Source: Chloroflexota bacterium
Lineage (GTDB): Bacteria; Chloroflexota; Anaerolineae; Anaerolineales; Anaerolineaceae
DNA: 39,558 nt
Reading direction: 5' to 3'
Assembly: GCA_012522475.1 (NCBI GenBank)
Contig: JAAYKH010000001.1
Location: 1-39,558, forward strand
The position numbers and the translations under genes are program-made. Of the stretch, positions 1 to 39,558 are shown piece by piece (the first letter of the stretch is position 1; every line of letters begins with the position of its first letter). The notes beneath the pieces were generated by a model, which did no database searches, was not told the origin of the DNA, and was given only the letters and a program-made list of their open reading frames with translations.

Positions 1-1826
1 CCAACCTGACCCGGCTGGTAATAGTCGCTATCCACATCAACAAGCAAAGTCTCGTTAATCGCTAGGGCAAAACCATCCCAACCACAATAAGCTGCCAGGG
101 TGTAGGTTCCACTGGAGGGGATAAAACTTGAAAGCGACCAATCAACAATTGTGATATGATCGTCATTCACCTTGGTCCAAATTGAATAATATCCGTCTTC
201 ACTAATTTCTAACACGGAAAAGTTCCATTCGTCCACATAGCCGCAAACGAAACCAAAATCACCATCCCCTGCAACCTGCAAAACCTGAGCATCCACCGCC
301 ATAATCAGGTCACCATACTTATCGGGCAAAACCGCGTTTATATAGGTGCTCTCACTTTCAACATTAATCACCAGACGCCCATCGATGATGTCCGACCAGC
401 CTTCGTGATAATCTTCGAGGGACCAGTTGTTACGGTTATCCTCAAACATGTCGAACAATACCACGTCGCCATCCTGCTCATAATCCTCGTATTGTTCGTA
501 GGCAGCAGGCTCATAAATAATTGCCACCTGACCAGCTTCCGCAGCTTCGATTAAAGGCAGCGCCAGGTTGATCGGTCGCAGTGCGTTAATAAACCCGCCT
601 GTGGGTACGCAGTTATCGCGTTCATCAATAACGCCGTCACGATTCGTATCCGCCAGGGGGCGGCAATCCACAACGTCGCCTTCCATACCACCTGAGCCCA
701 CCTGGGTGGGTACGCCAATAATCTCTCCCTGGGGCGATGCCGCCAAGCCGCCACTGTTGCCGCCAGCGATCACTGCCGAAGTTTTAATATAGGCACGGTT
801 GCCATAGGGCTCTTCCGAGGTGAAACCACTGACTTCACCGCGGGTCAGGGTGATTGTCTCACCGCCAATCCCCGGGTAGCCCAGGATAAAAATGGGGTCG
901 CCCAGTTTAAGCGCTTCAGCCCGACCAATTTTTACCGGTTCAATTCCCAAAGCACCAAAATCCACCGGATTCCCATTCAGGTCCGATCTGATCTTAACCA
1001 CTGCCAGGTCCAGGTAATAATCTCCCTGCAGCACATCGGCATAGAACATCCGCTTGGGCGGTTGATCCTGCTCTTCGGTGATTGAAATGATCAGGTCAAC
1101 GACCTCGTAAAACCGATCCGACAGCACCACATGGGCATTCGTCAGGATCAATCCATCCTCAGAAATAACCGTCCCGGAACCCGACCAGCCATCGGTTTTC
1201 TGCCCATCAAAGACGATCTGCGCGGTAATCTGCACCACCGACTTGAAAGGGATCACATCACCACTCGTCGGTGACAGGGTTGTTGTTGGTTCAATAACCA
1301 CCACGTTTTCATCAGCGGTAAAAACCACACTAAGCGGGTTTGAAATAGAACCCGAAGCCGTGTTGACAATCACCTGGCTCACCGTTTCACCCGCGTCAAC
1401 AGCCTGGAATGTAAACACCACCGTTTCGCGGCCGTTTGGTGCAATCATCAGATCATAGGAAAATTTCATTTGTGAACGAGCGTCAAGATCATCAGTTGTT
1501 GTGGGCACAAAGTCCAGCAAATCCGCACTTTCGGCAATCGCTTTGGGCAGCAAGATTTCGTTTACAGTCACATTACGATCACCGACATTGGCAAGCACAA
1601 CCTCAATCGTAAAAATATCTCCGACCTTAACCGGAGCCGATGGCACGTGGATATCAACGTTCAACTTTTCTTTTGCTCCGCCAATCGCTGAACCCAGGCA
1701 AGCCACACCCCCAAGCAACATGAAGATCAGCAAACTCAGGATGAGCCACCGTTGATTAGCTTTTGTTTTTAGCAGCGTAAACCGAGTTTTTCCAGGGGTT
1801 GATTTTTCATTAAGCTTATCGTTCAT
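1..1826 (-). CDS. Secreted trypsin-like serine protease (S1C/DegP-like) with C-terminal lectin-like domain; 3' end outside window
   Basis: The frame is open from an ATG at 1826 to the window edge (608 codons) and lacks its C-terminus. Residues about 27-42 are a hydrophobic export segment ending in Cys43, a poor lipobox (GVAC), so it may be a lipoprotein or membrane anchored. Residues about 55-170 look like a beta-sandwich adhesion-type domain (CARDB/DUF11-like). The protease domain has the full triad in frame: His232 in TNAHVV, Asp273 in LDLAVVK, and Ser358 in AGGNSGG. After it comes a DxNxDGxIDxxD calcium-loop motif (DTNRDGVIDERD). The rest, from about residue 450, reads as a concanavalin/LamG-like sandwich rich in W, D and G. 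A GTGAGG site sits 6-7 nt before the chosen ATG; an in-frame ATG two codons upstream is too close to it. No PDZ domain is seen in the visible part. The likely role is extracytoplasmic proteolysis; the substrate is unknown. Confidence 0.8.
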   Translation of the reverse strand, partial: MNDKLNEKSTPGKTRFTLLKTKANQRWLILSLLIFMLLGGVACLGSAIGGAKEKLNVDIHVPSAPVKVGDIFTIEVVLANVGDRNVTVNEILLPKAIAESADLLDFVPTTTDDLDARSQMKFSYDLMIAPNGRETVVFTFQAVDAGETVSQVIVNTASGSISNPLSVVFTADENVVVIEPTTTLSPTSGDVIPFKSVVQITAQIVFDGQKTDGWSGSGTVISEDGLILTNAHVVLSDRFYEVVDLIISITEEQDQPPKRMFYADVLQGDYYLDLAVVKIRSDLNGNPVDFGALGIEPVKIGRAEALKLGDPIFILGYPGIGGETITLTRGEVSGFTSEEPYGNRAYIKTSAVIAGGNSGGLAASPQGEIIGVPTQVGSGGMEGDVVDCRPLADTNRDGVIDERDNCVPTGGFINALRPINLALPLIEAAEAGQVAIIYEPAAYEQYEDYEQDGDVVLFDMFEDNRNNWSLEDYHEGWSDIIDGRLVINVESESTYINAVLPDKYGDLIMAVDAQVLQVAGDGDFGFVCGYVDEWNFSVLEISEDGYYSIWTKVNDDHITIVDWSLSSFIPSSGTYTLAAYCGWDGFALAINETLLVDVDSDYYQPGQV

Positions 1827-1945
1827 CGTCATCCTCACTTGTAAAAGAGAACCAATCACCTGCCCTCAAATTATAGACCGAGACGGTCGATTAATGAACA
1901 ACCAACCGGCCTGAATTTCAGGTCGACAACACCGGGTGCAATTCA

Positions 1946-2365
1946 TCACCTGGTTTTTCTTTTATGTGCCAGGTCTGACTGCATCACCCGACAGCGATCG
2001 TGCCATAAGCGCTCATAATCCTCAGGGTCAATCAACCTGCCAGCCAGGTCGGCTATCGAATAAATCCCCGCTGCGTGACACCAATCCACACAAATCTGGT
2101 AAGCCTCCCAATCCAGGTCGTCAGGGTCGGGGTAAGCGGGAACAGCGGAAAGCCCGGCCAGGTAAGCCGCGAAAGCCCGCGTGTGCCCATCGGTCATCAC
2201 CCACAAGCCACCCAAGTTCTTGTAGGGGATCGGCGCCATACACTGGGGGGATTGTCGCTCAAATTCGCTCTGAACACGGATCAATTTTTCCCGGCTGATA
2301 TACAACTGCGAGGGCTGCAAATCACCCAGGTTAACCATACGCAGACCTGGCTGGGAAGTTGTCAT
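1946..2365 (-). CDS. ParB/sulfiredoxin-like small protein, hypothetical
   Basis: This is a 139-residue protein with no signal peptide or membrane segment. Residues 57-69 contain MTDGHTRAFAAYL, which resembles the GxHR-type nucleotide-binding loop of the ParB/sulfiredoxin fold. The N-terminal part (LQPSQLYIS then a helix) also resembles the first strand of that fold. The DNA-binding helix-turn-helix of true ParB is missing and the protein is short, so a chromosome-partition role is unlikely. The start codon lies one base after the stop of the upstream methyltransferase gene (TGA-T-ATG), so the two are almost certainly translationally coupled. The function is not known. Confidence 0.6.
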   Translation of the reverse strand: MTTSQPGLRMVNLGDLQPSQLYISREKLIRVQSEFERQSPQCMAPIPYKNLGGLWVMTDGHTRAFAAYLAGLSAVPAYPDPDDLDWEAYQICVDWCHAAGIYSIADLAGRLIDPEDYERLWHDRCRVMQSDLAHKRKTR

Positions 2366-2366
2366 A

Positions 2367-3011
2367 TCAACAGCCTTTCCAGGTTAATTGATAAATTCCA
2401 GCGCACGCCGATACCTGCTCATAATACATTGAAAAACCAGCCTGACAAAGCACATCAGAGAGCGCCTCGGCACACCAGTAATATTCATCGCCATCCCACC
2501 AGGCAGCAAAACGTTCCTGTGCGGAATGATAATCAGCCAGATTCTGAAAAGAAATATCGCCGATGATGATCAACCCACCTTCTTTAAGCCAATAACTTGC
2601 CATCTTTTTAAGGATTTCAACTTTCACGGCATCCGGGAATTCATGAAAGGTGTACGATGAAAGGATGCGATCAAAGCGCGAATCAAGTTTTTCCAACCAG
2701 CCCTCTCGGGTCAAATCGGCCTGCACCAGGTGGGCTCCGGGGTGTGCCAGTTGGGCTTTCTCCAACATCGCACTTGAAAAATCCAGGCCCCAAATCTGCT
2801 CATCCGGGATATTTAACCGGCTGGCTAAATTACCCGTGCCAATGCCCACATCGAGAACCCGATGAGCAGGCTGAATTTCAGCACGCTTGACGAAACTCTG
2901 CAAAACCGCATCATAGCCAAGAAACGGGAAGGCTTCCTCACCCCTGAGATCGGCATCATAAGTGCCGGCCCATTTGTCAAAAAGATCTTTTCGCTGATTG
3001 GTGTGTGGCAT
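2367..3011 (-). CDS. SAM-dependent class I methyltransferase
   Basis: This is a 214-residue protein. The SAM-binding motif I is VLDVGIGTGNLA (about residues 52-63), followed by an acidic strand end at IWGLDFSSAML and motif III-like LVQADLT. The N-terminus DLFDKWAGTYDADL resembles YrrT-type small-molecule methyltransferases. I chose the ATG at 3011 because GAGG lies 8 nt before it; the longer frame beginning at 3044 has no ribosome site. The substrate cannot be read from sequence. It is the first gene of a two-gene unit with the ParB-like gene downstream, and a 12-bp palindrome lies in its promoter region. Confidence 0.75.
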   Translation of the reverse strand: MPHTNQRKDLFDKWAGTYDADLRGEEAFPFLGYDAVLQSFVKRAEIQPAHRVLDVGIGTGNLASRLNIPDEQIWGLDFSSAMLEKAQLAHPGAHLVQADLTREGWLEKLDSRFDRILSSYTFHEFPDAVKVEILKKMASYWLKEGGLIIIGDISFQNLADYHSAQERFAAWWDGDEYYWCAEALSDVLCQAGFSMYYEQVSACAGIYQLTWKGC

Positions 3012-3042
3012 CAAAATTACCTCATAAACATTTCCAACCTTC

Positions 3043-3075
3043 ATTCTATTTCATTTTATCAACGTTGATTGTCAA
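3043..3075 (-). promoter_or_regulatory. Candidate promoter with operator-like palindrome for the methyltransferase gene
   Basis: A consensus -35 (TTGACA, 3070-3075) is followed directly by the perfect palindrome ATCAACGTTGAT (3058-3069) and then TAGAAT (3043-3048). The spacer would be 21 nt, which is long for sigma70 but recalls MerR-type promoters, where a dyad sits in an over-long spacer. A weaker reading is that the palindrome is only a repressor site. Confidence 0.35.
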
Positions 3076-3115
3076 GAGCAACTTCATTAAAGAGACCGGC
3101 AAAATGATTCAATTC

Positions 3116-3146
3116 TTGCAAAATATTTACATTATTCCTGTATACT
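3116..3146 (+). promoter_or_regulatory. Possible promoter for the GIN-domain lipoprotein gene
   Basis: TTGCAA (3116-3121) and TATACT (3141-3146) are separated by 19 nt, 35 nt before the start codon. The -10 is good, but the spacing is long and the -35 is partial. Confidence 0.35.
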
Positions 3147-3181
3147 CTTAACCATTAGAAATTCATCAAAAGGATACAACG

Positions 3182-3931
3182 ATGAGCAAAAGTAAATTTC
3201 TTATAATTCCCTTGTTAATCGCGATGGTTTTCATCCTCAGCGCATGCCAGGAGTTTCCCAAGTTCAACATTGTGCGTGGGTCAGGCATACTGATCACTGA
3301 GGATCGCCCGGTGAGCGGCTTTACCGCCATCCAACTGGACGGCGCCGGGCGCCTGTTCATTGTTCAGGGCGATAGCGAATCACTGAAAATCCGTGCCGAC
3401 GACAACCTGATGGCCAACCTGACCGCAGAGGTGCAAGAGGATACCCTGGTCTTAGGTTATCGAGAACAGTTCTGGCGTAAAACCTTCCTCCCCTCGCAGC
3501 CAGTCGTTTACGCCCTCACAATGACCGAGATGAGCACATTGACGCTGAACGGTGCTGCCGATGTGGAAATTCAAGCACTGGAAACTGAAGCTTTCGATCT
3601 GGAGATTTACGGCGCTGGCAATGTCGTTGTTCAAAGCCTTTCTGCAGAAAAATTATCCGTCAACCTGTCCGGAGCAGGCTCTGTATCTGTCAGAGGCACG
3701 GTTACTGAACAGACGGTCCATCTTGATGGTGCCAGCAACTACCAGGCAGGCGGCTTACAGTCCAGGCACACATCCATCGAGATCAACGGCTTGGGCCAAG
3801 GGATTGTATGGGCTGCAGAGACCCTTCAGACAAACATCAACGGTGGTGGTTCGGTCAGCTATTATGGGGCACCCGAGGTCGTACAACAGATCAGCGGGCT
3901 GGGCGAGGTGAGAAACCTGGGCAAGAAATAA
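3182..3931 (+). CDS. GIN-domain (DUF2807) lipoprotein
   Basis: This is a 249-residue lipoprotein. A signal peptide of about 21 residues ends in the lipobox LSAC, with Cys22 as the lipidated residue. The rest is a head-GIN/DUF2807 beta-helix: repeated short strands with Asn/Asp-Gly-Ala turns (LDGAGRLFI, LNGAADVEI, IYGAGNVVV, LSGAGSVSV, LDGASNYQA), one rung every 20 or so residues. Such proteins are adhesin-like or scaffold proteins with no catalytic residues and are often next to envelope-stress membrane proteins. An AAGGA site lies 8 nt before the ATG. The gene is followed 80 nt later by a small multi-pass membrane protein on the same strand, which suggests a shared envelope role. Confidence 0.8.
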   Translation: MSKSKFLIIPLLIAMVFILSACQEFPKFNIVRGSGILITEDRPVSGFTAIQLDGAGRLFIVQGDSESLKIRADDNLMANLTAEVQEDTLVLGYREQFWRKTFLPSQPVVYALTMTEMSTLTLNGAADVEIQALETEAFDLEIYGAGNVVVQSLSAEKLSVNLSGAGSVSVRGTVTEQTVHLDGASNYQAGGLQSRHTSIEINGLGQGIVWAAETLQTNINGGGSVSYYGAPEVVQQISGLGEVRNLGKK

Positions 3932-4010
3932 TTAAGCGCCCGTGATAAAATTAACCCCTCCTGAGGTCATTTGGAGACTGACAGCCGGGTATTAGAATAC
4001 GGAGGTACAC

Positions 4011-4517
4011 ATGAAAAGAAAAAGCAGAGCCTTTGGCGGCATTTTACTGGTCCTTGTGGGCGTTTTGTTGCTCATTCGGGAACTCAGGCCAGATTTATTC
4101 AAATACTGGGATTGGTCGTTTTTCGTTATCGGCCTGGGCGTCTTTTTCCTGCTTTGGGCAATTCTTAGCAGGTCAGGCAGGCTGGCCGTTCCTGGGTCAA
4201 TCCTGGCGGGAATTGGCGGCATCCTGTACTATCAAAACCTGACGAATGATTGGGCTAGCTGGTCGTATATCTGGGCGTTAATCCCGGGCTTTGTGGGCAT
4301 CGGGGTGGTCATCAGCGGGATAATCGACCGCAACTACAAAGAAGCCTTCACAGGCGAGCTAACCCTGCTGTTGATCAGCGGTGTGCTGTTTGTTGTGCTG
4401 GGCGGGTATTTTGGTCTACAACCAGAGATCACCCGCTATTGGCCGGCATTGCTGATCCTGCTGGGCGTCATTGCCTTGATACGCGCCCTTATTCCAGGGA
4501 AGAGTAAGCGCACCTGA
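4011..4517 (+). CDS. Multi-pass membrane protein, LiaI/LiaF-like transmembrane region (DUF5668-like)
   Basis: This is a 168-residue, very hydrophobic protein with about six membrane segments: residues about 9-27, 34-52, 58-75, 83-100, 112-130 and 140-158. The pattern of GGILLVLVGVLLLIRE followed by FVIGLGVFFLLW is typical of the LiaI/LiaF-like N-terminal region seen in envelope-stress proteins. It has no enzymatic motif. A strong GGAGG lies 7 nt before the ATG. It is the second gene of a pair with the GIN-domain lipoprotein and ends shortly before a perfect bidirectional terminator. Confidence 0.7.
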   Translation: MKRKSRAFGGILLVLVGVLLLIRELRPDLFKYWDWSFFVIGLGVFFLLWAILSRSGRLAVPGSILAGIGGILYYQNLTNDWASWSYIWALIPGFVGIGVVISGIIDRNYKEAFTGELTLLLISGVLFVVLGGYFGLQPEITRYWPALLILLGVIALIRALIPGKSKRT

Positions 4518-4576
4518 CCTCCCCAGACAGCCAGCGATCAACTTGCTGCAGCACACACGAACCACAAATTAATCAC

Positions 4577-4609
4577 AAACAGGGTTGGCACTGACCACCA
4601 ACCCTGTTT
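4577..4609. terminator. Bidirectional terminator between convergent genes
   Basis: A perfect 12-bp stem (AAACAGGGTTGG, 4577-4588, with its complement at 4598-4609) has a 9-nt loop. A-rich and T-rich flanks suit termination in both directions. It sits between the converging membrane-protein gene and the HIT gene. Confidence 0.8.
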
Positions 4610-4624
4610 CTCTGTAACTAACAT

Positions 4625-5116
4625 TCATTCGTCTAAATTTTCCCAGGCAGTTTTCACACGCTCATAGGTCTGTTCCAAAGATTCTGGCAGAACCCGAGTT
4701 TTCCCCAGGATGGAAATAAAGCTGGTGTCACCCCCCCAACGTGGCACAATATGCATGTGCAGGTGATCTGCAATGCCTGCGCCGGCGATTTCCCCCAGGT
4801 TCATCCCCACGTTAAAACCCTCTGGCTTGTAGACGAAACTCAACACCGCCACGGCTTTGGTCACCTGTTCCATCATCTCAGTCCGCACCTCAGCGTTAAG
4901 TTCATCCAGCTTGCTGACATGCTGATAAGGCACACACATAAGATGCCCGCTGGTGTAGGGCTAGCGGTTCAGGATCATAAACAGGCCCTTACCCCGATAA
5001 AAAATAAGGTTATCCAAACCATCTTCATGTTCTGCCGCCTGGCAAAACACACAACCCTGATCGGCCCGGTTCCCTTGAATGTATTTCATGCGCCACGGTG
5101 TCCAGATATAATCCAT
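4625..5116 (-). pseudogene. HIT-family nucleotide hydrolase/phosphorylase, interrupted by an in-frame TAG
   Basis: Read through one amber codon at 4961-4963, the frame gives a 163-residue HIT protein. The N-terminus is MDYIWTPWRMKYI with a zinc-type CVFC. The C-terminal half carries the histidine triad HLHMH before IVPRW. Across the break the sequence reads FMILNR[12 protein letters not shown], where family members normally have Tyr (NRYPY), so a Tyr codon (TAC/TAT) appears to have become TAG by one base change. There is no frameshift. The start at 5116 has AAAGGAA about 10 nt upstream. HIT proteins of this type hydrolyse or phosphorolyse dinucleoside polyphosphates such as Ap4A. The cause could be a true nonsense mutation or a sequence error; everything else in the gene looks undegraded. 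Confidence 0.8.
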
Positions 5117-5345
5117 AGAGCCTTTTCCTTTCGTTGCGCTTTTAATTGTAACAGAATTACACTGGTGGGCATATTCTGCTGTACTCAGTGCCTTCCCCGT
5201 CAGGGGCCAGATAACGCTCATTGTTCGCCCCGCTTTCCGTCTGCCTTCAAACGAACCTGACCGTTAATTCAACCAAAACAGACCCGCTCACTAAAGGCCA
5301 AATTTAAAGCTATACTTAACACACTTTTGAAGAACAGCTTTCATT

Positions 5346-6590
5346 ATGGAACAGTACAGCTTCTTTCAACCCCAAAACATCCTCAGCGTCAGCCAGCTGG
5401 CCGGATACTTGCGCCAGTTGATCGAGGGCGATGAACACTTGCAAGACCTGTGGGTGGAGGGCGAAATCTCCAATTTTTCACGTCCCGGTTCGGGCCATCT
5501 GTACTTCACCCTGAAAGACAGTCAGTCCGCGATCCGCTGTGTGATGTGGCGCAATGCCGCGGCGCGTTTAAACTTTGAGCCCCGCGAAGGTTTGGCAGTA
5601 GAAGCCCACGGCGGGATGGGTGTTTATGAAACTGCTGGCCAGGTACAACTCTATGTGGATACCCTGCGTCCTGCCGGTGAAGGCGCACTTTTTCAAGAAT
5701 TTCTACGCCTGAAAGCCAAACTGGAGGCCGAAGGCCTCTTTGACCCGGCTATAAAACAGCTCATCCCTCCTTTGCCCAAGGTGATCGGTATTGTCACCTC
5801 GCCCACCGGGGCCGCCTTGCAGGATATGCTCAACACCCTGCGCCGAAGATACCCCGTCGTCCAGGTCGTACTTTCCCCCTCGGCTGTCCAGGGAGCGAGT
5901 GCACCCGGTGAGATCGTGGCCGCCCTGACGCGGCTCAACCAGCAGGTCAAACCCGATGTAATTCTCATCGGACGGGGCGGCGGTTCGATTGAAGATTTGT
6001 GGGCCTTCAATAACGAGGACGTCGCACGCGCCGTGGCTGCTTCCGCTGCCCCGGTCGTTTCCGGCGTTGGGCACGAAACTGATTTCACCCTGACCGATTT
6101 TTCTGCCGATCTGCGTGCGCCCACGCCAACCGCGGCAGCCGAGGTCGCCACCCCTGACCGGGTTGAGCTGATCGGTGCCATCGCAGAGCTGGCCAACCGT
6201 CACACCACCCATCTAAATGGGTTGCTCTCCGACCTGGGCTGGTCAGTCAGGCAGGAACAAAACGCCCTGGCGCGCCTTTCGCCTCGGTATGCGATCAATG
6301 CCTACCGCCAGCGCTTGGATGAGATCTCATCGCGCCTGGAACGCAGCGTCCAAACCAGCCTGGAAAGGAAAAAATTGCAGTTAACCCATCTGCAGCAATC
6401 TTTGCGCAGTTTGAGCCCTCGCGCGGTGCTCAACCGCGGCTACGCCATCGTGACCCGGGTCAGCGATGGCGTGCTGATCAAACAAGCAAACCAAGTGAAC
6501 CCGAATGATGACGTCCGTATCCAGGTCAGCCAGGGAAGGCTGGACGCCCGCATCTTAAAAATCACACAGGAGAATGAACATGAGCGATAA
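5346..6590 (+). CDS. xseA: Exodeoxyribonuclease VII large subunit
   Basis: This is a 414-residue protein and full length for the family. The N-terminal OB-fold (about residues 10-105) includes LWVEGEISNFSRPGSGHLYF. The catalytic domain carries GIVTSPTGAALQDML, ILIGRGGGSIEDLWAFN and PVVSGVGHETDFTL, with the conserved acidic and His residues present. A long helical region follows and ends in the typical RGYAIV motif. With XseB it forms a nuclease that degrades single-stranded DNA to oligonucleotides from either end. Its last codons overlap xseB. It is divergent from the HIT gene; the 229-nt gap between them holds a possible -10 (TATACT, 5311-5316) without a clear -35. Confidence 0.96.
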   Translation: MEQYSFFQPQNILSVSQLAGYLRQLIEGDEHLQDLWVEGEISNFSRPGSGHLYFTLKDSQSAIRCVMWRNAAARLNFEPREGLAVEAHGGMGVYETAGQVQLYVDTLRPAGEGALFQEFLRLKAKLEAEGLFDPAIKQLIPPLPKVIGIVTSPTGAALQDMLNTLRRRYPVVQVVLSPSAVQGASAPGEIVAALTRLNQQVKPDVILIGRGGGSIEDLWAFNNEDVARAVAASAAPVVSGVGHETDFTLTDFSADLRAPTPTAAAEVATPDRVELIGAIAELANRHTTHLNGLLSDLGWSVRQEQNALARLSPRYAINAYRQRLDEISSRLERSVQTSLERKKLQLTHLQQSLRSLSPRAVLNRGYAIVTRVSDGVLIKQANQVNPNDDVRIQVSQGRLDARILKITQENEHER

Positions 6591-6807
6591 CCTGTCCCAG
6601 GACATCCAGGCAATGGATTTTGAAACCGCTTTCAATGCCTTGCAGGAAAACGTGGCCCAGCTTGAAGGGGCAGATTTGCCCCTTGAGCAAGCCCTGGCCC
6701 TGTTCGAGCGCGGCCAGGCACTGGCCAAACACTGTGCAGCGCTTTTAGAGGCAGCCGAGCTTAAAGTTCGCACCCTGACAACAGACACTGAAGAAACAGA
6801 AGCATAA
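6580..6807 (+). CDS. xseB: Exodeoxyribonuclease VII small subunit
   Basis: This is a 75-residue helical protein with the family pattern: FETAFNALQENVAQLEGADLPLEQALALFERG, two helices joined by a short turn, then an acidic tail. It assembles in several copies onto XseA and is needed for nuclease activity. I chose the ATG at 6580 because AGGAG lies 7 nt upstream; the ATG at 6574 would sit one base from that site. It overlaps xseA by 11 nt, which keeps the two subunits coupled. Confidence 0.93.
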   Translation: MSDNLSQDIQAMDFETAFNALQENVAQLEGADLPLEQALALFERGQALAKHCAALLEAAELKVRTLTTDTEETEA

Positions 6808-6811
6808 TTCA

Positions 6812-7273
6812 ATGCCCCTGACAGGTATTTTTCAAAACCCGGTTTTCATCGCCACCCTGGTGACTTCCTTATTAGCCCAGGTTCTCAAACTGCCCCTCAG
6901 CTACCTGCATACCAGAGAATGGGATCTTTCGTTGCTGGTCAGCACCGGCGGGATGCCCAGTTCACATTCTGCTGTCGTCACCGCGGCAGCCGCGGGCATT
7001 GGTTATTATGCTGGCTTCAACACGCCCCTGTTCGGTCTGGCGTTTGCCATCGCCAGCGTGGTGATCTACGATGCCACCAATATCCGTCGGCAGGCTGGCT
7101 TCCATGCACAACAGATCAACCGCATTATCAAAGAGATGTTCGTTGGTGAAAAAGCACCTGTTGAAGAATTCAAAGAATTGCGTGAAGTGCTGGGGCATTC
7201 CCCCGCTGAAGCCCTGGGCGGGGTGATCCTGGGCCTCCTTGTCAACGTGGTGTTCTGGCAGCTCTGGCCGTAG
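6812..7273 (+). CDS. Divergent PAP2-family membrane protein (DUF212/YuiD-like)
   Basis: This 153-residue protein keeps the three hallmarks of the divergent PAP2 family: GGMPSSHSA near residue 47, YDATNIRRQAG near residue 88, and LGHSPAEALGG near residue 128. Hydrophobic segments surround these motifs. Members are integral membrane proteins distantly related to lipid phosphatases; true phosphatase activity is unproven for the family. It starts 4 nt after xseB, so it is probably transcribed with the exonuclease VII genes. The downstream sequence becomes sharply AT-rich. Confidence 0.88.
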   Translation: MPLTGIFQNPVFIATLVTSLLAQVLKLPLSYLHTREWDLSLLVSTGGMPSSHSAVVTAAAAGIGYYAGFNTPLFGLAFAIASVVIYDATNIRRQAGFHAQQINRIIKEMFVGEKAPVEEFKELREVLGHSPAEALGGVILGLLVNVVFWQLWP

Positions 7274-7757
7274 TATTTTCTTAGCTCTATAAATAATTTT
7301 GTATAAGCCCCCCAAATAGCAAATTGTAAGTTGTCTTTCTCCGCTAGATATCGGGGATTTCGTACTTGGGGCAATAAATCAGGAGCAGGCGATAAGGTGT
7401 TGCGACACAAATCCAAGGATCGTGTAAAGCAAAATAGTGTCAAATCAGAGGGCTATGGACACCCAGTTATCTACCAATAAGCAAAAACACTATTCAACAG
7501 CATAAATTTTTATCGCAAGTAAGGAGGCACAATTTCAATGCCAATAGTAAGTTAAGTAACAATGCTCCTAATGAGCCATGCTTTACTTTGTTTTTATAAA
7601 ATATTCTTTATTGACACTTGCATGAAAACATCATTGATTTCAAGAAGAGTTATCTATACAAACTTAATATATTCTTAAATTATGATAAACAAAATACAGA
7701 GTCAACATTAAGTTCAATTTTATTCGAGGTGCTGAATACTTGCAGGAGGTTGTCATT
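7274..7757. other. AT-rich intergenic stretch without a gene
   Basis: I see no supported gene in these 484 bases. The sequence is clearly more AT-rich than the flanking housekeeping DNA. TTGACA at 7612-7617 lacks a matching -10 at normal spacing. The last 14 bases hold the AGGAGG ribosome site of the next gene. The stretch may be the left part of a transferred segment. Confidence 0.5.
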
Positions 7758-9019
7758 ATGAATAAATATTTTCATTCTTGCAATCCAAAACGCCTTATCT
7801 GTTTGGCTGCCGTATTAATCTCATTTATTTTCTTGTTCGTTCCTCAAAATGAAGGAGTGGCAGCCCAAGCGCAAAACGCACTCTTTGTCACCTTTATTGA
7901 TGTTGGCCAAGGTGATTGCTCTTTGCTTCGAACAAGTAACGGAACAAATATCCTCATTGATGCTGGCCCGACATCCACTGGACAAGCAGTTCTTTCAAAC
8001 TTGTACGATCAGGGTGTTTCTAGTTTAGATGTAATCATCATAAGTCATAATCATGAAGATCACATCGGCGGTCTACTTACAATTTTTCAATCAGAAATTC
8101 AGGCGGGGAGGTTCTATACAATGGAAGTCATTGTACAACTGCAACCTGCCTAAATGTCTGGTCAGCTATGACAGATCGTGGCATTAACTCATATACGACG
8201 CAAGTAGGAGATTTTTATACTTGGGACACGCTAACTGCAACGATTCTAAATCCACAAGAAACATTAACTGATAATGAGAATGAGGATTCAATTGTGATGA
8301 ACATATCTTTTTCTGGTCATCACATTTTATACGCAGGCGATATCGGTTTTTCAACTGAGTCGTTGTTAATTAATCAAGGGGTATTGTCAAATGTTGACGT
8401 CCTGAAGGTAGCCCACCATGGAAGTGCTTATAGTACCAGCTCCGAGTTTTTAAATGCTGTCGCCCCGCAAAATGCATTGATTTCAGTTGGTAAAAACAAC
8501 TCATATGGACATCCTAACGATGACACACTAAGTCGTTTGATAGCTTCAGGTGCTGACCTGCATCGCACCGATATTGATGGAGATATCGATTTCTTATTTT
8601 CTGAAAATTCACAAGTGAATCCTTTTGTGGAAACAATATTTATTCCCCTGGTATTTGTAAACCACACCTCATCTGCTCCACCATCGCCAAGCTCTATGCC
8701 GGGGGAAAATATTCAATGCAAAACAATTGGACAAGTTGAAATTTGTGCATCGGTATCAAATGCCAATCCACCTAAGTATTCCCATGTAACAGTTTATGGT
8801 CGCTTATTGATAAATAATGTTCCTCAATCAGGCAAATCAATGACAACTAGTTGGCATTATAAAACTACAACATCCTATTGTAATGAAGGAGTTACTGAAT
8901 CGAATGGGATTGCGAATTGCCACCGAAACATTAGTGGTGCAACCGCAGGTTACAAGGTGAATATCGATGTAACAATCGACGGATATTCTATACAAACATC
9001 ATTTACACCCACCAATTAA
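7758..9019 (+). pseudogene. Secreted ComEC/Rec2-like metallo-beta-lactamase-fold hydrolase, frameshifted
   Basis: Two frames form one gene of about 420 residues if one G is restored in the GGGG run at 8105-8108. The ATG at 7758 has AGGAGG 8 nt upstream. Residues about 12-36 are a signal peptide. The MBL core begins with VTFIDVGQGDC and has the metal motif SHNHEDHIGG (His97, His99, Asp101, His102). Without repair the first frame stops at 8153. With it, the text continues QAGEVLYNGSHCTTATCLNVW into the second frame, which carries the family's HILYAGDIG and KVAHHGSAYSTS motifs. The C-terminal 120 residues form a Ser/Pro-rich linker and an immunoglobulin-like domain with paired Cys. Proteins of this type resemble the ComEC nuclease domain but are secreted and lack the channel. 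Base composition differs from the neighbours, which suggests transfer. Confidence 0.75.
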
Positions 9020-9391
9020 CAGAATAATGGGTACACACATCTTAAAGTAAGGGTTTATACACTTAATTTCTTTAGGATTTTCAAATACTAAGTCTTAAGC
9101 CTAACGTTTCGTTAAAAGTATGCCCGTGTCAAGTAATAACCACGTCCCGATCAGTCAACTGCTCTGAACGGTTCGTGCTTTCTTCAATTCGCAACACCTG
9201 AAGCTCATATTAGAAATTTGTAGAGTGTACACTTCCTTTGTGCGCACCATCATTAGATCAAGTAATACCGCCATGGAAACTGTGCTGCAATAAGGTTTTT
9301 CAAACAAGGGCGAAGTAAATCAATGCGCCTCAAAGGACATCAAAGTTGGTTTTAAATTGAAAGCAGAGCAAATGGTAATAGATCTCAAATG
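9020..9391. other. Intergenic stretch without a recognised feature
   Basis: These 372 bases between the ComEC-like gene and the convergent DUF488 gene hold no supported gene, clear promoter or convincing terminator hairpin. Composition rises back to that of the chromosome toward the right end. Confidence 0.5.
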
Positions 9392-9742
9392 CTAATCAAG
9401 GCGGTTCTCCAAGAACTGCTTGAGAACAACCGCGTTGTTATGCTCCTCGTCGTGGGTGCTATAGAGCAGCGTCACATTGCCCTGCCGGAACGATTCTAAA
9501 ATTGGCATCCACGCCTCCTGGTTGGCTTGCAATTCCGCCCGGTAGCGTTCCTGGAATTCGTCCCACTTAGCCGGGTCATGCCCGAACCACTTACGCAGCT
9601 CATTGCTGGGGGCGACCTCTTTCAGCCAGGCATCCATCTTCAACGCCTCTTTTTTCATCCCACGCGGCCATAAGCGTTCAACCAGATAGCGCACCCCATC
9701 GTTTGTTGCAGCACTTTCATAAACACGTTTGAGTTGTATCAT
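9392..9742 (-). CDS. DUF488 family protein
   Basis: This is a 116-residue protein typical of DUF488. It opens with the strand LKRVYE, then has YLVERLWPRGMKKE, WLKEVAPSNELRKWFGHD, and the late strand VTLLYSTHDEEHNNAVVL. The conserved Arg-Pro-Arg/Trp cluster is kept. The biochemical role of the family is not established, though it is often found beside DNA repair or redox genes. Its ATG overlaps the stop of the upstream AlkA gene (ATGA), so it is the last gene of an operon with AlkA and the AhpD-like protein. Confidence 0.88.
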   Translation of the reverse strand: MIQLKRVYESAATNDGVRYLVERLWPRGMKKEALKMDAWLKEVAPSNELRKWFGHDPAKWDEFQERYRAELQANQEAWMPILESFRQGNVTLLYSTHDEEHNNAVVLKQFLENRLD

Positions 9743-10683
9743 AGCGACTCCTTTGAAATCACTCGCATTGATTTTTCATCAATGCCTTTCATAAGCAGAT
9801 GAAAATACACCAGCCCGCCATAATCTTGCCAGGGCAGCAGCACCTGGTTTACCCCTGCGTGGTCAAGCTTGTCAGGCAGGCCCAGCCAGCGCTGCAAGTG
9901 GTTACGGCCGCCGACATCATCGCCGGGGAAGATATGTGTTCGTCCGAGCCCCCGCAAGAGGTAATACTCCGCTGTCCAGCGGCCAACACCCTTCAGTTCG
10001 CACAGGCGGTCAATCGCATCCTGGTCATCCAGCAGTTCAATTGCCTCAAGATCCAACGCACCATCGACAATTAATTGTGCAATTCCCGTAATATAACGGG
10101 CATTTTGGTAGCTGAACTTCATCCTTCGCAAATCTTCAATATCCGCGCTTGCCAGGTCCTGTGGCCGCGGAAAGGCATAATAAACACCGGAATCATTTCG
10201 AAACTCAAGTCCATAGGCTTTCACCAGCTCGTTTAGGATCCGGATGCCCATCGTCAATGTAAGCTGTTGACAGGCGATCGCGTTGACTAATGTCTCAAAA
10301 TAGGTGGGATAGCGCGTCGGTTTAAACCCCTGAAACTTTTCTGCTAGCAGTTTTAAATTTTCATCCTGTACCGCCAGGCGGTAAAAGTCATCCAGCCGTA
10401 AGTTTAAGCCCAGCACCCTTTCCAATGTCATAGTCGCCTGTCTCTCGAAATCCTGGTTCGTTTTTTCAGCCTGAATCGAAACATACAGTTGGGGCGCCTG
10501 CATCGAACCCGACTGCCTGACAGAAATTTCAAAGGGCCTGCCTTCATCATCAACGAGAACCCGTCGGTAGGTCTCGCCGTCCCAACGGTCGACGATATTA
10601 TCCGGGCGACGGCGCAGCGCCCAAACGGTATGATCCAGCCTGAAAGGCGGAACAGGGGTGAGGGTCAATGATCGTTCTTCCAT
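9739..10683 (-). CDS. DNA-3-methyladenine glycosylase II (AlkA-type HhH-GPD)
   Basis: This 314-residue protein has an N-terminal beta-rich domain (about 1-110) and a helix-hairpin-helix GPD glycosylase domain. The hairpin is LCELKGVGRWTAEYYLL (about residues 227-243) and the catalytic aspartate is in IFPGDDVGG (Asp255/256), as in AlkA. It lacks the C-terminal iron-sulfur Cys cluster of the MutY/Nth type and the N-terminal Ada methyltransferase domain seen in some fusions. It removes alkylated purines from DNA as the first step of base excision repair. It lies 64 nt after the AhpD-like gene and overlaps DUF488 by 4 nt. Confidence 0.9.
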   Translation of the reverse strand: MEERSLTLTPVPPFRLDHTVWALRRRPDNIVDRWDGETYRRVLVDDEGRPFEISVRQSGSMQAPQLYVSIQAEKTNQDFERQATMTLERVLGLNLRLDDFYRLAVQDENLKLLAEKFQGFKPTRYPTYFETLVNAIACQQLTLTMGIRILNELVKAYGLEFRNDSGVYYAFPRPQDLASADIEDLRRMKFSYQNARYITGIAQLIVDGALDLEAIELLDDQDAIDRLCELKGVGRWTAEYYLLRGLGRTHIFPGDDVGGRNHLQRWLGLPDKLDHAGVNQVLLPWQDYGGLVYFHLLMKGIDEKSMRVISKESL

Positions 10684-10747
10684 GAATAAGGGGCTACCTC
10701 CTGGGAAATTAATGATTCATCAGGTCAAAACAGCAACCATGAATTTT

Positions 10748-11233
10748 TCACTTAACCGGCGTGCTACTCTTCGCAACAGGGTGGTCTGGCTGGTAAGACC
10801 CGGCCAGCGTGCGGAAACTGATGGCCAATCGATTCCAGGAATTAATCGCAATCACCGCCAGCGTTAAATCAACCAACTCTTTTTCCGAAAAATGCGTCCT
10901 GGCCTGGTTATAGACCTCATCGGGTACATGATCGCGGCCAATTAAGGTAACCGCTTCTGCCCAGGCCAGCGCAGCGCGTTCGCGCACTGTGTAAAACGGT
11001 GCTTCCCGCCAGGCGTTCAGCCCATACAGGCGCTGTTCACTTTCTCCATGGCTGCGTGCATCCTTAGTGTGCATATCAATACAATAAGCACAGCCATTAA
11101 TCTGCGAAGACCGCAGTTTGATCAGCTCTATCAGTTCAGGTTCAAGGCCAGAGTGCTTGATATAAGCTTCCAATTTGCCCAGAATCTGTATGCCCTCAGG
11201 CGCGATTTTGGGGTAGTTCAAGCGTGGTTCCAT
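10748..11233 (-). CDS. AhpD-like carboxymuconolactone decarboxylase family protein
   Basis: This is a 161-residue all-helical protein. The redox motif is INGCAYCIDMHTKDA, with Cys48, Cys51 and His55 arranged as in AhpD alkylhydroperoxidases. I prefer the ATG at 11233 (MEPRLNYPKI), because AGGA lies about 10 nt upstream and homologues start near there; the longer frame to 11269 adds an unlikely leader. It heads a three-gene unit with AlkA and DUF488, which hints at a shared response to reactive or alkylating damage. Confidence 0.87.
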   Translation of the reverse strand: MEPRLNYPKIAPEGIQILGKLEAYIKHSGLEPELIELIKLRSSQINGCAYCIDMHTKDARSHGESEQRLYGLNAWREAPFYTVRERAALAWAEAVTLIGRDHVPDEVYNQARTHFSEKELVDLTLAVIAINSWNRLAISFRTLAGSYQPDHPVAKSSTPVK

Positions 11234-11320
11234 TTGATTCCATCCTATCCTTTCGAGCAAAATCTTCATTTTGAAAATCGCTCAATATTTTTTTGTCATT
11301 CTATTTTCATTTCAATTATA

Positions 11321-11349
11321 ATTCTGGTATATAAGATCAGTTTTGTCAA
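11321..11349 (-). promoter_or_regulatory. Predicted sigma70-type promoter of the AhpD-like/AlkA/DUF488 operon
   Basis: TTGACA (11344-11349) and CAGAAT (11321-11326) are separated by 17 nt, about 90 nt before the AhpD-like start codon. The -35 is perfect and the -10 matches 4 of 6. An extra TATAAT lies just downstream of the predicted -10. Confidence 0.5.
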
Positions 11350-11473
11350 ATTAATCGAGAAACGGTCGCGTTTTAGGGATCAATTGATTTGAAATTTGGG
11401 TGTTTGTGATCACGCACCAACAGATGGATTGCAGTTTATTGCCTCCACCTCTCAGCCGTCAGCTGTTTGTGCC

Positions 11474-12928
11474 TTAAAACGGCCCATAATTAAACATCAC
11501 CGCCAGTGCCAGGAAGATCACCGTCACCGGCAGGATGACAGCCCACAGACGCAGCACCCATTTAAGCCATTTATGATAGGGAATCGCGGTCAGACTGAGG
11601 GCGATCAGCAGCACCGCGTTGGTCGGGTAGACCAGGTTCGAAAAGCCATCTCCAAAAGCGAAGGCGCTCACCGCAATTTGCCGACTCACGCCCACCAGAT
11701 CGGCCAGAGGGGCAATCAACGGGATGATTAGCAAAGCTTTTGCGGAGCCCGAGCTGACAAAAAGCTCCAGCACCAGGGTCACCGCGTAAATCACCAGGGC
11801 CGAAACCAGGGGGCTTGTGGCTGAAAACCGTTGAGAGGCCGCATACAGCATCGTATCCAGGATGCCGCCGGAGGAGATGATTAATTTGATGCTGGCCGCC
11901 ATCATCAGCAGTGGAATGGCAGGCGCAATCCCCAGAAAGCCATCCCAAGCGGCTTTCCAGGCATCCTTGCCAATTCCGGCAATCAAGCCTGCCCCCACGC
12001 CACCCACCAGGAACAAAAGTCCTGAAAGGGGCATCGCCAGGTCATTTAACCCCTCGACCCAGGAAAACACCATCACAACCACTAAAATCAACCCAAAGCA
12101 TGTCGCCATAAAAATGGCAGCCCGTTTTTGACGCGGATCAACCTCTTCTGCCGATACTCGCTGCTCTACGTCAAGCCGCGGTTTTTCCTGGCGATCCTCT
12201 ATGTAAACGGGTGACCGGCTGGGGTCTTCAGCCACCTTTTTTGCATGCCGGGTGAGAAACAACGCCAGCAGCGCATACACAGCCAAAAACAGCACCAGAC
12301 GTGGTGCCCAGCCCGAAAATAGGGGCAATCCGGCCAGCTGTTGTGCGATCCCGATTGTGAAGAAGTTGAATACGGCGGTTGAGAAGCCCACATTGGCCGC
12401 CAGAACCGACATGCCCAGCCCGGTGAGCGAATCCCAGCCCAGGGAATAGGCCAGGGCTATCATAATCGGCACCAGGGGAACCACCTCTTCCAGAATGCCA
12501 AAAAACCCGCCCAGTGCCATGAAGAAAAACGTCAGCACCAGCAAAAGGGTGTATTTTTTCTCGCCAAAGCGCTGCACAATTGTCGCCAGTGCAAAATTGA
12601 GGATACCACTGCGTTCCAGCACCGCAAAAGCCACGCCCACCAGCAGAATAAAGATGATGATGCCAGCAATAGTGAAGCCGTCGGGTGAGAAGAACACCTC
12701 GACCGGGGCGGTGAACCAGCGCCACACCGGCAGCTTGGGCTGGTCGGTAAAACTAAAGGCATTCGGATCAATCACCTCGCCGCGGCCGGGTTCCTCGATG
12801 CGTATAAATTGCCCGGAAGGAATCACCCGGGTCAGGATGCCGGAGAGGATCATTAACGCAAAAATAATCAGCAGCGCCTGTAAAAAAGCCTTGGTGCTGA
12901 TTTGTGCACCAGATTTTGATTCTGCCAT
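11474..12928 (-). CDS. YfcC-family (C4-dicarboxylate/basic amino acid) membrane transporter
   Basis: This is a 484-residue protein with about a dozen membrane segments. The N-terminus contains LSGILTRVIPSGQF, followed by a soluble loop and the family signature LVGVAFAVLERSGIL. FFGILEEVVPLVPIMIALAYSLGWD and the later FVSSGSAKALLIIPL and FGDGFSNLVYPTNAVLL are typical of YfcC/DcuC-like ion-transporter proteins. Family members move dicarboxylates or arginine/ornithine-type amino acids; the substrate here cannot be fixed. AGGAGG lies 8 nt before the ATG and a TATAAT-like box lies near 12977. No partner enzyme is adjacent; the repeat-rich REP locus begins about 100 nt upstream. Confidence 0.88.
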   Translation of the reverse strand: MAESKSGAQISTKAFLQALLIIFALMILSGILTRVIPSGQFIRIEEPGRGEVIDPNAFSFTDQPKLPVWRWFTAPVEVFFSPDGFTIAGIIIFILLVGVAFAVLERSGILNFALATIVQRFGEKKYTLLLVLTFFFMALGGFFGILEEVVPLVPIMIALAYSLGWDSLTGLGMSVLAANVGFSTAVFNFFTIGIAQQLAGLPLFSGWAPRLVLFLAVYALLALFLTRHAKKVAEDPSRSPVYIEDRQEKPRLDVEQRVSAEEVDPRQKRAAIFMATCFGLILVVVMVFSWVEGLNDLAMPLSGLLFLVGGVGAGLIAGIGKDAWKAAWDGFLGIAPAIPLLMMAASIKLIISSGGILDTMLYAASQRFSATSPLVSALVIYAVTLVLELFVSSGSAKALLIIPLIAPLADLVGVSRQIAVSAFAFGDGFSNLVYPTNAVLLIALSLTAIPYHKWLKWVLRLWAVILPVTVIFLALAVMFNYGPF

Positions 12929-13029
12929 GGGGTATTCCTCCTGTTTACAATAAATAACGTGAGGTATTACCTGAATTATAACGATAAATTGGTTTTAGAA
13001 AAAAACTGGTTTTGTAGGCATCCAACCTC

Positions 13030-13180
13030 GTAGTGGGTTGACAGGATGTACCATATGACCCAATTAAAAAAAGAGTCCTTACAATCCAACGATCCGTCAA
13101 CCCACCCTTTGTTCAACATTCATCCTTATGGTGGGTTGGCACATTGTTAATAAAACAAAACCAATTTAAATAGACAAATT
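13030..13180 (+). repeat. REP/BIME element copy 1 (right hairpin lost)
   Basis: It begins GTAGTGGGTTGAC, contains the complementary arm CCGTCAACCCACC (13094-13106), and has the left arm of the second hairpin (GGTGGGTTGG, 13130-13139). It ends after the conserved AT-rich core ACCAATTTAAATAG. The terminal CAACCCACCCTAC is missing here and is replaced by a diverged C-rich stretch (13181-13220). It differs from copy 2 at several bases. Confidence 0.8.
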
Positions 13181-13220
13181 CCGCTGGTTTCCCCGCCGAC
13201 CCCACGGCCACGATCTATCA

Positions 13221-13402
13221 GTAGGGTGGGTTGACGGGACGTACCACATGACCAAATTAAAAAAAGAGCCCTTACAATCTAACTATCCGTCAACCCACCC
13301 TTTGCTCAACATTCATCCTTGTGGTGGGTTGGTACATTGTTAATAAAACAAAACCAATTTAAATAGATAAACCCCACCACATCCCCTACCAACCCACCCT
13401 AC
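13221..13402 (+). repeat. REP/BIME element copy 2 (complete)
   Basis: This 182-bp unit has perfect 13-bp inverted ends, GTAGGGTGGGTTG (13221-13233) and CAACCCACCCTAC (13390-13402). Inside are two stems. GGTGGGTTGACGG (13224-13236) pairs with CCGTCAACCCACC (13287-13299), and GGTGGGTTGG (13323-13332) pairs with CCAACCCACC (13389-13398). Each half therefore presents GTAG 5' of its own hairpin, facing inward, which is the layout of a bacterial interspersed mosaic element made of two inverted REPs. Confidence 0.88.
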
Positions 13403-13524
13403 AACGATCCGTCAACCCACCATTTGCTCAACATTCATCCTTATGGTGGGTTGGTACATTGTTAATAAAACAAAACCAATTTAAATAGATAAACCCCACT
13501 ACTTTCCTTACCAACCCACCCTAC
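13403..13524 (+). repeat. REP/BIME element copy 3 (left REP arm lost)
   Basis: It directly abuts copy 2. It begins inside the element at GATCCGTCAACCCACC, then matches copy 2 nearly base for base through the second hairpin to CAACCCACCCTAC (13512-13524). The left GTAG arm of the first hairpin is absent. It ends 5 bp before the stop end of the RAYT gene. Confidence 0.85.
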
Positions 13525-13529
13525 AGCAC

Positions 13530-14081
13530 TCATTCTCCATAGTCAATGCGATCGATGTCAACATCTAAGCCTTGCCCCCAATCCGAATCATAAACACCCA
13601 ATTTAACATAACGATGAAAACTCGACCAGGACCAATCGCAAACATTTTTCACCAAACCATGCCTTAGCGGATTGTAATGGATATAATGGAAATGGTTTCG
13701 ATAATCCCTCTCATCTCGAATGGTATGCTCCCAAAAACGGCGTTGCCAGATCGTCGCTTCTTTTTTGTGAATTCTGGATGGGTTTCGTTGCTCTTCTTCA
13801 CCGAAAATGCGCAGGTAATTCATAGTAAATAACCGCTTGATTTCACGTATACGCATGGAGTAGTTTGAATCATTAACAGGGAGTGTGATCATTGTATGAA
13901 TGTGGTCTGGCAATACACAAATGGCATCAGTCCTGAATGGGCGGCGTTTCGAAACAAGGCGCCAGACATCACGCAGTATTTGCCGGGCTTCATTTTTTGC
14001 AAGAATGGGTGATCGCCCATAGGTGACCAAAGTGATAAACACTGTCGCACCTTGATTGTGCATACGACGATATTCTGGCAT
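13530..14081 (-). CDS. REP-associated tyrosine transposase (RAYT, Y1/HUH family)
   Basis: This is a 183-residue Y1 transposase. The HUH pair is in LPDHIHTMI (His60, His62). The catalytic tyrosine region is YRNHFHYIHYNPLRHGLV (candidate Tyr133 or Tyr136), and the RAYT-type tail DWSWSSFHRYVKLG follows. RFWEHTIRDERD before the tyrosine is also typical of RAYTs rather than IS200/IS605 TnpA, as are the length and the absence of a TnpB partner. Known RAYTs nick single-stranded REP DNA near a GTAG tetranucleotide beside a hairpin. Here such elements flank the gene on both sides within 20 bp. No frame damage is visible, so it may be active. The ribosome site is weak. Confidence 0.92.
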   Translation of the reverse strand: MPEYRRMHNQGATVFITLVTYGRSPILAKNEARQILRDVWRLVSKRRPFRTDAICVLPDHIHTMITLPVNDSNYSMRIREIKRLFTMNYLRIFGEEEQRNPSRIHKKEATIWQRRFWEHTIRDERDYRNHFHYIHYNPLRHGLVKNVCDWSWSSFHRYVKLGVYDSDWGQGLDVDIDRIDYGE

Positions 14082-14100
14082 AAGCTCATTTTACATTAAA

Positions 14101-14260
14101 GTAGGGTTGACGGGATGTACCGCATGACCAAATTAAAAAAGAATCCTTACAATCCAACCATCCGTCAACCCACCATTTGCTCAACATTTATCCTTATGGT
14201 GGGTTGGCACATTATTAATAATACAAAACTAATTTAAATAGCTTTCCCCATCCACCCTAC
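14101..14260 (+). repeat. REP/BIME element copy 4 (far side of the transposase)
   Basis: It begins GTAGGGTTGACGGG, with 4 bp missing relative to copy 2. It carries the arms GGGTTGACGG (14104-14113) and CCGTCAACCC (14162-14171), the second-hairpin arm GGTGGGTTGG (14198-14207), and ends in CCACCCTAC (14252-14260). Same orientation as the other copies. Its last bases form the stop codon of murJ. Confidence 0.85.
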
Positions 14261-15855
14261 AAGTTTCTCTTAATTCTCCCCAACAATGCCTCCGCGATAC
14301 TCCGCAGTTCGGGCATTTTCGTAACCCACAGCAACCCCACGTAAACCAGCATTCCAACCCCCAACGCGCCAAACAGCTCCAGCAAGCGTGACCGTCCGCC
14401 AACCAGTCCGCGCCAGCCCACCAGAACCGCAGCCATCAACCCCGTCCCCACCGCACTAATGCCCACCCCCTGCCAGATATAAAGTCCTTCCAGCCCCCCC
14501 AACTTCTTACGAATGAGAATCACCAGTGCAATAGCCTCCAGCCCGGTAGCCACCGAATTGGCCAACGCCAGACCGCCGTGGGGCATCCAGCCCAGACGGG
14601 CAAACCAGGCCGAAAACCACAAACTGAGGCCAATATTCAAGCCCATCGCCGCCACCCCCACACTTACCGGGGTGCGCGTATCATGCAGGGCGTAAAAGGC
14701 CCGGCTGAGGATTTCCACCAGTGCGTGCCCGACCAGCCCGGCCGCATACCACAGCAAAGCCCACGCCACCAACTCCGTTGAACGAGCAATAAATTCACCC
14801 CGTTGATACAGCAACTGCACCAGTGGGTAACGCAGCAAAATCAAACCAACCCCCGCCGGCAGTGAAAGCAGGATGATCGCCCGCAGCGTGGAGGCCAGCG
14901 AACGACGCATCTCATCGATCTTCCCCAACGCCACCTGGGCCGAGAAGGTCGGCAGCGAGGCAATCGCCGCCGATTGCGCCACAGCCATCTGCGGCATCAA
15001 CATCAAGCTGAACGCCAGGGTGATCGCCGAAACACTGCCCTCGGGCTGTCCCAACGCGATGATCGTATTGACGATAAAGTTCATCTGCACCACAGCCACG
15101 CCCAGCAAACGCGGGCCCATCAGCTTGAATACCTCCAGCACAGCGCGGTCTTTCAAGCCCAAGAACGCATGGTAAGCCCGCCCGGGCAAATTCGCTAAAG
15201 CGGGAAGTTTAATCAGCAGGTGCAGTAAAGCGCCCAGTACCACGCCAATGGCCAGACGCTGGATGCCCCAATGCTCGGGCAGGAACAACGTCCCCGCAAT
15301 CATCCCCAGGGAGTACATTGCCGGGGCAATCGATGCAATCAGAAAATTCTGGTGCGCATTCAAGATGCCCATCACCAGGCCGCTGACCCCAAACAAGATC
15401 ACCGAGGGCAACATCATCCGGAAGAGTTGCACTGTCAAGGCTTCCTGCACCGGGTCTGATTCTGGCACCAACAAAAACAGGCCGTCGGTCACAATTTGCG
15501 GCGCAAAGATATACGCCAAAACGCTGATGACCACCAGCGCCAAAAACACCAGGTTAACCACGCCCGAGGCCAGGCGCCAGGCGCCAGCGCGATCTTCTTT
15601 GGCCAGGAACCCCGTAAATTTGGGGATGAAGGCCGAACCCAGCGCGCCCCCCGCCACCAGGTTGAACAGCATTTCAACAATACGGTTGGCTGCATTGAAG
15701 GAATCAAAAGCCACCGAGGTGCCAAACGCACGCGTGATCACCATGCCGCGCGCCAAACCAACCAAATTACAGATGATAAAAGCTGCCATGACCGTGCCTG
15801 TGGCGCGCGCGATCTGCTGGTTGGCCGTCGGGGATGTTTTCACCGTTTTATTCAT
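14257..15855 (-). CDS. murJ: Lipid II flippase MurJ (MviN family)
   Basis: This 532-residue membrane protein of about 14 helices belongs to the MOP superfamily. The N-terminal ARGMVITRAFGTSVAFDSFNAANRI and the RAFYALHDTRTPVSVG motif are family hallmarks, and the essential charged residues of the central cavity (Arg in the first helix region, the Arg in RAFYA) are present. It moves lipid II across the cytoplasmic membrane for peptidoglycan synthesis. The start overlaps mazG by 4 nt (ATGA). The stop TAG lies inside the terminal GTAGGGTGG of a REP element, so the C-terminal end (LLGRIKRNL) may have been set by that insertion. The length is still normal. Confidence 0.95.
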   Translation of the reverse strand: MNKTVKTSPTANQQIARATGTVMAAFIICNLVGLARGMVITRAFGTSVAFDSFNAANRIVEMLFNLVAGGALGSAFIPKFTGFLAKEDRAGAWRLASGVVNLVFLALVVISVLAYIFAPQIVTDGLFLLVPESDPVQEALTVQLFRMMLPSVILFGVSGLVMGILNAHQNFLIASIAPAMYSLGMIAGTLFLPEHWGIQRLAIGVVLGALLHLLIKLPALANLPGRAYHAFLGLKDRAVLEVFKLMGPRLLGVAVVQMNFIVNTIIALGQPEGSVSAITLAFSLMLMPQMAVAQSAAIASLPTFSAQVALGKIDEMRRSLASTLRAIILLSLPAGVGLILLRYPLVQLLYQRGEFIARSTELVAWALLWYAAGLVGHALVEILSRAFYALHDTRTPVSVGVAAMGLNIGLSLWFSAWFARLGWMPHGGLALANSVATGLEAIALVILIRKKLGGLEGLYIWQGVGISAVGTGLMAAVLVGWRGLVGGRSRLLELFGALGVGMLVYVGLLWVTKMPELRSIAEALLGRIKRNL

Positions 15856-17345
15856 GCTGCCCCCTGCTCCTCGTCAAAGCCCTGTGTTTGATGCCATCTG
15901 CGGGCAAGTTCCTCCGCTTGAAGCTCCATTAATTTCTCTCCCACCGCCAGGGCCTCCGCTTCCAGGGTGCCAAACCGACTTCTGAATCGGTTGAGGGCTT
16001 CTCGCAATGCAAATTCAGCATCAATCTCCAATTGGTGTGCCAGGCTGGTCAGTCCCAACAAGAGCTCACCAAAATTCTCTTGCAGGGTGTCTGCCTGGGA
16101 TAGATCAAGCGCCGCCAGTTTGTCTCGAATCGAATCGGGGGTACCCAGGCTGGTCAGACCTTGAAAACCCACCCGACCAACCCTTTCGATAATTTGTTCT
16201 GACTGTAAAAGAGCCGGCAGTGCCGCCGGTACACCGTCAAGGATACCGACCTTATGGCTATTTTCATGCGCTTTACGTTCTTCGGCTTTGATCTCTTCCC
16301 AACTGCGAATCACACCCTGCACACCATCTGTGCTCACCCCAGAAAAGACGTGCGGGTGTCGGCGGATCAACTTGGTCGCAATACCTTCGATCACAGTGTG
16401 GATATTAAAGTCACCCTCCTCCTCGGCGATCTGGGCATGCAGCAAAATCTGTAACAATAAATCGCCCAGCTCCTCCGCCAAATCGGTCGCATCTTCACGG
16501 TCCAGCGCGTCCAGGGTTTCGTAGGCTTCCTCCAACAAAAAGGGTCGCAAGCTAAGGTGTGTCTGCTCCCGATCCCAGGGGCAGCCATCCGGCGCCCGCA
16601 GCCGGGCAATAACCTCCTGAAAGGCTTCAAATGAGGATTGCGGCGAACGCGGCGGAACATACAACGAACTGAGCAACCCGATCTGTTCGCTCTTATCAAT
16701 GGCATGCAGGGGCAGTTCTTCCACCGCCTCTGCACCGGTTCCCGCACCATGCACCAGCGACACCGGGTGCTGGTCCGGGTAAGCTGTCATCAAAGTCAGT
16801 TTAACCTCCGCAGCCACATCCCGATCGTAAATCTGGGCGATCAAGGCCGGAACAGAGGGCGGAAAGCCCGGCGTGTGACGCATGGCCATTTCAAGCGCAT
16901 CTGTCAGAACCATATCCGGGAAGGGATCCACACCCAGGGCACGCCAGGTCGGCTCTAAAAAACTCAAGCCGTCAATCACCTGCACGGGGATGCCCATTTG
17001 CTCTGCGCGGCGGGCAATTGCAGGGCAGGTGGCTTCAGCCACGAAAGGGTGTCCGGGTACAGCATAGGTCACCGAAACAGTCTTCCCCAGGTTTAATATT
17101 TTCTCGATAATACCTTCGTAGACCGCTTCAAAAGTGTCACAGCGTTCATAAAGCTCATCGAAACTTTCCTGAACCAGATGTTCGGGTAAATATGGAACGG
17201 TGGGGTGCTGCCTGGTGCGCAGGTACAGGGTGTCGATGCGCTCCAGCCAATCCCAGGCTTTGCGGGTCAAGGCAGCCGGGTCACCCGGGCCCAACCCAAG
17301 CAAGGTGATCCCCTGTTGCAAATGATTGTGCTGCTTCTTAGTCAT
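15852..17345 (-). CDS. mazG: MazG-family NTP pyrophosphohydrolase with N-terminal tetrapyrrole-methylase-like domain (YabN type)
   Basis: This is a fusion of about 497 residues. The N-terminal half (about 1-220) has the SAM-type tetrapyrrole methylase fold, with ITLLGLGPGDPAALT near the start and VTYAVPGHPFVAE later. The C-terminal half carries the MazG signature RAPDGCPWDREQTHLSL, then LLEEAYETLDALD and DLAEELGDLLLQILLHAQIA with the metal-binding EExxE/D pattern, then KLIRRHPHVF. MazG cleaves nucleoside triphosphates to monophosphates and pyrophosphate, as house-cleaning. The methylase domain's substrate in these fusions is unknown. I chose the ATG at 17345; the frame extends to a TTG at 17363. 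Downstream murJ overlaps by 4 nt. Confidence 0.93.
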   Translation of the reverse strand: MTKKQHNHLQQGITLLGLGPGDPAALTRKAWDWLERIDTLYLRTRQHPTVPYLPEHLVQESFDELYERCDTFEAVYEGIIEKILNLGKTVSVTYAVPGHPFVAEATCPAIARRAEQMGIPVQVIDGLSFLEPTWRALGVDPFPDMVLTDALEMAMRHTPGFPPSVPALIAQIYDRDVAAEVKLTLMTAYPDQHPVSLVHGAGTGAEAVEELPLHAIDKSEQIGLLSSLYVPPRSPQSSFEAFQEVIARLRAPDGCPWDREQTHLSLRPFLLEEAYETLDALDREDATDLAEELGDLLLQILLHAQIAEEEGDFNIHTVIEGIATKLIRRHPHVFSGVSTDGVQGVIRSWEEIKAEERKAHENSHKVGILDGVPAALPALLQSEQIIERVGRVGFQGLTSLGTPDSIRDKLAALDLSQADTLQENFGELLLGLTSLAHQLEIDAEFALREALNRFRSRFGTLEAEALAVGEKLMELQAEELARRWHQTQGFDEEQGAA

Positions 17346-17373
17346 GATGGTCTTTTCAATCAAGCCATTTAAC

Positions 17374-17405
17374 GCATAGAGACGTTATTAAAAACGTCTC
17401 TATGC
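17374..17405. repeat. Perfect inverted repeat of GCATAGAGACGTT type
   Basis: A perfect 13-bp stem (17374-17386 and 17393-17405) with a 6-nt ATTAAA loop lies between rpsI and mazG. There is no clear T-tract. It could end ribosomal transcription, or be a dispersed small palindromic repeat. Confidence 0.6.
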
Positions 17406-17524
17406 ACAGTGTTTACTTTAAATTGTCGGCATTTGGTTAAACCAGGCCAAACCGCGCAGATCAAATCCATGGTCAAGCCCTGAAAGGGGGCATACACGGC
17501 ATCCAACTCATCCGTGGGGCGTAA

Positions 17525-17920
17525 TTAACGCTTGGTGTAGGTAGGTGCCTTACGGGCTCGCTTAAGACCGGGCTTCTTGCGTTCCTTCACACGCGGGTCG
17601 CGCGTCAGGTAACCGCTATGGCGCAATGCCGGACGCAATTCCTCGTCCATTTCCACCAGTGCACGGGCCAGACCCAGCTTGACCGCATCACGTTGACCGG
17701 TAACCCCGCCGCCCTGCACTTTGACGGTGACATCAAATTTTTCTTTGATGTGGTTGGCAATCTGGAACGCATTGATAATATCCGATGCATCGCCCAGGCG
17801 GGTGAAATAAGCATCAATTTCCTTACCGTTGACGGTACATTCGCCAGAACCAGCCATAATGCGAACACGGGCAGAACTCTGTTTTCGACGGCCAATACCT
17901 TCGTAATATCGATTATCCAT
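17525..17920 (-). CDS. rpsI: 30S ribosomal protein S9
   Basis: This 131-residue protein matches S9 over its full length: YYEGIGRRKQSSARVRI at the start, VQGGGVTGQRDAVKLGLARAL in the middle, and the basic tail KKPGLKRARKAPTYTKR, which reaches the ribosomal P-site tRNA. It is the last gene of the ribosomal cluster and follows rplM by 17 nt, the usual rplM-rpsI pair. Confidence 0.97.
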   Translation of the reverse strand: MDNRYYEGIGRRKQSSARVRIMAGSGECTVNGKEIDAYFTRLGDASDIINAFQIANHIKEKFDVTVKVQGGGVTGQRDAVKLGLARALVEMDEELRPALRHSGYLTRDPRVKERKKPGLKRARKAPTYTKR

Positions 17921-17937
17921 AAAGTCGATCTCTCCTC

Positions 17938-18363
17938 TTACTCAACCAAATCGGGTTGTTGTGCATGGTGCGGGTGTTTCGGCCCAGCATAAACATGCAA
18001 GTTCTGGTACACCCTGCGACCCAGTTTATTTTTGGGGATCATCCCCCAACCGGCTCGCTCAATCACCCTTTCGGGAAATAATTCTAACTGACGCTGCAGG
18101 TTAATTTGCTTAATGCCACCGGGGTAACCGGAATGGCGATAATAAATCTTGCCTTCCAGACGGGTGGGGTGTACATCCACCTTTTCAGCGTTCACTACCA
18201 CTACATTGGCGCCCAGGAGTACACCGGGCGTGTAGTCCGGGCGATGTTTGCCCAGCAATAATTGGGCAATCTTTGTCGCCAAGCGTCCCAGGTTTTGCCC
18301 TTCAGCATCCACCAACAACCACTCACGCTCAACTTGACCTTTAGGTACGTATGTTTTATTCAC
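17938..18363 (-). CDS. rplM: 50S ribosomal protein L13
   Basis: L13 with [40 protein letters not shown], and [12 protein letters not shown] prefer a GTG start at 18363, which gives 141 residues and the family-typical N-terminus (M)NKTYVPK, with GGAGAG 7-8 nt upstream. The ATGs at 18381 and 18378 would add six odd residues and overlap that ribosome site. It lies 74 nt after truA and before rpsI. Confidence 0.93.
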
Positions 18364-18436
18364 AATCAAACTCTCCATCATTCAAAGATGCCATCTTCAG
18401 GGCAAACCTGAAGGATAAAATCCACATCGATCCTTG

Positions 18437-19174
18437 CTAATAGCCAACGGCTTCCAGTACCAGGCCGTTGGCGGGGGCCAATCCCGCCAGCGCCAACTGA
18501 CCGGTTTTGATGCCCTCGGCGATTAATGCTACTGGCGCCGCGCTTTGCCCAATCGTTACCAGTGCAAAGGTGATTCGCCGCACCATATGGTATAAAAAGG
18601 CATTCGCAAAAATATCGAACTGCCATTCATCACCAGCACCCGACCATTCGGCCGAGAACACTTCCCGAACAGTCACGCCGTTCTCGGTCATCGGGCTGCC
18701 AAAAGCCCTGAAATCGTGTGAGCCTATCAGGTTTACAGCAGCGGTATTCATCCGGTCAACCTGCACTTCGGGCCACACCCGCCAGGCGAAGTCCGCTCTG
18801 AGGGGGTCTCGCACGGGCTGGCAATAAATCCGGTAACGATAGTGGCGCCACTTGGCATCATAACGGGGATGGAATTCCGCCGGCACCGCGCTGACCGATT
18901 GCACCGCCATATCATCCGGCAGGTAATGGTTCAGGGCATTACGCAGATCATCGGTTGTATGCTGCCAATCTAAGTGGAAACACACCACCTGCCCGCGTGC
19001 GTGCACGCCCGCATCAGTTCTGCCGGCGGCCAGAACAAAGCTGCCCTGCCAGCCAAGCCTGGCAAGCGCAGTCTCCAGTTCAGCCTGAACCGTCCGCACT
19101 GCAGCCTGGCGCTGATATCCCGCAAAGGCCGAGCCATTATAAGCAAGAATAATTTTGTAATGTACTGCACCCAT
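18437..19174 (-). CDS. truA: tRNA pseudouridine(38-40) synthase TruA
   Basis: This 245-residue protein has the catalytic motif AAGRTDAGVHARG with Asp54. YNGSAFAGYQRQ at the start, KWRHYRYRIY and LYHMVRRITFALV are further TruA hallmarks. It converts uridines 38-40 in the anticodon stem-loop of many tRNAs to pseudouridine. It sits between rplQ and rplM, an order common in Firmicutes and Chloroflexota. Confidence 0.96.
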   Translation of the reverse strand: MGAVHYKIILAYNGSAFAGYQRQAAVRTVQAELETALARLGWQGSFVLAAGRTDAGVHARGQVVCFHLDWQHTTDDLRNALNHYLPDDMAVQSVSAVPAEFHPRYDAKWRHYRYRIYCQPVRDPLRADFAWRVWPEVQVDRMNTAAVNLIGSHDFRAFGSPMTENGVTVREVFSAEWSGAGDEWQFDIFANAFLYHMVRRITFALVTIGQSAAPVALIAEGIKTGQLALAGLAPANGLVLEAVGY

Positions 19175-19192
19175 CCGGTGTTTCCGGGTGGA

Positions 19193-19576
19193 TTAATCTT
19201 CAACCAGTTCAATCAACGCCATCTCAGCGCCATCACTGCGGCGAGGGCCCAGCTTTAATATCCGGGTATAACCACCATTGCGACTGGCATAGCGTGGTCC
19301 AATATCATCAAATAATTTCTGTACGAGCGGGCGGCTGCCATTACCTAATTTTGCCGAAGCCTTACGACGAGCATTGATGGCGGTAATCTCATCCGCATTC
19401 TGTGCGTTGCGTGCCAGGGTGATCAATTTCTCCGTATGTGGTTGGATAAATTTAGCCTTGGTCAGCGTAGTTTTAATCCGCTCATGTTCAATAATTTGTC
19501 TGATCATCGTCCGCTGCATCGCCGTACGGTGCCCACCGCTGCGATTTAACTGAAAGCCTTTGACTCTGTGTCGCAT
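19193..19576 (-). CDS. rplQ: 50S ribosomal protein L17
   Basis: This 127-residue protein opens with MRHRVKGFQLNRSGGHR, the strongly conserved L17 start, followed by RTMIRQIIEHERIKTTL and the C-terminal GGYTRILKLGPRRSDGAEMALIELV, none of which is truncated. It follows rpoA by 18 nt, as in the alpha operon of most bacteria. Confidence 0.97.
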   Translation of the reverse strand: MRHRVKGFQLNRSGGHRTAMQRTMIRQIIEHERIKTTLTKAKFIQPHTEKLITLARNAQNADEITAINARRKASAKLGNGSRPLVQKLFDDIGPRYASRNGGYTRILKLGPRRSDGAEMALIELVED

Positions 19577-19594
19577 AATTCTAATTCTCCGTTA

Positions 19595-20541
19595 TTATTC
19601 CTCTTCGCCCTCGAGGAAGCCTTTTTCAATCATTTTTTCTCTCAATTCAACCAGGCTCTTATCACCAAAATTCCTGATAGAAAGGATTGCGTCGTCGCCC
19701 TTGCTCAAAATTTCCAGTACGTTCCCAACGGTGGTGATCCCGCTGCGTTTCAGGGAGTTGAACACCCGCACTGTCAGGTCAAGGTTTTCGATGGGCATTT
19801 CAGCGGCTTCACTATTAATCGTTGTAGCTGGTTCAACCTGCTCGATGGGGGCTATCAGCAATTCTTCGCTAAGCCCAGAAATATAACGCAGGTGATCAAT
19901 CAAGATTTTCGATGATCGAATCATTGCTTCTTCCGGGGCGATGCTTCCATCGGTCCAGATCTCAATCGTAAGGCTGTCAAAATCCGTGCTGCGTCCTACC
20001 CGGGCTGAACCAACAGTCCAGTTGACTTTGCGCACCGGTGAAAAGATCGCATCAACCGGCAGCTCGCCGATAGGCAGGTGCTCACTGCGTTCAGTACCCG
20101 GTGAATAACCACGGCCGCGTTCTACAGTCATATCGATCTCTAACTTCGTCTGCTTGTTATCCACCGTGAACAGGTAAAGATCCGGGTTGATAATCTCAAC
20201 CTCTGACGGGCAGATATATCCGCTGTCGTCACCGTGCCCTCGCCGCTGACTTCCAAACGAAGATGCGAAATATCCACATCATACAGTTTCAGCCGCAATT
20301 GCTTTAATTGCAAGATCATCTGAATCACATCTTCACGCACACCTTCGATGTCGCTGAACTCATGCAAAACATCTGTAATGCGGATCGATGTAACCGCAAC
20401 GCCTTCCAGTGAGGACAGGAGGACGCGCCGCAAAGCATTGCCAAGCGTTGTCCCAAAGCCGCGTTCCAGGGGGCTAATAACAAACTTGCCATAATTTCGG
20501 GCTTCAGCAATCCGTTCGACTTTTGGCGTTACCATACTCAT
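19595..20541 (-). CDS. rpoA: RNA polymerase alpha subunit with an apparent 1-nt deletion
   Basis: The gene is split into two overlapping frames but reads as one 315-residue alpha subunit if one base is restored near 20215-20217. The first frame gives the dimerisation domain ([21 protein letters not shown] and on) up to TTADI, then goes out of frame and stops at 20140. The second frame resumes with [19 protein letters not shown] and continues to the C-terminal domain ([32 protein letters not shown]). The site is a GATATATC run, where loss of one base in the AT repeat is easy. Alpha is essential, so a sequence or assembly error is most likely. The start ATG at 20541 has GAGGTGA about 8 nt upstream. 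Confidence 0.93.
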
Positions 20542-20598
20542 TATTCCAGTCACCTCATACCCCTTACTAGTACATCCTGTGCACTAACATCCTCAGCC

Positions 20599-21234
20599 CT
20601 AACGTGAGTAATACTCAACAATCAGCTGCTCATTCAAATTGCCGTCAATTTCAGCCCGTTCGGGTAGACGAAGCATCCGAGCTGTAAGTTTATCCAGGTC
20701 GGCCTCAATCCAGGTCGGCGGAGTTCGCATTTCTCCCGCCTGACGCAAGGTTTTGAAATACTCAGTTTGCTTGGAAGTTTCCCGAACTGTAATCTTGTCG
20801 CCGGGTTTTAAGCTTGTCGAAGCGATATCATTGCGCCGATCGTTGAGAATAAAATGACCATGATTAATTAATTGACGAGCCTGGCTGCGGCTTTCTGCGA
20901 AGCCCGCCCGATAGACAATGTTATCAAAACGGCTCTCTAAAATTTGAAGCAAGTTCAAACCCGTCAGGCCTGGACGCCGACGCGCATCGTCAAAATTGCG
21001 TTTGAATTGTCGTTCCAGCACACCATAAATGCGCTTTCCTTTTTGCTTGGCGCGCAATTGCCTCGAATAGTCCGATTCGCGCCCCGCACGGCCGCTAAAA
21101 CGGCCATGTTCACCAGGAGGATAAGCCCGTCGTTCCATCGCACATTTTGGCGTAAAACAACGCTCTCCCTTTAAGAATAATTTCTCGCCTTCACGCCGGC
21201 ACAATTTACATACCGGCCCTGTATATCTTGCCAT
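20599..21234 (-). CDS. rpsD: 30S ribosomal protein S4 (zinc-binding form)
   Basis: This 211-residue protein is the C+ form: CKLC near residues 9-12, then CFTPKC, make a zinc site. An S4 RNA-binding domain is seen in [26 protein letters not shown]. It ends [12 protein letters not shown], the usual C-terminus. S4 binds 16S rRNA early in 30S assembly and is a common autoregulator of this operon. It precedes rpoA by about 57 nt. Confidence 0.97.
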
Positions 21235-21257
21235 TGATTCCTCTCTTTGTTAATCTA

Positions 21258-21662
21258 TTAGACGCGGCGTCTTTTGGGCGGTCGGCAGCCGTTGTGGGGC
21301 ACCGGGGTCACATCTTCAATCGATCGGACCGTCATCCCCAGGCTTTGCACGGCACGGATAGCCGCTTCACGGCCAGGCCCAGGTCCCTTGACAATCAGGT
21401 CAACTTCCTGAACGCCAAAACCTTGCGCTATTTTTATCACCTGTTCGGTTGCTAAGCGCGCGGCAAAGGGCGTACTTTTCCGGGAGCCTTTAAAGCCTGC
21501 GGAACCAGCACTACCCCAGCATACCGTGTTTCCTGTTTGATCGGTTACCGTTATGATCGTGTTGTTAAAGGTCGCATACACATGCACCTGCGCCGATGAC
21601 ATCTGGCGCTTGATTCTTCGAGCACCTGTAGTTCGCCGCGATCGTTGTGGTTTTTTTGCCAT
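21258..21662 (-). CDS. rpsK: 30S ribosomal protein S11
   Basis: This 134-residue protein has [52 protein letters not shown] and the C-terminal [17 protein letters not shown], all typical of S11. I chose the ATG at 21662 (MAKKPQRSR), with GAGAGGTAAA just upstream, over the frame start at 21674. It lies 24 nt before rpsD and 114 nt after rpsM; that gap holds no gene. Confidence 0.96.
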
Positions 21663-21776
21663 TTTACCTCTCACTCATTCAATCTTCATGGCTGTTGCAC
21701 TGCCCATCCTGCCGCGGGGGAGAGAAGGAAGGAAAAACCCCAGACAGGCAGACGAACAAGCCAATTCAAACTCGCT

Positions 21777-22166
21777 TTATTTCTTGCCAACACCTCTGCG
21801 GCGGCCGCGACCAGCAACCGTCTTCTTCGGTCCCTTACGGGTACGAGCATTGGTCTTGGTGCGCTGCCCATGGACGGGCAGTCCGCGCCGGTGACGCAGG
21901 CCGCGATAGGAGCCGATTTCCATCAAACGTTTGATATTCATCTGCACCTGGCGGCGCAAATCGCCTTCAACGGTGTAATTGGCGGCAATGAATTCACGCA
22001 TTTTAGATACATCACCATCCGCCAGGTCCTTAACTCGAATGTCAGGGTTCACACCGGTCGCCTCAATAATTTCTTTTGCCCGGGTTGGGCCAATTCCATA
22101 AATATATCTCAGACCAATTTCTACGCGTTTCTCGCGTGGGAGGTCAACACCTTCAATACGTGCCAT
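21777..22166 (-). CDS. rpsM: 30S ribosomal protein S13
   Basis: This 129-residue protein has [35 protein letters not shown] and the C-terminal basic tail [19 protein letters not shown] of S13. It contacts tRNA and the intersubunit bridge in the 30S head. It follows rpmJ by 12 nt. Confidence 0.97.
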
Positions 22167-22178
22167 TATCTATCTTCC

Positions 22179-22292
22179 TTATCCTTGTCGCTGCTTATGC
22201 TTCGGGTTGTCACAAATTACATACAAACGACCACCGCGCTTAACAATTTTACATTTCGCACAGCGCTTCTTGATTGATGCTGATACTTTCAT
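22179..22292 (-). CDS. rpmJ: 50S ribosomal protein L36
   Basis: This 37-residue protein is too short for most gene finders. It reads [20 protein letters not shown] and ends with [12 protein letters not shown]. Cys11, Cys14, Cys27 and His32 make the zinc ribbon of the C+ form. AAGGAG lies 8 nt before the ATG. It sits between map and rpsM, but no infA lies in the 60 nt between map and rpmJ. Confidence 0.96.
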
Positions 22293-22352
22293 GTCCTTAC
22301 TCCTTCTATCTTGCTGCAAAACATTAATTTTACTTGCTAACAAGCTTTTCGT

Positions 22353-23138
22353 CTAGTTTTCGCCCATTTGCGTTAAAATCAATGGTCCGTTCGCAGTGAT
22401 CGCTACCGTATGTTCAAAATGTGCCGTCAAAGAACCATCAGCCGAGGCAACCGTCCACTGGTCAGCTTTAACCACTGTATCCGGTGTGCCAACCAGCACC
22501 ATGGGCTCCAGCGCGATGGTCATCCCTTCGCGCAAGCGGATGCCGCGTCCTGGTTTCCCATAATTGGGCACCTGGGGCCCTTCGTGCATTGCTCTCCCCA
22601 CACCGTGCCCGGTATACATCCGGGTGACGTGGAAGCCCTGGCCCTCAACATAGGACTGTACCGCGTGGCCGATATCGCCGGTAGTGTTATCAGGCACCAT
22701 CTTCTCAATGGCTATTTTAAGCGCCTGTTCAGTTACCTTAATCAAACGTTCGGATTGCGGGTTGATCTGACCCACTCCAACGGTAACGGCCATATCGCCG
22801 ACAAACCCCTGGTAAACGGTGCCGCAATCGATGCTGACAAGATCACCTTCCACCAATTGACGGTCTCCCGGAATGCCATGTACCAGCTCGTCATTTACAC
22901 TCGTGCAAATGCTGGCAGGGTAAGGGTATGGACCTGGATAATTTTTAAAGGGCGAATAAACACCGTAACGCTGATGAACCGCCTCAAAAGCTGCATTCAG
23001 CTCAGCTGTCGTCACCCCGGGTGCAATCAAACTCACGGCGGCACTGAGTGCCTCCGCGTTGATCCGTCCGGCCTCGCGCATAATCTCGATCTCTTGCTGA
23101 GATTTAATATTAATCGATCGCTCCCAGGAGATCATCAT
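22353..23138 (-). CDS. map: Methionine aminopeptidase type I
   Basis: This 261-residue protein has all metal and substrate residues: His87 in DELVHGIPGD, Asp104, Asp115, His178 in YTGHGVGRAMHEG, Glu211 in ALEPMV and Glu242 in AHFEHTV. It removes the initiator methionine from nascent proteins. The ATG at 23138 has GGAGG 8 nt upstream within the end of adk, and the two genes are separated by 3 nt, so they are coupled. It is the minimal type Ia form without an N-terminal zinc extension. Confidence 0.96.
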   Translation of the reverse strand: MMISWERSINIKSQQEIEIMREAGRINAEALSAAVSLIAPGVTTAELNAAFEAVHQRYGVYSPFKNYPGPYPYPASICTSVNDELVHGIPGDRQLVEGDLVSIDCGTVYQGFVGDMAVTVGVGQINPQSERLIKVTEQALKIAIEKMVPDNTTGDIGHAVQSYVEGQGFHVTRMYTGHGVGRAMHEGPQVPNYGKPGRGIRLREGMTIALEPMVLVGTPDTVVKADQWTVASADGSLTAHFEHTVAITANGPLILTQMGEN

Positions 23139-23141
23139 CCC

Positions 23142-23798
23142 TCAAGCCTCCTCAACCGCTTTCATCAGGTCTTCGGTAACGCCCTCAATTGATTGGGTGC
23201 CATCAATCTCAACCAGCAAGCTCTTTTGGGTGTAATAATCAATTAATGGGGCTGTCTGGTCTCGATAAACCTTAATGCGGTGACGAACCGTTTCGGGTTG
23301 GTCATCCTCGCGCTGGTAAAGTTCTGAACCGTCCAAATCATCAATCCACTGCACCATGGGCGGATTATAAAGCGCATGGTAAACCCGGCCCGAACTACTC
23401 ACCCAACGGCCGCTCAGGCGTTCAACCAGCACCTCATCCGGAACATTGATAAAGGGAACCACCTTTACACCAGCATCAAATTGCGCCAGCAGCGTTTCCA
23501 GTGCTTCTGCCTGAACCGGTGTGCGCGGGAACCCATCTAAAACAGCACCGCTTACACAATCGGGTTTCGCCAGTCGTTCTTCTACCATCTTAATGGTCAC
23601 ACCATCTGGCACCAGTTCACCCTTGTTCATAAAGCTTTGCGCCAGCTGTCCTAATTCGGTTTCATTTTTTAAATGTTCCCGAAACAGGTCGCCGGTTGAG
23701 ATGTGAACCAGGCTCAAAGCCTGCGCAAGCACCTTGGCCTGGGTGCCCTTACCCGCTCCCGGCGGTCCTAGCATGACGATATACAAAGGTGTCTTCAC
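23142..23798 (-). CDS. adk: Adenylate kinase
   Basis: This 218-residue protein has the P-loop GPPGAGKGTQA (from about residue 11), the AMP-binding STGDLFREHL, VLDGFPRTPVQAEAL, and a long-form LID region SGRWVSSSGRVYHALYNPP followed by REDDQPETVRHRIKVY. The LID has no Cys cluster, so it is the non-zinc type. It interconverts AMP, ADP and ATP. It lies between secY (15 nt) and map (3 nt), the standard spc-operon order. Confidence 0.97.
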   Translation of the reverse strand: MKTPLYIVMLGPPGAGKGTQAKVLAQALSLVHISTGDLFREHLKNETELGQLAQSFMNKGELVPDGVTIKMVEERLAKPDCVSGAVLDGFPRTPVQAEALETLLAQFDAGVKVVPFINVPDEVLVERLSGRWVSSSGRVYHALYNPPMVQWIDDLDGSELYQREDDQPETVRHRIKVYRDQTAPLIDYYTQKSLLVEIDGTQSIEGVTEDLMKAVEEA

Positions 23799-23812
23799 GG
23801 AATGCGCCAGCC

Positions 23813-25147
23813 TTAACTGATCAGACGGTCATCATAACCATGTAATTTCAGGTCAGATTCCATAATCTGGAAGGTATCGCGTACCACACCCACCACAATC
23901 AATAGTCCTGATGATGAAACCAGGAAGATTTGTGTTGTGGATAGCCCTGGTGGCAATAACAAACCCAAAAAGAAAGGCAATGCTGCCACCACGCCGAGGA
24001 ACAAAGCTCCCGGCAGGGTGATCCTGCGCTGCACCTTAGTCAGGTAGCGCTGGGTTGGGCCTCCGCGCGCAATTCCTGGGATCTGTGCGCCCTGCTTTTT
24101 CAGGTTATCGCCGTAGTTTTGTTGTGCAAACAAAATGTCCGTGTAGAAAAAAGTAAACAGCACAACCATAATAAAGAACAGGATCGGGTAAACAACGCCC
24201 TCACCGCCAAGGATCTTTTGGGTACCGGTGGCGAGGTTTCGCGCCCATTCTTTTTCAGAGCCGACAAAAAAGCTGGCCAAAATCGTTGGGAAGGTCATCA
24301 GCGATTGTGCGAAGATGATCGGGATCATACCCGCCATGTTGACCATTAAAGGCACTGTACTTTTAACCGGCATGGACATCCGGCTGCCCACACGGCGCCC
24401 GGGGAACATCACCGGCACATGCCGGCGGCCTTCTTGCACATAGATGATGGCAAAAATTGTCACGACCAGCAAGGCCACCACAATGAAAATCAACCACCAG
24501 TATTGTGGGTCAGTTACCAGAGCAAGCAAGTTCCTCGGCAGGCTGGAAACAATGCCCGCAAAAATAATCAATGAAAGTCCCTGCCCGCGAATACCAAATT
24601 CAGAGATTAACTCGCCCAGCCAGACGCCAAACATGGTACCGGCCATCATCGAAAGGAGCGTGGCCAGCGTAGGGATCAAAACATCCCCGGAAAAACCGAA
24701 CTGTGCAGCAACGCTCTGCCCGAGAATAGCGTTAAAAATATTAATCTGGCCAATAGCTGAAAGAGCAGCCATAGGGATTGTCAGGATCATCGTCCATTTT
24801 TCCATCCAGGCGCGCCCTTCGCGCGGGTCTTCCTGCATTTTTCTTTCCAGCGATGGGATAATCGGAATCAGCAATTGCAGGATGATTTGAGCTGTAATAT
24901 ACGGGTAAACGCCCATCGCCAAAACCGAAAAGTTCGATACAGCGCCACCGGAAAGCATATCCAGCAGGTTGATCAAGCCGCCTGCAGCACCGCTGGTTTT
25001 TGTAAGTTGGGCCACCAACTGCCTATCGATACCAGGCACCGGTATGTTGGTCGCCAGACGATAAATTGCCAGCAACACCAGTGACATAATCAGTTTCTGC
25101 CGAATGTCCTTTGACTTCCAAAGATAGCGCCAAGCTGACCGTTTCAT
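23813..25147 (-). CDS. secY: Protein translocase subunit SecY
   Basis: This 444-residue protein has ten predicted membrane segments. RLATNIPVPGIDRQL in the first loop, FSVLAMGVYPYITAQIILQLL with the plug region, and the cytoplasmic loop containing YVQEGRRHVPVMFPGRR are SecY hallmarks. It forms the channel of the Sec translocon with SecE and SecG, neither of which is in this window. It follows rplO by 34 nt. Confidence 0.97.
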   Translation of the reverse strand: MKRSAWRYLWKSKDIRQKLIMSLVLLAIYRLATNIPVPGIDRQLVAQLTKTSGAAGGLINLLDMLSGGAVSNFSVLAMGVYPYITAQIILQLLIPIIPSLERKMQEDPREGRAWMEKWTMILTIPMAALSAIGQINIFNAILGQSVAAQFGFSGDVLIPTLATLLSMMAGTMFGVWLGELISEFGIRGQGLSLIIFAGIVSSLPRNLLALVTDPQYWWLIFIVVALLVVTIFAIIYVQEGRRHVPVMFPGRRVGSRMSMPVKSTVPLMVNMAGMIPIIFAQSLMTFPTILASFFVGSEKEWARNLATGTQKILGGEGVVYPILFFIMVVLFTFFYTDILFAQQNYGDNLKKQGAQIPGIARGGPTQRYLTKVQRRITLPGALFLGVVAALPFFLGLLLPPGLSTTQIFLVSSSGLLIVVGVVRDTFQIMESDLKLHGYDDRLIS

Positions 25148-25181
25148 ATTCAGGTCTCCTTTAACAACCTAGGGTAAATGG

Positions 25182-25637
25182 CTAGGCCTGGATTAACTCC
25201 ACACTGCCGCCCGCGCCTTCAATTTTCTCCTTGGCGCTTGCGGATACTTTGTGGGCTTTTACGTTCAGGGCAACAGAAACATCGCCACGCCCCAAGATTT
25301 TCACAGGGGTCTTTAAATTTTTAATGATGCCTGCTTCCACCAGAAGTTCGGGGGTAATTTCCGAATCTGCCGGGAATTCACCCAGTTTTTCCAGGTTCAC
25401 TTCTGCATAGCGCACACGATTGATCGGATTAAAACCCACACCGCGCATAAACGGAAGTTTCCTGAAATAAGGAAGGTTGCCGCCCTGATGATACAGACGG
25501 ACACCACCGCCAGACCGCGCTTTTTGTCCCTTCACGCCACGGCCGCTGGTTTTTCCATAACCCGAAGCCGTCCCCCGGCCTTTTCGCTTACGGTTTTGTC
25601 GTGCGCCTTCATTTGGTTTTAAATCATGTAATTCCAT
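25182..25637 (-). CDS. rplO: 50S ribosomal protein L15
   Basis: This 151-residue protein begins [20 protein letters not shown], followed by the Gly/Arg-rich [20 protein letters not shown] and the C-terminal [20 protein letters not shown], all typical of L15. It binds 23S rRNA late in 50S assembly. It lies 12 nt after rpmD. Confidence 0.97.
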
Positions 25638-25649
25638 AACAACAATTCC

Positions 25650-25844
25650 TTACACTTCTTCAACAACAACCAGATGCGACACCTTGTCAATCATGCCTCG
25701 GACAACAAGATTATCCTTGTGGGTCGCAATTTGATTGAGCTTTCTTAAACCTAAAACTCGCAGAGTCGCTTTTTGACGTTTTGAATAGCCAATTGGACTT
25801 TTCACCAGGGTGATTTCCAATTGCGTTTGTTTTTTTCTGGCCAT
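25650..25844 (-). CDS. rpmD: 50S ribosomal protein L30
   Basis: This 64-residue protein is the short bacterial L30: [35 protein letters not shown] and [17 protein letters not shown]. Its ATG shares one base with the stop of rpsE (TAATG), so translation is coupled. Confidence 0.96.
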
Positions 25845-26359
25845 TATTTTTCTCGCTCCCAGTAGGGTTTAGTCCGCTCCAAAGGTATACCGCGATGGGC
25901 AGCCTGTTCTTCAGGGGATTTTAACTGATCCAATGCATTGAAAGTGGCGCGAACCACATTCAAAATATTGCTGCTGCCCAGCGACTTGGTTAAAATATCG
26001 TGCACACCAAGCGCTTCCAACACAGCACGTACACCACCACCGGCGATCACACCGGTTCCAGGGCCAGCAGGACGCAGCAAAACAATAGCGCCGCTTTGCT
26101 TACCCAGCACCTCATGGGAGATTGATGTACCATTCAGGTTAATCCGGCGCATGTCTCTGCGAGCGCGCTCGCTCGCTTTGCGAATGGCCTCAGGAACAGC
26201 ATTTGCTTTACCAACGCCCATGCCAACACGGCCAGCGTTATCCCCAATCACCATCACTACCCGGAAAGAAAACCTGCGGCCGCCTTTGACAACTTTCGCT
26301 ACACGTGCAATGTCGATCACACGCTCATCATACATATTCTCAGTTTGGTAGTCCGACAT
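25844..26359 (-). CDS. rpsE: 30S ribosomal protein S5
   Basis: This 171-residue protein has the double-stranded RNA-binding-like domain [39 protein letters not shown], and the C-terminal domain with [20 protein letters not shown], a conserved S5 signature. S5 supports decoding accuracy in the 30S body. It lies between rplR (12 nt) and rpmD (1-nt overlap). Confidence 0.97.
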
Positions 26360-26371
26360 ATCGCCTCTTTC

Positions 26372-26737
26372 TTAGAACTCCAAGCCACCTTCGCGGGCAG
26401 CTTCAGCCAATGCCTTCACACGGCCGATATATTTATATCCACCACGGTCAAAAACAACCTGGTTAATGCCAACTTTTTTCGCACGTTCCGCGATCGCCTG
26501 ACCCACTTTTTGCGCCTGTTCGGTGGTGCTCAGTCCATCCATCTTTGAGCGCAATTCCGCATCAATGCTCGATGCAAAAACCAGGGTATGTCCCCGATGA
26601 TCGTCAATCAACTGCACATAGATCTCTTTCGAGCTGCGAAAAACATTCATCCTCGGTCGCTCGGGGGTGCCGAAAATCTTCTTCCGCACACGAAAGTGAC
26701 GGCGCAATCGAGCTTCATTTCGTGATTTCTTTGCCAT
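26372..26737 (-). CDS. rplR: 50S ribosomal protein L18
   Basis: This 121-residue protein has [35 protein letters not shown] and the C-terminal [20 protein letters not shown] of L18. It binds 5S rRNA together with L5 (also in this cluster). Flanked by rplF and rpsE at 21 and 12 nt. Confidence 0.97.
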
Positions 26738-26758
26738 AATATCTCACCTTCATTTTTC

Positions 26759-27304
26759 TTATGCGGCCTTACCGGCTTTACCAGCTTTGCGGCGAATGTG
26801 TTCGCCCTGATAGCGAATACCTTTGCCCTTATAGGGTTCGGTGGGTCGCACTTTGCGAATATTCGCTGCTATCTGACCGACAACTTGTTTGTCATAGCCC
26901 AAAACTTTAATCTGGCGCGCTCGGGTATCCACTTCGAAACTAACACCCTCCGGGGCTTCAATAACCACGGGATGCGAATAGCCAACATTCAACACCAGTT
27001 TGTCGCCATCCAATTCAGCCCGATAGCCAACGCCTTCTATCACAAGAATGCGCTCAAAGCCCTGGCTAACGCCAAGCACCATATTATTCAAGACAGAACG
27101 AGTGGTGCCATGCAAAGAGCGATGCGTTGGTTGATCGCTGGGTCGTTCCACAAGAATGGCGCCATTTTCTTTCTTAATCACCATATCCGGTGAAAAAGTC
27201 CATTCCAACTCACCCTTCGGGCCTTTGACATGCACATAAGAGCCGTCAATTTTGATCTCAACACCTGCCGGCACTTCAATTGGTAATTGTCCTACTCGAG
27301 ACAC
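26759..27304 (-). CDS. rplF: 50S ribosomal protein L6
   Basis: This 181-residue protein shows the two repeated L6 folds. It starts [20 protein letters not shown] with [10 protein letters not shown], and ends with the conserved [19 protein letters not shown] near the sarcin-ricin loop contact. It lies 27 nt after rpsH and 21 nt before rplR. Confidence 0.97.
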
Positions 27305-27331
27305 AGCTCGTACCTCCTCTAGCGCCAGGCG

Positions 27332-27745
27332 CTACCAAACTTTACACAAAATCTCGCCGCCAACGCCCATCTTGCGCGCGCGCTGGTCAGTCATCACGCC
27401 TTTGGGCGTGGATAGGATCGCGACACCAATCCCCGCCAACACCCAGGGAATATCCGTTTTCCTGGTATACACCCGGCGACCAGGGCGGCTAACCCGCTCC
27501 AGCCCGGTAATTAACGGACGCCGATTTCGTCGCTCGCCGATGTATTTCAAGCGGAGGCGTAACACCTTCTGGTGGGGTTTGCTCCCCTCAACCACATCGT
27601 AACCTTCAATAAAACCCTCTTCCAATAAGATCTGGGCAATTTCAGCCTTGATCTTCGAACTGGGCATGCTCACCAGTGTGCCGTTACTGATGGCAACATT
27701 ACGGATTCGGGTCAGCATATCTGCAATTGGATCTGAAAAACTCAT
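27332..27745 (-). CDS. rpsH: 30S ribosomal protein S8
   Basis: This 137-residue protein has [17 protein letters not shown] at the start, [20 protein letters not shown], and the C-terminal [20 protein letters not shown], which are S8 hallmarks. S8 binds helix 21 of 16S rRNA and in many bacteria represses the spc operon; I saw no obvious S8-type site in the short gaps here. Confidence 0.97.
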
Positions 27746-27764
27746 CGATACTTCCTCCGCCGTT

Positions 27765-27947
27765 TTACCACGATGATTTGGTTACACCAGGAATTTTCCC
27801 TTGCAGGGCCAATTCCCGAAAACAAATCCGGCATAAACCAAATTTACGAATATAACCTCTGGGTCGCCCACAGCGCCGACAGCGGTTCACAACCTGGTTA
27901 GAATACTTTCGCCGCTTCTCGCGATACACCATACACTTTTTAGCCAT
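27765..27947 (-). CDS. rpsZ: 30S ribosomal protein S14, zinc-binding short form (type Z)
   Basis: This is a 60-residue S14 of the short zinc form: [20 protein letters not shown] carries the CxxC...CxxC zinc site, and the C-terminus [11 protein letters not shown] is invariant in the family. I chose the ATG at 27947 ([11 protein letters not shown]), with AAAGGA just upstream and one base between it and the stop of rplE; the longer frame to 27974 is an artefact. Confidence 0.96.
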
Positions 27948-27948
27948 A

Positions 27949-28503
27949 CTATCCTTTCCTGAACGGCATCCCAATTTTGCTTAATAACGCACGGGCCTGA
28001 TCATCATTCTCAGCAGTCGTCACAATACTGACCTCCATACCCCGCAAGATCGAAACATCATCATAGCTGATCTCGGGAAAGATCAATTGTTCCTGCAGCC
28101 CCAGCGTGTAGTTCCCTCGCCCATCAAAGGCATCGGCAGAGATCCCACGAAAGTCGCGCACTCGGGGGAGGGCTACGTTGACCAAACGGTCCAAAAAAGC
28201 CCACATCCGGTCGCCGCGCAGTGTCACCTTTGCGCCAATGATGCGTCCTTCACGCAATTTGAAGCTCGCAATCGATTTCTTCGCCTTGGTGACAACCGGG
28301 CGTTGACCGGTGATGACTGTCAGGTCTCGAACAACTTCATCCAAAGCCTTTGGGTTTTCCAGGGCATCGCCAACGCCAACATTGACCACAATTTTCTGGA
28401 CCGTGGGAACTTCCATAACGTTGTCGATGGACAACTCCTCTTTCAGGGCTGGTGCGATCTCTTCTTTAAAAATCTCTTTTAGTCTATTCATGCCTTGCTC
28501 CAA
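27949..28503 (-). CDS. rplE: 50S ribosomal protein L5
   Basis: This 184-residue protein has [40 protein letters not shown] and [19 protein letters not shown]. The C-terminal [12 protein letters not shown] is typical of L5, a 5S rRNA-binding protein of the central protuberance. Its start could be the Met at residue 5, but the length is normal either way. It is adjacent to rplX and rpsZ. Confidence 0.96.
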
Positions 28504-28511
28504 AGACCTTC

Positions 28512-28838
28512 TTATTTATCGATCGGTGTGCCGGTACGGGTTGAAACACGGATCGCTTTGCCATCCTTGCGTTGGATTCGAACCCGTGTGGGCTTCTCAT
28601 CCTTCGGGTCTACCAGCATTACATTCGAAATGTGAATCGGTGCTTCAAACTCAAACTTACCGGCAGGAATGGTTTTACCCCGCGATTGAGTTTGCGCCTG
28701 GTGCTTAACCCGCAGGTTGACGCCATGCACAACCACACGCTCCTTATCCGGGATCACCCGAACCACCTCACCAATCGTGCCTTTATCTTTTCCGCTGATC
28801 ACAATCACGCGATCACCTTTGCGTATCTTTTTCTTCAT
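28512..28838 (-). CDS. rplX: 50S ribosomal protein L24
   Basis: This 108-residue protein has the KOW motif at the start: [35 protein letters not shown], then [18 protein letters not shown], are further hallmarks. L24 initiates 50S assembly by binding the 5' domain of 23S rRNA. It lies 23 nt after rplN and 8 nt before rplE. Confidence 0.96.
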
Positions 28839-28861
28839 TCTTACACTCCTGTCATCTCTGG

Positions 28862-29233
28862 CTATAGCACTTCCGGTGCCAGCGAGACAATCTTCATAAA
28901 GCCTTTTTCGCGCAGCTCACGTGCCACCGGCCCAAAGATGCGTGTACCCCGTGGGTTGACGCCATCATTGTCCAGGATGACCACAGCGTTATCATCAAAA
29001 CGAATGCTAGAGCCATCAGTTCGCCGCCATTCCTTGGCAGTACGCACAATCACGGCTTTAACAATTTCGCTCTTTTTCACAGTTGACTGCGGTGCGGCAG
29101 ATTTTATCGTTCCAATGACAATATCGCCAACATACCCGTACCGTGTACGCGAGCCACCGGTGACGTGAATGACTAGTATTTCTTTTGCGCCGGTATTATC
29201 AGCAACTTTTAATCGGGTTTCCTTCTGGATCAT
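28862..29233 (-). CDS. rplN: 50S ribosomal protein L14
   Basis: This 123-residue protein has [20 protein letters not shown], the conserved [38 protein letters not shown] and the C-terminal [19 protein letters not shown]. It is full length and forms part of intersubunit bridges. It follows rpsQ by 3 nt. Confidence 0.97.
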
Positions 29234-29236
29234 GAC

Positions 29237-29518
29237 TCAGACTCCCAATTCTTCAACGCTGTCAGCTTCCGAGCGTTCCTCTACCCGCAAAATCTTTTCA
29301 ACAACCCAACGCTTGGTCCGGGAAATCGGTTGACTTTCAACGATTCTGACCCGATCGCCAACGTTGGCGCCCAGCTCATCATGTGCCTTATAGGATTTTG
29401 CACTGCGGACAACCTTATGATACAGCGGGTGCCGATAGACGCGCACCACCTCAACCACTGCGGTCTTTTCCATCTTGTCGCTGACCACAGTCCCTGTCAA
29501 TCGACGTCGCTTGTTCAT
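29237..29518 (-). CDS. rpsQ: 30S ribosomal protein S17
   Basis: This 93-residue protein has LTGTVVSDKMEKTAVVEVVR, HPLYHKVVRSAKSYKAHDE and GDRVRIVESQPISRTKRWVV, the OB-fold of S17. Its ATG overlaps the rpmC stop by 4 nt (ATGA), as often seen for this pair. Confidence 0.96.
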   Translation of the reverse strand: MNKRRRLTGTVVSDKMEKTAVVEVVRVYRHPLYHKVVRSAKSYKAHDELGANVGDRVRIVESQPISRTKRWVVEKILRVEERSEADSVEELGV

Positions 29519-29730
29519 GCTTCACTCTCCTCGGCCGTCTCAGCCAACTGTTTTTCTTTTAAGATGGTTTCCATCCGGGCGATATCCCGGCGAACGAACC
29601 GTATTCGGCTGGTATCCGTCAACTGGCCGGTGATCGTTTGAAACCTGAGGTTCATTAATTCGTGACGGGCTTCTAATATCGCTTCCTCAATTTGAGGCGC
29701 ACTCATATTTCGAATTTCTGCTGCTTTCAT
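29515..29730 (-). CDS. rpmC: 50S ribosomal protein L29
   Basis: This 71-residue, two-helix protein has LEARHELMNLRFQTITGQL and RIRFVRRDIARMETILKE, the L29 signature near the exit tunnel. It starts 2 nt after the rplP stop and overlaps rpsQ by 4 nt. Confidence 0.96.
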   Translation of the reverse strand: MKAAEIRNMSAPQIEEAILEARHELMNLRFQTITGQLTDTSRIRFVRRDIARMETILKEKQLAETAEESEA

Positions 29731-29732
29731 AA

Positions 29733-30155
29733 TTACGCCTCTCCTGCCACATCACGTGAGACGATTTTAGTCTTCACTGCTAATTTATACCTGGCACGGG
29801 TCAGCGCACGCTGAGCTGTGTCGTGATCCGTTCCTCCAATTTCAAACATGATCCGGCCGGGTTTCACAACAGCCACCCAATGGTCAACAGGAGCTTTACC
29901 CTTACCCATGCGGGTTTCGGCAGCACGCTTGGTGTAGGGCTTGTCGGGGAAAATTCGAATCCAAACCTTGCCACGACGCTTCATCGCATGCACGATCGCC
30001 CGACGAGCCGCTTCAATCTGCCGGGCACTAATATACCCCGGCTCCAAAGCTTGCAAGCCGTAATCACCAAAGGAAACATCAGAGCCGCGATAAGCCTTGC
30101 CTCTCATCCGGCCGCGCATTTGTTTGCGGTACTTTACTCGTTTTGGCATTAACAT
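29733..30155 (-). CDS. rplP: 50S ribosomal protein L16
   Basis: This 140-residue protein has [59 protein letters not shown] and [16 protein letters not shown], all L16 hallmarks. It lies near the A-site of the peptidyl transferase centre. It follows rpsC by 44 nt. Confidence 0.97.
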
Positions 30156-30199
30156 AATAACTACCTCGCTAATCGCCGGTTTTATGTCCGGCGACGATT

Positions 30200-30877
30200 T
30201 TAATCACTGACATAAACGCCTTCAGTGGTTTCAGTTTCTTCTTCCACTTCGGGCAAAATCTCACCTTTATAAATCCACACCTTGATCCCCAACTGACCAT
30301 AGGTCGTTAATGCTTCCGCTTGTGCGTAATCAATATCGGCACGCAAGGTCTGTAAAGGCACACGCCCCTCACGCAGCCAAACGCTGCGTGACATTTCTGC
30401 GCCGCCCAAACGCCCAGAGACCATCACCTTAACGCCTTCGGCACCGGCACGCATACCTTGCTGAATGGCGCGCTGCATGGCCCGACGGTAACTGATTCGT
30501 CGCACCAGTTGGCCGGCAATATTTTCAGCCACCAGACGAGCATCCAAATCGGGAGATTTAACTTCCTTAATCTCCAGATCGATTTTCTTGCCAGTCAGGG
30601 CTTCCAGATCGCTGCGCATACTTTTAACGTTTTCTCCACTGCGGCCAATCAGGATGCCGGGTTTAGCAGTGTGCACATAGAGCTTAATCTTGCCGGGAAA
30701 CCGTTCGACCTCAATCGCCGAGATTCCAGCGCGATCGTTGGTTTTTCGAATCATTTTCCGAAGGGCAAGGTCCTCATGCAATTGATCCTGGTAATCCTTA
30801 CCATCTGCAAACCAGCGGGCTAGCCAAGGTTTGTTTGTTTTCAGCCGATATCCAATCGGATGTACTTTGCGACCCAT
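30200..30877 (-). CDS. rpsC: 30S ribosomal protein S3
   Basis: This 225-residue protein begins [18 protein letters not shown]. The KH domain includes [20 protein letters not shown], and the C-terminal domain has [20 protein letters not shown] and [11 protein letters not shown]. It helps form the mRNA entry site. The acidic tail ([16 protein letters not shown]) is short. Flanked by rplV and rplP. Confidence 0.97.
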
Positions 30878-30922
30878 ATTTACTCCTGGTTCCTTTTAAT
30901 GACACAATCTTCAAACATGTCG

Positions 30923-31264
30923 TCACTCAACCTCTCTTAGAACAACCGTGATATGCGAGCGCCGTCGCAAAATCGGTTTAAACCGACCGCGGGCGCCAAA
31001 CCGACGCCATTTACGCGTCGGCGCTTCATCGGCATAGATCCGGTAAACATAAAGATCATCGCGTGACACGCCAAAATTCTCTTCCGCATTGGCAATCGCC
31101 GACTGAAGCAGCTTCTTTATTGGTTCAGCAGCCTTCTTGGTCGTGAAAGTTAAGATGTCCAGCGCCTCCTGCACATGTTTTCCGCGCACAAGATCAATCA
31201 CCAACCGGGCTTTCTGCGCCGAAGTATCCAGATTGCTCAATTTCGCTCGAATATCTGTAGGCAT
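30923..31264 (-). CDS. rplV: 50S ribosomal protein L22
   Basis: This 113-residue protein has [20 protein letters not shown], then [20 protein letters not shown] and the extended hairpin loop region ending [15 protein letters not shown], which lines the exit tunnel. It follows rpsS by 15 nt. Confidence 0.97.
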
Positions 31265-31279
31265 AACGTCTTATCCTTA

Positions 31280-31570
31280 CTATCTCTTACCGCCGCGGCG
31301 ATCTGCCTTACTGGCAACAACATGACCCCGGTAGAAGCGCGTCGGCGCAAATTCACCCAGCCGATGCCCAACCATGTTTTCAGTAATGTAAATCGGCACG
31401 TGCCGGCGCCCGTCATGAACAGCGATTGTATGTCCGACCATCTGCGGGAAAATCGTGCTGGCACGGCTCCAGGTTCGGATGACCTTTTTCTCGCTTTTTT
31501 CGTTCATGTCTTCAATTTTTTTCAATAATTTCGGGTCGATAAACGGCCCTTTTTTCAGCGATCGCGACAT
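31280..31570 (-). CDS. rpsS: 30S ribosomal protein S19
   Basis: This 96-residue protein begins [19 protein letters not shown] and has [40 protein letters not shown] and the final [15 protein letters not shown]. It is full length and binds the 30S head with S13. It lies 32 nt after rplB. Confidence 0.97.
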
Positions 31571-31602
31571 AATTTCGTCCTCTTTTTCGCTATAATAATC
31601 GG

Positions 31603-32448
31603 TTACTTACGACGCCGTTTCGCTTTAGAGCGATGGCGGACAATATACTTATCAGTACGCTTATTCTGACGGGTCTTCTTACCCAGGGTGGGTTGACCCC
31701 AGGGGGTCTTCGGACCAGGCATACCAATCGGTGTGCGACCCTCACCTCCACCGTGGGGATGGTCGCGCGGGGACATGGCTGATCCGCGTACGGAAGGCCG
31801 CCAACCCATAAGGCGCTTGCGTCCGGCTTTGCCCAGCTTAATGTTCCCATGCTCGATATTACCAACCTGGCCAATAGTAGCCCGGCAGGTTTGCAGCACC
31901 AGCCTGACCTCGCCCGAGGGGAGGCGTATATGCGCATAACGGCCTTCTTTGGCCAACAATTGCGCTGAAGCTCCGGCAGAGCGCACCATCTGGCCGCCCT
32001 TGCCAGGCTGCAATTCGATGTTATGAATGGTCGTACCCGTGGGGATGCTCGCCAGGGGCATGCTATTTCCAGGGCGAATCTCTGTTACATCACTGGAAAC
32101 AATCTTATCGCCAACTTTCAAACCGACGGGGGCAATGATATAGCGTTTCTCGCCATCAGCGTAGTGCAACAAAGCCAATCGTGCCGATCGGTTAGGATCG
32201 TATTCAATGGCCGCCACGGTCGCCGGGACATCAAACTTATTTCGTTTAAAATCCACCAAACGAATGAAGCGTTTATGCCCGCCGCCGCGATGTCGAACGG
32301 TAACACGGCCATACATATTACGACCAGAGCTTTTTTTCAACGGAACGATTAGCGAACGTTCCGGCTTGGTTTTGGTAATCTCTTCAAAAGAGTGGCCGGT
32401 CCTGTGTCGGGTACCGGGTGTTCTTGGTTTATATACTTTGACTGCCAT
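31603..32448 (-). CDS. rplB: 50S ribosomal protein L2
   Basis: This 281-residue protein has [20 protein letters not shown] at the start, [15 protein letters not shown], and the invariant C-terminal [20 protein letters not shown] with the His close to the peptidyl transferase centre. It is complete. Its ATG shares one base with the rplW stop (TAATG). Confidence 0.97.
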
Positions 32449-32756
32449 TACTCTACCCCTTCAAAAATCGGGATGCGCTCGCCTTCCGCCAAAGTTACGA
32501 CGGCCTTCTTATAAGCACTCGAGCGGGTACGCATCTGGCGGTTACGCAAATTGCGCGACTGTTTAGCGGGCACAATCATTACGTTTACACGGTCCACTTT
32601 CACATCGAAAATTGTCTCAATCGCTTCCCTGATGGCCGTTTTAGTCGCACGATAGTCGACCTCAAAAACATACTGGTTCAGGTATGAAGACAGATAGTTC
32701 GATTTTTCAGTGACAATCGGCCGGCGGATGATATCAAATACAGTTTTCTTCTTCAT
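32448..32756 (-). CDS. rplW: 50S ribosomal protein L23
   Basis: This 102-residue protein has [20 protein letters not shown], the short L23 fold, and [20 protein letters not shown]. It sits at the tunnel exit and docks trigger factor and SRP. It overlaps rplB by one base and follows rplD by 13 nt. Confidence 0.96.
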
Positions 32757-32769
32757 AATAAATTCCTAC

Positions 32770-33399
32770 CTATCCGAGATAGCCCTCAATCACATCCAGG
32801 GCAGCTACCGGGATCACAATCCGTTTAGATACCAGCAAATCCCGAATGTTCAGGTAATTGGCCATGAGGAGCTTGACATCTGCCAGATTGGTGCCGGCCC
32901 GTTTAACTTCTTCATACTCCGGAGCGTTAGACGGGATCAGCAGTAAAACTCGCTCATCGCCAGCGATGGCGTGCATCGCTCTCGCCATGGCACTGGTTTT
33001 CATCGTGTCAAGTTTCAACTCATCCACCAGGATGATCTCACCCTCTGAAGCTTTGACGCTCAAAGCAGACCGCAAAGCAGCTCTGCGCATCTTTTTAGGC
33101 ATGGCCTGCTCATAGGCGCGCGGTTTGGGGGTGAACACCCCACCGCCGCCAACCCATTGCGGTGAACGTATCGAGCCATGCCGGGCGCGTCCGGTACCTT
33201 TTTGACGCCAGGGCTTCCGTCCGCCACCCGAAACCTCACTACGACCCTTTGTCGAGTGTGTGCCCAGGCGGCTGTTGGCCATTTGCCTGACGTATGCCTG
33301 ATGCATGAGATCAACTTTCACTGGGGCTTCAAAAATCGTCGGCGACAACTCTGCCGTGCCGACTTTCTTTCCCTTCATGTTGACAACATCAACTTTCAT
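32770..33399 (-). CDS. rplD: 50S ribosomal protein L4
   Basis: This 209-residue protein has the extended loop RLGTHSTKGRSEVSGGGRKP followed by WRQKGTGRARHGSIRSPQWV, which reaches the exit tunnel, and the C-terminal LNIRDLLVSKRIVIPVAALD. In gamma-proteobacteria L4 represses its own operon through a leader RNA; a leader also exists here before rplC, but no homology to that system is claimed. Confidence 0.97.
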   Translation of the reverse strand: MKVDVVNMKGKKVGTAELSPTIFEAPVKVDLMHQAYVRQMANSRLGTHSTKGRSEVSGGGRKPWRQKGTGRARHGSIRSPQWVGGGGVFTPKPRAYEQAMPKKMRRAALRSALSVKASEGEIILVDELKLDTMKTSAMARAMHAIAGDERVLLLIPSNAPEYEEVKRAGTNLADVKLLMANYLNIRDLLVSKRIVIPVAALDVIEGYLG

Positions 33400-33440
33400 G
33401 ATTACTCAACTCCATAACTGGTTATCGCCCAGGTGGGCGT

Positions 33441-34070
33441 CTAGTGTTTCCGGGCAGCCTTAATCACCACCATGCCGCCCTTCGGGCCAGGCACGGAGCC
33501 ATCAACTGCGATCAAGTTGCGTTCTGGGTCGACCAGTACCACACGTACATTCGATGAGGTCACCCGTTCATTGCCCATGCGTCCGGGGCCGGGTTTACCT
33601 TTAAAGATCCGCCCCGGGGTTGTGCCAGCTCCCATTGAACCGGGTGCCCGCTGACGGTCAGATTGACCATGGGTGGCTGGCCCACCACCAAAGTGGTGGC
33701 GCTTCACCACGCCCGCAAAGCCTTTTCCTTTGCTGACCCCAACAACATCAACCCGTTCACCGGCTTCAAAAATAGCAACATCCAACGCGTCGCCTTCAGC
33801 GACACCGGGTGATTTCGTTCTAAATTCTCGTAAAATTCGTAATGGTGGTAAATTGTTACGCTCAAGGTGCCCCATTTGACCCCGTGTCAACCGTTTGGGT
33901 TTCACCTCTTCAAAACCGATCTGGACTGAGGAATAACCGTCATTTTCTTTGGTTTTGATCTGGGTAACATAACAAGGCCCAGCTTCGATAACGGTCACGG
34001 GGCGTGCAATCCCGTTGTCGTCGAAAATCTGGGTCATTCCAACTTTTCGTCCAATAAGCCCTTTAAACAT
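33441..34070 (-). CDS. rplC: 50S ribosomal protein L3
   Basis: This 209-residue protein has [20 protein letters not shown], the core loop [20 protein letters not shown], and [20 protein letters not shown]. The Gln of the ATHGQSDR segment, methylated by PrmB in some bacteria, is present. AGGAG lies about 8 nt before the ATG, at the end of a 170-nt leader with its own promoter. Confidence 0.97.
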
Positions 34071-34110
34071 ATCCTTATTCTCCTGTAAAAAAGATCTTTG
34101 ACGAGACTGT

Positions 34111-34242
34111 TAGCCTGGGCAAGGCTACATCATCTCCGAACGTAGCACAGTCAACTTTCCTCCCGCGACCACTTTGTTTTTGTCAGGACTACGGCGAGAA
34201 AGGCTCTTATGCTGCCTTTAGAGTTTGGCTTTTTAACCAAAC
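34111..34242 (-). promoter_or_regulatory. Structured 5' leader upstream of rplC
   Basis: Between the predicted start of transcription and the rplC ribosome site are three short stems: GTTTGG/CCAAAC (34223-34242), AAAGGC/GCCTTT (34201-34219 region) and TAGCCT/AGGCTA (34111-34127). I see no T-run terminator. A role in autoregulation by a ribosomal protein is an inference only. Confidence 0.45.
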
Positions 34243-34248
34243 CGGGTT

Positions 34249-34277
34249 ATTCTACCACCACTGGGTCAATATGCCAA
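34249..34277 (-). promoter_or_regulatory. Predicted sigma70-type promoter for rplC and downstream genes
   Basis: TTGGCA (34272-34277) and TAGAAT (34249-34254) are separated by exactly 17 nt. Each hexamer matches the consensus at 5 of 6. The -10 context TGGTAGAATAAC is nearly identical to that before rpsL. Confidence 0.75.
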
Positions 34278-34298
34278 GTGGTTTTTTGTTATTGATTC

Positions 34299-34371
34299 CC
34301 CGAAAATAGGAGTGTTTTGCCGATGCCAACGCGATGGATGCAATCAGGCAAGCGCTCAACCTATTTTCAGG
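34299..34371 (-). other. Long-range inverted repeat between rpsJ and rplC
   Basis: CCCGAAAATAGG (34299-34310) pairs with CCTATTTTCAGG (34360-34371) as a 12-bp stem with one G-T pair, enclosing 49 nt just after rpsJ. It lies upstream of the rplC promoter and could slow or end readthrough from rpsJ, although no T-run follows. Confidence 0.4.
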
Positions 34372-34389
34372 CAACCCTTCAATCAAAAG

Positions 34390-34698
34390 CTAAAGCTTAA
34401 TCTCAATATCGACGCCAGCCGGCAAATTCAAGCGCATCAACATATCAATCGTTTTTGAGTCGGGATCAAGCACATCGATCAATCGGTTGTGCGTGCGAAT
34501 CTCAAAATGCTCCTGCGAGTCTTTATCGACAAAGGGTGAGCGAACCACGGTGAAACGTTCAATTTTGGTCGGTAAAGGTACCGGGCCCACCACCTGCGCG
34601 CCGCTGCGCTCCGCAGTCTCTACGATCCGTTTAGCAGATTGATCGATCACTCGATGGTCATATGCCTTCAGACGTATACGAATCTTTTGTTTAGCCAT
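34390..34698 (-). CDS. rpsJ: 30S ribosomal protein S10
   Basis: This 102-residue protein has [40 protein letters not shown] and [14 protein letters not shown], the full S10/NusE fold. It also acts in antitermination with NusB. It follows fusA by 73 nt with no tuf between, and is separated from rplC by 319 nt containing a promoter. Confidence 0.97.
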
Positions 34699-34771
34699 AT
34701 TTCTTCCTGTTTATTCTACAATAATTTTTAATGATATCTGTGCTGCAACTGCCTCAGAAAAATCCGGTTGG

Positions 34772-36847
34772 TTAGATGCCAACGATTTTTTTCATAACTG
34801 CATCCGAAACACGCGCATAGCGATCAAACTCCATGGTAAACACACCACGTCCCTTGGTCGCAGAGCGCAACTCGGTTGCATAACCGAACATTTCTGCCAA
34901 AGGCACTTCCGCATGAATGGCCTGGGCATTCCCCGGGCGCATGTCCATCCCGAGGATATTGCCGTGCCTTAAATTGATGTGTCCCAGCACATCACCGGTA
35001 TGATCTTCCGGCACGATCACTTCAACTTTCATGATAGGTTCGAGTAAAATCGGTTTAGCCTTGCTCGCACCTTCACGGAAGGCAAAAATCCCTGCCATAC
35101 GAAAAGCGAGTTCACTTGAATCCACTTCATGAGAAGAACCGTCGATCAGGGTTACCTTCAAATCCGTCATCGGGTAACCAGCGAGTACGCCGCTCTCCAC
35201 GGCCTCACGGACGCCTTTTTCAACTGCCGGGATAAATTCTTTGGGAATCGCACCGCCGCGGATTTGATCCTCGAACACAAAACCTGCCCCGCTTTCCAGC
35301 GGTTCAATCCGCAAGACGACATGCGCAAACTGGCCGTGTCCACCGGTTTGTTTAACAAACCGGTATTGCACTTCAGGCACCACCTGGGTAATCGTCTCAT
35401 TATAAGCCACGCGCGGATTGCCGATATTGGCCTGAACTTTAAACTCACGCAGCATACGGTCGACAAGAATTTCAAGGTGAAGCTCACCCATTCCGGAAAT
35501 AATGGTCTGCCCGGTCTCTTCATCCTGCCGAATATTGAATGTGGGGTCTTCTTCGGCTAACTTTTGCAGGGCGACACCCATTTTATCCTGGTCTGCCGCA
35601 GTCTTGGGTTCAATCGCCACAGAGATCACCGGATGAGGAAAGGCAATAGTTTCAAGGAGGAGTTGTCTGGAAGGATCACACAGTGTGTCACCCGTAAAGC
35701 TTTGTTTCAGGCCCAAAATCGCGCCGATATCGCCGGCGCCGAGCTCATCCATATCCTCGCGGTGGTCCGCATACATGCGCAGCAGACGCCCCACGCGTTC
35801 TTTCTTACCCTGGGTTGCATTGAAATAAGTGCCGCCTTTTTTGACCTTACCCGAATACACCCGGATATAGGCCAATCGCCCCACGTAATTATCGGTGACA
35901 ATTTTGAAAACCATCGCAGACATAGGGGCATTATCATCTGGGGGGCATGCGATCTCATCTCCGGTTTTTGGCTGAATTCCGATCACGTCCGGTATATCCA
36001 GCGGTGATGGCAGGTAGTCCACAACCGCGTCCAGCAGGGGCTGCACACCTTTATTGCGCAAAGACGAGCCGCAAAACACCGGGGTAACCTTACTCTGGAG
36101 CACACCTTTTCGCAGCGCCATCTTTAATTCCGCCAGTGAGAGCGTCTCTCCCTCAAGGTATTTGAGCATTACATCATCATCCAGTTCGGCGATCCGCTCC
36201 ACCAGTTCGGCGCGTTGTTGTTTAACCGTCTCCAGTAATGCCTCAGGGATTTCTCCTTCTCGCGGCTTGCTGCCCAGTTCTCCTTCGAAATAAATTGCCC
36301 GTTCTGTCAACAGGTCGACCACACCAGAAAATGAATCCTCAGCACCAATCGGCACCTGCATGGCCAGGGGGTTGGCACCCAGGCGCTCGTGGATGGATTG
36401 GATTGTGTAATCGTATGACGCACCAACCCGGTCCATCTTGTTGGCGAAACAGATGCGCGGCACTTCATACCGATTTGCCTGACGCCAGACCGTCTCGCTC
36501 TGCGGCTCAACACCCTGAACCGCATCAAAAACAACAATGCCGCCATCCAGCACGTGCAAAGAACGCTGGACCTCGGCAGTAAAGTCGATATGTCCCGGGG
36601 TGTCGATAATGTTGATCTTATGGTCTTTCCAGAAAGTTGTCACTGCCGCGGACATAATCGTAATGCCGCGCTCGCGCTCCTGATCCATCCAATCGGTGAC
36701 GGTGGTGCCCTCATCGATATTGCCCAGGCGGTAGGTGCGACCGGTGTAATAAAGAATCCGCTCAGTCGTCGTGGTTTTTCCCGCGTCAATATGCGCAATA
36801 ATGCCAATATTGCGGTAATGTTCAAGCGGTAATTCACGCGTGGGCAT
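34772..36847 (-). CDS. fusA: Elongation factor G
   Basis: This 691-residue GTPase has G1 [19 protein letters not shown], the switch region [18 protein letters not shown]3 [13 protein letters not shown]4 NKMDRVGA, and domains II-V to the end ([14 protein letters not shown]). It drives translocation on the ribosome. The ATG at 36847 ([13 protein letters not shown]) has GGAAG about 8 nt upstream; the frame extends two codons to a TTG. It follows rpsG by 38 nt. The genome's tuf gene does not follow it, unlike in many str operons. Confidence 0.97.
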
Positions 36848-36885
36848 CTTCAATCTTCCAATCCGGTCGACTCAAATTCCAAATA

Positions 36886-37356
36886 CTAAATACGAAAATG
36901 CGAGAATGCGCGGTTGGCCTCTGCCATGCGGTGCATCTCTTCACGACGGCGAAATGCAGCGCCGGCATTTGTAGACGCATCCATCAATTCATTGGCCAAT
37001 TTTTCACCAAAGGATTTCCCTGGTCGCTGACGGGCAGCGGTGATGATCCAGCGCATGGCCAGGGTTTTCCGACGGTTAGGGTCAACTTCCATCGGCACCT
37101 GGTAAGTGGCGCCACCCACTCGGCGGGGGCGCACTTCCATCAGAGGGGAAACATTCTTCAGCGCGGCATCAAAGGTTTCAACAGGATCTTTACCGGTACG
37201 CTCCTCGATGACTGCCAGGGCATCGTACATCAAATTTGCAGCTGTACTTTTCTTACCCTTGATCATGATCCGGTTAATCATCTCCTGAATATCAAGACTG
37301 CCGTATTTAATATCCGGTGAGACCTCTCGCTTTTCGGGTTTAAATCTTCGCGCCAT
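36886..37356 (-). CDS. rpsG: 30S ribosomal protein S7
   Basis: This 156-residue protein is typical S7: MARRFKPEKREVSPDIKYGS, VETFDAALKNVSPLMEVRPR, RVGGATYQVPMEVDPNRRKT and a C-terminal helix ending RAFSHFRI. It organises the 3' major domain of 16S rRNA. The gap to rpsL is 105 nt and holds a stem-loop. Confidence 0.97.
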   Translation of the reverse strand: MARRFKPEKREVSPDIKYGSLDIQEMINRIMIKGKKSTAANLMYDALAVIEERTGKDPVETFDAALKNVSPLMEVRPRRVGGATYQVPMEVDPNRRKTLAMRWIITAARQRPGKSFGEKLANELMDASTNAGAAFRRREEMHRMAEANRAFSHFRI

Positions 37357-37384
37357 GCTTACTCCTTACATAGAAAATTAAAAT

Positions 37385-37437
37385 AGGGCAAAGCATCTCA
37401 ATACTTCTTGAACAGACCAATTTAAATGCTTCGCCCT
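37385..37437 (-). other. Stem-loop between rpsL and rpsG
   Basis: AGGGCGAAGCAT (rc of 37426-37437) pairs with ATGCTTTGCCCT (rc of 37385-37396) as 12 bp with one G-U pair and a 29-nt loop, followed by ATTTTAATTTTC. It could be a weak terminator, a processing site or a regulatory leader for rpsG. Confidence 0.5.
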
Positions 37438-37461
37438 AACTTAAATCGTATTCGGTACTGG

Positions 37462-37878
37462 CTATTTGGGCTTTTTCGCGCCGTACTTTGAGCGACCGTG
37501 GGAACGGTCCTCAACGCCAGTCGAATCCAAAGTACCTCGGACAATATGATAGCGTACACCTGACAAATCCTTAACACGGCCACCGCGCACGAGCACCACA
37601 GAGTGCTCTTGCAATTGGTGCCCTTCTCCAGGGATATACGCGGTAACTTCCATGTGGTTTGTCAGACGCACACGGGCGATCTTCCGCAGAGCGGAGTTCG
37701 GTTTCTTAGGGGGCATCGTCCGCACAATTGTGCAGACGCCACGTTTTTGTGGCGCGCCCTTGGGCTGGCGAATACGTTTCTGCTTTTGCGAGTTATACGT
37801 ATATTGCAGCGCAGGTGCCTTACTCTTGTTCTGCTTGGTTTTTCGGCCTTTTCGTATCAATTGGTTGATCGTTGGCAC
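37462..37878 (-). CDS. rpsL: 30S ribosomal protein S12
   Basis: This 138-residue protein has the long-N-terminal form with an insertion at about residues 25-42 ([16 protein letters not shown]), as in Firmicutes. The decoding motif [13 protein letters not shown] keeps the Lys of the streptomycin site. In [11 protein letters not shown] the residue after Leu, normally Pro, is Ser106 (codon TCA at 37561-37563). Asp104, the usual methylthiolation site, is kept. The gene has its own promoter and leader after rpoB. Confidence 0.97.
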
Positions 37879-37924
37879 ATTGCCTCCAAATCTACAACTA
37901 AAAATATATCAATTTCCAATAATG

Positions 37925-37954
37925 GAGGCCATCATCATCTTTCAAGATGGCCTC
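37925..37954 (-). promoter_or_regulatory. Hairpin in the rpsL leader
   Basis: A perfect 9-bp stem (GAGGCCATC/GATGGCCTC) with a 12-nt loop lies about 50 nt before the rpsL start, followed by an AT-rich stretch. It could be a ribosomal-protein binding site or an attenuator; neither is shown. Confidence 0.5.
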
Positions 37955-38024
37955 ACTGCTATCCAATTTTTCCTCCAATAGCCTGACCGGGATTGTAGGG
38001 CCAGTATGGAAGTAACGAGGTGTG

Positions 38025-38053
38025 ATTCTACCATGGGCATACAGGGGCGTCAA
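38025..38053 (-). promoter_or_regulatory. Predicted sigma70-type promoter for rpsL-rpsG-fusA-rpsJ
   Basis: TTGACG (38048-38053) and TAGAAT (38025-38030) are separated by exactly 17 nt, each 5 of 6 to consensus. It lies 33 nt after the rpoB stop and about 145 nt before the rpsL start codon. Confidence 0.75.
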
Positions 38054-38085
38054 GGCGTTTTTCAATCCGGATATCAAAAGCACAC

Positions 38086-39558
38086 CTAAATATCCCTGCC
38101 AATGCTGATCAACCCGGTGGGGGTGTGGGGTACCCTGGCTCTATCCTCGTCCTTACCAAAGGTAATCACTTCACCGCTTTCCAGCACGGCTTCGACAGCC
38201 AACCCCAGGCTCTGCATCTCTTTGACCAAAACCTTAAAAGCTGCCGGAATGCCGGGGTCTTCAATCGGTTCGCCTTTAACAATCGCTTCGTAGGTGCTCA
38301 CACGTCCGGTAACATCGTCAGATTTTACCGTCAACATCTCTTGCAGCGTGTAAGCAGCGCCGTAGGCTTCCAAAGCCCAAACCTCCATTTCACCGAAGCG
38401 CTGACCGCCAAATTGGGCCTTGCCTCCCAAAGGCTGCTGGGTAACCAGGCTGTACGGTCCTGTTGAGCGGGCATGCACTTTATCTTCAACCAGGTGGTGC
38501 AATTTCATCACAGTCATCAAACCGACGGTAACCGGATGATCGTAATATTCACCGGTTTTTCCGTCACGTAATCTCTGTTTACCGAGAGTAGGAAGGGGTT
38601 TATCAACCGTCTGCATCACCTCGAATGCCTGCTTACTGAGCTCTTCGCCGGTAAGTTTTTGGCTGGCCTTCACGCCCTGAGATTGCATCCACAGCCTCAG
38701 GCAGGCTTCAATGGCACGGGTGGCCTGCGCGCGCTGTTCGCTCACGCTCAAACTCTCATCCTCAAAAGCAGTGATTTCATCAGGCTGATAGCCTTCATCA
38801 CGCAGCCATTCACGCATGGTGGAACGTCGGGCATAATTAGGATCGGACATCAGCTCGAAAACCTGGTAACCGCGAGCGCCCAGCCATTCCTCAAGATACA
38901 GCAGGCGCACTTCATCATCATCCAGGATTGCTTCCGGGTCATACTCTTCCAAAGCTTTCACCCAATCCCAGGCTTTTTCTGCAGCAACATCCCAGGCGCG
39001 ATCGATCATCCAGGCACGTGCCAGCTCGGCTTCGATCTCATATTCGCTTGCGCCATCAAACACCGGGGTCACAGCCCTGAAACCAAGGCGTTCTGCCGCC
39101 CAGCCCAGGTGGACCTCAAGCAATTGGCCGAGATTCATCCGACCAGGCACGCTCAAGGGGTTCAGGATGACATCAATTGGGCGTCCATTATCAAGGAAGG
39201 GCATATCTTCAATCGGAAGGACCATCGAAATAACACCTTTATTTCCATGGCGTCCGGCCATTTTATCGCCCTCAGTGACCTTGCGGCGCTGGGCAACGGC
39301 TACACGCACCATAGTTTCCACACCGGCTTTCAGGTCCGAATTCTCTTCACGGGTAAAGACCTTCACATCCACAACAATACCCTGCTCACCGTGCGGCATG
39401 CGCAAAGAGGTGTCTTTGACATCGCGGGATTTTTCACCAAAGATCGCCCGCAGCAAACGCTCTTCGGGCGTTAATTCCTTTTCACCTTTGGGCGTGATCT
39501 TGCCCACCAGAATGTCATTAGGACCTACCTCGGCGCCAATGCGGATGATGCCATATTC
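38086..39558 (-). CDS. rpoB: RNA polymerase beta subunit, C-terminal part (5' end outside window)
   Basis: The frame runs from the window edge for 490 residues to a stop at 38086. It holds [76 protein letters not shown] and [20 protein letters not shown], all C-terminal RpoB regions of the active centre and beta clamp. Between [17 protein letters not shown] and [18 protein letters not shown] lie about 147 residues where Escherichia coli has about 14; this insertion (38578-39012) is acidic and helical in character. No rpoC follows; the next gene is rpsL. Confidence 0.97.

Follow-up and report, generated by a model that had tools for sequence, protein, structure and literature searches.

Long-loop GTAG hairpins, probably constrained in length rather than in sequence, around a REP-associated tyrosine transposase gene of Anaerolineaceae

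The stretch of DNA analysed here (the window; 39,558 nucleotides of contig JAAYKH010000001.1, assembly GCA_012522475.1) carries a gene for a REP-associated tyrosine transposase (RAYT) among GTAG-tagged hairpins, and it probably represents a long-loop type of REP/RAYT locus, in which the loop is constrained in length and not in sequence. The hairpins consist of a stem of 10–14 bp and a loop of around 50 nt. GTAG stands at the 5' foot of the hairpin, as in REPs, and since it is found at one end of most units, the unit is polar. The window units are ~80 nt long with loops of 48–53 nt, larger than the 20–40 nt palindrome with a small loop by which REPs are recognized, and they are therefore classed here as a REP variant. 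Their nearly constant length, together with the change of the loop from site to site, hints that the machinery measures length and not the letters of the loop, and we infer that the RAYT may act as a ruler for the hairpin.

Regarding the gene itself, it is flanked by a DcuC-family transporter gene and murJ on contig C61 of the draft genome G000 (2.26 Mb, 89 contigs, 98.6% complete). Its product scores 174.6 bits against the NCBIfam model NF047646 for REP-associated tyrosine transposases (cut-off 80), 28.5 bits against Pfam Y1_Tnp, and 19.9 bits against the IS200 model, which is below the cut-off of 55. TnpAREP from E. coli (PDB 4er8) aligns to it over residues 1–170 (E = 2.1e-33). From this alignment and a residue check, the catalytic residues are kept, namely the HUH histidines H60/H62 and the tyrosine Y133 (which we take to be Y115 in the E. 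coli numbering), N137 is the counterpart of E. coli N119, and W112, Q113, E118, H119, and R122 in the GTAG-recognition region are identical to their E. coli equivalents W94, Q95, E100, H101, and R104. The latter five residues are discussed for GTAG recognition, the role of W94 being called unclear (PMC6006769, in excerpt). The motifs DHIH, WE, and YIHYNP of the window RAYT fit the table row directly above that of subclass 2.3, which by row order would be subclass 2.2, itself equated with Bertels group 2 (PMC6006769, in excerpt). These family scores, along with the nearest GTAG hairpins, which lie 5 bp beyond the 3' end of the gene and 19 bp before its start, bear out the first-pass annotation of the region as a REP/RAYT locus, and the probable Chloroflexota origin that it proposed agrees with the nearest named relatives, which are Anaerolineaceae and other Chloroflexi records.

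Around the gene, a family of direct repeats with starts at 13033, 13226, 13348, and 14101 makes up four copies of an element spanning 13030–14261 (Table 1). The fullest copy, of 182 bp (13221–13402), has the perfect inverted ends GTAGGGTGGGTTG...CAACCCACCCTAC. The element had first been taken for a single unit with two internal stems; the repeat and its perfect inverted ends hold, but the two stems are better described as two head-to-head hairpins, A formed by arms 1 and 2 and B by arms 3 and 4. In the intact copy, hairpin A reads GTAG-GGTGGGTTGACGG, a 49-nt loop, and CCGTCAACCCACC, hairpin B reads on the other strand GTAG-GGTGGGTTGGTA, a 52-nt loop, and TACCAACCCACC, and a linker of 22–23 nt separates the two. 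The arms are damaged in copies 1 and 4, and most of the A hairpin is gone from copy 3. Because the minimum free energy folds of single elements are ambiguous, some copies pairing arm 2 with arm 3 and not arm 1 with arm 2, covariation was relied on to establish the pairing. Two Rfam snoRNA matches within window positions 12900–14400 were rejected, their scores being far under the gathering scores.

Table 1. Features of the RAYT locus, with positions in the window (CM, covariance model).
Feature	Position	Strand	Evidence
REP hairpin A0, loop of 53 nt, 5' arm shorter by two bases (GTAGTGGGTTG)	13030..13106	+	CM 62.9 bits
REP hairpin B0, forms inverted pair with A0, GTAG lost, degenerate outer arm	13130..13209	-	CM 75.8 bits
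REP hairpin A1, 14-bp stem, 49-nt loop	13221..13300	+	CM 79.2 bits at 13221-13299
REP hairpin B1, 12-bp stem, 52-nt loop; A1+B1 = intact 182-bp inverted pair	13323..13402	-	CM 87.8 bits
Leftover 3' arm of A hairpin	13403..13421	+	Sequence; inverted repeat I5
REP hairpin B2, 5 bp from RAYT 3' end	13445..13524	-	CM 89.2 bits
RAYT (REP-associated tyrosine transposase), 183 aa	13530..14081	-	NF047646, Pfam Y1_Tnp, PDB 4er8, residue check
REP hairpin A3, 5' arm shortened, 19 bp upstream of RAYT start	14101..14174	+	CM 65.3 bits at 14097-14174
REP hairpin B3, internal deletion	14198..14261	-	CM 49.7 bits at 14198-14264
Segment missing from orthologous transporter/murJ gap of G005	13001..14251	.	47 bp instead, REP arm with CTAC remains

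Units of the same design can be found in other members of the genus. A search for GTAGGGTGGGTTGG and CCAACCCACC as exact arms, 50–80 bases apart (permitted unit 74–104 nt), gives 81 rows in 8 of 16 genomes, including 30 in G004 and 20 in G006, and none with the reversed-pattern control; since a palindromic site was picked up from both strands, these rows correspond to 80 places. As the search fixed the arms, their invariance in these rows is not evidence. The inverted partners of these units offer a fairer sample: a partner scoring at least 18/24 (shuffled maximum 17) lies beside 43 of the 75 exact units with enough sequence (4 of the 79 lacked it), 26 of the 43 being perfect at 24/24 and 32 units having none, in a count where many pairs are read from both sides and tandem copies are included. 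Such partners provide the two inverted REPs that characterize a REPIN.

Pairing of the arms was followed separately in the different length classes. Of 23 units in the 80-nt class, 19 have a Watson-Crick match at inner pair 13, where permutation gives 11.1 (p < 0.0005, 0 of 2000 permutations being as high) and four pair types occur, and 19 have one at inner pair 12, where permutation gives 16.2 (p = 0.079); pair 11 is nearly invariant and pair 14 is at chance. Pair 11 alone stands out in the 91-nt class (16/41 vs. 10.2, p = 0.011), and it is matched in 9 of 10 units hand-picked from the 24 of genome G115 (p = 0.026); with ~30 positions tested and one of them strong, these two weaker p-values are unconvincing on their own. 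For the alignment of 11 hairpins, the covariation score of 0.210 vs. 0.137 was reached by none of 500 shuffles, and the paired cells are likewise above all 500, two of the five measures not exceeding the shuffles (both-side changes, 159/500; further pair types, 471/500). Pairing of the arms beyond the fixed core is thus supported, chiefly from one position, and the stem is read as ending at 13–14 or 10–11 bp, the remainder being the loop. In five orthologue pairs, 184 of 191 arm sites agree vs. 444 of 531 loop sites, which is suggestive only of purifying selection on the arms, as the members were found via intact arms, the aligner shifted one arm of L250/L251 (10 gap columns), and the misaligned L241/L254 pair was excluded from the sums. 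For L250/L251 itself, all 48 compared arm sites are identical, as are 100 of the 135 loop sites.

With regards to length, all 81 exact-arm rows of the genus measure either 78–82 nt (34) or 90–95 nt (47). When 20–50 bases were allowed between the same arms (44–74 nt), no row was found in the 16 genus genomes; across 147 family genomes, this pattern gives 53 rows in 5 genomes, all from genus g15, with 0 in the control, and 49 of them are 61 nt and 4 are 60 nt long. Within the ranges searched (44–104 nt for the genus, 44–74 nt for the family), no row falls at 83–89 or 62–77 nt. A relaxed scan of selected loci, allowing one mismatch in GTAG and in each 10-base arm and a spacing of up to ~115, gives 110 units, of which 43 are 78–82 nt, 61 are 90–95 nt, and 6 have other lengths (33 four times, 51, and 117); its loci, picked by model or pattern, are biased towards these lengths, while the whole-genome patterns are unbiased within their ranges. 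Among the loci scanned, the long class alone occurs in G006, G008, and G013 (the last, which bears the sister RAYT of the window gene, having 90–95 nt units plus one of 117), and the 80 class alone in G000 (78–81 nt), G005 (one unit), and G012. G003, G004, and G007 have both classes, so that length class is not one-to-one with lineage; the set lengths are typical of a lineage, though three genomes carry two of them.

Two mixed arrays and one further family were observed in this connection. At L195:1090-1884 (G004:C5), a tandem unit of ~238 bp has an 82-nt long-loop hairpin alternating with a 33-nt short-loop hairpin with the same arms, and at L208:1216-1584 (G007:C183), a distinct short GTAG hairpin, GTAGGGGCAGACCTCCGTGTCTGCCC, is interspersed among long-loop units. 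In genus g15, the RAYTs L071, L072, L073, and L075 are 37–40% identical to that of the window and adjoin units with the same arms (GTAGGGTGGGTTGGC), mostly of 61 nt, i.e., equal arms at another length.

The loops behave differently from the arms. Distinct loops number 64 among 104 units (23/43 and 41/61), as counted inside each length class by an ungapped 0.55 identity rule, and their mean best-shift identity is 0.383 and 0.366 vs. 0.339 and 0.340 when shuffled, a residual similarity that reflects faint common ancestry or shared composition. Tandem copies in one locus have loops in common. The 24 units of G115 lie on 20 contigs, 22 of them being exactly 61 nt long; their variable core identity is 0.353 vs. 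0.261 shuffled, which corresponds to a rough, near-saturated Jukes-Cantor distance of 1.49, and 44 of the 276 unit pairs are of unequal length. Folding of the loops is not beyond chance (mean z 0.13, n = 62, with 3 below -2).

A more specific reading can tentatively be put forward, namely that in Anaerolineaceae RAYTs recognize two arms at a set total length (~61, 81, or 91.5 nt), so that length would be the specificity determinant and not loop sequence or a bulge, the 35–69 nt in between would be free, and the free loop could serve as a neutral clock for dating REP copies. By analogy with known RAYT biochemistry, the transposase would bind the folded single strand at GTAG and the stem foot, nick beside the hairpin foot, and then move or copy the pair. 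If the productive complex needs the two arms at a set distance, length would be selected and loop sequence would not; loops that are nearly free would diverge with age, and most dispersed copies would therefore be old. The fixed length suggests that such a spacing is needed; the main alternative is that indels are unusually rare. The latter amounts to a plain REP/RAYT system with no ruler, where the loops are neutral filler descending from few ancestors and stay alike in length through the rarity of small indels, which is judged rather unlikely. While the orthologous loops, with 3 gap columns vs. 87 substitutions in the five usable pairs of six, are consistent with it, and the leftover loop similarity across loci points to common ancestry, this indel ratio would by hand estimate predict ~1–2 indels per loop pair at the distance in G115, and only 44 of 276 pairs differ in length; the empty intervals at 83–89 and 62–77 nt likewise argue against a system with no ruler.

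The number of copies in the own genome is small. The first-pass annotation looked for many intergenic copies there, an expectation that is not supported, as the covariance model built from 11 hairpins finds 9 hairpin units in G000 among the matches listed, 7 in the window and 2 elsewhere (of 16 rows, six repeat these places as read from the opposite strand, and a single weak row stands aside from those listed). Solo units occur at C35:35010 (A) and C34:41640 (B) in the own genome, and B units in the relative G005. The companion expectation, of many copies in relatives, is supported for 7 other members of the genus, in which exact arms are present, although a BLAST search of a 307-bp window stretch against 60 relatives matches G005 only. 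The low number of units in the own genome, and the presence of copies where a cognate RAYT is lacking, argue against recent mobility. In G006 (95% complete) and G012 (92% complete, 5 exact rows), the best RAYT matches, L040 and L064, lie outside the clade of the window RAYT and L017, and the units of these genomes are thus orphan REPs, unless the missing 5–8% of the drafts holds a RAYT. The possibility that the elements occur where the transposase family is absent is therefore half realized, since these genomes have no window-clade RAYT but most genus genomes lacking one have other RAYT-like matches, G004 having none.

The history of the locus can be followed in G005, where the gap between the transporter gene and murJ is 47 bp vs. 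1,251 bp in the window, with flanks 79–80% identical. This gap runs into CGCCAACCCACCCTAC, a REP arm with GTAG, at the position of the outermost arm of the window, which indicates that a REP was present there in both genomes and that this REP was the site at which the RAYT block either arrived or disappeared; the whole locus may have moved as a block or may have been deleted at the G005 site. In G007, no match to the window RAYT or repeats was found in the ~1.5 of 1.85 kb of the corresponding gap that were read, and a loop-like stretch without arms at the L002 site of this genome is either a decayed copy or chance. Orthologous units with common flanks are shared by G006/G013, G006/G008, G008/G013, and G000/G005.

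Retention at such sites is what would be expected if a host function (a 3'-end RNA hairpin, or a nucleoid or gyrase site) kept the hairpins, the link to RAYT being historical. Units persist at orthologous positions, including in genomes without a cognate RAYT, and only 14 of 104 unit midpoints fall inside ORFs of at least 120 aa vs. 1329 of 2080 random positions, 90 units lying outside. However, an intact RAYT is still among the copies in the window, and long unpaired loops make poor terminators, so that a host role is considered improbable as the main explanation.

The second RAYT of G000 (C33:17248-17796), the only one besides the window gene, is 48% identical to the latter. The GTAG REPs around it have short loops, mostly of 6–8 nt, and one of them has 7 BLAST places in the own genome. 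This gene lies inside an array of short-loop REPs of the GTAGGGTGTGCGG type (L009, G000:C33:15748-19296), a copy of which also adjoins the solo long-loop unit on C35.

Beyond the genus, P0001 is matched in 92 of the 147 family genomes. When the 600-bp flanks of 71 related RAYT genes were scanned for GTAG followed by a stem of at least 9 bp, with one mismatch tolerated, 112 units with loops of at most 30 nt were found vs. 2.7 in dinucleotide shuffles, and 95 with longer loops vs. 5.0, some of the latter being nested readings of neighbouring REPs. With counts so far over the shuffles, the association of RAYTs with hairpins is not due to chance. Under a stricter recurrence rule, 13 of the 71 loci are short-loop, 13 long-loop, 10 both, and 35 neither; the family RAYT loci with recurrent GTAG hairpins thus number 36 of 71, and the named RAYT loci with such hairpins 45 of 80, two sets that overlap (e.g., L017 = L086). 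The 80 named loci comprise 8 long and 5 mixed ones, among which L110, L115, L124, L134, and L135 each represent a palindromic stretch picked up from either strand, and long loops are not claimed to be confined to Chloroflexota. Outside Chloroflexota, recurrent GTAG hairpins with loops of 32–36 nt are seen at the RAYT loci L148 (Microcoleus sp. LEGE 07076) and L152 (a Hyphomicrobiales MAG), which are possible further long-loop REPs and better candidates than the palindromic rows.

The RAYT tree places L017 as the sister of the window RAYT (100/96), with L018 next (99/82). L086, which belongs to Anaerolineaceae bacterium BL5_bin.11 (JAENYZ010000004.1), coincides in coordinates with L017 in G013 and is 60% identical. 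Long loops do not mark one RAYT clade, as no fewer than 7 changes on starred branches would be needed; the classes for this count come from the looser 71-gene unit list, in which some long rows, e.g., L030 and L047, are doubtful.

A different view takes the units for the terminal inverted repeats (TIRs) of a TIRtron or MITE, a mobile element that is double-stranded, and their arms would then be bound as duplex and not as a folded hairpin. RAYT-like genes flanked by long TIRs have been described (PMC3733652, in excerpt), most TIRs of these TIRtrons being unrelated to REPs according to the same excerpt, while the units here bear GTAG and a covarying stem pair. The inverted ends of the 182-bp pair are perfect, and the lengths 61, 81, and 91–92 differ by ~20 and 10.5, which would be near whole helical turns; no claim is made from this phasing, given units of ~63–67 nt in other lineages (L018, L066, L082). 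Against duplex binding stand the polarity of the unit, the stem covariation outside the fixed core, which favours pairing of the arms, and the solo units at C34, C35, and in G005, and this view is quite improbable. That each new copy acquires its spacer of set length from foreign or local DNA, between the arms, is more improbable still: while loops in one genome seem unrelated at a fixed length, tandem copies have loops in common, orthologues drift gradually, a weak positional consensus exists, and the orthologous G013 gap of the G006:C53 pair is 35 bp without loop trace, nothing marking the loop as local DNA.

The long-loop REP/RAYT locus preferred here shares several traits with known systems. 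The closest is the E. coli REPtron, with its group 2/subclass 2.2 TnpAREP and its y, z1, and z2 REPs (PDB 4er8), which has in common the transposase family, the HUH and tyrosine motifs, the 5' GTAG, and paired REPs (PMC8266576 and PMC6006769, both in excerpt). There too, loop sequence is unselected (PMC8266576, in excerpt). In contrast, the E. coli REPs are 29–37 nt long with a bulged stem (same excerpts), whereas those described here are 60–95 nt with an unpaired loop of ~35–69 nt, the exact-arm units being free of bulges. Deletion of the upper stem and loop abolishes binding in E. coli (PMC8266576, in excerpt), which, by analogy, would fit a loop needed for its shape and not for its letters. 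The REPINs of P. fluorescens SBW25 likewise have invariant inverted ends and a spacer that is looser in sequence than in length, the length being constrained (PMC3116915, in excerpt). Unlike that spacer, which lies between two REPs and folds (same excerpt), the free stretch considered here is inside the individual GTAG hairpin and folds no better than chance.

The units also have to be set beside the GTAG repeats of the phylum to which T. roseum, as a member of the Chloroflexi, belongs. GTAG families 1–24, including GTAG-23 of T. roseum, share with them the GTAG tag, the head-to-head dimers, and the presence of Chloroflexi among the hosts, and their loops are of 2–3 nt in many families, 9–15 nt in one, and at most 27 nt and self-complementary in another (PMC3733652, in excerpt). 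The suggestion of the first-pass annotation that such a system may be undescribed in Chloroflexota is accordingly weak, GTAG repeats of Chloroflexi having been in print by 2013 (PMC3733652, in excerpt) and a REP survey including the genome of Anaerolinea thermolimosa (PMC12306157, in excerpt), besides the RAYT diversity already described (PMC6006769, in excerpt). The apparent novelty is the long loop of fixed length and not GTAG repeats in Chloroflexi: a literature search, which did not include bioRxiv preprints, returned no long unpaired loop of ~50 nt, free in sequence and fixed in length, within a single GTAG hairpin. Published searches define REPs by short loops, as their excerpts state, requiring a loop of 2–5 nt or a second stem (PMC6006769), allowing by default a loop of at most 11 nt (PMC12306157), or discarding repeats of unusual loop length (PMC3733652), and a long-loop kind would thus be missed. 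The choice and spread of REPs by RAYTs are poorly understood, and a hairpin with a loop that can change in sequence but scarcely in length provides a direct test of what is measured by the enzyme; long-loop units could moreover record the genealogy of REP copies in their loops, which short REPs cannot. Besides these units, another repeated palindrome, around CCCCTTCCCTTCAGGGTGGGGGCTAGGGGTAGGTT, is present at L249:1840-1885 (G006:C53) and, as short matches, at many places in G006, G013, and G008.
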